DNA of 64,000 nucleotides from Candidatus Thiothrix anitrata (GTDB lineage Bacteria; Pseudomonadota; Gammaproteobacteria; Thiotrichales; Thiotrichaceae), in the NCBI RefSeq assembly GCF_017901155.1, contig NZ_CP072800.1, positions 1,081,283 through 1,145,282 of the forward strand, given 5' to 3'. The stretch's first letter is position 1. Every line of letters begins with the position of its first letter. Shown here one piece after another: positions 1 to 64,000 of this stretch. The translations under genes were made by a program, and so were the position numbers. The notes below the pieces were generated by a model. It searched no databases. It saw only the letters and a program-made list of their open reading frames with translations, and was not told where the DNA came from.

Positions 1-1764
1 AAAAGCCGCCTCGCAGCGTTAATGTCTGAATTAACCAAAAGCGTGGTGGTGTGCAATTTAGACGGACGCATTTTGCTGTACAACAACCGCGCCCGAATGC
101 AATTCCGCGCCTTATCCAAAGTTCCCGGTGTCGCGGGTGGTGCGGAACTGGTGGGTTTAGGACGTTCGATTTACAGTGTCTTTGACCGCAAATTAGTGAC
201 ACACGCGCTGGAAAATATTCAACATCGCCTGCAACGCGGTGCTGCCAGCCCTTCCGCACAATTTGTTACCACCACCCAGGCGGGGCAATTGCTGCGGGTG
301 CAAATGGCTCCGGTACGCGCGGTGCAATCGCCAGATGGTGCTGCGGATATTGCCGTGAGTAACGACCTTACTGGCTTCGTGCTGATGCTCGACAATATTA
401 CCCGCGAATTTGAGGCCGACTCAGAAAAAGACCGGGTGCTGTACAGCCTGACCGAAGGTAGCCGCGCCGCACTGGCGAACGCGCAAGCCGCCGTCGAAGT
501 GCTGGAATATCCCGATATTGAAGCCGAGATGCGTGAGCGTTTACTACACGTGATTCGTGAAGAAATTCAGGGGCTGGGAAAACGCATTGATGAAATGCAA
601 ACCTCTTCCACCAACAATTTGCGCTCGCGCTGGCCGCTCGAAGACATGCTTGGCGCGGATTTCATTGAGGCTGCCGTGCGCCGTATCGAAACCAGTTTAC
701 CAGTACGTGCCGAGTGGGATGCGGTGGATACTTCGTTGTGGTTAAAGGTGGAAAGCTTCTCGCTGTTGCAGGCATTGGTACACCTGAGTAGCCGCTTAAA
801 TATCGAGTGCGGGGTTGATACGGTGCAATTGCGCCTCGCCGAAAACGCGCAGCGTGCTCAACTGGATTTGCTGTGGACACCACAAACACCCGACATCAAA
901 GCCATGATGAACTGGGAGTTAGAGCAAATCCGTTCCGGCTCAGAAACCCTATCATTGACGGTGCAAGACGTGCTCACGCGCCACGGCGGAGACTCTTGGT
1001 ACGAACGTGATGCTGATGGAGTACGCGCATTTTTCCGCTTTTTGCTACCGCTTGCCGCACCGCAGGAAGAGCTAGCTTCCGCTACGTTTTTGCGCAATGA
1101 AAGCCGCCCGGAATACTACGATTTCGACCTATTCCAAAGCTCCGAACAATCGCGCTCGTTGGAAGACCGCTTATTAACTGAACTGACTTACACCGTGTTT
1201 GACACCGAAACCACCGGGCTTAACCCGGCTGGCGGCGACGAAATCATTCAGGTAGGAGCGGTACGCATTGTTAACGGCAAGCTGTTGCAGCAAGAATTCT
1301 TCGATCAACTGGTTGACCCGAAGCGCACGATTCCTGCCGAAACTATCCCCATCCACGGCATCAAGCCGGAAATGGTCAAAGGCCAACCCACCATCGGGCA
1401 AGTGCTGCCTGCCTTCCACACCTTTGCGCAAGATACTGTGTTGGTGGCACACAATGCCGCTTTCGATATGCGCTGCTTACAGGTCAAGGAAAAAGCCACG
1501 GGAATCGTGTTTGATCATCCGGTGCTGGATACGTTGCTGCTTTCCGCTGTGCTGCACCCCAATCAGGAATCCCACCGCCTGGAGGCGATTGCCGAACGCT
1601 TTAACGTCACCGTCATTGGACGGCATACCGCGCTGGGTGACTCGATTGTAACGGCGGAAGTGTTCCTGAAACTGATTCCATTACTCGCAGAAAAAGGTAT
1701 TCTGACTCTGCGGCAAGCGCGGGAAGAAGCACAGAAAACGTTTTATGCGCGATTGAAGTATTAA
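1..1764 (+). CDS. PAS-domain protein with C-terminal DEDDh 3'-5' exonuclease (5' end outside window)
   Basis: The reading frame is open from base 1, so the gene starts upstream; the ATG at 22 is probably internal. The N-terminal part looks like a PAS sensor (VVVCNLDGRILLYNNRAR), followed by about 250 residues resembling a degenerate kinase-like region. The last 190 residues form an exonuclease of the DNA polymerase III epsilon type. Motif I is FDTETTGL with a following Glu, motif II is AHNAAFD, and motif III is H-x4-D in RHTALGD, so all DEDDh residues appear present. It probably degrades single-stranded nucleic acid or trims DNA ends in response to a signal. In this family the missing N-terminus often carries membrane segments, which cannot be checked here. 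A 10-bp perfect palindrome follows 16 bases after the stop codon. Confidence 0.8.
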   Translation, partial: KSRLAALMSELTKSVVVCNLDGRILLYNNRARMQFRALSKVPGVAGGAELVGLGRSIYSVFDRKLVTHALENIQHRLQRGAASPSAQFVTTTQAGQLLRVQMAPVRAVQSPDGAADIAVSNDLTGFVLMLDNITREFEADSEKDRVLYSLTEGSRAALANAQAAVEVLEYPDIEAEMRERLLHVIREEIQGLGKRIDEMQTSSTNNLRSRWPLEDMLGADFIEAAVRRIETSLPVRAEWDAVDTSLWLKVESFSLLQALVHLSSRLNIECGVDTVQLRLAENAQRAQLDLLWTPQTPDIKAMMNWELEQIRSGSETLSLTVQDVLTRHGGDSWYERDADGVRAFFRFLLPLAAPQEELASATFLRNESRPEYYDFDLFQSSEQSRSLEDRLLTELTYTVFDTETTGLNPAGGDEIIQVGAVRIVNGKLLQQEFFDQLVDPKRTIPAETIPIHGIKPEMVKGQPTIGQVLPAFHTFAQDTVLVAHNAAFDMRCLQVKEKATGIVFDHPVLDTLLLSAVLHPNQESHRLEAIAERFNVTVIGRHTALGDSIVTAEVFLKLIPLLAEKGILTLRQAREEAQKTFYARLKY

Positions 1765-1780
1765 GCAGGAGCGCACCAAT

Positions 1781-1812
1781 GGGCAAGGCTTGTGTATACT
1801 CTAGCCTTGCCC
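1781..1812. promoter_or_regulatory. Perfect 10-bp inverted repeat between exonuclease and AlbA-like genes
   Basis: The arms GGGCAAGGCT (1781-1790) and AGCCTTGCCC (1803-1812) are exact reverse complements separated by 12 bases. No T-run follows, so it is a poor intrinsic terminator. It ends 27 bases before the preferred ATG of the next gene. This suits either an operator for that gene or a hairpin closing the upstream transcript. Confidence 0.5.
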
Positions 1813-1839
1813 GATTGGAAAAGCAGGAAGTTGAAACAC

Positions 1840-2673
1840 ATGAATGCGCTTGAGTTACAAGCAGAAGTCGCGCTAGGAGAAGACAGCGCCCGCCAGTTCA
1901 AGGTGGATGTGCTTGAGAGGTTTCATGCCGATGAGCTACCGACCAAAGCAGGTATCGACAAACTGGATAAACTGCGCTTCAGGGACTTTCTACGCAATGT
2001 CTATGATCTGGATTACCCCGATACCCATGAAACCCTGACCTGTTTACTGCAAAACATGGGGCTTGCTACCGAAGATGGCTACTTAAATTTAGCGGGTGTG
2101 CTTTTGTTTGCGGAACGTCCAGAATGGATTAAGCCGCAATTTGTCGTCAAAGCCATCCGTTACCCCGGCAATGAAATTCACGCGGATACTTATTTAGACA
2201 CTGAAGATTACGACGGTGCGTTACGCAAAATGTACGATGACACGCTAGGCTTCATCATGCGTAATTTACATAAAGTGCAGGCCGGACGCGGGATTAACTC
2301 ACCGGGAACACCAGAAATTCCTTCAGTGGTTTTTGAGGAATTATTGGTAAATGCCCTGATACATCGTGATTACCTGATTGACGCGCCGATTCGGGTATTT
2401 ATTTACGACAATCGCATTGAAATTATCAGTCCCGGTCATTTACCGAATAATCTCACTGTAGCAAAAATTCGTAGCGGTAATGCCAATAGCCGCAACCCCA
2501 TTTTAGTGTCTTATGCCGCGAAAGGGGTGTTGCCTTATCATGGTTTAGGTTCGGGAATCCGGCGGGCGTTGGGCGTTTACCCGGAGATTGATTTTGAGGA
2601 TGACCGGGAAGGATGCTTGTTTAAGGCAACGGTGTGGCGTAAGCCGTTGGAGATGATGAAGACCTTCCCATAG
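1840..2673 (+). CDS. AlbA_2/RecG-like ATP-binding transcriptional regulator, internally deleted
   Basis: The protein is related to bacterial Schlafen-AlbA_2 proteins, often mislabelled RecG helicase. Such proteins have an N-terminal AlbA_2 nucleic-acid-binding domain, a winged-helix middle and a GHKL-like ATPase end. Here the first 20-odd residues (ALGEDSARQFKVD) match the start of AlbA_2. The sequence then jumps to FHADELPTKAGIDKLD, which normally lies about 100 residues later. Most of the AlbA_2 fold is therefore missing. The C-terminal part is intact: ELLVNALIHRDY (N-box like), NRIEIISPGHLP and GLGSGIRRAL. The ATG at 1840 has AGGAAG 9 bases upstream and is preferred over the GTG at 1792, which lies inside the palindrome. 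The jump falls exactly at the left border of the 876-bp duplicated unit. Function is probably compromised; misassembly is an alternative. Confidence 0.7.
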   Translation: MNALELQAEVALGEDSARQFKVDVLERFHADELPTKAGIDKLDKLRFRDFLRNVYDLDYPDTHETLTCLLQNMGLATEDGYLNLAGVLLFAERPEWIKPQFVVKAIRYPGNEIHADTYLDTEDYDGALRKMYDDTLGFIMRNLHKVQAGRGINSPGTPEIPSVVFEELLVNALIHRDYLIDAPIRVFIYDNRIEIISPGHLPNNLTVAKIRSGNANSRNPILVSYAAKGVLPYHGLGSGIRRALGVYPEIDFEDDREGCLFKATVWRKPLEMMKTFP

Positions 2674-2785
2674 AAGGAAGATTTGATTGACATCAAAAAT
2701 CGCATCTTCAATTTCCACTTCAAACTAAAAGCATAAATAATTCCACTTACTTAAGGAACTGAATTCTGAACTATAGTAAGCAGAC
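1910..2785. repeat. 876-bp tandem direct repeat, copy 1
   Basis: This unit matches 2789-3664 without a difference that I could see. It starts at TGCTTGAGAGG inside the AlbA-like gene and ends at AGTAAGCAGAC. Its last 35 bases are a duplicated 3' end, including the stop, of the minus-strand gene at 3630-5003. That shows the original segment spanned the junction of two convergent genes. The copies are separated by three bases (AAA, 2786-2788). Confidence 0.9.
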
Positions 2786-2787
2786 AA

Positions 2788-3552
2788 ATGCTTGAGAGGT
2801 TTCATGCCGATGAGCTACCGACCAAAGCAGGTATCGACAAACTGGATAAACTGCGCTTCAGGGACTTTCTACGCAATGTCTATGATCTGGATTACCCCGA
2901 TACCCATGAAACCCTGACCTGTTTACTGCAAAACATGGGGCTTGCTACCGAAGATGGCTACTTAAATTTAGCGGGTGTGCTTTTGTTTGCGGAACGTCCA
3001 GAATGGATTAAGCCGCAATTTGTCGTCAAAGCCATCCGTTACCCCGGCAATGAAATTCACGCGGATACTTATTTAGACACTGAAGATTACGACGGTGCGT
3101 TACGCAAAATGTACGATGACACGCTAGGCTTCATCATGCGTAATTTACATAAAGTGCAGGCCGGACGCGGGATTAACTCACCGGGAACACCAGAAATTCC
3201 TTCAGTGGTTTTTGAGGAATTATTGGTAAATGCCCTGATACATCGTGATTACCTGATTGACGCGCCGATTCGGGTATTTATTTACGACAATCGCATTGAA
3301 ATTATCAGTCCCGGTCATTTACCGAATAATCTCACTGTAGCAAAAATTCGTAGCGGTAATGCCAATAGCCGCAACCCCATTTTAGTGTCTTATGCCGCGA
3401 AAGGGGTGTTGCCTTATCATGGTTTAGGTTCGGGAATCCGGCGGGCGTTGGGCGTTTACCCGGAGATTGATTTTGAGGATGACCGGGAAGGATGCTTGTT
3501 TAAGGCAACGGTGTGGCGTAAGCCGTTGGAGATGATGAAGACCTTCCCATAG
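2788..3552 (+). pseudogene. Second, N-terminally truncated copy of the AlbA/RecG-like gene
   Basis: This frame is a perfect duplicate of the C-terminal 253 codons of the preceding gene. Its ATG is made by the AAA spacer joined to the repeat border, so the start is a by-product of the duplication. No convincing Shine-Dalgarno sequence precedes it. It contains the GHKL-like region (ELLVNALIHRDY, GLGSGIRRAL) but no AlbA_2 domain. The absence of any visible divergence implies a very recent duplication or an assembly artefact. It is best treated as a non-functional fragment unless expression is shown. Confidence 0.65.
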
Positions 3553-3664
3553 AAGGAAGATTTGATTGACATCAAAAATCGCATCTTCAATTTCCACTTC
3601 AAACTAAAAGCATAAATAATTCCACTTACTTAAGGAACTGAATTCTGAACTATAGTAAGCAGAC
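2789..3664. repeat. 876-bp tandem direct repeat, copy 2
   Basis: This is the partner of 1910-2785 at an offset of 879 bases. Its right end continues into the intact minus-strand gene (3630-5003), so the last 35 bases of this copy are the genuine 3' end of that gene. Confidence 0.9.
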
Positions 3665-5003
3665 TATCAAACATAGGTTGCAATTTTTCCACTGCCCACC
3701 CTACATTGGTTACTCCATCCTTGACTATTTTTAAGGATTCAAAAGTCTTTTTCGATGACGCTAAAATACTTCTTAATCTGATTTTTCCATTGCTATCCAA
3801 GCCCTGTGTTTCAAGTTTTTCTAGTAACGTCTTTATTTCTGAAAGTTCCGCCAGAGCTTGCTCTTTAATTTTATTCTCTGAACTCATAGCTCTAATAGCC
3901 ACTTGTAGATTACGCCAATCTTCAGAATCTGTAATGTGACTAGTTTTTGTGGTAAAGTTAGATTGATTTATGGTGTTTTCTCCACCAAAATTAGCGTTAG
4001 TAAAAACTGAATTATTAAGGTTAAAGTTATTAATAACCGTTTCATCTTTATTTGACATTACAGAGTCCTTACTTGAAAGATAGTCTATTAATTGTGATTT
4101 TGTCATGCCATTAACAGCACTAATTGCATTTAATTTATCATGTGCTGATAGTAACACTTGTGCTACAGAGTCGATGGTACTCATGTCCATTGATCTTTGT
4201 AATTGACTAATTATTTTTTCATCTAATACATTACTTTGCTTATACTCAGTAACTTTTTGATGGAATATTGTTTTTGAAGAAGCATCACGATAAACAAATA
4301 TACGATTATCATATGCAGAAGCCTGCTCAAAAAAAAGTTCCACCGGATAATCTTCTTTTATCAAAAAAATAGCGAGATGAGCTTTGCTTTCAGTATCATC
4401 TGATGCCTTAATAATAGGAGTCAAAGGAAATAACTGCTCAAATTCCTTTTGAAGAGAATTCATTCTATCGTCAAAAGTCCAACCAATAAAAGCGCATGAT
4501 TCTTTAAATAAGTACTGCTCTACAGTTGTAGCAATAGCATTCCAATTTTTACTGACAATCGTTATTGTTTTTCTGTTATGATCGTATGTTATCCCTATAG
4601 AATCACCTTTTTTATAAAAATCCTTGAAAAATATAACTAGATTTTCTAACGCCATCTCTGCATTAGCCCGCTGCTCTAATATTCGATAATAAAATGACTT
4701 CGTAAAGCAATCATCTTTCACTACCGAAATAATAATATCATAATCTGCACTATTTCCTTTCTTAAAAACTTGGTTATGCGCGTCATCACACCCATCAGTA
4801 ATAAAAAAAGATAGTGTAATATCTTTCTCTTTATCTTGGAAAACCAGGCTAAAAGGTGATTGATCTTGATGGTAGGGTAGTTTTTCTAGGCGCGAAAAAG
4901 CCATGCTCTCAAGTACATTTATCAACTTTGAAACAGTGTAATCTTCGCTAGACGATGAGCCAACGAAAAGTACAGTCATATTACGAGATGGATTTACACT
5001 CAT
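3630..5003 (-). CDS. Unrecognised protein with Asn-rich linker and helical C-terminus, partner of the GAF kinase
   Basis: I do not recognise a family for this 457-residue protein. The N-terminal 310 residues look alpha/beta and begin with a short beta strand plus Gly/Ser turn (MTVLFVGSSSSED), without an obvious catalytic motif. Residues about 321-352 form an Asn/Gly-rich segment (INNFNLNNSVFTNANFGGEN). This resembles linkers found before small helical adaptor domains in bacterial conflict and signalling proteins. Residues 362-457 are predicted helical. The gene starts 8 bases after the kinase stop and is the last gene of a three-gene operon. It is markedly AT-rich compared with the rest of the window, suggesting transfer. 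An effector or adaptor role is inference only. Its last codons are duplicated inside the tandem repeat downstream. Confidence 0.6.
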   Translation of the reverse strand: MSVNPSRNMTVLFVGSSSSEDYTVSKLINVLESMAFSRLEKLPYHQDQSPFSLVFQDKEKDITLSFFITDGCDDAHNQVFKKGNSADYDIIISVVKDDCFTKSFYYRILEQRANAEMALENLVIFFKDFYKKGDSIGITYDHNRKTITIVSKNWNAIATTVEQYLFKESCAFIGWTFDDRMNSLQKEFEQLFPLTPIIKASDDTESKAHLAIFLIKEDYPVELFFEQASAYDNRIFVYRDASSKTIFHQKVTEYKQSNVLDEKIISQLQRSMDMSTIDSVAQVLLSAHDKLNAISAVNGMTKSQLIDYLSSKDSVMSNKDETVINNFNLNNSVFTNANFGGENTINQSNFTTKTSHITDSEDWRNLQVAIRAMSSENKIKEQALAELSEIKTLLEKLETQGLDSNGKIRLRSILASSKKTFESLKIVKDGVTNVGWAVEKLQPMFDSLLTIVQNSVP

Positions 5004-5011
5004 TTAATAAA

Positions 5012-8000
5012 TCACTTCACAAAAAAACCATCTAGTACCTTGTACAAATGGCCTTTATTAAGCGCATCACCGTTATCTTCTATTTTTTTGAACACATGAT
5101 CAATGTCATGCGTTGTATTCTGCAAAAAATGTTCATAACCAGTAACAATAAAAACTTTAGCATGAGAGCATTTATTGCGCACCTTATCAATCACTGATAA
5201 TCCAGAAGTATCGGAACCGACTACTTTATTTAAAGATACATCCAAAAATACAGCTCCTATATTTTTATTTTCACTAATTAATATATTCATTTCATCTATA
5301 GATGATGCAAGCTTGACCTCAAACCCATACTCTACAAGCCAACGCCTTAAAATATTTGTCCAAGAATTTTCATCATCTAATACAAGAACAACACCCTTAC
5401 CAGAATCAGGCTCTTCACATTTAATTGGAAAGTACAACCCAATTTTCTTTATATTTGATATAGTATCAATTTCTGGATTATAGCTTCCTCCCATTGACTC
5501 CAATATATGCTTTGTGCGCCACAAACCATAATGCCCCTTATTTAAACTAGGCTCATTAATATCACTTAATGCATTTTCAGGAACAGAACAGCCATTATCA
5601 ACCACCTCAATAACAATAAAATTATCGCTTCTGTATGCGTTGATCCGTATGAATAGATTCTCCCTCTCCTTTACTGACAACAATGACTTCGCAGCATTAT
5701 CCGCCAAGGAATAAATAGCATTAAATATAAGTCTGTACTTGCCTCGTAAAATATTAGGTGTATTTTTATTAATCTCAATTTTAACTTGATGATTAAGTTT
5801 ATATACAATTTTTATTTGAGCAGCGATATGTTTAATAAGTTCAGCCACATCAATATCTTTATCGTCTGCTGAAACCATCTCCCTTATTTCACTGTAGAGA
5901 TCATTGACAACACTAATGGAATCTTTTAAACCATCTATTGTGTAGGTAAGAAGTTGAATATTTCCCGTTTTTTGAGTTACTGATATATCATCAATAGTTT
6001 GTTCTGCATTTATTTTCAGAATACTGATACTATTAACTAAGCGATGAGTCAAATCCAGCGACAAAAATGCCATTGTATTTGCGTTTTCTAGCTCAATGAT
6101 TTTTTTATTAGAATTTTTTAAGCTCCTATTTAATGAAATTAATTCTATATTTTTCTTTTTATTTTCCTGATAAAGCCCATTAACCTCCACCATTCTAAAC
6201 AAAGTCGAAATAGCACCCGCCACAATCTCCAAAAATCCCAAATCCTTCGATGAGTAAACATACTCCAAATCAGGATGATAAACCGCAATAACCCCTCGCA
6301 CACCTTTATCATTAAAAATTGGCACGCCTACCCACGATGCTAATGGGTTTCCTGCAAACTCCTGTCGATTGAGTTTGGGGTCATACCATGCTTTTGAGTC
6401 TACCAATGTTTTAATGAGAATCGGCTCACCAGTCAGGATAATTGCCTCTGTTCGCCCTTGTTTCTCTGGATTGATCGGGCGATTTTGAATACCTTCCCAA
6501 GGCATCCCATCTTTATAAATAACAGGAAAAGAAATTTCATTCTTTTCTTGATCGTATAGTGCGAAATAAAGATTAGCCGAAAACATGATTTCAGCTATTG
6601 CTTCTTTTGCTAACTCGAGACTTTTCTCAATGATTAAGTCATTAGGCCATAGCTTGCTAACTTTCTTAACATACTCGTTCAGCTTTTTCTGACGCGCATC
6701 ATCATCCAATTCTTTTTTTCGTTTGGCCAGCGCATCGGAAACTTCATCCATAATTCTAGTGGCAATTATACTTTGATCTTGGGCGGGAATAACAAAGCAT
6801 CCAACCACTCGAAAATCGCCATTCTCATCTTTTGTGCGCATGGGTACGACAACATATTTGTCATTACTGTTCTCAGGATATTCAACATACTGCTTTTTTC
6901 GTTCATCATCTTTTGGTGATATGCGGTATTCTTGAGCTACTTTAATGACTAGATTACGAAATACTGTATCAGGCTTTATAAAAATACCATTTTGAAATTT
7001 AACACCCCAGTCTTGAGTGGCGGTATTGACTGCATAAATTAATAATGACTTTACACCATAAGCCGTTTGCAAATAGTCAAAAGCCTCTGTATATAACGCA
7101 TTCTCATCTTTTATATCAGATAGTTTAACTATTACTTTTTCTTTTTGCCTTCTGCTGAAAAAAGACAGTGATGCACCTGTGGTTTTACAAGCGTCATTCA
7201 ATAAATGCTGATCAACTTGATCATACGCATACCTTGCCATTTTATTGTGCAAGATAAAATGACCCAAAACTGTCCCTTCTGCATGGTAAATCGTCGCACC
7301 TAACCATGACATCACATCGCTATCAATATGGGAAAATGCAGGCAATGGAAGGGCGGCAAAAGCTCTCTCATAGCGAAAGTTAGTGGCAGCCATTGTTTGC
7401 AGGTTCTCTTCCCCGCCCACAATGTTATAGAGTTCCTCTTTCGCCAAGGTGTCCATCAGCCTAAAATCCTGAATCAGAGCATCTTGTCCTGCATTACTTG
7501 CCAGATAATAATTATCGGTGTCTAACTGGTTTTTGACGAGGCAATAAACATTGCTGGACGGATACCGTTGCCGAAGTGAATGGTATGTTTGTTCAAGAAT
7601 CTGACATTCTCGTGTTATTTGCCATGCACCGTGCATGAGCGAGGCTTCCAAGTGCGAACTCTCTTCCTCATGCATCTGCCGCTGAACCGTCTTCAGTAAT
7701 AAAGCTACCCGATCACTGAGGACATCGAGGATACGACTAGCTTCTGGGCTATAAGCTGAGGGTTGCGTTTTATTGAGAATAACAAACGCCCCTAGTCGCC
7801 TATAGTCATCCAGCTTCATGGGGACAATCACAACACTTTGGTAACCCGCAAAACCCGCTTGATGACACGCTTCAATGCCATTGAGCGTGGGATAGTGAAC
7901 AAGCGCGTTATTATCCAACACTTCGAGGATAAGTGGATTATCCGCTGCTAAACCGACAGCATTGGCATCGGTAACAACACGTCCCTCATGCACTACCCAC

Positions 8001-8215
8001 GTACACTGCGACTGACCATAATCACGGTAAACCACCGAAAGCTCTTGTGGGGTGACACACGGCAATCGCTGCTGTTCGACAAGTGATTGAAACAGGGCAG
8101 AAACCGTATCAATCTGTTTCAGGCTAACCCTGTTTTGCAGGTCATTAACGGTTTGGACAAGATTTTCCCAATGGGCATCAGTTGAATGTGTCATGTTAAT
8201 TTCACTTGCAGTCAT
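5012..8215 (-). CDS. Multi-GAF hybrid sensor histidine kinase with C-terminal receiver
   Basis: This is a 1067-residue soluble signalling protein with no clear membrane segment. About four GAF-like modules fill residues 50-690; the last is the clearest (WVGVPIFNDKGVRGVIAVYHP). A coiled coil follows and leads to a dimerisation helix with the probable phospho-acceptor His near 724 (DLTHRLVNSI). The GHKL ATPase has an N-box near 840 (YSLADNAAKSL), VVDNG near 873 and GHYGLWRTKHILESMGG. A receiver domain covers 940-1067 with phospho-acceptor Asp near 992 (AVFLDVSL). The first ATG overlaps the upstream aaRS-like gene by 14 bases; an alternative ATG at 8194 lies seven codons later. The overlap suggests translational coupling. 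The 3' third is more AT-rich than the 5' part. It probably senses a cytosolic ligand and passes a signal to the neighbouring proteins. Confidence 0.85.
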   Translation of the reverse strand: MTASEINMTHSTDAHWENLVQTVNDLQNRVSLKQIDTVSALFQSLVEQQRLPCVTPQELSVVYRDYGQSQCTWVVHEGRVVTDANAVGLAADNPLILEVLDNNALVHYPTLNGIEACHQAGFAGYQSVVIVPMKLDDYRRLGAFVILNKTQPSAYSPEASRILDVLSDRVALLLKTVQRQMHEEESSHLEASLMHGAWQITRECQILEQTYHSLRQRYPSSNVYCLVKNQLDTDNYYLASNAGQDALIQDFRLMDTLAKEELYNIVGGEENLQTMAATNFRYERAFAALPLPAFSHIDSDVMSWLGATIYHAEGTVLGHFILHNKMARYAYDQVDQHLLNDACKTTGASLSFFSRRQKEKVIVKLSDIKDENALYTEAFDYLQTAYGVKSLLIYAVNTATQDWGVKFQNGIFIKPDTVFRNLVIKVAQEYRISPKDDERKKQYVEYPENSNDKYVVVPMRTKDENGDFRVVGCFVIPAQDQSIIATRIMDEVSDALAKRKKELDDDARQKKLNEYVKKVSKLWPNDLIIEKSLELAKEAIAEIMFSANLYFALYDQEKNEISFPVIYKDGMPWEGIQNRPINPEKQGRTEAIILTGEPILIKTLVDSKAWYDPKLNRQEFAGNPLASWVGVPIFNDKGVRGVIAVYHPDLEYVYSSKDLGFLEIVAGAISTLFRMVEVNGLYQENKKKNIELISLNRSLKNSNKKIIELENANTMAFLSLDLTHRLVNSISILKINAEQTIDDISVTQKTGNIQLLTYTIDGLKDSISVVNDLYSEIREMVSADDKDIDVAELIKHIAAQIKIVYKLNHQVKIEINKNTPNILRGKYRLIFNAIYSLADNAAKSLLSVKERENLFIRINAYRSDNFIVIEVVDNGCSVPENALSDINEPSLNKGHYGLWRTKHILESMGGSYNPEIDTISNIKKIGLYFPIKCEEPDSGKGVVLVLDDENSWTNILRRWLVEYGFEVKLASSIDEMNILISENKNIGAVFLDVSLNKVVGSDTSGLSVIDKVRNKCSHAKVFIVTGYEHFLQNTTHDIDHVFKKIEDNGDALNKGHLYKVLDGFFVK

Positions 8216-9494
8216 GGTGGTCTCTGCATGGTTCGGCTGGTAGAATATGCCAGTCTGTTTGGGTTAAAAAATGCTGGGATAACACGACGGGAATACCATA
8301 CATCCGCTGAAATTTTGACAGCGTTTGCGACGGAATTGGTTGTTCGAGTGCTAAAAAGTTACTTAGTTCGTTTTTTCCGCGTTCCAGTGTGCGGCTGAAA
8401 CATTCATATTCTTGGTGTAACCTAATGACTGCATCCTGATTTGAGAGCAATGCTTGCATAACACTGATTACATGAGGTATTTCAACCTCAGATATTAATA
8501 CTTCCGTCATGGTTCTGCGCAACAAATTCCTGATAATCGCCCGTCGCCCACCACGCCCCGGAGCTGGCGCACCGTCTTGAGTGAGCTTCACGAATGCAGA
8601 CAGATGATCACTGATGATACGTATAGAACGTTCAGCATCAGCAGGTTGTTGGTGCTTAAACAACGGTATCAGAGCATTTCGCCACGCTTGAAATCTCAAG
8701 GTATCGTGAACACTCGTCACCTGCTGCAAGATCATCGCTAACCGCTCCAACCCCAACACACATTCCGCAAACACCGTCCCCGCCGGAATCAATTTCCCAT
8801 CGTCATCAATATAGTTCTCGATGAAAAGCGAGTTAGAAATCTCGATGAAACGTCCACACCGACAATTCCCAATCGGCTGCTCCCGATTCTCACAAGCAGG
8901 GCAAGCTACATCCCGCTCATAAAACACTTCCGTATGCGGCCCGCACTTCTTGCCATCACTGGCAATCTGCCCGGTTGAGCGTTGCCGCCAGAAACAATGC
9001 TGTTGATCCAGCCCTACCAATCGCTCTTCCACAACACCCAAGGCTTTCCAGCACTGATAACTCGCCTCATCGCGCCCGAATTCCTCATCATCCAGATACG
9101 TCACCCACAAACGATCTTTATCCAGCCCCAGTGTTTGAGTCAGGAAATACCACAAGCGCGGCAATACCGTTTCGCGTTCAGTCGAACCAATATGGAATGC
9201 CGCCGACATGTGAAACAAGCTCAAGCGTGTCGGGTCTTCACCCACTTGCTTCATATCGAAATGGCGGAAACAAGGTTGGGTAAAAGCAAATTTGCCGCCT
9301 GTGCTTTGCACAATGGTATCCAGATCATTTTCAACCTGAATTAACCCGGCACTCATCACAAATGACATCGGCACAGAATCGTGCAATAACGAAGAAGGAG
9401 GTAAACGGGCAAAACCATCCCGCTCATGCAAAGCGAGAAATGCTTCACTGATGGCGTGGCAATCCATTTCGGCGTGTTGGGGTGTCGAAGTCAT
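8202..9494 (-). CDS. Stand-alone alanyl-tRNA-synthetase-like catalytic domain protein
   Basis: This 430-residue protein matches the class II catalytic core and adjoining helical domain of AlaRS. The motif 2 region is FTQPCFRHFDMKQVG (Arg 77). KKCGPHTEVFYE corresponds to the conserved GPCGPCSEIFYD-like segment of AlaRS, and ECVLGLERLAMIL is motif 3 (Arg 251). ISDHLSAFVKLTQDGAP with GRGGRRAIIRNLLRRT matches the post-catalytic helical domain. A Cys cluster at 198, 201, 211 and 213 may bind zinc. The editing domain and C-Ala domain of real AlaRS (about 870 residues) are absent. It is therefore not the housekeeping enzyme, although it may still activate an amino acid or bind tRNA. It is the first gene of an operon with a GAF kinase and an unknown protein, preceded by a cluster of 10-bp repeats. 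Confidence 0.8.
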   Translation of the reverse strand: MTSTPQHAEMDCHAISEAFLALHERDGFARLPPSSLLHDSVPMSFVMSAGLIQVENDLDTIVQSTGGKFAFTQPCFRHFDMKQVGEDPTRLSLFHMSAAFHIGSTERETVLPRLWYFLTQTLGLDKDRLWVTYLDDEEFGRDEASYQCWKALGVVEERLVGLDQQHCFWRQRSTGQIASDGKKCGPHTEVFYERDVACPACENREQPIGNCRCGRFIEISNSLFIENYIDDDGKLIPAGTVFAECVLGLERLAMILQQVTSVHDTLRFQAWRNALIPLFKHQQPADAERSIRIISDHLSAFVKLTQDGAPAPGRGGRRAIIRNLLRRTMTEVLISEVEIPHVISVMQALLSNQDAVIRLHQEYECFSRTLERGKNELSNFLALEQPIPSQTLSKFQRMYGIPVVLSQHFLTQTDWHILPAEPCRDHHDCK

Positions 9495-9642
9495 GCAGCA
9501 AATATCCCGTTGGGGGTGGCGGAGTGCCGACCTTGAATAAGGTGGCTTAATCCTTCACCGACTTATAGCAAGATTACGGATATTTTTCCACCGCTTAGCT
9601 CAAGATATGCCCTCTTCACCGACTGTCTTTTAGTGGAACAAA

Positions 9643-9724
9643 TGGCGGATAACTTGACTTTTGGCCGATAAATGGCGGATAAGAGCTGTTTTTAGCCAAA
9701 AAATGGCCGATAAATGGCGGATAA
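9643..9724. repeat. Five iteron-like repeats TGGC(C/G)GATAA upstream of the aaRS-like operon
   Basis: The 10-bp word occurs at 9643, 9662, 9673, 9704 and 9715, all in the same orientation. Two pairs are spaced 11 bases apart, about one helical turn, each with a GGCC form followed by a GGCG form. The cluster lies 149 to 230 bases upstream of the aaRS-like start codon and ends 9 bases from the AraC stop. A further direct repeat, CTTCACCGACT, occurs at 9553 and 9614. The arrangement suits cooperative binding of a regulator. No plasmid replication gene is nearby, so an origin is unlikely. Confidence 0.75.
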
Positions 9725-9733
9725 CTCCCTCAC

Positions 9734-10759
9734 TCAGTCCCCACTCCCCTGCGCCAACACCTGATGCACCTTCCGAAACTGTCCCGGTGTCATCCCGGAC
9801 AGTTCGCGAAACGCATCATAGAAATTCGACTGCGAAGAAAAACCGACTTCAAGCCCCACCGATAATACCGGCATCGACGGTTTATCCAGCAGCAAATCTT
9901 CGGCGGCTTCCACCCGATATTCACGGATGTAACGCGAAAAACCTTTGCCAATGCGGGTATTGATCAGCTCTGATAGTTGATGTGGGGAAAGCTTCATGCG
10001 TTCTGCCAATAACGCCAAATCGAGATCAGGGTTTTGGTATACCTGTTCCTGATCCATTAAATTACCCAGTCGGGTTAGCATCTGTTCGCAATCAACTTGG
10101 CTCAAAGTGGAAACGGCGTAAGTTTCACGGGCAGCTTCCACCACTTCGGTGGGTAACTGCGGCATGGTGTATAAAGCCATGCTGATTAGTAAAAATGCAC
10201 CGCCAATCGCGCTGGCGTACAAACTGAAAAAGACCCGCTCAGATAACCAAGGCAAGCCCAACCCCAGCAGCAAAACCAGTAACGCCAACAACAACACGCC
10301 AGCTAACGCCCACAACTCCTGTCGAAACTGACTACGTTGTGCTCGCAAGGCATACACGCTACGCGCCAGCCACAGCAAATAACCCGTCCCCAGCGCGAAA
10401 GCCAGCGGCAAAGCATAAGCAAACGGCAACCAAGGCGCGATTAATAGCGGCACGAAATGCAGTAAATGCCACCAACGCGGGGTGGTTTCGGCGTGTAATA
10501 ACGGGGAGCTAAACAAGTAAAACGTCGGTGCTACCGAAAACAGCAACACCGAATACATTGGGCTATGAATAAACAGAGAGCCATGTTGCAAATACGCGAA
10601 ATGCGCTGCTTGCAGCCCCGCCAACACCGTTAATAGCAGGATACCCATGCTTTGCGATAATAATTGCCCTTTGTAATGGGTACAACGAAAGTGCGTCACC
10701 GCGATAATGAGTGTACTGAATAACGAAAAACCAATGAGCAACAGCGCAAGGGTATCCAT
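9734..10759 (-). CDS. AraC-family transcriptional regulator with N-terminal membrane domain
   Basis: The first 200 residues contain about six or seven hydrophobic helices (for example LWALAGVLLLALLVLLLGLG). The C-terminal 110 residues are an AraC-type double helix-turn-helix. They include LALLAERMKLSPHQLSELIN and the signature SVGLEVGFSSQSNFYDAFRE followed by GMTPGQFRK. Such proteins are thought to couple a membrane-sensed signal to DNA binding. The gene starts 6 bases after the stop of a small lipoprotein gene, so the two are probably cotranscribed. The target genes are unknown; the nearby repeats at 9643-9724 are downstream of this gene and need not be its sites. Confidence 0.88.
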   Translation of the reverse strand: MDTLALLLIGFSLFSTLIIAVTHFRCTHYKGQLLSQSMGILLLTVLAGLQAAHFAYLQHGSLFIHSPMYSVLLFSVAPTFYLFSSPLLHAETTPRWWHLLHFVPLLIAPWLPFAYALPLAFALGTGYLLWLARSVYALRAQRSQFRQELWALAGVLLLALLVLLLGLGLPWLSERVFFSLYASAIGGAFLLISMALYTMPQLPTEVVEAARETYAVSTLSQVDCEQMLTRLGNLMDQEQVYQNPDLDLALLAERMKLSPHQLSELINTRIGKGFSRYIREYRVEAAEDLLLDKPSMPVLSVGLEVGFSSQSNFYDAFRELSGMTPGQFRKVHQVLAQGSGD

Positions 10760-10765
10760 TACGGT

Positions 10766-11050
10766 TTAGCTGTTGTAACGCGGATCATTGGGTGAGCATT
10801 TGGCATTTGCCCGCAGCAGTGCATTAATTTGCTCTTGGGTCAATTTGCCCTTGCTGCGCATGGCTTCGTCGGCAATTTCCTGAATGCTTTTTACCGGGGT
10901 GTTGTTGGCAGTGGTTTGCGGTGCTGGAGCCGGTGCTGCAGCTTTAGCGGGTGTGGCCTTAACCGGTGCAATGGCATTGCAGCCGCTGAATAAAATAGTA
11001 GTCGTCAATAATCCAAAGCTGGCGCACAGCTTGGTGCTGAGTGAGTTCAT
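10766..11050 (-). CDS. Small putative lipoprotein upstream of the AraC regulator
   Basis: The protein has 94 residues from the preferred ATG at 11050, which is preceded by GAGGGCGA. A longer frame from 11095 lacks such a site. The sequence starts with a lipoprotein signal peptide ending in the lipobox LFSGC (Cys 24). An Ala/Pro/Thr-rich linker follows, then a short helical C-terminus (IQEIADEAMRSKGKLTQEQINALL). No enzymatic motif is visible. It is probably anchored in the periplasm and may act with the membrane AraC protein encoded next to it, but this is inference from proximity. Confidence 0.7.
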   Translation of the reverse strand: MNSLSTKLCASFGLLTTTILFSGCNAIAPVKATPAKAAAPAPAPQTTANNTPVKSIQEIADEAMRSKGKLTQEQINALLRANAKCSPNDPRYNS

Positions 11051-11251
11051 TGGGGTCGCCCTCGATAGTGGTTTGTAAACTTTTAAATACCACATTATGG
11101 GCGCTTAGGCACATTAAGTTTACCAATGCGGACACTTATTACCGATGGGCGGAGGTTAAGAAACGTGATTGTTGCATGGTTATACTCGGTTATTACTCAT
11201 TGTTGATGATAAGCTATTTGCATCTGATGCGCACACAGGTAACAACGAACC

Positions 11252-12124
11252 ATGCCCGACACCACCAACCCCCGCCTTTACACCCAAGGTTGGGATGATT
11301 ACGAACTCATTGACGCAGGCAACGGCAACAAGCTGGAACGCTGGGGCAACCTCATTACCATCCGCCCTGAAGTGCAAGCCTATTTCAAACCGGGTAAGCC
11401 TTTCAGCGAATGGCAACGCCTCGCCCACTGGCAATTCATCGAAACCGATAAACACGCAGGAACTTGGCAAGCGTTACGCGATGCCGCGCCGAAAACGTGG
11501 GAAATTAGCTACCGTCAATTGCGCCTGCAACTGGAATTAACCCGCTTTAAACACATCGGTTTATTCCCCGAACAGCGCAGTAACTGGGATTACATCAGCG
11601 AAAATCTGCGGGCAGATGGGCGGTTTCTCAACCTATTTGCGTATACCGGTGCTGCATCATGTAGCGCACGCCAAACCGGGGCAGAAGCCTTGCACGTTGA
11701 TTCGGTGAAAGCTTTGATTACTTGGGCGCACACCAATATGGAACGCAGCGGTTTAAACGATATTCACTGGATACGCGAAGACGCGCTGAAATTTGTCGAA
11801 CGCGAACTCAAACGCGGACGGCATTACCAAGCCATTATTATGGATCCACCCGCATGGGGTTTAGGCGCGAAAGGCGAAAAGTGGAAGCTGGAAAACAAAC
11901 TCGAAGCCCTGATCGAAGGCGCACAAGGGTTACTGGCAAAAGACGGTTTTCTAATCCTTAACACCTATTCGCCGAGTATCAGTCTGGCAGAAATCACCCG
12001 CTTGGCGCATCACTACTTTGCCCCGCAACGATGCGACATCCGCGAATTATGGATGCGCACCACCACGGGTAAAGAGCTGTATTACGGTAATGTCTTGCGG
12101 GTTGCGTCCACTAAATCGCGTTAA
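11252..12124 (+). CDS. Class I SAM-dependent methyltransferase, RlmI/RlmK-like
   Basis: This 290-residue protein has the Rossmann-type SAM site FLNLFAYTGAASCSARQTGA and the catalytic-loop motif IIMDPPAWG. Both match the family of 23S rRNA m5C methyltransferases (RlmI) and related enzymes. The N-terminal PUA domain seen in RlmI is replaced by about 100 residues without a clear PUA pattern. The substrate is therefore uncertain, though rRNA is the likeliest target. It is a single gene divergent from the lipoprotein/AraC pair, with a 200-base spacer. Confidence 0.8.
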   Translation: MPDTTNPRLYTQGWDDYELIDAGNGNKLERWGNLITIRPEVQAYFKPGKPFSEWQRLAHWQFIETDKHAGTWQALRDAAPKTWEISYRQLRLQLELTRFKHIGLFPEQRSNWDYISENLRADGRFLNLFAYTGAASCSARQTGAEALHVDSVKALITWAHTNMERSGLNDIHWIREDALKFVERELKRGRHYQAIIMDPPAWGLGAKGEKWKLENKLEALIEGAQGLLAKDGFLILNTYSPSISLAEITRLAHHYFAPQRCDIRELWMRTTTGKELYYGNVLRVASTKSR

Positions 12125-12177
12125 ATCGCTTCACGTACCACTGTGCGAAACTCAATGTCGTAACGCATATCGGCTTA

Positions 12178-12221
12178 TTGTTGCAAACATTGTTGCACCC
12201 ATGAATCAATCTTTGCAACAA
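12178..12221. promoter_or_regulatory. Triple TTGTTGCA repeat upstream of the Fic gene, probable operator
   Basis: TTGTTGCAAA at 12178-12187 and TTGTTGCA at 12190-12197 form a direct repeat with a 12-base period. TTTGCAACAA at 12212-12221 is an exact inverted copy of the first. The cluster ends 31 bases before the Fic start codon. Because that protein begins with a winged-helix-like domain, autoregulation is a reasonable inference. Confidence 0.6.
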
Positions 12222-12252
12222 TACATCATTCCTACAGCCAACGGCTCACATC

Positions 12253-13335
12253 ATGTTGACAGAACGCCAGCAATCCATCCTCGAAGAATTTTTGCAAAAC
12301 CCTGATCGGGCATTGTCAATCGGGGATTTATTGCCCGTATTCAATGTGGGGCGTACTTCATTATTTCGTGATCTGTCAGCAATGGTTGAAGCTGATCTAC
12401 TGTTGCCGGATGCGCCTACCCGCGCACGCACTTACCGACTAAACCCGGATTCTGCCGCCTACCTGCGATGGGATTTGAGTCGTCCTCCACAACAACGCCC
12501 TGAGGTTCGCTATAACCCACGGCTGCTGGCAGCTTACCGACCTAACCACAGCTTTCTGTTAACCTCGGATCAGCGAACACTCCTGCGGCAAGCAGGTAAT
12601 ATTGCAGGGGCAGAGCAACTTGAACCCGGTAAGGACTACACCCGCCTGATTTCCACCCTGTTGATTGACCTCGCTCATGCGTCATCCAATCTGGAAAACG
12701 TACCCATTTCATGGCTCGATACTAAGACATTGATTGAGTTTGGTGAACGCCCTGATGGGCTGGATGAAACTCAGCTAAGAATTGTGCTGAACCACAAAGC
12801 AGCTATTAATCATCTGACGACGCACGCCGGAGAAATGAACCTTTGTCGACGTGATTTGTTTGATTTACACGCCCTGATTGCGGAAGGTCTGATAGCAGAA
12901 ACCGCAGCCATTGGCACATTACGCAACCGTGTTGTCAGATTCTCTGATAGCCGTTATCTACCACCGGATAACCCCCACTTGCTCAAGGAGTCTTTTGATG
13001 AATTCTGCGATAAAGCCAGTTTGATTACCGACCCCTACGAACAAGCTTTTTTCACCATGACATTCGTTCCCTATCTACAACCGTTTCAAGATGGCAACAA
13101 ACGGACTTCGCGGCTGGGCATGAACATCCCGTTACTGAAAAACCACCTTGCACCTTTTTCGTTTTCCGACTTACGCAAGCGTGATTATATGTTTGGTTTA
13201 TTGGCATTTTATGAGCGCGGACAACATGCTTTTTTAGCAGAAGCATTCGTCGCAGCCTATCAGAAAACAGCTCCACGCTACGCCACCTTACTCGACTACA
13301 TCCAACAAGGTGGCGTTTTGGGAACATTAACGTAA
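12253..13335 (+). CDS. Fic-family protein with N-terminal winged helix and Gln in place of the catalytic His
   Basis: This 360-residue protein starts with a helix-turn-helix region (LSIGDLLPVFNVGRTSLFRD). ASSNLENV (144-151) fits the Fic inhibitory motif (S/T)xxxE(G/N), with Ser 144, Glu 148 and Asn 149. The Fic core motif reads YLQPFQDGNKRTSRL (274-288), where the canonical HPFx(D/E)GN(G/K)R has Gln 276 instead of His. The phosphate-binding GNKR is kept. His is the general base for AMP transfer in canonical Fic enzymes, so activity here may be altered or lost. The Gln form may also mark a regulatory subfamily. Repeats immediately upstream suggest self-control. The gene converges on purD with a 7-base gap. 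Confidence 0.85.
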   Translation: MLTERQQSILEEFLQNPDRALSIGDLLPVFNVGRTSLFRDLSAMVEADLLLPDAPTRARTYRLNPDSAAYLRWDLSRPPQQRPEVRYNPRLLAAYRPNHSFLLTSDQRTLLRQAGNIAGAEQLEPGKDYTRLISTLLIDLAHASSNLENVPISWLDTKTLIEFGERPDGLDETQLRIVLNHKAAINHLTTHAGEMNLCRRDLFDLHALIAEGLIAETAAIGTLRNRVVRFSDSRYLPPDNPHLLKESFDEFCDKASLITDPYEQAFFTMTFVPYLQPFQDGNKRTSRLGMNIPLLKNHLAPFSFSDLRKRDYMFGLLAFYERGQHAFLAEAFVAAYQKTAPRYATLLDYIQQGGVLGTLT

Positions 13336-13342
13336 GCGCAAA

Positions 13343-14629
13343 TCAGCCCTGTTCACGTGCCACCGCACGATGCCCAATATCCGTGCGGTAATACACGTCA
13401 TCCCAGCTAATGGCCTGCACCAACTGGTAAGCATTCGCCTGTGCTTCGGTAACATTATTGCCCAAACCAACTGCGCACAATACGCGCCCGCCGTTGGTAA
13501 CAACTTGCCCGTCCTGTTCAGACGTTCCTGCATGGAACACTTTACCGTCGAGCTTGGCAGCAGCATTCAAACCACTGATGTTGTCACCCTTGCGATAAGC
13601 ATCCGGGTAGCCGCCAGCCGCCAATACCACGCCCAATGACGCACGGCTATCCCATTCGGCGGTCACTTTATCCAAACGCGCATCCAACGCTGCTTCCAGC
13701 AAGCCGACAAAATCGGACTGCAAGCGCACCATAATCGGCTGGGTTTCAGGATCACCAAAGCGGCAATTGAATTCCAGCACTTTCGGCACGCCTTGCGCAT
13801 TAATCATCACACCCGCGTACAAAAAGCCGGTGTAGGGAATGCCATCCGCCGCCATGCCACGCACCGTGGGGTAAATCACTTCCTGCATAATGCGTTCGTG
13901 CATCGCCGGGGTAACAACGGGTGCGGGGGAATACGCGCCCATGCCGCCAGTATTCGGGCCTTTATCGCCGTTATCGCGAGCTTTGTGGTCTTGCGAACTC
14001 GCCATTGCCAGCACGTGTTCGCCATCCACCATCACAATGAAACTGGCTTCTTCGCCCAGTAAGAACTCCTCGATCACCACACGACTGCCCGCTGCACCGA
14101 AGGCATTGCCCGCCAGCATATCCTGTACCGCTGCAATCGCCTCGTCTTCGGTTTGCGCCAAAATCACGCCTTTGCCCGCCGCCAAGCCGTCCGCTTTCAC
14201 CACAATCGGCGCACCCATTTGGCGGATGTAGGCAATCGCCGGTTCAACCTCGGTGAAATTCGCGTATTCGGCGGTGGCAATGTGATGCCGCGCCAGAAAA
14301 TCCTTGGCAAAGGCTTTCGACGATTCCAATTGCGCCGCTTGCTGGGTAGGGCCAAAACACCGCAAACCCGCCGCACGGAATTTATCCACAATGCCTTTAG
14401 AAAGCGGTGCTTCAGGGCCAACCACGGTCAGCTCAATTGTATGTTGCTGAGCGTATGCCAACAACGCATCCACATCTTCCGCCGCAATCGGCACATTGCG
14501 CATATTGGGTTCTAACGCCGTGCCCGCATTACCGGGAGCAACCAGCACCTCGCTTACCCGCCCGGATTGTGCAATTTTCCATGCCAATGCGTGTTCGCGC
14601 CCACCGCCGCCTACTACCAAAACTTTCAT
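13343..14629 (-). CDS. purD: Phosphoribosylamine-glycine ligase
   Basis: PurD is the second enzyme of purine synthesis and joins phosphoribosylamine and glycine using ATP. The N-terminal domain has MKVLVVGGGGREHALAW. The ATP-grasp region contains PIVVKADGLAAGKGVILA and EEFLLGEEASFIVMVDG, and HKARDNGDKGPNTGGMGAYSP is the PurD signature. VLEFNCRFGDPETQ completes the active site. The length of 428 residues is normal. The start at 14629 follows GGGAGCG; the longer frame from 14656 adds nine unconserved residues. It appears monocistronic. Confidence 0.97.
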   Translation of the reverse strand: MKVLVVGGGGREHALAWKIAQSGRVSEVLVAPGNAGTALEPNMRNVPIAAEDVDALLAYAQQHTIELTVVGPEAPLSKGIVDKFRAAGLRCFGPTQQAAQLESSKAFAKDFLARHHIATAEYANFTEVEPAIAYIRQMGAPIVVKADGLAAGKGVILAQTEDEAIAAVQDMLAGNAFGAAGSRVVIEEFLLGEEASFIVMVDGEHVLAMASSQDHKARDNGDKGPNTGGMGAYSPAPVVTPAMHERIMQEVIYPTVRGMAADGIPYTGFLYAGVMINAQGVPKVLEFNCRFGDPETQPIMVRLQSDFVGLLEAALDARLDKVTAEWDSRASLGVVLAAGGYPDAYRKGDNISGLNAAAKLDGKVFHAGTSEQDGQVVTNGGRVLCAVGLGNNVTEAQANAYQLVQAISWDDVYYRTDIGHRAVAREQG

Positions 14630-14749
14630 GTTCGCTCCCGTAATCCTGAAAAACACACCATTAAAGCGGGATTACATGGCTGTTTCAAGCATTGATGCGT
14701 TAAATAACGGGATGAATTACCGGAAAAAGGACTCCTCCGGGAGAGGTGC

Positions 14750-15082
14750 ATGTATTATTGTCGATGGTTAGTGTTAGCGGTATTGCTGGGTGGTTGCAAC
14801 GATTCCACGATTCCAACAATGCCGGTGGAAGTTCCCGAAAAGCGTGTGGTCGCAACCGTATACGCCGTGAATGCCCTTGGCGGTTTCGTGACGTGCTACC
14901 GTGCGCCGGATAGTCAGTCCCCCAGTGTTGCAACATTAAATAATGGGCAGTTGGTTGATTTAGTGTCGGTGCAGGAAGGCATGATTCCACATGGGTCGCA
15001 ATGGTGGTTGCACGTTTACCCGCGTTTAGGGCATCGCTCAAGCTGCTACATCAATGTGGACGGCTTGGTGCCGGTTTCCTGA
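14750..15082 (+). CDS. Small lipoprotein with SH3-like domain
   Basis: This 110-residue protein has a signal peptide ending in the lipobox LLGGC (Cys 16). The rest resembles a bacterial SH3 fold: a strand with TCYRAPDSQSPSVATLNNG, then LVDLVSVQEG and a final strand near WWLHVYP. Such domains bind peptidoglycan or periplasmic proteins. A good ribosome-binding site (GGGAGAGG) precedes the ATG. It lies just before fkpB, 43 bases away, and may share its transcript. Confidence 0.7.
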   Translation: MYYCRWLVLAVLLGGCNDSTIPTMPVEVPEKRVVATVYAVNALGGFVTCYRAPDSQSPSVATLNNGQLVDLVSVQEGMIPHGSQWWLHVYPRLGHRSSCYINVDGLVPVS

Positions 15083-15125
15083 GGTTTTCTGCTATGCTGT
15101 CGTTTTTTTGTTAGCGCAGCACGTC

Positions 15126-15557
15126 ATGAGCAATACCGTACAAGCCAATAGCCGCATTCGCTGGCATTACCAACTTTATCTTGCCGATGGTTATTTGGTG
15201 GAAACCAGTGAAAGCCCGCAAGGTGACATTCTGCAACTTGGCGCGGGTGAGTTTCACGCTAATATTGAGGCAGCATTAGTGGGGTTGCCGGTAGGTGAGC
15301 CAATCCGTTTGGTGTTAATGGCTTCGGAAGCCTTCGGCCTGCCAGATTCAGAGGCGTTACAGACATTACCTTTGAGCGATTTCCCCACAGATATGTCGCT
15401 GGCAATCGGGCAAATCATCAGCTTCGCTTTGCCTTCGGGGCAAGAAATTCCGGGCAAAATCCAGCATATCGGCACGGATAGCGTGCAAGTCGACTTCAAT
15501 CATCCGCTAGCGGGGCATAACTTGCGGTTTGAATTGGAGATACTCGAAGTGGTTTAA
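15126..15557 (+). CDS. fkpB: FKBP-type peptidyl-prolyl isomerase, SlpA/FkpB type
   Basis: The 143-residue protein begins IRWHYQLYLADGYLVETSE, typical of the small SlyD/SlpA class. It contains an insert-in-flap domain (GLPDSEALQTLPLSDFP) and ends with FNHPLAGHNLRFELEILEV, the class signature. It catalyses prolyl isomerisation and acts as a cytoplasmic folding helper. The start at 15126 removes 24 unconserved codons that would overlap the upstream lipoprotein gene. It lacks the His-rich tail of E. coli SlyD. Confidence 0.88.
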   Translation: MSNTVQANSRIRWHYQLYLADGYLVETSESPQGDILQLGAGEFHANIEAALVGLPVGEPIRLVLMASEAFGLPDSEALQTLPLSDFPTDMSLAIGQIISFALPSGQEIPGKIQHIGTDSVQVDFNHPLAGHNLRFELEILEVV

Positions 15558-15724
15558 GCACAAAAACGGTGCAAATTCATTGCGCCTTCATCGTATTTCG
15601 CGGACAATTCTGTATCATCAATAATAATAACGTGCGCCAGATCAATGCGGTGCACCCCTGTTCCGGCATATTATTTGCATAGTCTAAACCATAGTTATGT
15701 GCTGGGGCGTAGTGAGGAGGAATC

Positions 15725-17326
15725 ATGCCAACTGTTCAAGCCGCATTAGCGACACATTTTCAAGCCATTCGTGACACACACCTGCGTGAATTATTTGCGC
15801 AAGACCCGGCGCGTTTCGAGCGGTTTTCCCTGCGTGTCGGCGGTATTTTACTGGATTATTCCAAGAACCGGATTACGCCTGAAACCTTAAGTTTGTTGCT
15901 GCAACTGGCGGAAACAGCGGACGTTGCCGGATGGCGCGAGCGTATGTTCAGCGGTGAGAAAATCAACCATACCGAAGGGCGTGCGGTACTACACACCGCC
16001 TTACGTAACGTCAGTAATACCCCGGTCATGGTCGATGGTGAGGACGTAATGCCAGCAGTCAATGCGGTATTAGCCAGCATGGAGGCTTTTGCCGCGCAGG
16101 TGCGTAGTGGTGCATGGCGTGGCTATACGGGCAAGCCAATCACCGATGTGGTGAATATTGGAATTGGTGGTTCTGATCTGGGGCCGCAAATGGTGTGCCA
16201 AGCATTGAAACCGTATCAGTCGCCGCAGTTGCGTGCGCATTTCATGTCGAATGTGGACGGGGCACATGTAGTAGAGATTCTGGAAAATCTTGACCCTGAA
16301 ACCACCTTGTTTATCGTCGCCTCGAAAACCTTTACCACCCAAGAAACCATGAGTAATGCGCATTACGTGCGTGAATGGTTTTTGCAGCAGGCGCGTGACC
16401 CGGCGCACATTGCCAAGCATTTTGTGGCAGTTTCCACCAATCGTGCGGCGGTAATGGATTTTGGTATTGACCCTGCCAATATGTTTGGATTTTGGGATTG
16501 GGTTGGTGGGCGTTATTCCTTATGGTCAGCCATTGGTTTGCCGATTGTGCTGGCTGTTGGGATGGAAAATTTCCGTGCCTTATTAGCCGGGGCGCACGCA
16601 ATGGATCAGCATTTCCGTAGCGCACCGCTGGCAGAAAATATGCCGGTGATCCTCGCGTTGCTGGGGGTGTGGTACAACAATTACTTCGCGGCGGAATCAC
16701 AGGTGATTTTACCTTATGATCATTACTTGCGCAGTTTGCCGATGTATTTGCAGCAGGCAGACATGGAAAGCAATGGTAAATCGGTTGACCGCGATGGCAA
16801 CCCTGTTAGTCAGTCGACCGGGCCGATTATTTGGGGAGCGACAGGTATCAATGGGCAACATGCGTTTTATCAGCTTATTCATCAGGGTACGAAACTGATT
16901 CCGGCGGATTTCATTATTTCGGTAACGCCACCGACGGTTCTGCACGCGCATCACGATATTCTGATGGCTAATTTCCTTGCGCAAACCGAAGCGTTAATGC
17001 GCGGGCGCACTTTGGAGGAAACCGTTGCTAGTGGTGCGAGCGAACCGTTAGCCCCGAAGGTGTTTGCTGGCAATCACCCTAGTAATGCTTTATTGCTGGA
17101 CGCGCTGACTCCGCATACCTTGGGCATGTTGATTGCGTTGTATGAGCATAAAATATTCGTGCAAGGTGTTATTTGGAACCTAAACTCTTACGACCAATGG
17201 GGTGTGGAGCTGGGTAAGCAGTTAGCTAAGCAAATTTTGCCGGAATTACACGCAGCAAGTGTGGTTCATAGTCACGATGAGTCGACCAATGGCTTGATTA
17301 ATCATTATCGCGAATTTGGGTCGTAG
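15725..17326 (+). CDS. pgi: Glucose-6-phosphate isomerase
   Basis: Pgi interconverts glucose-6-phosphate and fructose-6-phosphate. The 533-residue sequence contains [14 protein letters not shown] and the signature [18 protein letters not shown]. Further matches are MESNGKSV and [16 protein letters not shown] with the catalytic His. The C-terminal Lys lies in [17 protein letters not shown]. It opens the glycogen cluster and starts after GAGGAGGA. It connects fructose-6-phosphate, made by gluconeogenesis or used by the PPi-PFK at 36 kb, with glucose phosphates feeding GlgC. Confidence 0.97.
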
Positions 17327-17432
17327 GGAAAATATTCATTAAACCTTGATCTGTCACAAGGCGAAGTGCAACGTGAAGCTGTTAGCATCAAATTAAAGAC
17401 AGATAGCAAAAACACAAAACCACAGGTATTGC

Positions 17433-18431
17433 ATGGATATTATTGCTGGTGATATTGGCGGCACCAAAAGTTGGTTGCTGTGGGCAAAGGTTGCTGATGG
17501 CGTGGTGAACGTGTGTTTTGAGCATGTGTACGCGAGTGCCGATTTTGTTAGTGCCGACAGTCTTATGCAGCAATTTGTTAGTGCTGCGGGGCAAAGCGTG
17601 TCGCCTGATGTGGTCTGTCTTGCCTTGCCGGGGCCGGTGCAGGATGGGGTGATTCGTTTAACCAACCTCGACTGGACGCTGGAACGCATGGCACTGCAAG
17701 CAGTGCTGAAGACTCCACATTTACTCTTTATCAATGATTTTCAGGCGGCAGCACGCGGTGTTGCTACGCTGACAGCAACTGATTACGTCATGTTAAATCC
17801 GGCGGAACCGCTGGCTGGCGCAACCCGTGTTATTACCGGTGCGGGCACGGGTTTGGGTTTGGCATGGATGCAAGCCGACACCAAGGGACGTTACCAAGCT
17901 TTTGCCACAGAAGGCGGACACATCGACTTTTCCCCGGCTAATCCGCAACAGCAACGTTTGTTGAGTTTTATGCGTGAAACTTTTGCGCATGTATCGTGGG
18001 AGCGGGTGTTATCCGGCCCCGGCGTGAATCAGGTTTACCGCTTTTGCTTGCAAGATATGACCGGGGAAATCCCGCCTGCGTTGGGTGCGCGTAACGGTGC
18101 GCAAGTGAATGTCGCCGCTTTAGCTGGCGACCCGGTGGCACACGCAGCAATGGAGCTGTTTGTGGACATATACGCTAATTGGGTGGGCAATCTTGCCCTG
18201 CTCTATCAACCACGCGGCGGTTTGTATCTGGGCGGCGGGATTTCCGCGCGGATTCAGCCTTGGCTGCAAACCCCACGCTTTTTACAGGCGTGCTGCGACA
18301 AGGGGCGTATGTCCGGTTTAGTCCAGCAAACGCCTATTTATTTAATTACTAATACGCGCCTCGGCTTACAAGGAGCTTTGGCAGCGGCACTTGACACCAC
18401 AATGATCTGCGATGAGGATGCAACAATATGA
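17433..18431 (+). CDS. glk: Glucokinase
   Basis: This is a bacterial-type (ROK-related) glucokinase of 332 residues that phosphorylates glucose with ATP. It shows the phosphate-1 motif DIGGTKSWLLW, LPGPVQDG, the catalytic Asp in FINDFQA, GAGTGLGLAW and FATEGGHIDF. GGLYLGGGIS forms the C-terminal nucleotide site. The stop overlaps the glgC start by four bases (ATGA), implying translational coupling. It probably recovers glucose released during glycogen and maltodextrin turnover. Confidence 0.93.
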   Translation: MDIIAGDIGGTKSWLLWAKVADGVVNVCFEHVYASADFVSADSLMQQFVSAAGQSVSPDVVCLALPGPVQDGVIRLTNLDWTLERMALQAVLKTPHLLFINDFQAAARGVATLTATDYVMLNPAEPLAGATRVITGAGTGLGLAWMQADTKGRYQAFATEGGHIDFSPANPQQQRLLSFMRETFAHVSWERVLSGPGVNQVYRFCLQDMTGEIPPALGARNGAQVNVAALAGDPVAHAAMELFVDIYANWVGNLALLYQPRGGLYLGGGISARIQPWLQTPRFLQACCDKGRMSGLVQQTPIYLITNTRLGLQGALAAALDTTMICDEDATI

Positions 18432-19768
18432 CCTTGGATAAACAGCAACAGGCCAAGCTGTACCGCTATTACACTGAGCCAAAGATGGTCACGGAATTGA
18501 CCCGTAAAACGTTGGCGTTGGTGCTGGCGGGCGGTGAAGGTTCACGTTTGAAGGATTTGACCATGTGGCGGGCGAAACCGGCTGTGCCGTTTGGTGGTAA
18601 ATATCGCATTATCGACTTTGCCTTGTCTAACTGCGTGAATTCCGGGATTCGGCGCGTTGGGGTATTAACCCAATATAAATCGCACTCGCTAATTCGTCAT
18701 TTACAGCGGGCATGGGGTTTTATGCGTGCGGAAATCGGCGAATTCGTGGAAATTTTACCGGCACAACAACGTACCGCGAAAAAAGAGTGGTATCAGGGGA
18801 CTGCGGATGCATTGTTTCAGAATATGGATATTGTGCAGCGTCATGACCCTGACTACGTGTTAGTGCTGGGCGGTGATCATATCTATACGATGGATTATTC
18901 CAAAATGTTGATTCACCATCATGAAACTGGTGCGGATTTCACCGTGGGCTGTATTGAAGTGCCGGTAGCGGATGCGCGGGGTTTTGGGGTTATGTCGATT
19001 GACCAAAATACGCGTATTACCAAGTTTGTGGAAAAACCCAATGAACCTGATGAGATACCCGGTAAGCCCGGCGTAGCTCTGGCTTCTATGGGGATTTATA
19101 TTTTCTCACGGGATTTTCTGTATCAAGTATTGCATGAAGATGCCTCTAAGCAGCATTCCTCGCGGGATTTTGGTAAAGATATTATTCCATCGAGTATCCA
19201 TAAGGCTAAGGCGGTTGCTTATCCCTTCCGTAAGGAGAATGGTGAGCCGGGGTATTGGCGCGATGTGGGCACGGTACATTCCTATTGGCAGTCGAATATG
19301 GAGTTGTGCGGGGTTGATCCCGAACTGAATCTGTATGACCGTGATTGGCCGGTGTGGACTTATCAGGCGCAATACCCACCCGCTAAATTTGTGTTTGACG
19401 ATGAGGGTTGCCGTGGCGAAGCGATTGATTCGTTGATTTCTGCCGGGTGTATCCTGTCGGGGGCGCGGGTCAAGCGTTCCATGATCTTTTTCGCTTCAAC
19501 GGTGGAAAAGTACAGCATTATCAAAGACAGCGTGATTTTGCCGAAAGTCAGTATCGGGCAGCATTGCCGCATTACCAAAGCCATTATTGATAAAGGCACG
19601 GTGATTCCTGACGGCACTGTAATTGGTGAAGATTTAGAACTCGACCGCAAGCGTTTCCACGTCACCGAAGAGGGGATTGTGTTAATTACGGCGGAAATGA
19701 TGGGGCAGAAATTGCGCACCGGCAACAGTGACCAAGACAAGGATACCTTATGGCGGATGGCAAGCTAA
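18428..19768 (+). CDS. glgC: Glucose-1-phosphate adenylyltransferase
   Basis: GlgC makes ADP-glucose and PPi from glucose-1-phosphate and ATP, the committed step of glycogen synthesis. The N-terminal pyrophosphorylase motif is LVLAGGEGSRLKDLTMWRAK. GTADALFQNM and LVLGGDHIYTMDY are the substrate-site segments. The C-terminal part is a left-handed beta-helix (VILPKVSIGQHCRI). The 446-residue length is slightly above that of E. coli GlgC. It overlaps glk upstream and the GH57 gene downstream (19 bases). PPi released here can be used by Sat, PPi-PFK or HppA, all encoded in the window. Confidence 0.97.
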   Translation: MTLDKQQQAKLYRYYTEPKMVTELTRKTLALVLAGGEGSRLKDLTMWRAKPAVPFGGKYRIIDFALSNCVNSGIRRVGVLTQYKSHSLIRHLQRAWGFMRAEIGEFVEILPAQQRTAKKEWYQGTADALFQNMDIVQRHDPDYVLVLGGDHIYTMDYSKMLIHHHETGADFTVGCIEVPVADARGFGVMSIDQNTRITKFVEKPNEPDEIPGKPGVALASMGIYIFSRDFLYQVLHEDASKQHSSRDFGKDIIPSSIHKAKAVAYPFRKENGEPGYWRDVGTVHSYWQSNMELCGVDPELNLYDRDWPVWTYQAQYPPAKFVFDDEGCRGEAIDSLISAGCILSGARVKRSMIFFASTVEKYSIIKDSVILPKVSIGQHCRITKAIIDKGTVIPDGTVIGEDLELDRKRFHVTEEGIVLITAEMMGQKLRTGNSDQDKDTLWRMAS

Positions 19769-21474
19769 ATGTCGTTTTGTGCTGGCACATGCACCAGCCT
19801 TGGTATCGTGATGGCTTAGACGGTGATTACCGTTTGCCGTGGGTTTACCTGCACGGTTTGAAAGATTACAGCGATATGGCGGCACATTTGGAAATGCAGC
19901 CGCGTATGCGTTGTGTAGTGAACTTTTCTTCGGTGCTATTGGAGCAGGTGGATGATTACGCGCAGTCTGTAACCCAGTTTCTGGAAACCGGCGCACCGAT
20001 GCATGACCGGTTGCTGAATTTATTGGCGGGTATCGAGCCGATTCCCGTTGATGTCAGTCAGCGTGCGGAACTGATCGGGGAATGCCAGCGTTGCCACGCG
20101 CCGACGATGATTCATAAGCACCCACCGTTTCAGCGTTTATTCAAAATGATTGGCGCAACCGATGAGTCGGGTGTGGGTAATCAGCGGTTTCGTTGTTCCT
20201 TGGTGTATTTGAGTGACCAGTATTTTCTGGATTTGCTGACTTGGTATCACTTGGCCTGGCTGGGGCAGTCGTTGCAACACATTCCGAGTGTGCAACGCTT
20301 AATTGAGCAGGGTAAGGAGTTTACAGCGCAAGACCGGCATGAGTTGCTGCAAGTAATGCGCGATTGTTTGGCGGGATTGTTACCGCGTTATCGGCAATTG
20401 GCGGAACGGGGGCAAGTTGAACTGTCGATGACTCCGTACATGCACCCGATTGTGCCGTTGCTCAACGATTTCCAGAATATGCGTTGCGCGTTACCGGATG
20501 CACCTGCACCACACGCAGCGGATTACCCGGAAGGTGTGGAGCGTTCGCGTTGGCATTTACAGCGCGGCATTGAAGTGTTTGAGCATTATTTCGGGCGTAA
20601 ACCGCAAGGTGTGTGGTTATCCGAAGGTGGTGTGAGCGAAGATGCGGTGCGCTTGCTGGATGAATACGGGATTCGCTGGACGGCTTCCGGTGAAGGTGTG
20701 TGGCGCAACAGTTGCCGTTTGTCCGGTTATGATGGCGAGGATGAGCACAGCAAACGCAGCTTGTTTATGCCTTACCAGTTGTCGGATTCTGAGGTGCGGG
20801 TGTTTTTCCGCGATGATGGTTTGTCGGATTTAATCGGCTTTAAATACAGCGATTGGCACGCCCGTGATGCTGTGGGTGATTTCGTTCAGCATTTGGAAAA
20901 CATTGCGGTTTTCTTAAATAGTCACGCTCCACAGCGTGTCGTGTCGATTATTCTGGATGGGGAAAATGCGTGGGAATATTACCCGAATAACGGTGCGTAT
21001 TTCCTCGAAGCCTTGTATGCCGCGCTGGTGAGTTCGGATCAGATTAATGTCACCACCTTTGCACAAGTTAGCCAAACTTTACCCTCACGCCCATTGCCTG
21101 CGTTATGTGCGGGGAGCTGGGTGTACGGTTCGTTTTCGACCTGGATTGGTTCGCCAGACAAAAATCGTGGTTGGGATTATTTGGTGGAAGCCAAACACGT
21201 ATTTGATCGCGTTATGGCAGCAGGGTCGTTAACACCGGCACAGCAAGAACTTGCCAGCCGTCAATTAGGGGTGTGCGAAGGCTCCGACTGGTTCTGGTGG
21301 TTTGGGGATTACAACCCATCGGACAGCGTGCGCGATTTCGAGCGGTTGTATCGGCGGCAGTTGCGTAAGTTATACGCGCTGTTGGGTGTGCCAGCTCCCG
21401 ATTATCTCGATAAGCCAGTTTCACAAGGCGGTGGCGGTGCGGAAAACGCCGGTACGATGCGCAGGAATACGTAA
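19750..21474 (+). CDS. Glycoside hydrolase family 57 (alpha-glucan-acting) enzyme
   Basis: The 574-residue protein begins with the GH57 signature LCWHMHQPWYRD. It has the probable nucleophile Glu in GVWLSEGGVSED and the acid/base Asp in IILDGENAWEYYP. GH57 members include amylases, 4-alpha-glucanotransferases and branching enzymes. This one resembles the alpha-amylase-like group found beside glycogen genes. Exact specificity cannot be read from sequence. The gene sits between glgC and malQ and overlaps both, so it is expressed with the glycogen enzymes. Confidence 0.88.
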   Translation: MADGKLNVVLCWHMHQPWYRDGLDGDYRLPWVYLHGLKDYSDMAAHLEMQPRMRCVVNFSSVLLEQVDDYAQSVTQFLETGAPMHDRLLNLLAGIEPIPVDVSQRAELIGECQRCHAPTMIHKHPPFQRLFKMIGATDESGVGNQRFRCSLVYLSDQYFLDLLTWYHLAWLGQSLQHIPSVQRLIEQGKEFTAQDRHELLQVMRDCLAGLLPRYRQLAERGQVELSMTPYMHPIVPLLNDFQNMRCALPDAPAPHAADYPEGVERSRWHLQRGIEVFEHYFGRKPQGVWLSEGGVSEDAVRLLDEYGIRWTASGEGVWRNSCRLSGYDGEDEHSKRSLFMPYQLSDSEVRVFFRDDGLSDLIGFKYSDWHARDAVGDFVQHLENIAVFLNSHAPQRVVSIILDGENAWEYYPNNGAYFLEALYAALVSSDQINVTTFAQVSQTLPSRPLPALCAGSWVYGSFSTWIGSPDKNRGWDYLVEAKHVFDRVMAAGSLTPAQQELASRQLGVCEGSDWFWWFGDYNPSDSVRDFERLYRRQLRKLYALLGVPAPDYLDKPVSQGGGGAENAGTMRRNT

Positions 21475-22844
21475 TGGGTCAAGGGTTAAATACGGGGCGT
21501 GTTGCTGGTGTGTTGTTGCACCCGACATCATTGCCGTCCGGTCGTTTGGATGCAGATGCTTATCGCTGGGTGGATTGGTTAGCGCAGGCGGGTTTACGGG
21601 TGTGGCAGATGTTGCCGTTGGGTGTGCCGCTGGTGGGGTTGTCGCCGTATCAGTGTGCGTCGGCGTTTGCGATTAATCCGGGGTTGTTTGCTGGCGGGGT
21701 GTCGGGGAGTGATGACGCTACCGCTTTCAGTGTTTGGTACGAAAGTCAGCGGCATTGGGTGGACGATTATGCGTTGTTCATGGTGTTGAAGCAGCAGTTT
21801 ACGGGGCAGGAGTGGACGGCATGGCCGGGCGCGTTGCGTCAGCGCGAACCGCAGGCGATGGCGCAAGTGCGTAGTGAACACGCGGCGGCGATTAGTGCCT
21901 TGATTCAAGAGCAATACCGTTGTTATTGCCAGTGGCAGGATTTACGTCAATACGCCACCCGGCAAGGTGTCGCACTGTTTGGCGATATGCCGATTTTTGT
22001 GGCTTATGACAGTGCGGATGTCTGGGCGCACCCGGAATTGTTTTTGCTGAATGCAGATGGTGAAGCGGAATGGGTGACGGGCGTGCCGCCTGATTATTTT
22101 TCTGAAACCGGGCAACGCTGGGGCAATCCGCACTATCACTGGGAACGTATGGCGCAAACCGATTTCCAGTGGTGGCGGCAACGTTTGGAATACCACTTTG
22201 CGTTTTTTGATCTGGTGCGGATTGATCACTTTCGTGGCTTGGCGGCGAGTTGGATGATTCCGGCGAGTGAGCCGACCGCGATCAACGGTTACTGGCAGAA
22301 CGTTCCTGGCGATGCCATGTTAGCCAGTATTCAAACGACTTTGGGCGATTTACCGTTAGTGGCGGAAGATTTGGGGGTGATTACCCCGGATGTCACTGCG
22401 TTGCGCGATAAATACGCTTTACCGGGCATGAGCGTATTGCAGTTTAGCTTTGACCATTTTGAAGATAACCCGCATAAACCGCAGAACGTGCGTGAAAATA
22501 CCGTGTATTACACCGGGACGCACGACAATGATACCTTACTGGGCTGGTTTAACAGTCTGGATGCCGCGATGCAGCAACACGTCTTGCAGTCGCTGGCAAT
22601 TACCGAAGTGAGCGCGTTAACCACTGCGATGCTGGATACGGTGTTTGCCAGTAATGCGTTATTGGCGTTGGTGCCGTTGCAGGATTTATTGCAGTTAGGC
22701 AGCGAGGCGCGAATGAATGTACCGGGAACGGTTGACGGCAATTGGCAGTGGCGTTTCCAGTGGTCACAGTTGCCGGAAAACTTGGCATCGGTTTTGCACG
22801 AATCCTTATTACAGCACCAACGTTTAGGAAATACACCGCCATGA
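21474..22844 (+). CDS. malQ: 4-alpha-glucanotransferase (amylomaltase)
   Basis: This GH77 enzyme transfers maltosyl units between glucans. It has the conserved block [20 protein letters not shown], nucleophile Asp in [10 protein letters not shown], acid/base Glu in [13 protein letters not shown], and the third carboxylate in TGTHDNDT. N-terminal [11 protein letters not shown] is typical. At 456 residues it is on the short side for the family but shows no break. Its start shares one base with the preceding stop and its stop overlaps glgB, so translation is probably coupled. Confidence 0.94.
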
Positions 22845-24730
22845 AACCACTGTTAAGTGCGTTCGACCTCAATTTGTTGATGGCTGGTAAGCATCATCAT
22901 GCTTGGAAAATTCTGGGCGCACATCCGCTGGTACTAGAAGGCGTTGAAGGTTGCCGTTTTGCGGTATGGGCACCGGGCGTACAACGTGTGAGCGTGGTCG
23001 GCGATTTTAATCAATGGGACGGGCGCGAACACCCGATGCGTTGTTGCGGGGATTCCGGGGTGTGGGAAGTATTTATTCCCGGCCTGTCAAGCGGCGTGGC
23101 GTATAAATACGAAATTCTTAACCGTAACGGGCATTTGCTGGTTAAAACCGACCCGTATGCCCAGCAAATGTTTTTACGCCCGGAAACCACTTCATGCGTT
23201 CCGAGCGTAGGTGATTACACTTGGCAAGATGCGCAATGGGTAGCAGCGCGTGCTGAGTTTGATTGGCAACACCGCCCTCTCAGCGTTTACGAAGTGCATA
23301 CCGGTTCTTGGCGCAAACACCCGGACGGGCGTTTTTATTCGTGGGCAGAATTGACGGAAACGTTGATTCCTTACGTGAAAGATTTGAATTACACCCACAT
23401 TGAATTGCTTCCCGTAGCGGAACATCCGCTGGATGAATCGTGGGGTTATCAGGTATCGGGCTATTACGCACCGACTGCCCGCCACGGTACGGCGGATGAG
23501 TTTCGTGCTTTTGTGGATGCTTGTCACCAGCAAGGCATTGGGGTGTTGCTGGACTGGGTTCCGGCGCATTTCCCGAAAGATGCTTTCGCGCTGGCAAAAT
23601 TTACCGGCGAACCGCTGTACGAACACGCTGACCCTCGCAGGGGCGAACATCAGGATTGGGGAACGCTGATCTTTGATTTCGGGCGTAATGAGGTGCGCAA
23701 TTTCCTGATTTCTAACGCGCTGTTCTGGATTGATGAATTCCATATCGACGGGTTGCGGGTGGATGCGGTGGCTTCGATGCTGTATCTGGATTATTCGCGC
23801 AAGGCGGGTGAATGGTTGCCGAATCAGTACGGCGGGCGTGAAAATTTAGAAGCGATTGCGTTCTTGCGGGAAATGAACACAGTTGTTCATGGCTATTTCC
23901 CCGGCGTGCTGACGATTGCGGAAGAATCAACTTCGTGGCCTGCGGTATCGCGTCCGGTAGAGCTGGGTGGTTTAGGTTTTAGCATGAAATGGAATATGGG
24001 TTGGATGAACGATAACCTGTCGTACATTGAGCAAAACCCGATTCACCGCAAATATCACCATAATCTGCTGACGTTTAGCCAGATGTATGCATATTCGGAA
24101 AACTTTGTATTGCCGTTGTCGCACGATGAAGTGGTGCATTTAAAGCACAGTATGCTGGATAAAATGCCGGGGGATTACTGGCAGGCGTTTGCGAATCTGC
24201 GCTTGTTTTACGCATGGCATTACGCGCATCCGGGTAAGAAATTGCTGTTTATGGGGTCGGAATTCGGGCAATGGGCAGAATGGAACGCCAAGCGTGAACT
24301 CGATTGGTCATTGTGCAGCTTTCCGGCACATGACAGCGTGCGCCATTTATTGCGGGATTTAAACCGGCTGTACCGGGATTTACCGGCGTTGCATCAGTTT
24401 GATTTTGACGGGCGCGGCTTTCAGTGGATTGATTGCCATGATTCGGATCAATCGGTGCTGAGTTTGGTGCGTCGCGGCGAAACAGCGCAGGATACGGTGG
24501 TGATTTTGCTAAACTTTACCCCAGTGCCGCGCTATAACTACCGCATTGGTGTGCCGGAAGCGGCGAGTTATTGCGAAATTTTGAATACCGATTCGGAATA
24601 TTACGGTGGGAGTAACTGCGGTAATGCGGGGGCGTTGTCGGTGTTGGCAGAGCCTTGGATGGGCTTTACGCATTCTGTGGAAGTGACTTTGCCACCATTG
24701 GGGGCTTTGTTTTTACAACGTTGTGAATAA
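22841..24730 (+). CDS. glgB: 1,4-alpha-glucan branching enzyme
   Basis: GlgB introduces alpha-1,6 branches into glycogen. The N-terminal CBM48-type domain has [20 protein letters not shown]. The GH13 core has [14 protein letters not shown], nucleophile Asp in [17 protein letters not shown], catalytic Glu in [10 protein letters not shown], and [10 protein letters not shown]. The start at 22841 gives 629 residues and an ATGA overlap with malQ. The longer frame from 22742 only adds residues read through malQ in another frame. Confidence 0.97.
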
Positions 24731-24754
24731 TTTTTGCATAAAGCGATGTGACGC

Positions 24755-26218
24755 ATGAAACTGTTGTTTGTTGCCAGTGAGGTGTTCCCTTTGGTGAAAA
24801 CCGGGGGATTGGGGGATGTGGCCTACAGCTTGCCGTGTGCATTGCAGGCGCAAGGGGTGGATGTACGTTTATTGTTACCTGCTTACCGCGATGTGTTGCG
24901 GAAGTTGGGGGCAATTCGCATTTTGGGTTGGCTGGATGTGCAAGGCGCAAACCGTCAGCATAGCGTGCGGGTGGTGGAAGCAGAGCACCCGGATTTTCCG
25001 TTTCCGTTGTGGCTGGTGGATTGTCCGGCGTTGTTTGACCGCCCCGGCAACCCGTATTTGCAGCCGGAAGGTTACGATTGGGGCGATAATGCCGAGCGTT
25101 TCACCGTGTTTGCGCGGGTTGCTGCTGCCTTGGCGGAAGATGCACTGGGCGTTGGTTGGTTGCCAGAGGTGGTTCATGCGCACGATTGGCAAACGGGTTT
25201 AGTGCCTGCATTTTTGGATCATTTGCCGCAACGTCCGCAACGGGTGTTTACCATTCATAATCTGGCTTACGGCGGGCATTTTTCCCAAGCGGATTTCGCC
25301 GCGCTGCAATTGCCACATCATTGGTGGTCGGCGGAAGGGGTGGAGTTTTACGGCGGCTTTTCCATGCTTAAAGCAGGCGTTGTGTATTCAGATGCAGTGA
25401 CGACGGTTAGCCCGACTTACGCGCAGGAAATTTGTACACCGGCGTTTGGGTATGGCATGGACGGCTTGCTGCAATCGCGTCGTTATAAATTACACGGTAT
25501 TCTCAACGGGATTGATACGATTGCGTGGAATCCTGCGAGTGATCCGCATCTTGCCGCTTGGTATTTCGCCGGACAAGTGGAGCCGGGTAAGAGCCGCAAT
25601 AAACGCGAATTGCTGAAACGTTTTGGGGTGGATAATCCCGGTGCGCATTTGCAACACCCGTTACTGGGCATGGTGAGCCGTCTGGTGGAGCAAAAAGGGG
25701 TGGATTTGGTGGTGAATGCCATTCCGACCTTGCTGGAAACGACCGAGGCGCGTTTGGTGCTGATTGGTGCGGGACACGGTTATTTTGAGCAACGTTTGCG
25801 CGAACTCGCGGCGCGATACCCGGAACGTGTGTTCGTTTTCATTGGTTACGATGAATCGCTGGCGCATCTGCTGGAAGCCGGTTCAGACGTGTTTTTAATG
25901 CCTTCGCGGTTTGAACCGTGCGGGTTAAATCAAATGTACAGTTTGCGTTACGGTACGCCGCCCGTGGTATTTCATACCGGTGGTTTAGCCGATACGGTGA
26001 TTGATGCAACCCCGGAAGCCCTGAAGGCGGGAACCGCTAATGGTTTCGTGTTTCATGAGCTGAGTACCAAGGGTTTGTTGCAGGCGATTCAACGCGCTTT
26101 GGCGTGTTTTGCCAATCCCGCGCAGTGGGAAGCGGTGCAAGCCACCGGAATGCAGCAGGCTTTTGGCTGGGAAAAAAGCGCGGCACAGTATTTGCATCTT
26201 TATCGTGCAGACCGCTAA
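24755..26218 (+). CDS. glgA: Glycogen synthase (ADP-glucose type)
   Basis: GlgA extends alpha-1,4-glucan from ADP-glucose. This GT5 enzyme has the N-terminal KTGGLGDV loop that binds the nucleotide sugar, [11 protein letters not shown], and the C-terminal donor site [18 protein letters not shown]. Its 487 residues are the usual length. It follows glgB by 24 bases, in line with the rest of the operon. Confidence 0.97.
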
Positions 26219-26236
26219 CGACAACGAGGAATTCCT

Positions 26237-28735
26237 ATGACATCACAGTTTTCAACGCACGTGCCTTATGTGCCGGTTCCGCTTGACCCTTTGCCTAATG
26301 ATGCGGAATCGTTAGGCAGCGATTTTCAGCGTTATTTGTCTTATCACTTAGGGCGTTTTCAGGGGTGTCCGCCGGTTTATTTGTATCAGGCGTTGGCGTA
26401 TACCCTGCGGGATCGTTTAACCGTGGATTGGCGGGCGACGTGGGGCGATTATTTGCAGCCGGGGAGACGCCGTGCGTATTACATGTCGCTGGAGTTTTTG
26501 ATTGGGCGTTCCCTCAGTAATAACTTATTAAACATGGGCGTAGGGGATGCGACTCAACAGGCATTACTCAACTATTGCGCCGATTTAGAAGAAGTGGTTT
26601 CGGAAGAGCCTGATGCGGGCTTGGGCAATGGCGGTCTGGGGCGGTTAGCGGCGTGTTTCATGGACAGTTGTGCGAGTTTGCGTTTGCCGGTGATTGGCTA
26701 CGGGATTCGTTACGAATACGGCATGTTCCGCCAGCGCATTGAGCAAGGCTATCAGGTGGAAGACCCTGATCATTGGTTGCGCGATGGGCATCCGTGGGAA
26801 GTTGAACGTGCTGAATATACGCAGCGGGTACAATTCGGTGGGTATACCGAGCACTATATTGATGCAAATGGCACGCGCCGGGTGCGTTGGAATAGCAAAG
26901 ATGACGTGTTAGCGATTCCGTTTGATATGCCGATTTCCGGTTATCAAAATAATACCGTCAATACGCTGCGTTTGTGGAAAGCCACGGCAACGGATGAATT
27001 CAATCTGGATGAATTTAACGCGGGCAGTTATTCCGAAGCGGTGGAGGCGAAAAATCACGCTGAACACATTTCGATGGTGCTTTACCCTAACGATAGCAGC
27101 GAAAACGGTAAAGAATTACGTTTGCGCCAACAGTATTTTCTCGCCTCTGCCAGTATCAAAGATGCAGTGCGCTTGTGGGAACGTCAGGGTAACAGCGATT
27201 ACAGCCTGTTTGCTGCCGACAATGTGTTCCAGATGAACGACACGCACCCGACCGTTGCGGTTGCGGAATTGATGCGTATTTTAGTCGATAAAAAAGGCAT
27301 GGGTTGGGACGAAGCTTGGGCGATTACCACGCAATGCATGGCGTATACCAACCACACGTTATTGCCGGAAGCCTTAGAGCGTTGGCCGCTACACCTGTTT
27401 GAAAAGCTGTTGCCGCGTATCCTCGAAATTATTTACGAAATTAATGCGCGATTCCTGCGCGAAGTGTCGATGAAATGGCCGGGCGATACCGAACGTCAAC
27501 GCCGCATGTCGATCATTGAAGAAGGTAACGTCAAGCAAGTGCGCATGGCTTGGCTGGCGATTGTGGGCAGTTTCTCGATCAATGGCGTAGCGGCGTTGCA
27601 TTCGCAGTTGCTGGTGGATGGTTTGTTCCACGATTTTTACGAGTTATGGCCGGATAAATTCAACAATAAAACCAATGGCGTGACTCCGCGTCGCTGGGTA
27701 GCGCACGCCAACCCCGGCATGACGGCGTTGATTAGCAGCAAAATTGGTGAAACGTGGATTGCAGACCTGAGCGAATTGCAACGTTTGAAAAGCCTCACTA
27801 CCGAATCCAATGAGGACTTTTTTGCAGACTGGCAAGCGGTTAAATTTGCCAACAAACAGCGTTTGGCGAAACTGGTGTTGCAAGAGTGCGGGGTTGAATT
27901 TGACCCGTCTGCACTGTTCGATGTGCAAGTGAAGCGCATCCACGAATACAAACGCCAGTTGCTGAATTTATTGCACGTTATCCACTTGTATCGGCGGATT
28001 AAGCTGGGACGTGTGGAAAACTGGGCAAACCGTTGCGTCCTGATTGGGGGTAAAGCTGCACCGGGTTACGTGATCGCAAAACGCATTATCAAGCTGATTA
28101 ATAGCGTCGCGGACATGGTGAACAATGATCCGGAAGTCGATGGCAAGTTGAAAGTGGCGTTCCTGCCTAACTACCGGGTGTCGAGCATGGAAATCATTGC
28201 TCCGGCGGCGAATTTGTCAGAACAAATTTCCACTGCTGGGAAAGAAGCATCCGGCACGGGCAATATGAAGTTCATGATGAACGGTGCGTTGACTATTGGC
28301 ACGTATGACGGCGCGAATATCGAAATTCTGGAAGCGGCAGGCGAAGAGAATTTCTTCCTGTTTGGGTTGCGTGCTGACGAGGTGGATGCACTGCGCCACG
28401 ATTACCGCCCTTGGACGTATGTGGAACAGGATGACGATTTACGCGGAGTGATTGACTGGTTGCGCAGCGGTCACTTTAACCCGTGCGAACCAGGCATTTT
28501 CGATATGGTGCTGGATGGGTTGTTGAGTCCGCACGATCCGTGGATGACTTTGGCTGACTTCCGCAGTTATGTGGATGCGCAGGAACGGGTATCGCAAGCT
28601 TGGCAGGATCAAACCCACTGGACGCGCATGAGTATTCTTAACACTGCATCGAGTGGCTTTTTCTCCACTGACCGCACCATGCTGGAATACAACCGCGACA
28701 TCTGGAAATTAGTCCCCGGTGGCGCGGTCGAGTAA
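26237..28735 (+). CDS. glgP: Glycogen phosphorylase
   Basis: GlgP releases glucose-1-phosphate from glycogen. The 832-residue GT35 protein has EPDAGLGNGGLGRLAACF, MNDTHPTVAVAELMR and the PLP site EASGTGNMKFMMNGALTIGT with its Lys. It is the last gene of the cluster, 18 bases after glgA, with a GAGGA ribosome-binding site. With GlgC, GlgA, GlgB, MalQ and the GH57 enzyme it gives both synthesis and breakdown from one locus. Confidence 0.97.
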   Translation: MTSQFSTHVPYVPVPLDPLPNDAESLGSDFQRYLSYHLGRFQGCPPVYLYQALAYTLRDRLTVDWRATWGDYLQPGRRRAYYMSLEFLIGRSLSNNLLNMGVGDATQQALLNYCADLEEVVSEEPDAGLGNGGLGRLAACFMDSCASLRLPVIGYGIRYEYGMFRQRIEQGYQVEDPDHWLRDGHPWEVERAEYTQRVQFGGYTEHYIDANGTRRVRWNSKDDVLAIPFDMPISGYQNNTVNTLRLWKATATDEFNLDEFNAGSYSEAVEAKNHAEHISMVLYPNDSSENGKELRLRQQYFLASASIKDAVRLWERQGNSDYSLFAADNVFQMNDTHPTVAVAELMRILVDKKGMGWDEAWAITTQCMAYTNHTLLPEALERWPLHLFEKLLPRILEIIYEINARFLREVSMKWPGDTERQRRMSIIEEGNVKQVRMAWLAIVGSFSINGVAALHSQLLVDGLFHDFYELWPDKFNNKTNGVTPRRWVAHANPGMTALISSKIGETWIADLSELQRLKSLTTESNEDFFADWQAVKFANKQRLAKLVLQECGVEFDPSALFDVQVKRIHEYKRQLLNLLHVIHLYRRIKLGRVENWANRCVLIGGKAAPGYVIAKRIIKLINSVADMVNNDPEVDGKLKVAFLPNYRVSSMEIIAPAANLSEQISTAGKEASGTGNMKFMMNGALTIGTYDGANIEILEAAGEENFFLFGLRADEVDALRHDYRPWTYVEQDDDLRGVIDWLRSGHFNPCEPGIFDMVLDGLLSPHDPWMTLADFRSYVDAQERVSQAWQDQTHWTRMSILNTASSGFFSTDRTMLEYNRDIWKLVPGGAVE

Positions 28736-28752
28736 ATCTGTTTTGTTTTTGT

Positions 28753-28779
28753 GCCCTTCATCCGTCGCGGGTGAAGGGC
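28753..28779. terminator. Hairpin between convergent glgP and thioredoxin-like genes
   Basis: GCCCTTCA (28753-28760) pairs with TGAAGGGC (28772-28779), with partial pairing inside. It lies between two converging genes. No T-run follows on either strand, so it is at best a weak or factor-assisted terminator. Confidence 0.4.
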
Positions 28780-28790
28780 TGTAACGCGTC

Positions 28791-29372
28791 TTAGTGACCG
28801 TAATAATCCGGTTCGTTGCCCGCTTTCCATTTGATATTGCAACCCAGCGAGGCTTTTTGCTCATCGGGTGGGTACATATTGTCTAACAGCCGATCTAAGG
28901 CATGACGTAAATCACTGCCACTTACTTTGACTCCATTACTGGGGCGGGCCTCATCAAATTGCCCCCGATAAAACAACTGGTGATTCGCATCAAACAGGTA
29001 TAAATCCGGCGTGCAAGCGGCTTGGTAGGCTTTTGCCACAGCCTGAGTTTCATCGTAAAGGTAGGGAAAGGAATAACCTTGCTGCTGAACTTCCTCCACC
29101 ATTTTCGCCGGGCTGTCATCCGGGTAATTTTCAACGTCATTGGCATTAATCGCTACAATCGCCACACCGCGTTCTTGATATTCACGGGCAAGTTGCGCGA
29201 ACGCTTCACGAATTAAAATTACGTAAGGGCAGTGATTGCAGATAAAAGCAACCAGTAATGGTTTGCCGGAGAAATCTTCGCGTGCCACGATATTGCCGCT
29301 GGCAGGTTCGAGTAGGGCAAAGTCGGGAGCTTGTGTGCCAAGTTCCAGCATGGTTGAAGGGGTGCGTGCCAT
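28791..29372 (-). CDS. Thioredoxin-like (AhpC/TSA-type) family protein
   Basis: This 193-residue protein has the peroxiredoxin/thioredoxin-fold start GTQAPDFALLEPASGN and the redox motif FICNHCPYV (CxxC). YQAACTPDLYLFD contains the cis-Pro loop. The pattern matches a widespread family of cytoplasmic thioredoxin-like proteins without a signal peptide, whose role is not well defined. It probably acts in thiol redox control. It is transcribed divergently from the MBL-fold gene, with 139 bases between them. Confidence 0.85.
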   Translation of the reverse strand: MARTPSTMLELGTQAPDFALLEPASGNIVAREDFSGKPLLVAFICNHCPYVILIREAFAQLAREYQERGVAIVAINANDVENYPDDSPAKMVEEVQQQGYSFPYLYDETQAVAKAYQAACTPDLYLFDANHQLFYRGQFDEARPSNGVKVSGSDLRHALDRLLDNMYPPDEQKASLGCNIKWKAGNEPDYYGH

Positions 29373-29511
29373 AGGAGTGTCTCCTTATTGAAATTGACAT
29401 GAGATAATGGTGGTTTGCTAATTATACCCAGAGTTATCGTGTTGAAGACAACAAACTTCTATTTTCAGGTACAATGCTGCATTGCGATAACCTTTCAGCG
29501 GAGACATCAAC

Positions 29512-30471
29512 ATGACAGTGCGCTACCAGGATTTAGGCCACGGCATTTATTGCATTGATACCGATTTGTACCGTCCGCACATGGCGGCTTGTTATCTGGT
29601 GCGTGAAGGCGATGCGGTGGCCTTTGTTGATACGGGTACTTACCACACAATTCCGTTGCTGATGGATGTATTAGCCGAGTTAGGTTTGGGGGCGGAACAC
29701 GTGCGTTATGTGATTCCAACCCATGTGCATTTGGATCATGCGGGCGGGGCTGGTGAGCTGATGGCGTGTTGCCCGAATGCAACTATGATTGTGCATCCGA
29801 AAGGCGCACCACACATGGTTGACCCTTCCAAATTGCAGGCAGGTGCCACAGCGGTTTACGGTGCGGAAGGCTTTGCCAATGATTATGGCAAATTAGTTCC
29901 GATACCTGCGGGGCGTGTTATGGTCGCAAATGATGGTTATGCAGTGGAGCTTAATGGACGACACCTGACGTTTTACGACACGCCGGGGCACGCGAATCAC
30001 CATGGCTGTATTTTCGATGCTACCAGTCGTTACTGTTTTACTGGTGATACCTTTGGGATTTGTTACCGTGAATTTGTGACGGATAAAGGAGCATGGATCT
30101 TTGCCCCGACAACACCGGTAGCGTTTTCACCCAATGAATGGCAACAAAGCCTTGATAAGTTGGAGGGGTTACAACCCAGTGCGATGCTGTTAACGCATTA
30201 TGGGCATGTCACCGATGTGGCAGGTTTATTTCCCAAACTACGCGCCAGTATCGCAGCCTTGAGTAATCTAGCACTAGCTTTGGAAGATGCACCAGAAGGA
30301 CGTATTGATGCGCTCAAAGAACAGATTTTTTTGACCTGGCTTGAAGAGATAGCTACACATGGCGTTAATCTTCCCGAAGGGGATATTCGTGAATTGTTGC
30401 GAGTCGATGCTACCCTGAATGCGCAAGGTTTGGATGTGTGGTTGCAACGCCGCGCAAAAGCTAAAACTTGA
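29512..30471 (+). CDS. MBL-fold metallo-hydrolase
   Basis: The 319-residue protein has the metal-binding motif THVHLDHAGGAGEL (HxHxDH). Further metal-site features are TPGHANHHGCIFD, CFTGDTFG and a late His in LLTHYGHV. The C-terminal 100 residues are helical. It belongs to the glyoxalase-II-like group of beta-lactamase-fold hydrolases. Substrate is unknown. The start follows GCGGAGACATCAAC. Confidence 0.85.
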   Translation: MTVRYQDLGHGIYCIDTDLYRPHMAACYLVREGDAVAFVDTGTYHTIPLLMDVLAELGLGAEHVRYVIPTHVHLDHAGGAGELMACCPNATMIVHPKGAPHMVDPSKLQAGATAVYGAEGFANDYGKLVPIPAGRVMVANDGYAVELNGRHLTFYDTPGHANHHGCIFDATSRYCFTGDTFGICYREFVTDKGAWIFAPTTPVAFSPNEWQQSLDKLEGLQPSAMLLTHYGHVTDVAGLFPKLRASIAALSNLALALEDAPEGRIDALKEQIFLTWLEEIATHGVNLPEGDIRELLRVDATLNAQGLDVWLQRRAKAKT

Positions 30472-30779
30472 AGTATATTCAGGCAATTGCGAGTCATCTA
30501 ATAATAGAATTAGCTAATCTTTCATAAGATTATTGCCATATTATAATGTAATAATATTCTTTAAATATAAGCATTTAGAGATAGTTGTCATATATTTTAC
30601 TTATCTTATGGAAGAAACAAACTCATTGGTTTATGCCCTAAAATTGTATAGAGTATGCGTGATTTAAAATTGCAAGCAAGTAGCCAATGAAATTTTTCTA
30701 TGCCAAATAGAATTTGTGTTGGCCACTTGAAAATCCACACAAGATTTGGCGCATACCCATACATTTACGGGAGATTGGC
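30472..30779. other. AT-rich spacer upstream of sat
   Basis: This 308-base spacer is much richer in A and T than its surroundings, especially 30500-30720. No gene is apparent. It probably carries the sat promoter region, but no single -35/-10 pair stands out. TTGTCAT at 30585 matches one arm of the dyad found upstream of qmoA, which may be chance. Confidence 0.5.
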
Positions 30780-31973
30780 ATGATCAAGCCTCATGGTTCT
30801 GATGAACTGAATCCATTATTCGTATACGACAGTGCTGAAAACGAAGCATTGCAAAAAGAAGCAGAAGGTCTTGCTTCAATCGTAGTCAGCTCGGCGACAG
30901 CGGCAAATGCTGTAATGCTTGGCGGTGGCTACTTCAACCCGCTGACTGGCTACATGAACAAAGCAGATGCATTGTCAGTCGCGAAAAATATGCACACCAC
31001 TTCCGGCTTGTTTTGGCCAACGCCAGTGCTGAATCTGCTTGAAGATGCTGGCAATATCAAAGCAGGTGATCGTATTGCATTGCGAGACCCTAATATGGCA
31101 GGGAATCCGGTACTTGCTGTCATGGATGTTGAAGGCGTTGAGGCGTTCACCGACGAAGAAATGGCTGTCATGACTCAGCAGATTTATCGCCCTGCTGAAG
31201 GTGAGGCGCATATCGGTGCGGATACATTCAATTCCCAAGGCAAAGTCTGTCTGTCAGGGGCGATCAAGGTACTGAATTTCTCTTACTTCCAAAGCGAATT
31301 CCCGGATACTTTCCGTACTGCTGTTGAAATCCGCAACGAAATTGCTGAGCGCGGCTGGAACAAGATAGTTGCCTTCCAGACCCGTAATCCGATGCACTTG
31401 GCGCACGAAGAGCTGTGCCACATGGCGATGGATCGTCTCGGCTGTGATGGCTTGGTCATCCACATGTTGCTGGGTAAGCTGAAGAAAGGCGATATCCCAG
31501 CTCCAGTACGTGATGCTGCAATCCGCAAGATGGTAGAGCTGTACTTCCCGCCAAACAGCGCGATGGTAACAGGTTACGGTTTCGACATGCTGTATGCAGG
31601 ACCAAAAGAAGCGGTATTACATGCAGTGTTCCGCCAAAACATGGGTGCGACACATTTCATTATTGGTCGTGACCATGCAGGTGTTGGTGATCATTACGGT
31701 GCATTTGATGCTCAGGAAATCTTCGATAATGAAGTGCCTAAGGATGCTCTTGCGATCGAAATCTTCCGTGCAGACCACACGGCTTACTCCAAGAAGCTGG
31801 ATAAAGTTGTGATGATGTGCGAGGCACCGGATCATAAGAAGGAAGATTTTGTACTTCTTTCTGGTACCAAAGTTCGTGAAATGCTTGGTCAAGGCATTGC
31901 ACCACCGAAAGAGTTTTCTCGTCCTGAAGTGGCTCAGATCCTGATCGATTATTATCAAAGTGAAAACGACTAA
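30780..31973 (+). CDS. sat: Sulfate adenylyltransferase (dissimilatory ATP sulfurylase)
   Basis: Sat converts APS and PPi to ATP and sulfate when run in the oxidative direction. The active-site motifs are FQTRNPMHLAHE and GRDHAGVGDHYG, plus the C-terminal LSGTKVREML. The 397-residue homo-oligomeric type lacks the APS-kinase domain. The start at 30780 follows GGGAGA and is preferred to 30714. Location ahead of aprBA supports a role in sulfite oxidation rather than assimilation. Confidence 0.96.
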   Translation: MIKPHGSDELNPLFVYDSAENEALQKEAEGLASIVVSSATAANAVMLGGGYFNPLTGYMNKADALSVAKNMHTTSGLFWPTPVLNLLEDAGNIKAGDRIALRDPNMAGNPVLAVMDVEGVEAFTDEEMAVMTQQIYRPAEGEAHIGADTFNSQGKVCLSGAIKVLNFSYFQSEFPDTFRTAVEIRNEIAERGWNKIVAFQTRNPMHLAHEELCHMAMDRLGCDGLVIHMLLGKLKKGDIPAPVRDAAIRKMVELYFPPNSAMVTGYGFDMLYAGPKEAVLHAVFRQNMGATHFIIGRDHAGVGDHYGAFDAQEIFDNEVPKDALAIEIFRADHTAYSKKLDKVVMMCEAPDHKKEDFVLLSGTKVREMLGQGIAPPKEFSRPEVAQILIDYYQSEND

Positions 31974-31993
31974 GATAAGTCGAAATGAAAATC

Positions 31994-32022
31994 TCTGGGC
32001 ATTCGGCAATTAGCCGCCCAGA
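31994..32022. other. Imperfect stem-loop between sat and aprB
   Basis: TCTGGG (31994-31999) pairs with CCCAGA (32017-32022). An inner stem CGGC/GCCG encloses AATTA, with a CATT bulge on the left arm. An A-run rather than a T-run follows. It could separate sat and aprBA expression by attenuation or RNA processing. Confidence 0.3.
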
Positions 32023-32128
32023 AAAAGTATCTCTGGTGCAGTCTGAGCTTTGAGGAAAGGGCGCAGGCTTCACTGGTTGAGTTCTGTGACCGTATGTAGC
32101 AATACAATTAATTTGAAGGAGTTACACA

Positions 32129-32598
32129 ATGCCTACGTTTGTACGTACTGACAAATGTGATGGCTGCAAGGGCGGCGATCGCACCGCTTGCATGTACATC
32201 TGCCCGCACAACCTGATGAAGCTGGACGTTGATGGTTCTGCCACAGGTCACGCGATGAAAGCGTATAACCAAGAGCCGGATCAATGCTGGGAATGCTATT
32301 CCTGCGTTAAAATCTGCCCTTCTAACGCAATCGAAGCACGTCACTATGCTGACGTTGTACCACTCGGTGGTTCTGTACAGCCTTTGCGCGGTCAAGACTC
32401 CATTATGTGGTCTATCAAATTCCGTAACGGCGTAATGAAGCGTTTCAAATTCCCGATCCGCACTACCCAGAAGGTTCCATTGATTGCTACGGCGGCAAGC
32501 CTAAAGCTGATCTGGCTAACTTGGGTAAAGCACTGTTGACTCGTGATGTCATGGGCGGCTACCGCGCTGGCAACCCGGCTGAACTGATCTGCAAGTAA
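32129..32598 (+). CDS. aprB: Adenylylsulfate reductase beta subunit (frameshifted in this sequence)
   Basis: AprB carries two 4Fe-4S clusters and passes electrons to or from AprA. The N-terminal part shows CDGCKGGDRTACMYICPHNL and CWECYSCVKICPSNAI. The uninterrupted frame stops at 32539 after an abnormal tail. One missing C in the run at 32466-32468 restores the conserved end (EGSIDCYGGKPKADLANLGK through AELICK) to a stop at 32598, giving about 156 residues, normal for the family. The same kind of error recurs in nearby genes, so a sequencing error is likely. It lies 41 bases before aprA. Confidence 0.92.
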
Positions 32599-32639
32599 TT
32601 GCGCTTCGTTATTAACATTTAAGCATTGAGGAAACACAA

Positions 32640-34667
32640 ATGGCAGGTACATTTGGTAATCCAGAAGTTGTCCAAGAAGAAGTGGACATCCTGATCATCG
32701 GTGGCGGTATGGCTGCGTGTGGCGCGGCGTATGAAATCATGCCGTGGATCGGCGCAGCGAAAGACGCTGGCGTTGACATCACCGTTAAGTTGGTTGACAA
32801 AGCAGCAATGGATCGTTCCGGCGCAGTTGCACAAGGTTTGTCTGCAATCAACACTTACATCGGTCCAAATCAAGATCCAGCGGACTACGCTCGCATGGTC
32901 TCCAACGACCTGATGGGTATTACTCGTGACGACTTGGCTTACGACTTAGGCCGTAACGTTGACGATTCCGTGCATTTGTTTGAAGAATGGGGTCTCCCAA
33001 TCTGGAAAACTGTAAACGGCGAACGTTTTGACGGTGCTACTTGGCCGAAAGAAGGCGGCAAGCTGTTGAAAGACGGCGGCGACCCTGTTCGTTCCGGTAA
33101 ATGGCAGATCATGATCAACGGCGAATCCTACAAGTGGATCGTTGCTGAAGCTGCTAAGAAAGCACTGGGTTCTGACAACATTCAGGAACGTGTTTTCATC
33201 GTTAAGCTGGTAAATGATGCTAACGACAAAAACCGCGTTGCGGGTGCTGTTGGCTTCTCTACTCGTGAAGACAAAGTATACGTTTACAAATTCAAGGCTT
33301 GCCTGCTGGTAGCTGGTGGTTGCGTAAACATCTTCCGTCCACGTTCCGTTGGTGAAGGCCAAGGTCGTGCATGGTATCCAGTATGGAACGCAGGTTCCAC
33401 CTACACCATGGCTGCTGAAGCCGGTGCAGAACTGACCATGATGGAAAACCGTTTCGTTCCAGCACGTTTCAAAGACGGCTACGGTCCGGTTGGCGCATGG
33501 TTCCTGCTGTTCAAAGCTCAAGCGACTAACGCCTACGGCGAAGTCTACATGACCAAGAACAAAGAATTGCTGAACGACTATCCTCCGTATGGTCAAGCAG
33601 CGGTTCCAGCATCTTGCTTGCGTAACCACTTGATGCTCAAGGAAATGAAAGAAGGTCGCGGTCCAATCTATATGGATACCGTTACCGCTTTGGCAAAACT
33701 GCGTGAAACACTGTCTCCTCGTGAAGTAAAGCACTTGGAAGCAGAAGCGTGGGAAGACTTCCTTGACATGTGTATCGGTCAGTGCGGTATCTGGGTTGGT
33801 GAAAACATCGAACCAGAAAAGAAAAACTCCGAACTGATGCCTACCGAACCGTACCTGCTGGGTTCACACTCAGGCTGCTGCGGTATCTGGGCTTCTGGTC
33901 CAGATGACGTTGGTGCACCGACTACTGAAGAACATCCAGACGCAGCTCTGATCCCTGCTCACCTGCCACAAGGCTGGAACTGGGGCTACCGCTCCATGAC
34001 TACTGTACGTGGTCTGTTCACAGCGGGTGATGGTGTTGGTGCTTCTGGTCACAAGTTCTCTTCTGGTTCACACACTGAAGGCCGTATGTGTGCACAGTCT
34101 ATGGTTAAGTTCGTCATGGACAACAAAGACTGGGTTCCTACACTGGATACACCGGTTGAAACACTGGTTGAAGAAATCTACCGCCCAGTTCGTACTTTCT
34201 TGGAACACAAAGACTACACCACTGCGATTGATGTAAACCCACACTACATCACTCCACGTATGTTGCAGTTCCGTCTCCAGAAAATCATGGACGAGTATGT
34301 TGCAGGTGTTGCGACTTACTACACTACCAACGGTCACATGTTGGCAGTAGCGGAAGAAAAACTGGGTATGTTGAAAGAAGATGCGATGAAAATGCGTGCA
34401 AAAGACCTGCACGAATTGCTCCGCGCATGGGAAAACTATCACCGTATCCTGACGGCGGAAGCGCACATGAAGCACATCCAATTCCGTAAGGAAAGCCGTT
34501 ACCCTGGTTTCTACTACCGTATGGACTACAACCTGGTAGACGAAGAAAACTGGCACTGCTTCGTAAACTCTGTTTACGACAAAGAAACCAAAACTTGGAC
34601 TGTGTTCAAACGCGCTCACAAGGACTTGGTTGATAAGTCTAAGCTGTTTAAGCCTGCTGCCCACTAA
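32640..34667 (+). CDS. aprA: Adenylylsulfate reductase alpha subunit
   Basis: AprA is the FAD subunit that interconverts sulfite plus AMP and APS. The FAD-binding start is DILIIGGGMAACGAAYEI. CLLVAGGCVNIFRPRSVGEG is a characteristic AprA segment. The C-terminal substrate region includes SGSHTEGRMCAQSM and RKESRYPGFYYRMDY. The 675-residue length is typical. Together with qmoAB/hdrCB and sat it completes the APS route for sulfite oxidation in the cytoplasm. An intrinsic terminator follows at 34717. Confidence 0.97.
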   Translation: MAGTFGNPEVVQEEVDILIIGGGMAACGAAYEIMPWIGAAKDAGVDITVKLVDKAAMDRSGAVAQGLSAINTYIGPNQDPADYARMVSNDLMGITRDDLAYDLGRNVDDSVHLFEEWGLPIWKTVNGERFDGATWPKEGGKLLKDGGDPVRSGKWQIMINGESYKWIVAEAAKKALGSDNIQERVFIVKLVNDANDKNRVAGAVGFSTREDKVYVYKFKACLLVAGGCVNIFRPRSVGEGQGRAWYPVWNAGSTYTMAAEAGAELTMMENRFVPARFKDGYGPVGAWFLLFKAQATNAYGEVYMTKNKELLNDYPPYGQAAVPASCLRNHLMLKEMKEGRGPIYMDTVTALAKLRETLSPREVKHLEAEAWEDFLDMCIGQCGIWVGENIEPEKKNSELMPTEPYLLGSHSGCCGIWASGPDDVGAPTTEEHPDAALIPAHLPQGWNWGYRSMTTVRGLFTAGDGVGASGHKFSSGSHTEGRMCAQSMVKFVMDNKDWVPTLDTPVETLVEEIYRPVRTFLEHKDYTTAIDVNPHYITPRMLQFRLQKIMDEYVAGVATYYTTNGHMLAVAEEKLGMLKEDAMKMRAKDLHELLRAWENYHRILTAEAHMKHIQFRKESRYPGFYYRMDYNLVDEENWHCFVNSVYDKETKTWTVFKRAHKDLVDKSKLFKPAAH

Positions 34668-34694
34668 GAAGGGGTTGCTTGACTACAGCTCTAA

Positions 34695-35435
<741 letters not shown>

Positions 35436-35454
35436 GAAAGACCCCCATCCCCAG

Positions 35455-35479
35455 CCCTTCCCCCGCAAGGGGTGAAGGG
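35455..35479 (+). repeat. GC-rich hairpin with GCAA tetraloop between adk and the SlyD-like gene
   Basis: CCCTTC-CCCC pairs with GGGG-T-GAAGGG around GCAA, a GNRA-type tetraloop, with a single bulged T. The sequence resembles the C-rich/G-rich inverted repeat at 47.83 kb, so it may be one of a family of intergenic palindromes. It may also weaken transcription between the two genes. Confidence 0.55.
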
Positions 35480-35500
35480 AGCAAGATTTTAGGAGCAACA

Positions 35501-36013
35501 ATGACTGCATCTCCCGAAAAAGTGGCTGCTGGCAAGGTAGTCCAGTTCACTTACCGCATTGCTGACCGTCATGGCGAGATTATGGAACAAGTGGATTTAC
35601 CCTTGAGCATGGTATTCATGCGCCATAACCGTTTGTATGACGTGGTGGAAAAAGCCTTGGTCGGTTGCCGCGTGGGTGATGAAGTGTCTGTTGATGTTCC
35701 AGCGGCAGATGGCGCTTGGGGCGAAGCCGATGCTGACCTGATTCTGGTGCAAGACATTGAGCATGTGCCACCGCCTTACCGTCGGCTGGGCGCAGAAGCG
35801 CAATTCCAAGGCGAAAATGGCGAAATCAAAGCCTTCAAAGTGACCAGTGTTACTGAAGAATCCGTGACCTTGGATGGCAATCACCCGTTTGCTGGGCAAA
35901 CCATGACCTTCCACGTCAAAGTTATCGCGATCCGTGATGCCAGCAAGGATGAGTTATTGCACGGGATTGAATCCGGCGCACCGACCGATTTTGGCAGCAC
36001 TACCATTCACTAA
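35501..36013 (+). CDS. SlyD-like FKBP-type peptidyl-prolyl isomerase
   Basis: The 170-residue protein has the SlyD pattern: VQFTYRIADRHGEIMEQ, an insert-in-flap segment of acidic character, and the C-terminal signature DGNHPFAGQTMTFHVKVIAI. It lacks a metal-binding His/Cys tail. It probably assists folding of cytoplasmic proteins, possibly the neighbouring metal- and flavin-enzymes. The second FKBP of this small class in the window is fkpB at 15.1 kb. Confidence 0.85.
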   Translation: MTASPEKVAAGKVVQFTYRIADRHGEIMEQVDLPLSMVFMRHNRLYDVVEKALVGCRVGDEVSVDVPAADGAWGEADADLILVQDIEHVPPPYRRLGAEAQFQGENGEIKAFKVTSVTEESVTLDGNHPFAGQTMTFHVKVIAIRDASKDELLHGIESGAPTDFGSTTIH

Positions 36014-36031
36014 CAACAGAGGCAGCATGTT

Positions 36032-36385
36032 ATGGCAGTTCCTGATCTGACCGCCCTCGAAAAATCCATTATCCAGCAAAGCATTAATGAGCGTTGGCGC
36101 AACGGCGGCATCGTGGCGGAAGAGGTCGATGTCGAACTGCGCCTCTCCAAAGCCGACCGCGAAGTCACCGAATGCCCCGCACTGTATTGGGAACACGATG
36201 GCTGTACTTTCCTCGTCGCCAAGACTGGCGAGAACCGCTACCGTTCCCAGTTTTTCTACTCTGCCAAAGAACAATTCAACACTGGCATTGAAGAATACAC
36301 CGATTTAGGCGACTGCGTTCTCTTCCTGCTGCGTTTGCAGGCAGACCACGAGAGCGAGCGCAATAAGAATTTTCCCACAGCTTGA
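36032..36385 (+). CDS. Conserved-looking small protein of unknown function
   Basis: I do not recognise this 117-residue protein. It is predicted soluble, alpha-helical at the start (ALEKSIIQQSINERWRNGG) and then mixed strand-helix. It contains Trp, Cys and aromatic residues (CPALYWEHDGCTFLVAK), but no known metal or nucleotide motif. It follows the SlyD-like gene by 18 bases and precedes the PPi-PFK, with no terminator between, so it probably belongs to that transcript. Confidence 0.65.
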   Translation: MAVPDLTALEKSIIQQSINERWRNGGIVAEEVDVELRLSKADREVTECPALYWEHDGCTFLVAKTGENRYRSQFFYSAKEQFNTGIEEYTDLGDCVLFLLRLQADHESERNKNFPTA

Positions 36386-36431
36386 AGAATCCACACGTTA
36401 GTTTGAGAGATTGCATAGAGGAGTTTGTGTT

Positions 36432-37691
36432 ATGACCGTTAAGAATGCTTTTTACGCACAGTCCGGTGGTGTTACCGCCGTCATCAACGCTTCAGCCTGC
36501 GGCGTGATTGAAACCGCCCGCCAGCACAGCGACAAGATCGGCACAGTATACGCGGGTCAAAACGGCATCATTGGTGCTTTGCTGGAAAACCTGATTGATA
36601 CCAGCAAGGTTTCCGATGCAGATGTTGCAGCCTTGCGCCACACCCCATCCGGCGCATTCGGTTCTTGCCGCTACAAAATGAAGAGTCTGGAAAAGAACAA
36701 GCGCGAATATGACCGTTTGATTGAAGTATTCAAGGCGCATAACATTGGCTACTTCTTCTACAATGGCGGCGGTGACTCTGCTGATACCTGTTTGAAAGTT
36801 TCCCAACTGGCGGATGCGATGGGCTTCCCGATCCAAGCGATTCACGTGCCGAAAACCGTGGATAACGACCTGCCTGTGACCGACAACTGCCCCGGTTTTG
36901 GTTCCGTAGCGAAATACATCGCGGTTTCCACCCGTGAAGCCAGCTACGACGTAGCTTCCATGTGTGCCACTTCCACCAAGATTTTCGTGCTGGAAGTCAT
37001 GGGTCGTCATGCAGGCTGGATTGCCGCAGCAGGTGGTTTGGCAGCCGATGCTAACAACGATATTCCGGTTGTTATCCTGTTCCCTGAAGTTGAGTTCAAT
37101 CAGGAAAAATTCCTGGCGACCGTTGACGCAAAAGTTAAACAGTACGGCTATTGCAGCATCGTGGTGTCCGAAGGTTGCCATTATCCAGATGGCAAATTCC
37201 TAGCGGAACAGGGTACACGTGACTCGTTCGGTCATGCGCAATTGGGCGGTGCAGCACCAGTCGTTGCTAATATGATCAAAGATGCTCTGGGTTACAAATT
37301 CCACTGGGCGGTTGCGGATTACTTACAACGTGCGGCGCGTCACTTGTCGTCCAAGTCTGACGTGGAACAAGCGTATGCGCTGGGCAAAGCTGCGGTTGAG
37401 TTGGCATTGGAAGGCAAAAATTCCGTCATGCCAGCAGTTATCCGTGATTCTAACAATCCGTACACGTGGCACATTGGTTCAGGCGAGTTGAAAGACATTG
37501 CCAACGTCGAAAAAATGATGCCGCTGGATTATATCAGTGCAGATGGCTACGGCATTACCGACGCTTGCCGCGAATACCTGCAACCGTTGATCGAAGGCGA
37601 AGATTATCCGCCATACGAAAACGGTATGCCGAAGTATGTGACGCTGAAGCACGTATTGCTGGATAAAAAGCTGCCAGCATTCGAGCTGTAA
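36432..37691 (+). CDS. pfp: PPi-dependent 6-phosphofructokinase
   Basis: The enzyme interconverts fructose-6-phosphate and fructose-1,6-bisphosphate using PPi instead of ATP. NGGGDSADTC carries Asp where ATP enzymes have the Gly of GGDGS. PKTVDNDLP carries the Lys typical of PPi enzymes instead of the Gly in PGTIDND. MGRHAGW is the fructose-phosphate site. The start at 36432 follows GAGGAG and gives 419 residues. Being reversible, it can serve gluconeogenesis toward glycogen and glycolysis. A strong terminator follows. Confidence 0.93.
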   Translation: MTVKNAFYAQSGGVTAVINASACGVIETARQHSDKIGTVYAGQNGIIGALLENLIDTSKVSDADVAALRHTPSGAFGSCRYKMKSLEKNKREYDRLIEVFKAHNIGYFFYNGGGDSADTCLKVSQLADAMGFPIQAIHVPKTVDNDLPVTDNCPGFGSVAKYIAVSTREASYDVASMCATSTKIFVLEVMGRHAGWIAAAGGLAADANNDIPVVILFPEVEFNQEKFLATVDAKVKQYGYCSIVVSEGCHYPDGKFLAEQGTRDSFGHAQLGGAAPVVANMIKDALGYKFHWAVADYLQRAARHLSSKSDVEQAYALGKAAVELALEGKNSVMPAVIRDSNNPYTWHIGSGELKDIANVEKMMPLDYISADGYGITDACREYLQPLIEGEDYPPYENGMPKYVTLKHVLLDKKLPAFEL

Positions 37692-37711
37692 ACCTTAACT
37701 TCCCCACAAGT

Positions 37712-37746
37712 AACGCCCCTGTTTGCACAACAGGGGCGTTCTTTTT
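37712..37746 (+). terminator. Intrinsic terminator after PPi-PFK
   Basis: AACGCCCCTGTT (37712-37723) pairs perfectly with AACAGGGGCGTT (37729-37740) around TGCAC, followed by CTTTTT. Confidence 0.93.
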
Positions 37747-37790
37747 ATACTGATCGTTTCATACAGTACATACCCCGGTAACTAAAGATC

Positions 37791-38708
37791 ATGGCTGAAA
37801 AACTCGACATTCCTGAGGAATTCCAAAGCTCCCTCATTCCTGAACTGCTGACGGATGACACCACTATCCAGTTTAACTGCCACCCTGGTGTTTCCTGTTT
37901 CAATATTTGCTGTAAGGCTGCAGATGTAACCCTCGCACCGTATGACATCCTGCGCCTGAAAAAACGCTTGGGCATGACTTCCAGCGAATTCCTCGACAAG
38001 CATACCGTGCCGTTTGAGACAGATGGTCACGGCACTCCCGGCATCAAATTGCGTACTGACGACAACAAAACCTGTTTGTTCGTGCGTGAAGAAGGTTGCA
38101 GCGTATATGAAGATCGCCCTGCCGCTTGCCGTTATTACGGGCTGGGGCTGTTATCACACCGTGCGGCAGATACTTACCAAGATGTGCAATATTATTTTCG
38201 CAACAAGGAAGAGCATTGCCAAGGTTGGAATACTGACAAGGTGATGACCGTGCGCGATTACCGTGCCGCACAAGGCGTGCCGGAATACGACGAAATCAAT
38301 CGCGAATGGATGCAGTTGATGCTGAAAAAGAAATCAGCGGGCCCTGCGATTGGCAAGCCTGATCCACTGAGTTTCCAGTTGTATTTCATGGCAAGTTTCG
38401 ACATTGACCGCTTCCGTCGCTTTGTGGAAAGCCCCGCGTTTGCCAAGGCTTACATGATAAGTGATGACGAGCGTACTGCTTTCCAAGATGACGTGGTTTT
38501 GCAGAAATTTGCATTCCGCTTGCTGCGCCAAGTGTTGTTTGATGAGCAAACCATTCCGACGCACGAAAATGTTCTCGAAAAACGTTGGGAAGAGCGTAAG
38601 GATATTATTGAGTTGCGCCATAAGGCTGCGGTGGATTTGCATTTGAAACGCGCCGAAGAAGAACGCCAAGCCGCCTTGAACAGTGGCTTAGAACCCGGCG
38701 CGGTTTAG
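37791..38708 (+). CDS. YkgJ-family cysteine cluster protein
   Basis: The 305-residue protein has the Cys pattern of the family: CHPGVSCFNICCKAADVTL, then CLFVREEGCSVYEDRPAACR about 60 residues later. These eight Cys probably bind a zinc ion or an Fe-S cluster. The C-terminal 150 residues are helical and charged. Members occur widely, with unclear function; several are found near redox enzymes. It has its own transcript between the PFK terminator and the RRM gene. Confidence 0.82.
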   Translation: MAEKLDIPEEFQSSLIPELLTDDTTIQFNCHPGVSCFNICCKAADVTLAPYDILRLKKRLGMTSSEFLDKHTVPFETDGHGTPGIKLRTDDNKTCLFVREEGCSVYEDRPAACRYYGLGLLSHRAADTYQDVQYYFRNKEEHCQGWNTDKVMTVRDYRAAQGVPEYDEINREWMQLMLKKKSAGPAIGKPDPLSFQLYFMASFDIDRFRRFVESPAFAKAYMISDDERTAFQDDVVLQKFAFRLLRQVLFDEQTIPTHENVLEKRWEERKDIIELRHKAAVDLHLKRAEEERQAALNSGLEPGAV

Positions 38709-38887
38709 TAAAAACTAAGCAAGTCACACGAATTTTCAGGTTATTTCGGTTTTATCCGACTGGCGGGCTATCTACCCGCCGGAAAACCTGTATACTGAGC
38801 ACTTCATTTTACATCGTTTCTTTCGAGTCTGCGGGCATCCTGTCTACATCCTCTTGAACGGTTTACGAAAACCTTAAGGAGGTTCTC

Positions 38888-39211
38888 ATGGCTACTAAAC
38901 TTTACGTTGGCAATTTGCCTTATTCCGTCACTCAACAAGGTTTGCAAGAAAAGTTCTCTGCATACGGCGAAGTGACATCTGTTAGCGTTATCACTGACCG
39001 TGATACCGGGCAAAACAAAGGCTTTGCATTCGTAGAAATGTCCAGCAGCAGCGAAGCTCAAAAAGCTATCGACGGCCTGAATGGTGCTGATATGGGCGGT
39101 CGCGGTATGAAAGTTAACGAAGCGAAACCACAAGCACCACGCGATAACAATCGCAGCGGTGGCGGTGGTTTTGGCGGTGGTCGTAGCGGTGGTGGCGGCG
39201 GTCGCTGGTAA
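38888..39211 (+). CDS. RRM-domain RNA-binding protein with Gly-rich tail
   Basis: A single RNA-recognition motif fills residues 1-80, with RNP2 LYVGNLPY and RNP1 KGFAFVEM. A 25-residue Arg/Gly-rich tail follows (SGGGGFGGGRSGGGGGRW). Such proteins are abundant in cyanobacteria and filamentous proteobacteria and often respond to cold or stress. The gene has a strong AAGGAGG site and a 179-base upstream spacer with a GGCGGG/CCCGCC hairpin (38762-38780). Confidence 0.92.
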   Translation: MATKLYVGNLPYSVTQQGLQEKFSAYGEVTSVSVITDRDTGQNKGFAFVEMSSSSEAQKAIDGLNGADMGGRGMKVNEAKPQAPRDNNRSGGGGFGGGRSGGGGGRW

Positions 39212-39243
39212 TAAGCCCTCGGCTTAACCAAGCATTCAAAAAT

Positions 39244-39266
39244 CCGGCTTGTGCCGGTTTTGCTTT
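39244..39266 (+). terminator. Intrinsic terminator after the RRM gene
   Basis: CCGGC (39244-39248) pairs with GCCGG (39253-39257) around TTGT, followed by TTTTGCTTTT. Confidence 0.8.
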
Positions 39267-39308
39267 TGCGACAATCACAACCAAATTAAGAGTTTTAGGG
39301 TAAAAATA

Positions 39309-39797
39309 ATGACTGTTTCTGTCGCTATTATTTCCGATACGCACGGACATCTTGACCCGCGCATTATCGAAATCATCCGTGAGTGTGATTACGCCATTCA
39401 TGCGGGGGATATTTGCGGGAAAATGTTCTCGCGGCAATGCAACCCAAAAGTGCAATGGTGATTGCGGTAGCGGGTAACAACGAACCGCGTTGCATGGTCG
39501 ACTTCCCGTTGCCATCCATCAGCGAGCTGGAATTGCAGGCGGTAAGATTTGCATTGAGCATGGTCACGAACACGGGCATCACACCCTTGCCACGATTCTT
39601 TACGTGCGCAACACCCTGATGCTCGCGTGATTGTTTACGGACATACCCATAAGATGGTGCAAGATAAAAGCGCGCTGCCGTGGGTGGTGAATCCCGGTGC
39701 AGCAGGGCTGACCCGCAATCATGGCGGCGCATCCTGTTTGGTGTTGAGTGCGAATGACCAGACTTGGGATATTCGCGAAATCCGTTTTGCGGATTAA
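39309..39797 (+). CDS. YfcE/MJ0936-type metallophosphoesterase, split by three frameshifts
   Basis: The three frames together encode one protein of about 163 residues. Frame 1 gives VAIISDTHGHLDPRIIEII and IHAGDICG. Frame 2 gives ENVLAAMQPKSAMVIAVAGNNEPRC. The last part gives ICIEHGHEHGHH, VIVYGHTHKM and WVVNPGAAG. These are the five metal-binding blocks of calcineurin-like phosphodiesterases. Restoring one base each near 39421 (G), 39535 (C) and 39616 (C) joins them. All three look like homopolymer losses, so the gene is probably intact in the organism. Its end overlaps the stop of the opposing FKBP gene. Confidence 0.8.
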
Positions 39798-40270
39798 TTT
39801 ACGCCGAGCAATTCAACGTCAAATACCAGCGTGGCGTTTGGTGGAATCACACCGCCCGCGCCACGCGCACCGTAGCCCATTTCCGCAGGGATAATCAGGG
39901 TGCGTTGCCCGCCGATTTTCATGCCTTGGACACCTTGATCCCAGCCTTTGATCACTTGACCACCAGCCAGTGGGAATTGGAAAGGCTGTCCGCGATCACG
40001 GGAGCTATCAAATTTCTTGCCGTGTTTGTCAGCAGCGGCTTCGTCATGCAACCAGCCTGTGTAATGCACAGAAACCATCTTGCCAGCGGTAGCTTCTGCG
40101 CCGTCGCCTACTTTTACATCCGTTTTAACTAAATCGACCATTTTAATATCCGTTGCTTGTGGGGAAGAAGTGCCAGTGGTACTCGTCGTGGCAGTTTTGT
40201 CCGAACATGCTGCCATAAAAACGCTGCCGGAGAGTGCCACAGCCAGTGCTAATAATGTGGTGGTTTTCAT
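39794..40270 (-). CDS. FKBP-type peptidyl-prolyl isomerase lipoprotein
   Basis: The protein starts with a lipoprotein signal (FMAAC) and a Ser/Thr-rich linker. The FKBP domain has VSVHYTGWLHD, KFDSSRDRGQPFQFPLAGGQ, VIKGWDQGVQGMKIGGQRTL and the closing PPNATLVFDVELLGV. The key aromatic and Asp residues of the active site are present. It probably assists folding of periplasmic proteins from a membrane anchor. The start at 40270 (MKTTTLL) removes 11 unconserved codons. Confidence 0.92.
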   Translation of the reverse strand: MKTTTLLALAVALSGSVFMAACSDKTATTSTTGTSSPQATDIKMVDLVKTDVKVGDGAEATAGKMVSVHYTGWLHDEAAADKHGKKFDSSRDRGQPFQFPLAGGQVIKGWDQGVQGMKIGGQRTLIIPAEMGYGARGAGGVIPPNATLVFDVELLGVN

Positions 40271-40289
40271 GTTTATCAATTCCTTGGCA

Positions 40290-40310
40290 AGAAAAAAGGG
40301 CATTATGCCC
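40290..40310 (-). terminator. Intrinsic terminator of the qmo/hdr operon
   Basis: Read on the minus strand, GGGCA-TAA-TGCCC is followed by six T residues. It lies between the hdrB stop and the FKBP start, so it should end the long qmo-hdr transcript. Confidence 0.75.
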
Positions 40311-40348
40311 CCTTTTCCTTAAACGTGCGATAAACGGTTAGTTATCGC

Positions 40349-41248
40349 TTATTTGTCGGCAATTTCACGCAATTTCTTGGATTGGATGATATTGCCATTC
40401 AACGCGGCATCCAGTGCGGAACGCCCGAATGCCACATCCATCAACTGGCTGTAGTACATGACCGGCATATCGAAATTGGTCTTGTAACGCGCATTGATGT
40501 CATCTTGGTAGATTTCAACGTTGGCTTGGCACAGTGGGCAAGGGGTGACGATCATGTTCGCGCCGCTGTCGTAAGCGGATTCGATGATGTCTTTGACCAA
40601 TGCCTGACCTTTTTCGGGTTCGGAGAACATCAGCGCACCGCTACAGCAAGCGACTTTTTTGTCGTACTTGGTGAGGGCTTCCGCACCGAGGGTTTCGACC
40701 ATCTTATCCAGATACATCGGGTTCTCGAACGATTCACCGGCAATTCCGAACGGGCGATTGGTTTGGCAACCGACGTAACCGGCGATTTTCAGCCCTTCCA
40801 GTGGCTTTTTAACCTTGGAACCCAGCACGTCGTAGCCGATGTCTTCGATCAGGACTTCCACCATGTGGCGGACTTTTTTATTGCCCTTGTATTCCAGCTT
40901 CACCGATTGCAGCGCAATATTGGTTTCGGCTTTCAGGGTAGGGTTGTGGTTCAAGCGTTCTTGCACTTCGCGGGTGTTGAGCCAGCAAGCGGCGCAAGTG
41001 GCTACCACGTCCTGATCCGGGTGATGCTTTTCGGACAAGGCCAAGTTACGCGCGGAAAGCGTCATGCGTGGCAGTTCGCCACCGCCCGCATAACCGATGG
41101 ATGCGCCACAGCAGTTCCAATCCGGGATTGGATTCAGCTTGATGTCCAGCTCTTCGCACAGGGTTTCCACCGACTTTTCCAAGTTGGAAGACGATGCTCC
41201 CTTCTGGGAAGAACAGCCGGGGTAGTAAGAATATTCATGCTTTGCCAT
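40349..41248 (-). CDS. hdrB: HdrB-like heterodisulfide reductase subunit in the Qmo complex
   Basis: This 299-residue protein has two CCG-type Cys-rich blocks. The first is WNCCGASIGYAG followed by TCAACWLN. The second is VGCQTNRPFGIAGESFENP, VACCSGALMF and TPCPLCQANV. These bind non-cubane 4Fe-4S clusters in HdrB proteins. The start at 41248 follows GAGGATGAGG. It is the last gene of a four-gene operon with qmoA, qmoB and hdrC. In Apr-linked loci of several sulfur oxidisers, HdrC and HdrB replace the membrane subunit QmoC; no membrane helices are seen here. Confidence 0.9.
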   Translation of the reverse strand: MAKHEYSYYPGCSSQKGASSSNLEKSVETLCEELDIKLNPIPDWNCCGASIGYAGGGELPRMTLSARNLALSEKHHPDQDVVATCAACWLNTREVQERLNHNPTLKAETNIALQSVKLEYKGNKKVRHMVEVLIEDIGYDVLGSKVKKPLEGLKIAGYVGCQTNRPFGIAGESFENPMYLDKMVETLGAEALTKYDKKVACCSGALMFSEPEKGQALVKDIIESAYDSGANMIVTPCPLCQANVEIYQDDINARYKTNFDMPVMYYSQLMDVAFGRSALDAALNGNIIQSKKLREIADK

Positions 41249-41264
41249 TGTTACCTCATCCTCC

Positions 41265-41900
41265 TCATTTCGCGTCAGTGTTGGTGCCGACACGTGCTGC
41301 TTCCAGCTCTTCGGCTTTTTTCAGCATGGCGTGGAAGCCAGAAAGATCGCTAACGCCATGCCCACCGAGCATTTCCATCGGTGACATACGCTTGGCTTTC
41401 ATCATGTTCATACCCAGTTTTTGCTTGCCTAGGGACACTTTCACGCCTTCGGCGAAACCGTCTTTGAAGTACAAGCCTAAACCCAGTTTCAGCTCGTTGA
41501 CACGGCCTTTCTTGATCAGGTTATCCCAGAACATTTGCCCGAATTTTTCGGTCGGCTGGTTCTTGGGTTTCATGCCCATGCGCTTACCGTAGTGCGCCAA
41601 GCCGTGCATGATGTGCGTAATCGGCAGACCACGCGGGCAACGCGCCACACAGTTGTAGCACGAGGTACACATCCACATCGAGGTGGACGACAGTACTTCG
41701 TCACGTTTGTTAGCGCGGATCATCATGAACAGCTCTTGCGGCGGGTGATCCCAGTGCGGCCCCAGCGGGCACGAACCGGAACATACGCCACATTGCATAC
41801 ACATTTTGACCCAGTTGCCTTCCTCGACGTTATCCGTCACTTCTTTGAGGAAGTTGCCTTTGTATTTTTCAACCATCGCTTGATTGACAGCAGTAGTCAT
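41265..41900 (-). CDS. hdrC: HdrC-like iron-sulfur subunit in the Qmo complex
   Basis: The 211-residue protein has two 4Fe-4S motifs, CMQCGVCSGSCPLGPHW and CTSCYNCVARCPRGLP, as in HdrC and the N-terminal part of QmoC. It is soluble and starts at 41900 after GAGGATGCTGG. It probably carries electrons between QmoAB and HdrB. The spacing to its neighbours is 13 to 16 bases. Confidence 0.9.
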   Translation of the reverse strand: MTTAVNQAMVEKYKGNFLKEVTDNVEEGNWVKMCMQCGVCSGSCPLGPHWDHPPQELFMMIRANKRDEVLSSTSMWMCTSCYNCVARCPRGLPITHIMHGLAHYGKRMGMKPKNQPTEKFGQMFWDNLIKKGRVNELKLGLGLYFKDGFAEGVKVSLGKQKLGMNMMKAKRMSPMEMLGGHGVSDLSGFHAMLKKAEELEAARVGTNTDAK

Positions 41901-41913
41901 TCCAGCATCCTCC

Positions 41914-44129
41914 TTAGAACTTGAACGGGCTGAGGCCGACACGGTTAATCACTTCAACCATCTCATCCAGCAGTTTGGGTGCGCGGTCGATGTCGGTAAT
42001 GGCGACTTCATGCACCGCGACGCGATCGGATTCGAGGTTCATGGTAGACAGGGTGTCGCCAATTTTCGCCATCCTAACATGCGCCATTTCCGAGCCTTTG
42101 ACAAAATGGCACTGATAATCTGCGCCTTTTTTGCAGCCCATCATGACCACGCCGTCGTAACCGCTACCCAACGCATCCTTAATCCAGATGGTGTTGGTCG
42201 AACCGAGGCAACGCACTGGAATCACGCGGATAAACGCGCTGGATTCGTTGCGCTTCATCGCTGCCATGTCGAGGGCGGGGTAGGCATCGTTTTCGCAGGC
42301 CAGTACCAGAATACGCGGCTTTTCTTGGAACTCATCCGGCACATCGACGGCTTTCAATTGCGCCCCGACGGTTTCGATGGAGTAATTCTTGAAGGAAATA
42401 ACCTGTACCGGGCAAGCACCCATACACGTACCGCAACGGCGGCAACGCGCTTCGTTGTATTTCGGGTAGCCTTTTTCGTCTTCGTCAATCGCGCCGAACG
42501 GGCATTCCACGGTGCAGCGTTTGCACTGGTACAGCCTTCTTTACGGAATGACGGGAAGCTCAAATCGCCGGAACGTGGGTGTGCAGCGCGACCAATCGCG
42601 GAGTTTTCAATCGCCTGAATCGCTTTCATCACCGCGCCCATCGCGTCGGTTTGCGCTTGCGCGGCATCCATCGGGCGGCGTACCGGGCCTGCGCTGTAGA
42701 TACCCGTGCGGCGGGTTTCATACGGGAAGCAGATGAAATGCGAATCGGTGAAACCATTCACCAATTGCGGCATATCCGGGCCTTGGCGGTAGTTCAGGTT
42801 GAGGATGGATTGGACGGAGACTTTCACTTCGCCGCTTTCATCCTTGTCCTTCATGGTGTCGATGTCAGTACCGGAGTTGGGTAACATGCCCGTCGCCAAT
42901 ACCACCAAATCAGCACCCATCTGCGCGTCTTCGTCAAGGATCAAGTCTTTGAAATTGACTTGCAGCTCATTGCCCTTAACGTCGACTGTGGAGACTTTGC
43001 CTTTACGGAAGGTCACGAATTTATCTTGCGCACTGCGGTAGAAGTTTTCGCCGCCCGCACCCGGTGTACGGATGTCGTCAAACAACACGGTGGTTTCAAT
43101 GTCAGGGTTAGTGTCTTTGAAATACATCGCTTGTTTGATGCTGGTAGCGCAGCAATGACCCGAACAGTAGGACAAATGCCCCTCCTTGGTACTGCGTTGA
43201 CCTGCGCATTGCACGAATACCACGTTTTCGACCACTTTGCCGTCAGCACGTTTGATCGGGCCATCGCCTGCGGCGCGAGCCAGTGCTTCCAGTTCCAGTT
43301 GAGTGACAACGTTCGGCGATTTGCCGTAGCTGAATTCTGGCAGGTTATTGGCATCGTAAGGGGTGAAGCCAGTGGCTTGCACAATCGCGCCAAACTCAGC
43401 GTGCGTACCTGCGCCTACGGTAGAGGCAATATCCACCTCGAAACGACCCGGTGCACCCGCTGTTTTCGCGATGCTGGAATTCAGGTAAACGGTGATTTTG
43501 TCATCCGCTTCCACCGCTGCGATCAAGGCTGCAACGCCGGTATCTTGCGGGTTTTGGAACGGGGAATGTTCTGGCTGGCGTTGCTTGAGTTGCCCCATCA
43601 CGCCGCCCAAACGGTCAGACTTTTCGATAATGCTGGCGTAGTAACCGGCTTTGGAGGCTTCGAGTGCCGCCGTCATGCCGGTAATGCCGCCGCCGACCAC
43701 CATAATGTGGTTGTTTTTGCCTTGCTCACCGCTGGCATCGGCTTGCTGCATCGCTTTGACTTCGGCGCAACCCATGCGGATGTAGTCGGCTGCCATTTCC
43801 TGCGTGGTTTCGTCGTGTTCGCTGCCTTCGGGACGAATCCAGATGACACCTTCACGCAAGTTGACGCGCGCGGTTGGCACTGCACCGAAGTTGAAACTTT
43901 CGGTTTTGGCACGGCGCGAACACGCCATAATGACCGCTTTGGTTACTTTGTCGTCGCCTTCCGCTGCCATGTCGGCTTTGATCATGTCCACGCCTGCCTG
44001 ACTGCACAGGAAGTCGTGGGTCTTGCAGAAGCCAATCCGACCTTCGCGCACGGCTACTGATTCGAGGGATTTAGTGTCAAGACGGTCGCCAATACCGCAA
44101 CCCGTACACAGATAACCACCAATTTTCAT
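41914..44129 (-). CDS. qmoB: QmoB, HdrA-like flavoprotein with ferredoxin domain (one frameshift)
   Basis: QmoB receives or delivers electrons for AprBA. The N-terminal part has CTGCGIGDRLD and a typical HdrA FAD site, IMVVGGGITGMTAALEA, with QCAGQRS and YCSGHCC further on. After an interruption, ferredoxin motifs (CRRCGTCMGACPVQVI) and a C-terminal MvhD-like domain follow (VIPVRCLGSTNTIWIKDAL, MMGCKKGADYQC). One lost base in the G pair at 42528-42529 separates the two parts; restoring it gives GCTQCKRCTVECPFGAI across the join. The full protein is about 739 residues, normal for QmoB. The gene starts one base after qmoA. Confidence 0.9.
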
Positions 44130-44130
44130 C

Positions 44131-45410
44131 TTATGCTCCTGCTACCTGATTGACGACTTGCACCGCACGCAAGGCCGCAGCCGTGGCGTGTTGCACTGCG
44201 CGGTTTACGTCCAGCGCGTCGGAGGCAACCCCAGCCGCAAAAATGCCGCCGTTGCTGTCGTCATGTTCGATGAAGCCTTCATCGTTGACCAGAATCTTGA
44301 TCGGGAAACCTTTGAAATCCACGCTCGGTTCCATGCCCGTTGCCAATACCACCAGATCGTGCGGGTTGGCGTAACGCTTGTAACCTTCGGTATCTACACC
44401 ATGCAGGACAGGGTTGCCGCTGGTTTTGTCTTCCTCAATCTTGGCGACTTTGGATTTGATGAAGCTGACGTTCGGGTTGTTCTGCACGTTTTGGTAGAAA
44501 TCGTCAAAACGGTCAATTGCCCGCATGTCGATGTAGTAAATCGTGGATTTACCGTCGTCACCGAACTTTTCCTGCACGTAGTTGGTTTGCTTGAGGGAAG
44601 CCATGCAGCAAATGCGTGAGCAATGCGCCAGATGGTTTTTGTCCCGCGAACCCGCGCACTGGATAAAGGCGATGTTTTTCGCTTCTTTACCGTCGGATGG
44701 GCGTAGCAATTTGCCGTTGGTGGGCCGCGTGGATCCATCAAGCGTTCAAATTCGACGTTGGTAATGACGTTAGCAAAACGGTCGTAGCCGTAAGCCTGAA
44801 TCTTATTAGCGTCGTAAGGCTTCCAACCTGTCGCAAATACCACCGCACCGGCTTTCAGGTCGAGGGTTTCGACTTGCTGATCCAGCTCGATTGCGCCGTA
44901 TTTGCAGGCTGCTTTGGCAGCGTCGGCTTCGGCAGTGCCAATGATGCGCTGGTCAATCACGTATTGCTGCGGGAATGCCATCGCGTTGGGCAGGTAAACG
45001 CTCTTGCGCTTGCCGAGGTTGTAGTTGAATTCGTCGTCAAATTCAGTCGTGGCGGCCTTGGCGCAGTCGCCGCAAGCGGTGCAATTGCTGTTGACGTAAC
45101 GCGGGTAATGGTCACGGAAACCGTGTAATCACCTTTGTCTCCGCTGATGTTGGACACTTCCGCCTGCGTAATCACCGTGAGATTTTTGTTCATCTTAATG
45201 CGGCGTTGATTGATTTCTTGACCGCAGGTCGGGTGACACATTTTAGGGAAGTATTTGTAAAGCTGGGAAACACGTCCCCCTAAGTAAGGGCGTTTTTCTC
45301 AGCAAAATGACCTGCTTACCCGTTTCGGCTGCTTCGAGTGCAGTGGTCATGCCACTGATACCGCCGCCGACGACGATAATGGTCTGGTTGGTTGCAACGA
45401 CATCCGTCAT
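44131..45410 (-). CDS. qmoA: QmoA, HdrA-like flavoprotein (three frameshifts)
   Basis: The N-terminal FAD motif IIVVGGGISGMTTALEAA is encoded directly before 45408. Downstream pieces in other frames read YLGGRVSQLYKYFPKMCHPT, NCTACGDCAK, AGAVVFATGWKPYDANKI, FIQCAGSRD and LVVLATGMEPS. Joining them needs one base restored near 44723, 45104 and 45289, each in a run of G on the plus strand. The complete protein of about 425 residues is usual for QmoA. A strong GGAGGAG site precedes the ATG at 45410. It is the first gene of the operon and is divergent from hppA. Confidence 0.88.
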
Positions 45411-45805
45411 TGAGGCTCCTCCGTCAAAGACAGTATTTGGGAATCCTTGTGTTAGTACCTGATTTATTTGTCATGTGTACAAATGACAAGCGGGCACTGC
45501 GCGTATTGATCGCAGAGAATACTATATTTACCGCGTTCTATGCCATGCCATACTACCACGAGCGCATGTATATTTTTTAATTTGCAAATAAATAATTTTA
45601 ATCAAGATCCAGAAATGTGATAAATATCAACTATTCATAATATTCTACTTTTCTGATGCTTACCCAATGATTTTACAGGAAAAACTCACTTGACAGCGAT
45701 TCATCGACTATGTTTGAGTGGACGTGACCTTTTTCCGCCATTTCACCACAGTTTGGCGTGTCGACCGTTACTTCATAATTACTATCAATCTTTGGAGGTG
45801 TTCCG
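45411..45805. other. Divergent intergenic region between qmoA and hppA
   Basis: This 395-base spacer is AT-rich from 45560 to 45680 and holds no credible gene. It carries the qmoA ribosome site (45417-45423), the dyad at 45468-45489, and a perfect TTGACA at 45690-45695 facing hppA. No convincing -10 lies at the proper distance from it, so the hppA promoter is only tentative. TTTGGAGG precedes the hppA start. Confidence 0.55.
45468..45489. promoter_or_regulatory. TTGTCAT-N8-ATGACAA dyad upstream of qmoA
   Basis: The 7-bp arms at 45468-45474 and 45483-45489 are exact reverse complements. The dyad centre is about 68 bases upstream of the qmoA start, a usual distance for an operator near a promoter. 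The regulator is unknown. Confidence 0.5.
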
Positions 45806-47813
45806 ATGTCAACAGGACTTGCTATTGCAATCTTGTGCGCAGTAGCCGCACTGGTTTATGGACTCATCACGATCCGCTGGGTGCTTGCCAAACCCGAAGG
45901 CAGCGAGACAATGCGCAACATTGCTCAGGCCGTGCAAGAGGGTGCGCAGGCTTATCTTAATCGTCAATACACCACGATTGCGGTCGTCGGTATCTTATTG
46001 TTCGCGCTTATTTTTATTACTTTAGGTTGGGCAACCGCCATCGGCTTTTTATTAGGGGCGGTGTTGTCCGGTGCGACGGGTTACATCGGCATGAATGTGT
46101 CGGTACGCGCCAATGTGCGCACCGCTGAAGCCGCGAAACACGGTTTGAATGCCGCGTTAGATGTGGCATTTAAAGGTGGTGCAATCACCGGGTTGCTGGT
46201 GGTGGGTTTGGCGTTGCTGGGCGTGGCTGGGTATTACGCGCTGTTAATTGCGATGGGAATCCCTGCTCGTGAAGCTACCCACGCTTTGGTAGGTTTGGCT
46301 TTCGGTGGCTCATTAATTTCTATTTTTGCGCGTTTAGGTGGTGGCATTTTTACCAAGGGCGCGGATGTCGGCGCGGATTTGGTGGGTAAAGTGGAAGCGG
46401 GTATTCCCGAAGATGATCCACGTAATCCGGCAGTTATTGCTGATAACGTTGGCGATAATGTCGGCGACTGCGCGGGTATGGCAGCCGATTTATTTGAAAC
46501 TTACGCTGTAACGATTATTGCGACAATGTTGTTGGGCGGTTTGCTCATGAACGGCTCGGAAAACGCGATTATTTACCCATTGGTGTTGGGTGGGTTTTCT
46601 ATCTTGGCTTCGATTTTAGGCACGATGTTTGTGAAAGCTTACGCGGGCGGCAAAATCATGAATGCTTTGTATCGTGGTTTGGCAGTAGCGGCAGGGGCAT
46701 CGTTGGTGCTGTTTTACCCGATTACCCAGATTATGATGGAAGGTAACGGGATGTATTCGGTAAATGCGCTGTACGGCTCGGCAGTCATTGGGTTGGTGTT
46801 AACGGCGGCAATGGTGTGGATTACTGAATATTACACCGCGACGGAATACGCGCCAGTGCGCCACATTGCGCAGGCTTCGACCACAGGACACGGCACGAAC
46901 GTGATTGCGGGTTTGGGTGTTTCAATGCGCTCTACCGCCGCGCCGGTATTGGCAGTGTGTGCGGCGATTTGGGGTGCGTATGAACTGGCAGGTTTATACG
47001 GTATTGCGATTGCAGCAACTTCGATGCTGTCAATGGCGGGGATTATTGTGGCATTGGATGCTTACGGGCCGATTACCGATAACGCGGGTGGGATTGCGGA
47101 AATGGCGGGTTTGCCGGAAGAAATTCGTACCATTACTGACGCGCTGGATGCGGTGGGCAATACTACGAAAGCGGTTACTAAAGGTTACGCGATTGGTTCT
47201 GCTGGCTTGGCAGCATTAGTGTTGTTTGCGGATTATACCCACGCGCTGGGTAATGCTATGACTTTTGATCTTTCTAACCACATGGTCATTATCGGCCTGT
47301 TTATCGGGGGGATGGTTCCGTATCTGTTCGCAGCAATGGGGATGGAAGCGGTCGGACGTGCCGCTGGTTCGGTAGTGGTGGAAGTGCGTCGTCAGTTCCG
47401 CGACATTCCCGGCATTATGGAAGGCACGGCGAAACCAGAATACGGTACGTGCGTGGATATGCTGACTAAAGCAGCGATTAAAGAGATGATTGTTCCATCG
47501 TTGTTGCCAGTAGTCATTCCAGTGGTTGTGGGTTTGACTTTGGGTGCGCAGGCATTGGGCGGCGTGTTGGTGGGGCGATTGTCACCGGTATTTTCGTGGC
47601 GATTTCCATGACCACAGGCGGCGGCGCGTGGATAACGCCAAGAAATACATCGAAGAAGGTAATTTCGGTGGCAAAGGTTCTGAGGCGCACAAAGCGGCAG
47701 TGACAGGCGATACCGTAGGCGACCCGTACAAGGATACCGCAGGCCCGGCAGTTAACCCGCTGATTAAGATCATTAATATTGTTGCTTTGATGATTGTGCC
47801 GTTATTGGCTTGA
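45806..47813 (+). CDS. hppA: Membrane-bound ion-pumping pyrophosphatase (two frameshifts)
   Basis: HppA couples PPi hydrolysis or synthesis to ion movement across the membrane. The sequence has many transmembrane helices. Diagnostic motifs are [18 protein letters not shown] with [20 protein letters not shown], and [31 protein letters not shown] and the C-terminal [20 protein letters not shown] complete the pump signature. Two lost G residues near 47574 and 47630 break the frame between [16 protein letters not shown] and [12 protein letters not shown]. Restored length is about 670 residues. [16 protein letters not shown] has Lys at the position that marks K+-independent enzymes (K for A), so proton pumping without K+ is suggested. 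Confidence 0.9.
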
Positions 47814-47829
47814 TTTAAGCGTAAATGTT

Positions 47830-47951
47830 ACCCCTCACCCAACCCCTCTCCCTCAGAGGGAGAGGGGCTAAGATTGCATTTTATCTCTTGTCCCCCTCGC
47901 CCCTTGAGGGACGACCTGTAAGGGATGGGTGCGGGGCTAGAGGTGAGGGGT
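47830..47951. repeat. 122-bp intergenic element with 10-bp terminal inverted repeats
   Basis: ACCCCTCACC at 47830-47839 and GGTGAGGGGT at 47942-47951 are exact terminal inverted repeats. Inside, CCCCTCTCCCT (47843-47853) pairs with AGGGAGAGGGG (47857-47867) around CAG, and a second C-rich/G-rich segment follows. No coding capacity is seen. It looks like a REP- or MITE-like intergenic palindrome and probably also ends hppA transcription. Confidence 0.65.
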
Positions 47952-47979
47952 TCCTCCAACTATCACTATAAAGTTTCGT

Positions 47980-49155
47980 ATGAAAACAGCACCTCGTGAA
48001 ATTGCTACACCGTGTCCGCAAATGAGCTTGAATGTGCCGCAAGGCATGACGCAAGTTGAGTTTTTCAATAGTCCGGCGAATTTGAAAAATCTGGCGGAAG
48101 AAAACGGTTTGTTCCGCACCCCTGATGATTTATTGATGTACCGTAAGTTGGTGGGACACAGCGTTGAGTTTGATACTTCGATTATTTTGGATACGTCACG
48201 GCGGATTCTTGACCCGTTAGGTCGTCCGGTGCGGCGTGATCAAATGAAGCGTCAGGAAAAGAAAGTATGGTCACAGATGACGCAAATTATTTGCGACTAT
48301 ATGTTTGAAAAGTACCCGACCGGCAGAGCATTTGGTGTTGTGTGGGGAAGCGAGTTTGGATTCCACTTGGCCTTTGAATAAGCCGGTGTGCCCAGTATCC
48401 GTATGATTCACAATCACTTTATGGTATTTCCCATGGCGCAGTTGCGCGATGCGAAAGAGGCTGATCCTAATAACCCGAATTTAACCGATAGCGGACATAA
48501 CACTTTGTTCTTGCGGCAACTGAGCGAAGTTTACCGTAAGTTTTTGGAAGTGTTGGATTTGCAGATGCTAAGTCTGTTGCCTGCGGAAGATGCGGCGTTA
48601 AGCCTGACGGGTTACCCGCAAGGTTTGCCGTGTTGGGAGGTAAAAGGCGGGCGCGATAAATTATCGGATCGTTATTTCTGGTATGAATACGAGCAAGTAT
48701 TGCGTGGTTTCTTGGATTTTTACCGCACCTTTTTTTCGTTGGTGGCAACAGGCGAAGAGCGCGTGCCGGATAATGCGAATTTCCCGCACCAGATTGACGA
48801 TGTATTGTTGGGTAACTCGCGGTTTTGCGGGTAGCGCGGGATTTGCGCGAACGGGTGATTCAAGACCCGCAGTTTGCCAATGAAATCCGCTGGCGACCAG
48901 CGTACAAACAGATTCTATTCCGCGACGATCAGGGGCGGTTAATTGTCACCATTTCCAGAACTCGGTGGGTAATGCGATTACCGAATTGCTGGGGATTGTG
49001 GTGAAACGCCAAGTAGATTCAGCGGCTTATGCAGCGGTTGAAGAAGGCTTGGTCAGCCGTTTATTAGATGTGCGCGAACGCCTACTGGCAGCGAATTTGG
49101 GCGAAGCCATCGCTGCCCGTGTTGGCCTGACGGTCAATACCAAGCGTGTCGTTAA
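47980..49155 (+). pseudogene. Unrecognised gene broken by a stop codon and frameshifts
   Basis: I do not recognise this protein. The first 133 codons end at TAA (48379-48381), but the same frame continues with AGVPSIRMIHNHFMVFPMAQ. One changed base (TAA for AAA) would join them. Further on, a lost T near 48825 and another near 48955 break the frame. The repaired sequence continues RVARDLRERVIQD, QNSVGNAITELLGIVVKRQV and LGEAIAARVGLTVNTK. A repaired protein would be about 390 residues, soluble and mixed alpha/beta. The true end is unclear: the open frame reaches 49222, into the opposing gene, while TAA at 49153-49155 is available in another frame. It may be intact in the organism, given the error pattern of this region. 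Confidence 0.55.
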
Positions 49156-50444
49156 GCGTCCGCGATGGGTTCAAGCGCACTGGCAAGCACCTTGTCAATG
49201 CGCGTGCCGTCCATGTCGATGACTTCCAACCGCCAGCCTTCCCAATCGCAGTGGTCGGTGGTTTGCGGTAAACGCCCCAGTTGCAGCATTAACATCCCGC
49301 TTAAGGTGTGGTAACGGCCTTTGTCTTCTTCGGGGACACTGCGTAATCCTAAGCGGTCTTCGAGTTCAGGAATGGGAATCAGGCCATCCATTAACCAACT
49401 GCCATCCTCGCGCTGCACCGCCAAGCATCGTCTTGGTGTTGCGGTTTGAACTCGCCGGTAATCGCTTCCATCATGTCGTGCAGGGTGACAATGCCTTGAA
49501 TTTCACCGTATTCGTCGATAATAAATACCATCTGCCCGCCGGAATCTTTGAAGTTTTCCAGCAATTCCATGCCAGTGAGAGATTCAGGTACAAATACCGC
49601 CGGTTGAGGTGTTCCGTTAAACTGGGTGATGCGCCGCGTAACATTTGATTAAGCAATTGACTGGTGCTGACAATGCCCAGCACTTCTTCCCAATTGCCGC
49701 GTACCACGGGAAGCGCGAATAACGGTGGGCTTCCACTTGGCTGAGGTTTTCTTCCAGCGATTTATCCGCATCCAGAAATACCACGTCGTTGCGCGGAACC
49801 ATAAACGAGGCAATCTGGCGGTCATCTAGGCGGAACACATTGCGTACCATTTGGTGTTCTTGCTCTTCAATAACGCCAGCGTCTGAGCCTTCGCTCAACA
49901 GCATGTGAATGTCTTCTTCGGTTACGCCCGCGCCGCCGTCATCTTTAATGCCGAGGATGCGTAACAATAAGTGCGTAGAACCAGACAGCAACATCACAAA
50001 TGGTTTCGCAATAATCGCCAGCCATAACATCGGGCGAGCCACAAAACGCGCAATGCCTTCGGGGTTGAGTTGCCCCATACGCTTAGGTACGAGTTCGCCT
50101 AATACGATGGAAAAATAGGTAATGCTGACGACGACCAATACGGTAGCTAAAGGATTGGCAATCTCGGCAGTTAAGCCCCAGCTTTGTAACCAAGTGCTAA
50201 ACGGCGGGCTTAAAGCGGCTTCACCCACAATCCCGTTTAATACGCCGATGGAGGTAATGCCGATTTGCACCGCCGACATGAAATAAGTGGGGTCTTCGCC
50301 AAGGCGCAATGCGGTAGCAGCGGAACTATCACCTTGTTGTGCGAGGTTTTGTAGGCGGGCTTTACGCGCTGCGACGAGGGCAATTTCAGACATGGCAAAG
50401 AAGCCATTTAACAAAATCAGGCCAAATAAAATGGCAATATCCAT
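49152..50444 (-). CDS. CorC/TlyC-type CNNM-domain and CBS-domain membrane protein (three frameshifts)
   Basis: The N-terminal DUF21/CNNM domain has several membrane helices (ILFGLILLNGFFAMSEIALVA; IVLGELVPKRMG). It is followed by a CBS pair (MVPRNDVVFLDADKSLEE; MVFIIDEYGEIQGIVTLHDM) and a C-terminal CorC_HlyC transporter-associated domain ending VIDMDGTRIDKVLA. Losses of single bases near 49431, 49634 and 49712 split it into pieces. The repaired length is about 430 residues, standard for the family. Members are linked to magnesium or cobalt efflux and were once called hemolysins. The gene is convergent with the broken unknown gene. Confidence 0.85.
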
Positions 50445-50588
50445 GAGATAACGGGTTCCGTTTTAACTAACAAGTGGGCGCATTCTACCCGTGCGCGCGG
50501 ATTGCTGGCTATTTGTCCTTACGAAACAGGAACTTTAGCGCATTGATGCTACCCTAATGAGGAATAACCCTCACGCAAGGAGCGTCTC

Positions 50589-51089
50589 ATGAAACCCCAT
50601 TTTTTAACCCTGTCGTTGACTGCAATGCTGGCATTCGGCGCGGTGAATATCGCTTATGCCACCGCAGATGGCCCTGATTTTTACGCAGTGACCCGCGTAG
50701 CAGGGACGGATACCCTCGCCTTACGTGATGCCCCTTCCAGCCGTGGGAAGATATTGGCACGGATTCCGTTTAATGCAGTACGAGTGAAAAACGAGGTTGA
50801 ACGCCGCAGTGGTTGGTGTAAGGTGCAATATGCACGCACACTGGGTTGGGTCGGTTGTAAACATCTGACAGAATCGGACGGCAATCGCTATTACTCCACT
50901 CAAGGTTACACCGACCGTTTAAATATCCGTAAAACGCCGAGTACTAGTGCCGCTGTTGTGGGTACGATTCCGCCGCTGGAAACTGGATTGCAAGGTACGG
51001 GCGAATGTTCGGCGAGCTGGTGTCCGGTGGATTATCAGGGTAAACGCGGTTGGGTTGGGCGGCGTTACCTTGCGAGTTGGTCGTTTTAA
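50589..51089 (+). CDS. Exported protein with two SH3-like domains
   Basis: The 166-residue protein has a cleavable signal peptide (LTLSLTAMLAFGAVNIAYATA). Two bacterial SH3 repeats follow: LALRDAPSSRGKILARIPFN to WCKVQYARTLGWVGCKHL, and LNIRKTPSTSAAVVGTIPP to WCPVDYQGKRGWVGRRYL. Such modules bind cell-wall or periplasmic partners. The start is preceded by AAGGAGCG. It is a single gene ahead of the FAH-family operon. Confidence 0.85.
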   Translation: MKPHFLTLSLTAMLAFGAVNIAYATADGPDFYAVTRVAGTDTLALRDAPSSRGKILARIPFNAVRVKNEVERRSGWCKVQYARTLGWVGCKHLTESDGNRYYSTQGYTDRLNIRKTPSTSAAVVGTIPPLETGLQGTGECSASWCPVDYQGKRGWVGRRYLASWSF

Positions 51090-51142
51090 TTTCTGCTACA
51101 CTGGCAAGTCTTGATCATTTGCCAGTGGACAAAAACAACGCT

Positions 51143-52021
51143 ATGAAACTCGGAACCTGCCAATATCAACATCAAACTTACGTCTGCATTGCCGCTGGCG
51201 ATCAGGTTTTGATTCCAGCCCTTGACCCCAGCGTCGAACAGTCACCCTGGCGCGATATGCTTACCTTGATTGAGCGCGGCGTTGATTACGCTGCGGTGGC
51301 GGCTAATGCCACAGCCGTTATGCGCGTGCCAGCAACGGCGATTACGTTACTTGCGCCGATTCCGCGCCCGCGTAAAAACGTCATGTGTTTAGGGCTGAAT
51401 TATCTGGAACACGCCGAAGAAACCGCCAATCAAATCGGGCGCACCGGCAAAGCACCGCAATACCCCATCGTTTTCACCAAATGCCTGACCAGCGTGATTG
51501 GGCACGAAGCACCCGTACCGTTTGACCCGGAAACCTGTTCCCAACTGGATTGGGAGGTAGAATTAGGCGTGATACTGGGCAAAGGCGGTAAAAAAATTAC
51601 CCGCGAAACTGCACTGGCGCACGTTTTTGGTTACACCGTTATCAATGATTTGAGTGCGCGGGATATTCAGTTGAATCACAAACAGTATTTTCTGGGGAAA
51701 AGCATTGATGGTGGTTGCCCGATGGGGCCTTGGTTGGTCACTGCGGATGAGATTGCCGACCCGCAGGTACTGGCGATTAGCTGTCGGGTCAATGGCGTAA
51801 CTAAGCAGGCATCGTCAACGCGCCAGATGATTTTTGACGTTGCCACTATTATTGAATGGTTGTCGCGGGGCATGACCTTGGAAGCAGGTGATGTGATTGC
51901 GACCGGAACACCCAGCGGCGTGGGCTTTGTGCGCGAACCCCCGGAATATTTACAGCCCGGTGATGTGGTAGAGTGCGAAGTGCAGAACGTGGGTGTGTTA
52001 CGCAATCGCATTGTCGCATAA
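51143..52021 (+). CDS. Fumarylacetoacetate hydrolase family protein
   Basis: The 292-residue protein has the family core: VMCLGLNYLEHAEE, the metal-site Glu residues in LDWEVELGVILGKGGK, then VINDLSARDIQ, FLGKSIDGGCPMGPWLV and ATGTPSGVGF. The family contains hydrolases, decarboxylases and isomerases acting on dicarbonyl or ring-cleavage products, so the reaction cannot be fixed. It lies 13 bases before the ketosynthase-diiron fusion gene and may belong to the same operon. That would fit processing of a beta-keto compound, though this is inference. The start at 51143 replaces a longer frame overlapping the SH3 gene. Confidence 0.88.
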   Translation: MKLGTCQYQHQTYVCIAAGDQVLIPALDPSVEQSPWRDMLTLIERGVDYAAVAANATAVMRVPATAITLLAPIPRPRKNVMCLGLNYLEHAEETANQIGRTGKAPQYPIVFTKCLTSVIGHEAPVPFDPETCSQLDWEVELGVILGKGGKKITRETALAHVFGYTVINDLSARDIQLNHKQYFLGKSIDGGCPMGPWLVTADEIADPQVLAISCRVNGVTKQASSTRQMIFDVATIIEWLSRGMTLEAGDVIATGTPSGVGFVREPPEYLQPGDVVECEVQNVGVLRNRIVA

Positions 52022-52034
52022 GGAAAACAAACCG

Positions 52035-53942
52035 ATGGTTGCACCGACCTTTTTCGATGACATTTACATGTTGACGGCGAGTCAGTATTTGCCGGGGCAG
52101 CCTGTGGATAACGCGCACATTGATACTTATGTCGCGCCGTTGGATCACACTTCGCGCCGCATTAAACAGCGGGTATTGGCAGAAAACGGGATTGAAACCC
52201 GCCATTACGCGCTGGATGAACACGGCAATACCACCATGAGCCACACTGCGATGGCGTGCGCGGCGGTGCATGGCTGTTTGCAGCAAGCGGCATTGCCATT
52301 GGCGGAGCTGGATTTGTTGATGGCGGCATCGTCGGGCGGTGATGTGTTAATGCCCGGTTTGGCGAATATGATTCAAGGCGAACTTCACGCCCCGCCGATG
52401 GAAGTTCACAGTCACCACGGGGTATGCGCCTCGAGCGTGTTGGCGTTAAAAGACGCGGCGCAATCGCTGACTCAAAACCCACAACAACGGTTGGCAATGG
52501 TGGTGGCGGCGGAAATGCCATCGCGGATTTTCAAGCGTTCACGTTTCGCCAGCCAAGCCTATTCCGCCGACTTTGAAGCCCACTTTTTACGCTGGATGCT
52601 GTCCGATGGCGCGGGCGCGGTGTTATTGGGTAAAGCCGCGCACGCCCAGCGTCAGGCTAAACTCGCCTTGAAACTGAACTGGGTACACGTGAAATCGTTT
52701 TCCGGCGATTACCCCGTGTGTATGCAATTCGGGCAAGGCAGTCACCGCGCCAAGCAACGCGATACCAGTTCCGGGGCGTTGGGGGCGGAAGCCTCGTTTT
52801 TGGATTTTCCAAGTGTTGCGGAAGCAGAAGCGGCGGGGCATTTTGCATTACGCCAGAATTTACGCATTTTGCCAAATTTGTTTGAAGTCGCAGTGCATGA
52901 ATACGCGGCGTTGGTGCAAGCAGGGCATGTGCAACCCGATGCGGTGGATGTGTTTTTGTGCCATTACTCGTCGGAAGCCTTGGGCAAAACCTGTGATGAC
53001 ATGATGCAACAAGCGGGGTTGGGGATTGCGCGTGAAAAATGGTTTAGCAATCTGAAACGCTGCGGCAATACCGGTGCGGCTTCGATTTTCATTATGCTGG
53101 CGGAATGGAAGGCGCAAAATCCGCTGCGGGTCGGGCAGAAAATCTTTGCATTCGTGCCGGAATCAGGGCGTTTTACCGTCAGTTATTTTATGTTGGAAGT
53201 GGTAGATACGACTGCCGCAGCACCTGAAGTGACCCCGCTGGCATTACCTGCACCGCCGCATGAATTTACCCAACACGAGGGGCGCACCCGCGATACTTTG
53301 CTGGAGTTGGCGGATATTTGGCACGGTTTCCGCTCGAAGATGTGGCGCACCCCATTGGTGGAAAAGATTAACGCGGGCAAATTGACTTCCGCCGATTACG
53401 TGACTTGGATGGCGCAATGGATTCCGCAAGTACGCGAAGGCAGTTTGTGGATGCGTCAAGCGGTGGCGCAGTTGAGTGAGGAATACCAGCCGTTAGCCAG
53501 CCTGATTACCCAACACGCCGATGATGAACAACATGATTTCAAGCTGTTGTTTGAGGATTACCAATACGCGGGCGGCACGGCGACGCATATTGAGGCGTTA
53601 TTGCGTAATCCCGGTGGTGAAGCACTGAACAGTTACATGTATCGCAAGGCTGCTACGCCGAATCCATTTGGGTTATTGGGCGGCATTTACATTATCGAAG
53701 GTACGGGGCAGCGCATTGTGCCTTGGCTATTGCCGTTGGTGAAACAGCAATTGGTGTTGCCGGAGCGGTGTTACCGTTTCCTGCGTTATCACGGTGAAAA
53801 CGACGAGAACCATTTGCAGCGTTGGTTATTAGCGTTGCAATGGGTATTAGCGGCGGGCGGTGCAGCAGCGCAAGCGGATATTGTGCGGACTGCGCGGGAT
53901 GTGGCGACGCTTTATCACCTGCAAATGGAGCATATCCTATGA
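52035..53942 (+). CDS. Fusion of DarB-like beta-ketoacyl synthase and haem-oxygenase-like diiron domain
   Basis: The 635-residue protein has two parts. Residues 1-390 form a KAS III/thiolase fold closest in pattern to DarB/StlD enzymes that build dialkylresorcinols. Evidence is an N-terminal GIETRHYALDEHGNTTMSH and a Cys-His-Asn triad at Cys 131 (HHGVCASS), His 310 (FLCHYSS) and Asn 345 (RCGNTGAAS). After a Pro-rich linker, residues 415-635 form an all-helical domain like haem-oxygenase-type diiron oxidases. Candidate metal ligands lie in HADDEQHDF (494-502), IYIIEGTGQ (Glu 555) and HGENDENHL (586-594). Such a fusion could condense an acyl chain and then oxidise or cleave it. Its stop overlaps the next start (ATGA). 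Substrate and product are unknown. Confidence 0.82.
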   Translation: MVAPTFFDDIYMLTASQYLPGQPVDNAHIDTYVAPLDHTSRRIKQRVLAENGIETRHYALDEHGNTTMSHTAMACAAVHGCLQQAALPLAELDLLMAASSGGDVLMPGLANMIQGELHAPPMEVHSHHGVCASSVLALKDAAQSLTQNPQQRLAMVVAAEMPSRIFKRSRFASQAYSADFEAHFLRWMLSDGAGAVLLGKAAHAQRQAKLALKLNWVHVKSFSGDYPVCMQFGQGSHRAKQRDTSSGALGAEASFLDFPSVAEAEAAGHFALRQNLRILPNLFEVAVHEYAALVQAGHVQPDAVDVFLCHYSSEALGKTCDDMMQQAGLGIAREKWFSNLKRCGNTGAASIFIMLAEWKAQNPLRVGQKIFAFVPESGRFTVSYFMLEVVDTTAAAPEVTPLALPAPPHEFTQHEGRTRDTLLELADIWHGFRSKMWRTPLVEKINAGKLTSADYVTWMAQWIPQVREGSLWMRQAVAQLSEEYQPLASLITQHADDEQHDFKLLFEDYQYAGGTATHIEALLRNPGGEALNSYMYRKAATPNPFGLLGGIYIIEGTGQRIVPWLLPLVKQQLVLPERCYRFLRYHGENDENHLQRWLLALQWVLAAGGAAAQADIVRTARDVATLYHLQMEHIL

Positions 53943-54820
53943 AACCGGGCAATGATTGGGCGCACTGGCAGCACGATTGGGACGACCCTAACCCGTGGTA
54001 TGCCTTGTATATGGACAGCGTTACCCCGTTGTCGCCAGCGGTGAAACAGGCTTGGTTGGAAGATAGCAGCCGTAAAAGTCGTCAATATTTATTGCCGGTG
54101 GTGCGCCCGTTAGCGCGAGCCATGATTGTGGTGTTACAGCTTGTCAAAAGCGTGTTACCGCAATGGCGTAATTCGCCCGCGTTGCATCGGGCGATTGTGT
54201 GGGGTTTAAAGCATTTCGTCAGCCCACAGGCGAATCAGTTTATCTTGCGGCATTTTCACTTGGGCAGCGAAATTCAGCGGTTCATTTTGGATAATGTGCC
54301 GGGGGTGGAGATTCCGGCGTTGCACTTCATGCGCTTTCAAACCTTGGATGAGCTATTGGATGATGCGTTTGTGCGTCACGATCTGAATTTGTTTAATTTC
54401 ATTACGGCGTTAAATACCGAGCTGCAAGCGCAGGGGCGTAGTTTGGTCGCGCCGCCAACGCTGGATTTTTCCGCGATTACCGATGGGGAATTTCCGTTGG
54501 AGGCATTACCGCAGGGGCGATTCAATAAGCTGGATATTCAAACAGCGATTGAAATTTACACCCCGGTATTCCAGTTTTTTCTGACAGACAGCGACTTTTG
54601 GCGGTCAGTGAATTCGTTGCAATTGGATGAGACCATTGCGATGTACGTGGCGCGAATTATCAATGATCCATTGCCGCTGTTGATGGTGAATAATCGCCAT
54701 CCATTAGTGCCGCATTCGACTTTACGCGCAGGTTTCCGGCTGGTATTGCACGGCTTGGGAACTGAGATGTTGCACCACCATTTGGTATTGCTGAAACGTC
54801 AGCAGGCGGCAAGCGCGTGA
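53939..54820 (+). CDS. Unrecognised protein in the ketosynthase-diiron operon
   Basis: I do not recognise this 293-residue protein with confidence. It is rich in Trp and Pro at the start (NDWAHWQHDWDDPNPWYALY). It has one amphipathic or hydrophobic segment (LARAMIVVLQLVKSVLP) and is otherwise helical. Conserved-looking polar residues (RHFHLGSEIQRF; VRHDLNLFNF; HLVLL with preceding HHH) could bind a metal. It is translationally coupled to the genes on both sides, so it is very likely part of the same pathway, perhaps as a membrane-associated partner. Confidence 0.65.
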   Translation: MKPGNDWAHWQHDWDDPNPWYALYMDSVTPLSPAVKQAWLEDSSRKSRQYLLPVVRPLARAMIVVLQLVKSVLPQWRNSPALHRAIVWGLKHFVSPQANQFILRHFHLGSEIQRFILDNVPGVEIPALHFMRFQTLDELLDDAFVRHDLNLFNFITALNTELQAQGRSLVAPPTLDFSAITDGEFPLEALPQGRFNKLDIQTAIEIYTPVFQFFLTDSDFWRSVNSLQLDETIAMYVARIINDPLPLLMVNNRHPLVPHSTLRAGFRLVLHGLGTEMLHHHLVLLKRQQAASA

Positions 54821-55554
54821 TGCTGGCATTTGATCAATGGCTGTATGTCCAGCTTGCGCAATTGCATGTCTGGGAAGTGTACTTGTTGGCAGTATTAGCT
54901 TTCAGCGGCTTGTACTTTGGCAGCGCAGGCTTGATGCAAGGGGTAATCCGCTGGGCGCAACGGCGGCAAGTGGGTGCGGTGGTAACGTCCAGCTTGCCGC
55001 GCTCCGGGCAGGTGCGTGAGGAAATCCGTCACAGTTTGCTGTCGATTCAGGTGTTTGCGTTGCAGGGCGTGGGTTTGTGGTGGCTGTTGCAACACGGCTA
55101 TTTGAGTGCTGCACCGTTAACCAGTACGACGGCTTGGGTGCTGCAAGTGGTGGTGTTATTTGCCTTCAATGAAGTGCATTTTTACCTTGCGCACCGTGGT
55201 TTGCATCATCCTTGGTGGTTGCGGCGGGTGCATGGGGTGCATCACCGTTCACGGATTCCAACCCCGTATGCGACTTACGCCTTTCATTGGGGCGAAGCGG
55301 CGTTGCTGGGGTCGGTGATGCCGCTGGCTTTGCTGGTTTACCCGTTTGCGTTGAGCAGTTTGCTGGCGTTGCCGCTGCTGAGTATCGTGATTAATGTGCA
55401 AGGGCATTGCAATTACACCCTGTTTCCGGGTGCGCGGCGTGGGGCGTTGCGCGGTTATGTGCAACATCATCAGGCGCACCACGAAAAGTTACGCGGCAAT
55501 TTCGGGTTTGCATTGCCTTGGCTGGATCGGTGGTTGGGAACGGCGTTGCGGTAA
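54820..55554 (+). CDS. Sterol desaturase/fatty acid hydroxylase superfamily membrane protein
   Basis: The 244-residue protein has several membrane helices and the His boxes of the superfamily: HFYLAHRGLHH, VHGVHHRS and HHQAHHEKLRGNFG. These bind a non-haem diiron centre that hydroxylates or desaturates lipid chains with O2. The ATG at 54820 overlaps the preceding stop (TGATG); a GTG at 54817 is an alternative. With the ketosynthase-diiron fusion upstream, the operon encodes two separate O2-dependent diiron oxidases acting on what is probably one lipid-like product. Confidence 0.85.
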   Translation: MLAFDQWLYVQLAQLHVWEVYLLAVLAFSGLYFGSAGLMQGVIRWAQRRQVGAVVTSSLPRSGQVREEIRHSLLSIQVFALQGVGLWWLLQHGYLSAAPLTSTTAWVLQVVVLFAFNEVHFYLAHRGLHHPWWLRRVHGVHHRSRIPTPYATYAFHWGEAALLGSVMPLALLVYPFALSSLLALPLLSIVINVQGHCNYTLFPGARRGALRGYVQHHQAHHEKLRGNFGFALPWLDRWLGTALR

Positions 55555-55584
55555 AGGCTTGAATATTTAGGCGTTTCAACCCGG

Positions 55585-56166
55585 TCATTCTTCAGACAAG
55601 GTAACACCGGCGTAGATGTCCGCAAGACCCAGCGTGATTTCCAGACAGGGGAGCGTGATTTCATCTTGCAACTGATCGAATTGTTGCAACGCCCAACCAC
55701 CGTCGGTATCACGCACCAGCATATCGACCTGCGGTTTGTCTTGCGCCACGATCAGGTAGGCTTGCAGCGAGGGGATCGACTGGTAAACCAGTGCCTTTTC
55801 CAGATAATCCTTGCGCAGGGTGGATGCGGAGGTGACTTCAACAATCAGGCAGGGTTTTTCCAGATAGTAGTTATCGGCATCATCGTCTTCTGCACAGCCA
55901 ACCACCACGTCGGGGTAGTAATAGGTTTTGCGTTGCTTGGATGCGCGGACTTTCAAATCACCGATGAAGGCTTCGCATTGGCTGTTGCCCGCATCCATGA
56001 AGGCGCGATAACAATTGCCAGCAATCCGGTTATGCCGTTTGCTCGCGCCTGCCATCAGGTAAACCTGCCCATCCACATACTCATGGCGTTCGCTGGAAAG
56101 CTTTTCACCTTCTAGGTACTCTTGCTCACTGATGTAGTGCTTGTGTACTTCGCGTGCTACTGACAT
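55585..56166 (-). CDS. Uma2-family (DUF820) putative endonuclease
   Basis: The 193-residue protein has the PD-(D/E)XK-like pattern of the family: a Glu-rich start (YISEQEYLEGEKLSSERHEYVDG), YYPDVVVGC, then CLIVEVTSASTLRKDYLEKALVY with the catalytic E-x-K-like segment. The family is strongly expanded in cyanobacteria and filamentous bacteria, and its biological role is unclear. The start at 56166 follows GGAGG and replaces a longer frame from 56292. Confidence 0.85.
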   Translation of the reverse strand: MSVAREVHKHYISEQEYLEGEKLSSERHEYVDGQVYLMAGASKRHNRIAGNCYRAFMDAGNSQCEAFIGDLKVRASKQRKTYYYPDVVVGCAEDDDADNYYLEKPCLIVEVTSASTLRKDYLEKALVYQSIPSLQAYLIVAQDKPQVDMLVRDTDGGWALQQFDQLQDEITLPCLEITLGLADIYAGVTLSEE

Positions 56167-56258
56167 GGCGCATAACCTCCTGCCTTTGATAGGGCAAAGC
56201 ATAGCATTTGCCAGACTTGCTAGGAATCTCCTTGTCATCCGGCTGTTAAAGTGCGAAG

Positions 56259-56990
56259 TCAATCGCTGCCAATGACGCAGCCCACTAACCACAACATTTC
56301 ACCGATTTCTACGGTGGCTCCGGCAGTATCCCCAGTGCAACCTTGTAAACGTTGCAGCATCAATCGCCGCAATAGCCAAAACCCCAGCAATACAGCGATT
56401 AAGCCGCTACCGGAAACCGCAAAACCCAGCAGCAAACCGCCAGCCACAATCCAGATGGCTGCGGTGCGCGGTAAGTGCGCAGTAACGGCACTCGCTAAAC
56501 CTTCCGCCCGCACATACGGCGTGGTTAAAAATAGCAGTAAAATCAATATCCGCCCAATAATGGGAGCGATTAGAATTAGCCACCATGCAGCATGTTCCAG
56601 CACTGCTACTAACGCCGCGAATTTCAGCAATAACACTCCGACCAAGGCAATTACACCCGCCGCACCTACCAGCGGATCTTTGAGGATGCGGTGCGTTTTT
56701 GCGGGATCACCAAACCCGCCCAGCCAAGCATCCGCGCTATCCGCCAGCCCGTCTAGGTGCAAACCACCTGTCACCATTGCCCAGATGATGGTGAGTATGG
56801 CGGCGAGTAACAGCGGCGGGGCGTGCGGAAATAGCAGCAACGGTATGCATAAGATTACGCCGATGACCGCACCTACTACGGGGTAAAACAGCGCGGCACG
56901 GGCGAAGTCAGGTGGTTCTAGCTGCCCCAAGTTTGGGACAGGGATGCGGGTGAGGAAGGATAGAGCGAGGAAAAAGTGTTTTAGGTTCAT
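56259..56990 (-). CDS. cobS: Adenosylcobinamide-GDP ribazoletransferase (cobalamin synthase)
   Basis: CobS joins adenosylcobinamide-GDP with alpha-ribazole in the last steps of B12 assembly. The 243-residue membrane protein has FFLALSFLTRIPVP at the start, LHLDGLADSADAWLGG with metal-binding Asp residues, and several hydrophobic helices. Its start overlaps the hipA stop (ATGA), so its translation appears coupled to a toxin gene. That is unusual for a vitamin gene. cobT and cobU lie beyond the hipBA pair. Confidence 0.93.
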   Translation of the reverse strand: MNLKHFFLALSFLTRIPVPNLGQLEPPDFARAALFYPVVGAVIGVILCIPLLLFPHAPPLLLAAILTIIWAMVTGGLHLDGLADSADAWLGGFGDPAKTHRILKDPLVGAAGVIALVGVLLLKFAALVAVLEHAAWWLILIAPIIGRILILLLFLTTPYVRAEGLASAVTAHLPRTAAIWIVAGGLLLGFAVSGSGLIAVLLGFWLLRRLMLQRLQGCTGDTAGATVEIGEMLWLVGCVIGSD

Positions 56991-58285
56991 GATCGTAACC
57001 GCTGCACCATATCGTTGATAATGACATGAAGAATGGCGCGTAAGCAGCGTACTTCCCCCGCAAAAAAGCGATTCAGGGCAGGTTGTTGCTGCAATAGGGT
57101 GTGGTTTTCCTGCTCAATAGCGGTCAGCAATTGCGTCGCGGCAGGTTTGATACGCTCAAGCTGGAAATCCAATAAGCGTTGAGCCGTGTTAACGTGAATG
57201 CCCAACACTGCACCCGCATTGAGTAAGGTCATGCGATCCAGTTCCGCGAAAGTGCGCTTGCTCAGTATCGGCCATGCCAGTGTGGTATGAGGCCAGACAT
57301 CGCGTTCCATTGCCTTGGTGTCGTACACCCCAATGGCGAGTAAATCGTAATGTGGGGCAAGACTTACGCCTTGTTTGCTCATTAAAAACGACAAGTTCTT
57401 CAAGTGTGCATCGCTATTGCCCACCAGCACATTGAACACCAGCCAAGAAAATAAGCGTAAGCGGGCAGCCGCAGGCGCATGACAGTGGCTCGCCAGTAGG
57501 CTTAAGCGTTCGACGCTGGCTTGGGCGTATTTGAACTGTCGATCCAAATCAAGAACTTGGCAGGCATCGACCACGTGCAAGCGGGCGGTATTCGCCAGTG
57601 TTATCTGGCGGTCAAAACGCTCAATCAAGTATACCGGCTCTGGCACGTAATGCCGTGTTACCTCCGGCACTACGAGGTTGAGTGCTTTCGCCAAGCGCAT
57701 GGTGAAATATTCATTAATCACGCTGTGCGCATAGTGTGTATCGGGGTGATCAGGTTTCAGAATATGCGTTGAAGGCGTTACCCCGATTGGCTCGAATAAT
57801 TGCCCATTCCGTAAAATAACCGGTAACTTATGCTGCGCCCCTGCCAGTGACATGCGTTTTGGCGCGCCTGTTGATAGGGAAACTGTCGGTAAACGCTGAA
57901 TACGCTCATGTAAGTGAGCCTCACTGAGTGGCCTTGTACCGCTATCCAGTGTTTCATCCGGTGAGGTGCGTAATATCAAAGAGCCAGCGGATTCCGCGCC
58001 GTAATACGCCAGTAAGCCAAAGGCATCGGCACTTTCCAATTGCGCATCGCGTGCCAGCAAGGTGCGTGCGCTTTCTTCAGGGAGCAGATTATCGAAAAAC
58101 CACTGTATACTGCGTTGCGAACTATTATCGACGTGCGGGGTTAACTGGCGCGGCAATATCGGGCTAATGTCATAGCTATCAACGGCATTAACCCAAGTCG
58201 GATCATAGGTAAATGACCAGATACCATTAGTGTCATGCAGTTCCCCAACTCGGCGGGTATTGATGTAAACATGCAGCACTTTCAT
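56987..58285 (-). CDS. hipA: HipA-type serine/threonine kinase toxin
   Basis: The 432-residue protein has the N-terminal HipA module (SIQWFFDNLLPEESARTLL) and the kinase core. SLAGAQHKLPVIL is the Gly-rich loop, VYLIERFDR carries conserved charged residues, NVLVGNSDAHLKNLSFL holds the catalytic Asp, and LAPHYDLLA holds the metal-binding Asp. All essential residues are present, so it should be active. HipA toxins phosphorylate targets such as glutamyl-tRNA synthetase and cause growth arrest. The start overlaps hipB by four bases. Confidence 0.93.
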   Translation of the reverse strand: MKVLHVYINTRRVGELHDTNGIWSFTYDPTWVNAVDSYDISPILPRQLTPHVDNSSQRSIQWFFDNLLPEESARTLLARDAQLESADAFGLLAYYGAESAGSLILRTSPDETLDSGTRPLSEAHLHERIQRLPTVSLSTGAPKRMSLAGAQHKLPVILRNGQLFEPIGVTPSTHILKPDHPDTHYAHSVINEYFTMRLAKALNLVVPEVTRHYVPEPVYLIERFDRQITLANTARLHVVDACQVLDLDRQFKYAQASVERLSLLASHCHAPAAARLRLFSWLVFNVLVGNSDAHLKNLSFLMSKQGVSLAPHYDLLAIGVYDTKAMERDVWPHTTLAWPILSKRTFAELDRMTLLNAGAVLGIHVNTAQRLLDFQLERIKPAATQLLTAIEQENHTLLQQQPALNRFFAGEVRCLRAILHVIINDMVQRLRS

Positions 58286-58551
58286 GATTTAGCCGCTTTC
58301 GTGCGCTGTAATGTGGTGTATTGCACCGCAATATCATCATTGACGTCGACTTGGAGTACCAAGCCTAAGCCGTGTAACACTTGCAATAATTTGTCTAAAC
58401 GAACACCGGGTGCGCCGTTTTCCAAACCACTCAGAAACATGTCGGAAACCCCCATTGCTCCGGCGGCATCATCTTGGCGTAGCTTTTGCGCTTTGCGGGC
58501 GGCTCTAACCAGATGACCGACATCGGTAGGGGTGGCTAAGGTGATAGCCAT
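58282..58551 (-). CDS. hipB: HipB-like Xre-family antitoxin
   Basis: The 89-residue protein has an Xre helix-turn-helix (KLRQDDAAGAMGVSDMFLSGL) and a short C-terminus. HipB binds HipA and represses the operon. The start codon lies 12 bases from the first of two matching inverted repeats. The hipB-hipA order and overlap are standard for type II modules of this kind. Confidence 0.92.
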   Translation of the reverse strand: MAITLATPTDVGHLVRAARKAQKLRQDDAAGAMGVSDMFLSGLENGAPGVRLDKLLQVLHGLGLVLQVDVNDDIAVQYTTLQRTKAAKS

Positions 58552-58563
58552 AAATGCTCCATA

Positions 58564-58638
58564 AAATCCTAACAGTTATTTGGATTTTAGGCGGATTGTA
58601 CTGTTTTTCAATAGAAATCCTAACGATTATTAGGATTT
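58564..58638. promoter_or_regulatory. Two HipB-type operators upstream of hipB
   Basis: AAATCCTAA-N6-TTAGGATTT at 58615-58638 is a perfect 9-bp dyad. AAATCCTAA-N6-TTTGGATTT at 58564-58587 differs in one base of the right arm. Spacing between their starts is 51 bases, near five helical turns. Both contain ATCC-Nx-GGAT as in the TATCC-N8-GGATA sites known for HipB. The outer site reaches to 6 bases from the cobT stop. Confidence 0.8.
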
Positions 58639-58644
58639 TTCAAA

Positions 58645-59688
58645 TCAGAACTTCCCCGCCACCGCTGCTTCGGCAAATGTCGCCATCCCAGCGTGCAACG
58701 CACACGCCATGCGCAATAACGGCACTGCCACCGCCGCGCCACTGCCTTCCCCAAGGCGCATTCCCAAGTCCAGCAACGGGCGTAATTGCAAGGCATCAAT
58801 CGCGAAAGCGTGCCCCGGTTCGGCGGACATGTGAGACAAGAACAACCACGGATGCACTGATGGCTGAATCCGTACCGCCAGCAATGCCGCCGCAGTGCTG
58901 ATAAAACCATCCACCAATACCGGAATCCCCAATTGCGCTGCCCGTAAATACGCGCCGGTCAGTGCTGCAATTTCAAACCCACCCATACAGCGTAAGCTTT
59001 CCAGCGGGTCGTGGTGTGCAGCGCGATGCAGATTAAGAATACGCTGCACCACCGTGACCTTGTGCAATATGCCAGCCCGATCCAAACCCGTGCCTGCGCC
59101 CGTTACTTCCAGCGGGACTAAATCCAGCAAAGCGCAATACAACGCGGTGGCAGCAGTGGTATTCGCAATGCCCATTTCCCCGCCAATAAATAAATCGGCT
59201 TGTTGGGTGTGAGCGCGGTTGGCGGCATCAGCACCGGCTTGCAGTGCGAGGTGTAATTGCGCATGGCTCATGGCGGGGTGTAAGGCACTATTCGCCGTGC
59301 CATCACCCGCACGTTGACTGATCAGGGCGGGGTGGATTAATGCGGTTTTTACCCCCACGTCAATCACTTCCAAGGTTGCACCCAATGCCTGCGCCAACAC
59401 GTTAATCGCTGCACCGCCGTGCAGGAAGTTAGCCACCATTTGCGCTGTTACTGCCTGTGGAAATGCCGAAACCGCTTCATCCGCCACCCCGTGATCCGCT
59501 GCAAACACGCTAATGTGTACGGCATTCAACGTGGGCAATTCCCGGCGTTGCAAAGCGGCAAGGCGCATCACCACAGTTTCCAGCTCACCTAACGCGCCCG
59601 CTGGTTTGGTGAGTTGCGCTTGGCGTTGTTGCGCGGCTTGGTACAGTGCAGCGTCGGGAGTCGGGCAAGGTTGGGTCAACCAATGCAT
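58645..59688 (-). CDS. cobT: Nicotinate-nucleotide-dimethylbenzimidazole phosphoribosyltransferase
   Basis: CobT makes alpha-ribazole-5'-phosphate for the lower ligand of B12. The 347-residue protein has [20 protein letters not shown] and [30 protein letters not shown] and the C-terminal [19 protein letters not shown] include the catalytic Glu. It overlaps cobU by 13 bases. Downstream lies the hipBA module and then cobS. Confidence 0.96.
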
Positions 59689-60206
59689 AGCGGAGTTCCT
59701 TTTAACGTTTGTGGCAAGCCTGCCACTAAAAAAGTCACGTGCGGCAGTTGTGCGGCGAGTTGTTGGTGCAAGCGTCCGGCGGTATCCAGGTAACGGCGGG
59801 TTAACTCGCCCAGCGGTACAATGCCCAAACCGACTTCATTGCTGACCAGCAACAGATCACCGGGTAATTGCGCCAAACCCGCGAGTAATGCCTGCGTTTC
59901 CATCTGGAGTCGGTTTTCATCGTCAAGACACAGTAAATTCGTCAGCCACAATGTCAGACAATCCACCAGCAACAAACGTTCCGGCGCGGCGTGCTGTTGC
60001 AAACACGCTGCCAAAGCCAGTGGCTCTTCCACTGTGAGCCAGTGCGCGGTGCGTGAAACGCGGTGATGGGCAATGCGTTGCTGCATTTCGTGGTCGTGCG
60101 CTTGCGCGGTCGCAATATAGACCACAGGTTGCCCGCTGTGCTGCGCCACCCGTTCAGCAAAAGCACTTTTGCCGGAACGTGCGCCGCCAAGAATCAGGGC
60201 TTGCAT
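59676..60206 (-). CDS. cobU: Bifunctional adenosylcobinamide kinase/guanylyltransferase
   Basis: CobU phosphorylates adenosylcobinamide and then transfers GMP to it. It has the P-loop [34 protein letters not shown] with the guanylylated His region, [14 protein letters not shown] and [11 protein letters not shown]. The length of 176 residues is typical. It is the first gene of this minus-strand B12 group and is divergent from dusC. Confidence 0.95.
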
Positions 60207-60305
60207 GATGTACCCCTAAAAAGCACGATGGTACAGGATTCGGGGAGCTGAGGTATAATCACGCGACTTTTCAATCACCGGATAACTGTCGATGTTATTG
60301 CACAG

Positions 60306-61283
60306 ATGCGCCTAATCCTCGCCCCGATGGAAGGCGTGATGGACTACACCATGCGCGATTTACTGACACGCATTGGTGGTTATGACCGTTGCGTTACCGA
60401 ATTCGTGCGCGTTACCCGTGAAGTATTGCCGCCGCGCGTGTTTTACCGCGCCTGCCCGGAATTGCATCATGGCAGTAAAACCCCGTCGGGTGTGCCGGTT
60501 TATGTGCAACTGCTTGGCGGTGAGGTGCATTACATGGCGGCAAATGCTGCGGTTGTTGCCAACTTGGGGGCGGCGGGTATCGACATTAATTTCGGTTGCC
60601 CCTCGAAAACGGTGAATAGCAGTGACGGTGGTTCGGTGTTATTACGTGAGCCGGAGCGGGTTCATGCGATTGTGCGGGCTATACGAGCGGCAGTAGATCC
60701 GGCAATTCCGGTGACAGCGAAAATCCGTTTAGGCTTTCATGATGGCAGTTTGTTTGAAGACATTGCGTTAGGCATTGTGGAAGCGGGGGCGACGGAATTG
60801 TGTGTTCATGCGCGTACCAAGCAACACGGCTACCAACCGCCCGCATATTGGGCAGAAATCGGCAAGGTCAAACCCAAGCTGCACATTCCGGTGATTGCGA
60901 ACGGAGAAATTTGGTCGGCAGTCGATGCCCGTGATGCGCAAGCCCAAAGCGGCTGCGTGGATTTAATGCTGGGGCGCGGTGCGTTGAGCTTTCCTGACCT
61001 CGCGCTCAGTATCAAAGCGCACTACAACGGCACACCTTATACGCCGTTACCTTGGGCAACGATTTTGCCGTTAGTGATCGACTTAGCCAGCGATTTGGGA
61101 CAACGCGAACCGCGTTACGCGGCTGGATTTGTCAAACAGTGGTTCACCTATTTGCGCCGCCAGTACCCAGAAGCCGAAACCCTGTTCCAACACATAAAAC
61201 GCATGAAAGATGCGAATCACATAAAAGCCGCTATGATGCAGCCCACCGAACTCATAGGATACGACGATGAACGACACGGCTAA
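60306..61283 (+). CDS. dusC: tRNA-dihydrouridine synthase, DusC type
   Basis: This FMN enzyme reduces uridine in the D-loop of tRNA, position 16 in the DusC group. It has LILAPMEGVMDYTMRDLL and GIDINFGCPSKTVNSSDGGS with the catalytic Cys. VTAKIRLGF, CVHARTKQHGY and VIANGEIWS complete the flavin site. The 325-residue length is normal. A TATAAT box lies at 60254-60259 without a clear -35. It overlaps cobO by 17 bases. Confidence 0.92.
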   Translation: MRLILAPMEGVMDYTMRDLLTRIGGYDRCVTEFVRVTREVLPPRVFYRACPELHHGSKTPSGVPVYVQLLGGEVHYMAANAAVVANLGAAGIDINFGCPSKTVNSSDGGSVLLREPERVHAIVRAIRAAVDPAIPVTAKIRLGFHDGSLFEDIALGIVEAGATELCVHARTKQHGYQPPAYWAEIGKVKPKLHIPVIANGEIWSAVDARDAQAQSGCVDLMLGRGALSFPDLALSIKAHYNGTPYTPLPWATILPLVIDLASDLGQREPRYAAGFVKQWFTYLRRQYPEAETLFQHIKRMKDANHIKAAMMQPTELIGYDDERHG

Positions 61284-61872
61284 AAACCAACGCCATCAAC
61301 AGCGCATGGCACGCAAAAAAGCCTTGATTGATGCCAGCATTGCGCGTGCGGATCAGGAAAAAGGGCTGCTGCTGGTGCTGACTGGCAATGGCAAAGGTAA
61401 ATCCAGCTCCGCCTTCGGGATGGTCGGGCGTTCTCTGGGGCATGGCATGAAAGTTGGGGTTTGCCAGTTCCTTAAAAGCCGTACCGATACCGGCGAAGAA
61501 GCTTTTTTTGGTAAACAAAACGACTGCGAATGGCACGTACTCGGCGACGGTTTCACCTGGGAAACGCAAAACCGTGAACAAGACATCGCCACTTCACAAC
61601 GCGGCTGGGCGGTGGCACAACGCATGTTAACCGACCCCGCTTATCAACTGGTGGTGTTGGACGAACTCACTTATTTGCTGAACTACGGGTATCTGGATGC
61701 GGATCAAGTGCTGGACGCGCTTGCCGAACGCCCGCCAATGCAACACGTGGTGGTGACAGGGCGAGCTGCGAGTGAGGCATTGCGCGAGTTGGCGGATACC
61801 GTCGCGGAAATTGCGGATGTGAAACACGCTTATCGGGATGGTGTGATGGCGCAGCGGGGGATTGATCTGTGA
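61267..61872 (+). CDS. cobO: Cob(I)yrinic acid a,c-diamide adenosyltransferase
   Basis: CobO (BtuR) attaches the adenosyl group to cobalt of corrinoids. The 201-residue protein has the inverted P-loop-like TGNGKGKSSSAFGM, VCQFLKSRTDTGEE, and LVVLDELTYLLNYGYLD. It complements CobU, CobT and CobS encoded nearby on the other strand, giving corrinoid adenosylation plus nucleotide-loop assembly. Convergent with ubiD, 5 bases away. Confidence 0.95.
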   Translation: MNDTAKNQRHQQRMARKKALIDASIARADQEKGLLLVLTGNGKGKSSSAFGMVGRSLGHGMKVGVCQFLKSRTDTGEEAFFGKQNDCEWHVLGDGFTWETQNREQDIATSQRGWAVAQRMLTDPAYQLVVLDELTYLLNYGYLDADQVLDALAERPPMQHVVVTGRAASEALRELADTVAEIADVKHAYRDGVMAQRGIDL

Positions 61873-61877
61873 GGGAT

Positions 61878-63341
61878 TTATAACCCTAAATCATTCCAAA
61901 TCGAATCCACGCGGGATTTCACCGCCGCATCCATCACAATCGGCGTACCCCATTCCCGCGTGGTTTCCCCCGGCCATTTATTGGTCGCATCCATGCCCAT
62001 CTTCGACCCCAGCCCCGACACGGGCGAGGCGAAATCCAGATAATCAATCGGCGTATGCTCAATCAACGTGGTATCCCGTGCCGGATCCATCCGCGTCGTC
62101 ATCGCCCAAATCACATCCTCCCACTTGCGCGTATTCACATCGTCATCCACCACGATAATAAACTTGGTGTACATGAACTGGCGCAGGAACGACCAAACCC
62201 CCATCATCACCCGCTTGGCGTGACCGGGGTATTGCTTCTTGATGCTCACCACCGCCATGCGATACGAACAGCCTTCCGGCGGCAGGTAAAAATCCACAAT
62301 CTCAGGAAACTGCTTTTGCAAAATCGGCACGAACACTTCATTCAATGCCAAGCCCAAAATCGCCGGTTCATCCGGCGGTCGCCCCGTATACGTGCTGTGG
62401 TAAATCGGGTCTTTGCGGTGCGTAATACGCTCGATAGTGAACACCGGAAAGCTATCAATCTCATTGTAATAGCCGGTATGGTCGCCATAAGGGCCTTCGG
62501 GCGCGAAATCGTCGGGGTAAATATGCCCCTCCAACACAAACTCCGCCGACGCAGGCACTTGCAAATCCGAGCCGATGGCTTTCACCAACTCCGTCCGCGA
62601 ACCGCGCAACAACCCCGCAAACGCATATTCCGACAGCGTATCCGGCACCGGTGTCACCGCGCCCAAAATCGTCGCCGGGTCAGTGCCAATCGCCACCGCT
62701 ACCGGAAACGGCTTACCCGGATTTGCCTGCTGAAACTCGCGAAAATCCAACGCCCCGCCGCGATGCGACAACCAGCGCATAATCACACGGTTCTTGCCCA
62801 ACACTTGCTGGCGGTAAATCCCCAAATTCTGGCGTTTCTGATTCGGGCCTTTGGTAATCACCAAGCCCCACGTAATCAGCGGCGCAGCATCCCCCGGCCA
62901 GCAATGCTGAATCGGCAGTTTGCTCAAATCTACTTTATCGCCTTCTACCACGACTTGCTGACACGCCGCTTTGCTGACCACTTTCGGTGCCATATCCAGC
63001 ACTTTGCGGAAAATCGGCAGCGCATTCAGTGCATCTTTAAAGCCTTTCGGCGGATCAGGCTGTTTCAGCAATGCCAGCAATTTACCGACTTCACGCAAGG
63101 CTTCGGTGGATTCTTCACCCATCCCCAACGCCACCCGGCGTGGTGTGCCGAACAAGTTGGCGAGTACTGGCGTGTGATGCCCTTTGGGATTTTCAAACAG
63201 CAAGGCAGGGCCGCCAGCACGCAATACGCGGTCGGCGATTTCGGTCATTTCCAGATACGGGTCAACTTCCACGCTAATGCGTTTGAGTTCACCCATTTTT
63301 TCCAGTTGTTGGATAAAGTCGCGTAGGTCATGGTATTTCAT
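61878..63341 (-). CDS. ubiD: 4-hydroxy-3-polyprenylbenzoate decarboxylase
   Basis: UbiD removes the carboxyl group in ubiquinone synthesis using prenylated FMN. The start [20 protein letters not shown] at 63341 gives 487 residues. Conserved blocks are [32 protein letters not shown], and a late [18 protein letters not shown]. The catalytic Glu-Arg-Glu residues should lie within the [12 protein letters not shown] neighbourhood and earlier arginines. The longer frame from 63509 runs into the promoter of the divergent prenyltransferase gene. Confidence 0.96.
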
Positions 63342-63424
63342 GGCAAGGATAATAACGGAAATCCGCGCCGAGCGGCTATGGGCGTGCGTATAATCCGGTT
63401 TTTTGCAGCGCGATAGGCGACACG

Positions 63425-64000
63425 ATGGCACAAGAACCCGATCTGAGTTTGCGGCAGCAGCCGTTGTTACGTTATTGGCTGGCAACCCGCCCCGCGTTTC
63501 TGGCGGCAAGTGTTGTACCGGCTGTGGTGGGCGCGGCGGCAGCCTGGGCGCAAGGGTATGCCTTGCACGGCTGGTTACTGGCGTGGACAGTGCTGGCGGT
63601 GATGCTGGTACACGCGGGCATGAATGTGCTGAACGATTACTACGACGAGCAAAACGGCACGGATCGGCGCAATATCCAACGCTTGTTTCCGTTTACCGGC
63701 GGCAGTCGCTTTATCCAAAACGGCGTATTGAGCGCGGGTGAAACCTTCGTGTTCGGCGCGTGCTTGCTTTCGGTAGCGATGCTGATCGGGGTGGGATTGG
63801 CATGGCAAAGCGGGATGGATTTGCTGTGGATTGGTGTGGCGGGTTTGGTGATTGGTTGGGGTTATTCCGCACCGCCGTTGAGTTTGAATAGTCGCGGCTT
63901 GGGCGAACCGACGATTGCCTTGAGTTTTGGGATTCTGACCCCGTTGGGCGCGTGGTTTGTACAAACCGGCACGCTGGCGTGGTATCCGATCGTGATCAGT
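63425..64000 (+). CDS. UbiA/MenA-family prenyltransferase (3' end outside window)
   Basis: The frame is open to the last base, giving 192 codons. The protein has membrane helices and the first Asp-rich motif [14 protein letters not shown], which binds prenyl diphosphate through magnesium. The [16 protein letters not shown] segment after it resembles MenA-like 1,4-dihydroxy-2-naphthoate prenyltransferases more than UbiA. Quinone biosynthesis is supported by the divergent ubiD, 83 bases away. Assignment to MenA or UbiA needs the missing part. Confidence 0.8.

What the first reader, a model, noticed from the sequence alone, without database searches (positions are those of the whole stretch)
3630..9494. 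Three-gene operon: AlaRS-like enzyme, four-GAF hybrid kinase and an unknown two-part protein
The genes are adjacent, overlapping or 8 bases apart, and share one upstream repeat cluster. A synthetase-like catalytic core joined to a soluble multi-GAF kinase/receiver and a protein with an Asn-rich linker plus helical tail is not a combination I know as a described system. Family knowledge: such linkers and HRxxN-type kinases occur in conflict and signalling systems of filamentous and multicellular bacteria. Inference: the aaRS-like enzyme makes or senses an aminoacyl-adenylate or tRNA signal that the kinase reads, with the last protein as effector.
Basis: partly seen in the sequence, partly recalled or inferred. 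Interest (0 to 1): 0.8.

Follow-up and report, generated by a model that had tools for sequence, protein, structure and literature searches.

The report
AlaRS-like, GAF-kinase, exchangeable-effector conflict operon
A Thiothrix-type bacterium carries a swappable gene cluster in which a trimmed, altered copy of a protein-synthesis enzyme sits beside a sensor kinase and an exchangeable third protein; in most relatives examined that third protein is a TIR protein, a kind used in cell suicide and anti-phage immunity, so this looks like a new sort of bacterial immune or conflict system.

Summary
The three genes are real and at the stated coordinates: ARS (430 aa, trimmed AlaRS-like), HK (1067 aa, soluble GAF hybrid kinase) and an ORFan (457 aa). 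ARS and HK are adjacent in all nine loci where both lie on one contig. In the order, ARS occurs in 10 of 63 genomes and HK in 8, all among the 10. The third gene is exchanged: in 6 of 8 loci where it could be read it is of a TIR family (one broken, one diverged); the window and G020 carry another protein. In 6 of the 8 ARS-HK genomes a small membrane protein (PADLOC's PDC-M50A; one copy scanned) lies within 2.3 kb. The window copy sits on a 7.9-kb island (1834-9716) whose empty site is present in a close relative. Between species with 99% identical AlaS, HK, ARS C-half and third protein are 14-47% identical; the ARS head is 89%. ARS keeps the motif arginines but has an altered alanine pocket. 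Best reading: a conflict (probably anti-phage) system with synthetase-like sensor, GAF-kinase relay and exchangeable effector. The class rests on association; the signal, P0001's role and any phage phenotype are inference.

The parts
1834..9716 (.). Inserted island (7883 bp) that carries the operon; the empty site is in close relative G010
   Evidence: G010 (L101): window 1-1833 (96.3%) and 9717-11157 (89.1%) lie 7 bp apart; G010 has no ARS or HK match at the thresholds used
8202..9494 (-). ARS: truncated AlaRS-like protein, 430 aa (catalytic plus part of tRNA-recognition region; too short for editing and C-Ala domains)
   Evidence: tRNA-synt_2c 1.4e-42; PDB AlaRS 1.7e-26
8742..9494 (-). ARS residues 1-251, constant catalytic head; R77, W169, N221, R251 kept; L51, E244, V246 replace E. 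coli alanine-pocket residues
   Evidence: 57-98% identity between loci; residue columns
8856..8903 (-). CxxC...CxC insertion (C198, C201, C211, C213), possible zinc site
   Evidence: invariant in the 7 sequences of A1; the G422 protein has a different cysteine pattern there
8205..8741 (-). ARS residues 252-430, hypervariable C-half
   Evidence: 27-59% identity in all 45 pairs of 10 sequences, whatever the head identity
5012..8215 (-). HK: soluble GAF-array hybrid histidine kinase, 1067 aa
   Evidence: Pfam GAF, HATPase_c, Response_reg
6203..6616 (-). HK last GAF domain (GAF4), related to a GAF domain in a MoxR-type locus of G422
   Evidence: 43.5% identity to the 903-aa protein of L055, E 5e-38
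6044..6046 (-). H724, presumed phospho-acceptor in HRLVNS
5384..5734 (-). HATPase_c (N840, D873, G897 boxes kept)
   Evidence: Pfam 2.1e-6
5129..5389 (-). Receiver domain, D947/D992; K1043 lies beyond the Pfam match
   Evidence: Pfam 2.6e-7
3630..5003 (-). Third protein P0001 (457 aa), ORFan, presumed effector in place of the TIR protein of relatives
   Evidence: no family; matches 1 of 63 genomes, its own; colinear weak match to the G020 third protein, E 0.002
3633..4043 (-). P0001 Asn-rich linker (residues 321-361, 10 Asn in 41) and tail (362-457)
   Evidence: residues 318-457 match only the window's own genome among 369
9563..9571 (-). TTGCTATAA box, likely extended -10 of the operon promoter
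   Evidence: TTG[CT]TATAA 60-73 bases before ARS in 8 of 10 loci
9640..9724 (+). Four copies of AAATGGCSGATAA at the right border of the island
1910..3664 (+). Exact tandem duplication (876 bp, 1910-2785 and 2789-3664) of an ATP-binding (HATPase_c_4) gene inside the island; the second copy includes the end of P0001
   Evidence: 100% identity

Best explanation
It is a mobile, hypervariable biological-conflict system, most likely anti-phage and abortive. (1) ARS is a synthetase-like sensor: its AlaRS-type catalytic head binds ATP and/or the (aminoacyl-)acceptor end of tRNA or a small nucleotide, so it can report disturbed tRNA or translation state during infection (inferred; the pocket residues are shown). 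(2) ARS acts on the adjacent GAF-array HK, by contact or through a product that a GAF domain binds (inferred; strict pairing is shown). (3) HK relays by phosphotransfer where the kinase is intact, as in the window, or by conformation in the four loci where kinase and receiver are eroded (erosion shown, relay inferred). (4) The third protein is the output: in most relatives a TIR protein that keeps the Glu at the TIR active-site helix (role of this Glu recalled), with a PDC-M50A membrane protein nearby, expected to consume NAD+ or make a nucleotide signal and stop growth; in this window an ORFan has taken its place. (5) The cassette behind the constant ARS head is repeatedly replaced, as expected of a system in an arms race.
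For: ARS and HK adjacent in 9 of 9 loci with both on one contig; ARS in 10/63 and HK in 8/63 order genomes, all 8 among the 10 (Fisher 1e-8); the two ARS-only genomes have ARS within 50 bases of a contig end. Third proteins of relatives: a profile of 8 TIR blocks matches 24 distinct PDB sequences at E<=1, best Cat1 6.5e-5, of which 23 are TIR proteins by name or recall and one (RepX) is not; Pfam TIR_2 at E<=0.1 in 5 of 8, best 9e-8; a Ser and a Glu invariant. PDC-M50A identity 8.2e-28 (one ARS-locus copy scanned); homologues within 2.3 kb of the operon in 6 of 8 ARS-HK genomes, that of G014 decayed and that of G004 in two pieces. G422 holds a 903-aa protein that fuses an HK-type GAF4 (5e-38) with the third-gene TIR (2e-9), encoded beside a bpMoxR-type AAA (2.7e-8) and a TIR_2 protein. 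Empty site in G010. Window against G001: AlaS 99%; ARS head 89, ARS C-half 33, HK GAF1-3 32, GAF4 47, kinase 16, third 14%. GC is lower in the third gene (26-33%) than in the ARS head (39-52%) in 7 of 7 loci tested.
Against: No phenotype is known, and ARS and P0001 match no PADLOC model at E<=1 while HK has only a weak receiver-region match (0.0088). The window itself has neither a detectable TIR domain (hhalign E 0.04-0.06 with probability about 1%; hmmsearch ranks P0001 3rd among 3 real and 900 shuffled sequences with one shuffled copy above it, and its nearest relative, the G020 protein, 704th) nor PDC-M50A. ARS was found in one family only: no other match among 369 class and 398 phylum genomes sampled at strict thresholds, narrow for a defence system. 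PDC-M50 is itself only a candidate. Kinase erosion in 4 of 9 loci argues against phosphorylation as the common step. The tRNA-discriminating residues N303/D400 are not kept. Block-by-block identities do not correlate between ARS and HK. G006 may break the ARS/HK type match.
Confidence: 0.5

Rival explanations
1. A translation-status or stress signalling unit without an immune role: ARS senses uncharged or charged tRNA (as GCN2's HisRS-like domain does, recalled) and the hybrid kinase adjusts physiology; the third protein is an ordinary output.
For: ARS-HK is the constant part; kinase and receiver are intact in 5 of 9 loci including the window; in the window no TIR domain or PDC-M50A is detected.
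Against: Patchy presence, island with empty site, extreme cassette turnover and TIR/PDC-M50A partners in relatives are not typical of physiological regulators.
Confidence: 0.22
2. An AcmF-like aa-tRNA-dependent transferase: ARS moves an aminoacyl group from tRNA to a small molecule or to HK or the third protein, and the kinase regulates that chemistry or self-protection.
For: ARS shares with AcmF the truncation and an Asp-to-Glu change in the active site (AcmF D232E, PMC12945691 section 4; ARS E244 in 10 of 10; that the two positions correspond was not aligned here).
Against: ARS keeps the Asn (N221) where AcmF is reported to have N219Q; no nucleoside-antibiotic type cluster was recognised by eye beside it; TIR partners point elsewhere.
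Confidence: 0.13
3. A kin or self/non-self recognition locus of filamentous cells: the replaced cassettes are allotypes and a mismatch triggers the effector.
For: 98% identical ARS head with 15-35% identical remainder in two loci that share the AraC-side flank (window and L021); hosts are filamentous (recalled).
Against: No secreted, surface or contact-delivery gene was recognised in the operon; arms-race turnover explains the same pattern; L021 is a short metagenome contig.
Confidence: 0.08

Closest known systems
AcmF, AlaRS-like enzyme of ascamycin biosynthesis (PMC12945691: passages and the whole of section 4 seen)
   Same: AlaRS truncated to aminoacylation plus tRNA-recognition parts; an Asp-to-Glu change in the active site
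   Different: ARS keeps N221 and the motif arginines, has a Cys-rich insertion in most members, and is paired with a GAF kinase and, in relatives, TIR proteins, not with a nucleoside antibiotic cluster
Tupanvirus mini-AlaRS (PMC10036535: passages seen)
   Same: lacks editing and C-Ala domains and both G3:U70-reading residues
   Different: it charges tRNA-Ala and keeps motifs 1-3; ARS has lost the GGK of the motif 2 loop and three of six alanine-pocket residues
GCN2 (recalled)
   Same: logic of a synthetase-like domain coupled to a kinase
   Different: eukaryotic Ser/Thr kinase with HisRS-like domain in one chain; no homology claimed
PDC-M50 candidate system / Thoeris ThsB-type TIR (PADLOC models; no paper on PDC-M50 found)
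   Same: PDC-M50A homologue near a TIR-family protein in ARS loci of relatives
   Different: the TIR is of another family with an extra N-terminal part and follows ARS-HK; the window has neither
vWA-MoxR ternary conflict systems (PMC7159879: passages seen)
   Same: in G422 a MoxR-type locus uses the same GAF4 and TIR modules; in G013 an AAA locus carries a PDC-M50A homologue and TIR_2
   Different: no AAA ATPase or vWA protein belongs to the ARS-HK operon of the window

Membership tests
Canonical alanyl-tRNA synthetase | Full-length protein with editing and C-Ala domains; score above the AlaS cut-off | tested here: not met
   430 aa, 139.9 bits against cut-off 457; own genome has a separate 870-aa AlaS
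Canonical alanyl-tRNA synthetase | Pocket residues M43, R69, W170, N212, D235, G237 (list from passages of PMC12467997) | tested here: not met
   R, W, N kept; M to L, D to E, G to V in 10 of 10 ARS
Canonical alanyl-tRNA synthetase | G3:U70-reading N303 and D400 | tested here: not met
   N in 1 of 10 (a sequence cut at a contig end); D in 0 of 10, six of them gaps; the Tupanvirus enzyme shows this alone does not exclude charging
AcmF-type aa-tRNA-dependent aminoacyltransferase | Loss of aminoacyl-AMP formation (N219Q, D232E) and transfer from Ala-tRNA | tested here: inconclusive
   a D-to-E change is present, the Asn is kept; AcmF itself was not aligned; transfer not testable here
Hybrid histidine kinase | H box, N/G boxes, receiver aspartates | tested here: met
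   window: H724, N840, D873, G897, D947, D992; lost in L021, L025, L026, L027
TIR effector (third protein of relatives) | TIR profile match and conserved Glu | tested here: met
   8 TIR blocks, six from contigs with ARS-HK or HK plus two from elsewhere; NADase or signal activity not testable here
TIR effector (window P0001) | TIR profile match and conserved Glu | tested here: inconclusive
   overlapping regions picked by four comparisons, none significant; AlphaFold2 model unusable, pLDDT 40.9
PDC-M50 | PDC-M50A next to PDC-M50B (ThsB-type TIR) | tested here: not met
   window: neither found; the relative's TIR protein L040 matches no PADLOC model at E<=0.01, while the PDC-M50A of L026 matches at 8.2e-28
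vWA-MoxR ternary system | MoxR ATPase, vWA protein and effector | tested here: not met
   none among the five larger island ORFs scanned

The most novel reading that the evidence does not exclude
A new class of bacterial immune system in which a repurposed alanyl-tRNA synthetase, with a constant catalytic head and an exchanged C-half, is the infection sensor: it reads (or makes an aminoacyl signal from) the tRNA pool and, through a GAF-array kinase that is catalytic in some loci and a pseudokinase in others, releases interchangeable effectors (TIR plus a small membrane partner, or the ORFan P0001), a bacterial counterpart of GCN2 logic wired to cell suicide.
Probability: 0.35. Interest if true: 0.88.

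Novelty: new variant of a known kind. Interest (0 to 1): 0.7.

Why it matters
No conflict system built on an aminoacyl-tRNA synthetase-like core turned up in the paper searches (listings and passages) or in the PADLOC models. If true, it would give bacteria a synthetase-based way to notice that translation has been hijacked, and a tractable case of a constant sensor head driving exchanged relays and effectors. The eroded kinases beside intact ones offer a natural test of whether phosphorylation is needed.

Tried and rejected
Structure route: AlphaFold2 of P0001 alone (pLDDT 40.9) and of the L021 third protein with two relatives (pLDDT 40.6) were too poor to use, so no fold search was run. The TIR assignment rests on profiles instead.

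Leader RNA: no Rfam match at E<=1 over 3000-10500 and no consensus fold in 8 aligned leaders; a riboswitch or T-box is not supported.

Mobile carriage: ARS against plasmids gave 68 records and against phages 21, all under 60% identity; the 15 rows shown of each are 23-29% identical, AlaS level. The viral-contig scan, by two short peptide patterns, confirmed none. P0001 gave no plasmid match; HK gave six plasmid records, each covering at most 34% of it at 22-28% identity.

Coevolution: identity correlations between blocks over 7 loci were not significant except HK GAF1-3 with GAF4 (p 0.03), so I do not claim coevolution by distance. The residue-type match (Ala at ARS 253 with intact kinases, Glu with eroded ones; 5 and 4 loci; p 0.008 without correction for choosing the site, 0.024 with G006 as an exception) is a lead only.

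The repeat cluster as a shared operator was rejected: of ten upstream stretches printed, only the window and L021 show it.

L021 is titled a Thermodesulfovibrionales MAG; its flank is 95.8% identical to the window over 1680 bp, so I treat it as a misassigned Thiothrix-like contig and not as evidence of wide spread. A chimeric assembly cannot be wholly excluded for it; the turnover claim rests mainly on the window, G001 and G014.

Literature: searches list no paper that I recognised as describing this operon (one search listed 8 of 28; of the papers listed in these searches I saw passages of PMC7159879, PMC7475262 and PMC12945691, and one section of the last). None of the 12 papers listed of 1561 holds 'PDC-M50', and PMC9252829 holds no 'PDC'.


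Full report
OBSERVATION. The three genes are present as stated. ARS (9494..8202) overlaps HK (8215..5012) by 14 bases, and the third gene (5003..3630) follows after 8. ARS matches tRNA-synt_2c over nearly its whole length (1.4e-42) but scores 139.9 bits against an AlaS cut-off of 457, and the genome has its own 870-aa AlaS. HK has GAF, HATPase_c and receiver matches. P0001 has no family match above chance.

WHO HAS IT. With a 7-sequence ARS profile, 10 of 63 genomes of the order match at E<=1e-45, 2 of 369 sampled class genomes at E<=1e-55 (the window's own and G017 of the same family) and 1 of 398 sampled phylum genomes at E<=1e-45, the window's own. Thresholds were set to leave AlaS out, so very diverged relatives could be missed. 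The pattern-based scan of genome contigs with P0003 gave 5 loci: four titled Thiothrix (2), Thiofilum or Gammaproteobacteria and one titled Thermodesulfovibrionales. Plasmids and phages gave only AlaS-level matches, viral contigs none. HK at E<=1e-30 is in 8 of 63 order genomes, all among the 10 with ARS (p about 1e-8). The two ARS-only genomes (G006, G019) have ARS within 50 bases of a contig end; in G006 the end of an HK-like gene followed by a TIR third protein lies at the end of another contig. In all nine loci with both genes on one contig (eight genomes plus contig L021) ARS is followed by HK in the same direction; HK is interrupted by transposase-like ORFs in G013 and has stops in G004.

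THE THIRD GENE IS EXCHANGED. P0001 matches in 1 of 63 order genomes, its own. Third proteins of L021, L025 (Thiofilum, G017), L026 (G001) and L040 (G422) are homologous to each other (blastp 1e-9 to 1e-23); a profile of these four finds the G004 fragment (6e-20) and the G422 fusion (2e-15), and an 8-sequence profile finds the G014 protein (5.8e-9). Eight TIR blocks (L040, L021, L025, L026, G004, G006 contig C92, G031 and the G422 fusion) give a profile that matches 24 distinct PDB sequences at E<=1: 23 are TIR proteins by name or recall, one (RepX) is not; four lie below 0.001, best Cat1 at 6.5e-5. TIR_2 is found at E<=0.1 in 5 of the 8 singly, best 9e-8. A Ser and a Glu at the place of the TIR active-site helix (recalled) are invariant. 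So 6 of the 8 third genes that could be read in ARS-HK loci are of the TIR family (the G004 copy broken, the G014 copy diverged); the window and G020 are not; in G013 none was found. P0001 and the G020 protein align colinearly but weakly (20% over 315, E 0.002), and in G020 a linker-plus-helix tail is a separate 137-aa ORF. Four comparisons give TIR-family matches in P0001 (residues 138-219, 180-219, 155-220 and 60-207), none significant; one of 900 shuffled sequences scored above P0001, and the G020 protein ranked 704th. A decayed TIR is possible, not shown.

PARTNERS SEEN IN OTHER CONFLICT LOCI. A protein of about 145 aa with hydrophobic segments (by eye) lies within 2.3 kb of the operon in G001, G017, G422, G004 (two pieces), G013 and, decayed, G014: 6 of the 8 ARS-HK genomes; not in G000 or G020. 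PADLOC names the G001 copy PDC-M50A (8.2e-28); the others are assigned by homology. In 369 class genomes this family has 12 matches in 11 genomes: one is the Thiofilum ARS locus; 7 of the other 11 have a neighbour with a Pfam TIR or ThsB_TIR match at E<=0.01 (that of L080 is below the curated cut-off); beside the remaining 4 I saw no TIR-like ORF by eye within the fetched flanks, but did not scan them. In G422 a second locus has a TIR_2 protein, a bpMoxR-type AAA, an unknown protein and a 903-aa protein that joins a GAF domain (43.5% identical to GAF4 of the window, 33-51% to the other kinases) with a TIR tail like the third proteins. In G013 a PDC-M50A homologue, a TIR_2 protein and an AAA protein (AAA_5 1.3e-10; bpMoxR below its cut-off) stand in a row. 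The modules of the ARS loci are thus used elsewhere in conflict-type loci.

ISLAND AND TURNOVER. In close relative G010, window 1-1833 (96.3%) and 9717-11157 (89.1%) lie 7 bp apart. The operon sits on a 7883-bp insert; none of its five larger ORFs is an integrase by Pfam, and no target duplication was seen. Contig L021 shares the right flank and ARS head at 95.8% DNA identity over 1680 bp, then shows no DNA match at the sensitivity used; identity falls gradually from codon about 120 to 260. Over 21 pairs of 7 loci with unbroken genes, protein identity is 57-98% in the ARS head, 28-52% in the ARS C-half, 18-34% in HK GAF1-3, 33-53% in GAF4, 12-39% in the kinase part and 12-24% in the third protein (G004, G013, G006 and G019 left out as broken or cut). 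The control is AlaS: window against G001 99%, against G014 93%, while the third proteins are 14% and 16% identical. GC is 39-52% in the ARS head and 26-33% in the third gene in the same 7 loci. This is cassette replacement, or extreme divergence, behind a constant head.

ARS CHEMISTRY. Of six E. coli residues listed for the alanine/lactate pocket (PMC12467997, passages), R69, W170 and N212 are kept (R77, W169, N221) and M43, D235 and G237 are replaced by L51, E244 and V246 in all ten ARS (the paper's numbers for these lie one below the Met-1 count). The GGK of the motif 2 loop is missing in ten of ten. N303 and D400, which read G3:U70 (PMC10036535, passages), are not kept, though the Tupanvirus enzyme without them still charges tRNA-Ala. 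An Asp-to-Glu change is also reported for AcmF, together with an Asn-to-Gln change, as disrupting aminoacyl-AMP formation (PMC12945691, section 4); ARS keeps the Asn. I infer nucleotide or tRNA-end binding with altered or no amino-acid activation.

HK CHEMISTRY. Five loci (window, G014, G020, G422, G004) keep the H, N and G boxes and the receiver aspartates; four (L021, Thiofilum, G001, G013) have lost them (Pfam at E<=0.01 detects no HATPase_c or receiver in the three of these scanned). Loci with intact kinases have Ala at ARS 253, eroded ones Glu (5 and 4). G006 may be an exception if its two contigs belong together. Phosphotransfer thus cannot be the common step; the fold may act as a scaffold.

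MECHANISM AND LIMITS. I commit to a conflict system with ARS as sensor, HK as relay and the third protein as effector (0.5). Shown: gene pairing, exchange of the third gene, TIR identity in relatives, PDC-M50A neighbour in relatives, island in the window, turnover, pocket changes. Inferred: what ARS senses, the contact with HK, effector action, phage as the trigger. For the window itself the effector is unproven.

NOVELTY. Searches of the held library (listings, with passages of some papers) showed no such operon, and PADLOC gave no model for ARS or P0001 and only a weak receiver-region match for HK. The nearest kinds (TIR conflict systems, truncated AlaRS enzymes) are known; their combination with a GAF kinase is not known to me.

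Noticed in passing
window 1910-2785 and 2789-3664: Exact 876-bp tandem duplication of an ATP-binding (HATPase_c_4) gene; the second copy runs into the end of P0001. Both encoded proteins match PADLOC pAgo-related models at about 1e-11.
   Followed up: partly
L055:3501-9417 (G422): MoxR-type locus with a TIR_2 protein and a 903-aa protein that fuses the ARS-system GAF4 type with the third-gene TIR.
   Followed up: yes
L073:4633-9999 (G013): PDC-M50A homologue, TIR_2 protein, AAA protein and a further large ORF in a row, away from the ARS locus.
   Followed up: partly
L027 (G013): The ARS operon is interrupted by transposase-like ORFs (by eye) and no third gene was found.
   Followed up: partly
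L021: Contig titled Thermodesulfovibrionales MAG whose flank is 95.8% identical to the window: likely misbinned Thiothrix-like DNA.
   Followed up: yes
L022:15679-17378 (G014): After the diverged third gene come a 181-aa membrane-type ORF and a 385-aa protein that looks like DUF4062 (by eye, not scanned).
   Followed up: no
L076, L078, L079, L081, L083: PDC-M50A-type protein beside ThsB_TIR genes in other Gammaproteobacteria.
   Followed up: partly
L072:8009-9729 (G006): End of an HK-like gene with an intact receiver followed by a TIR third protein at a contig end; its relation to the ARS at the end of another contig is open.
   Followed up: partly
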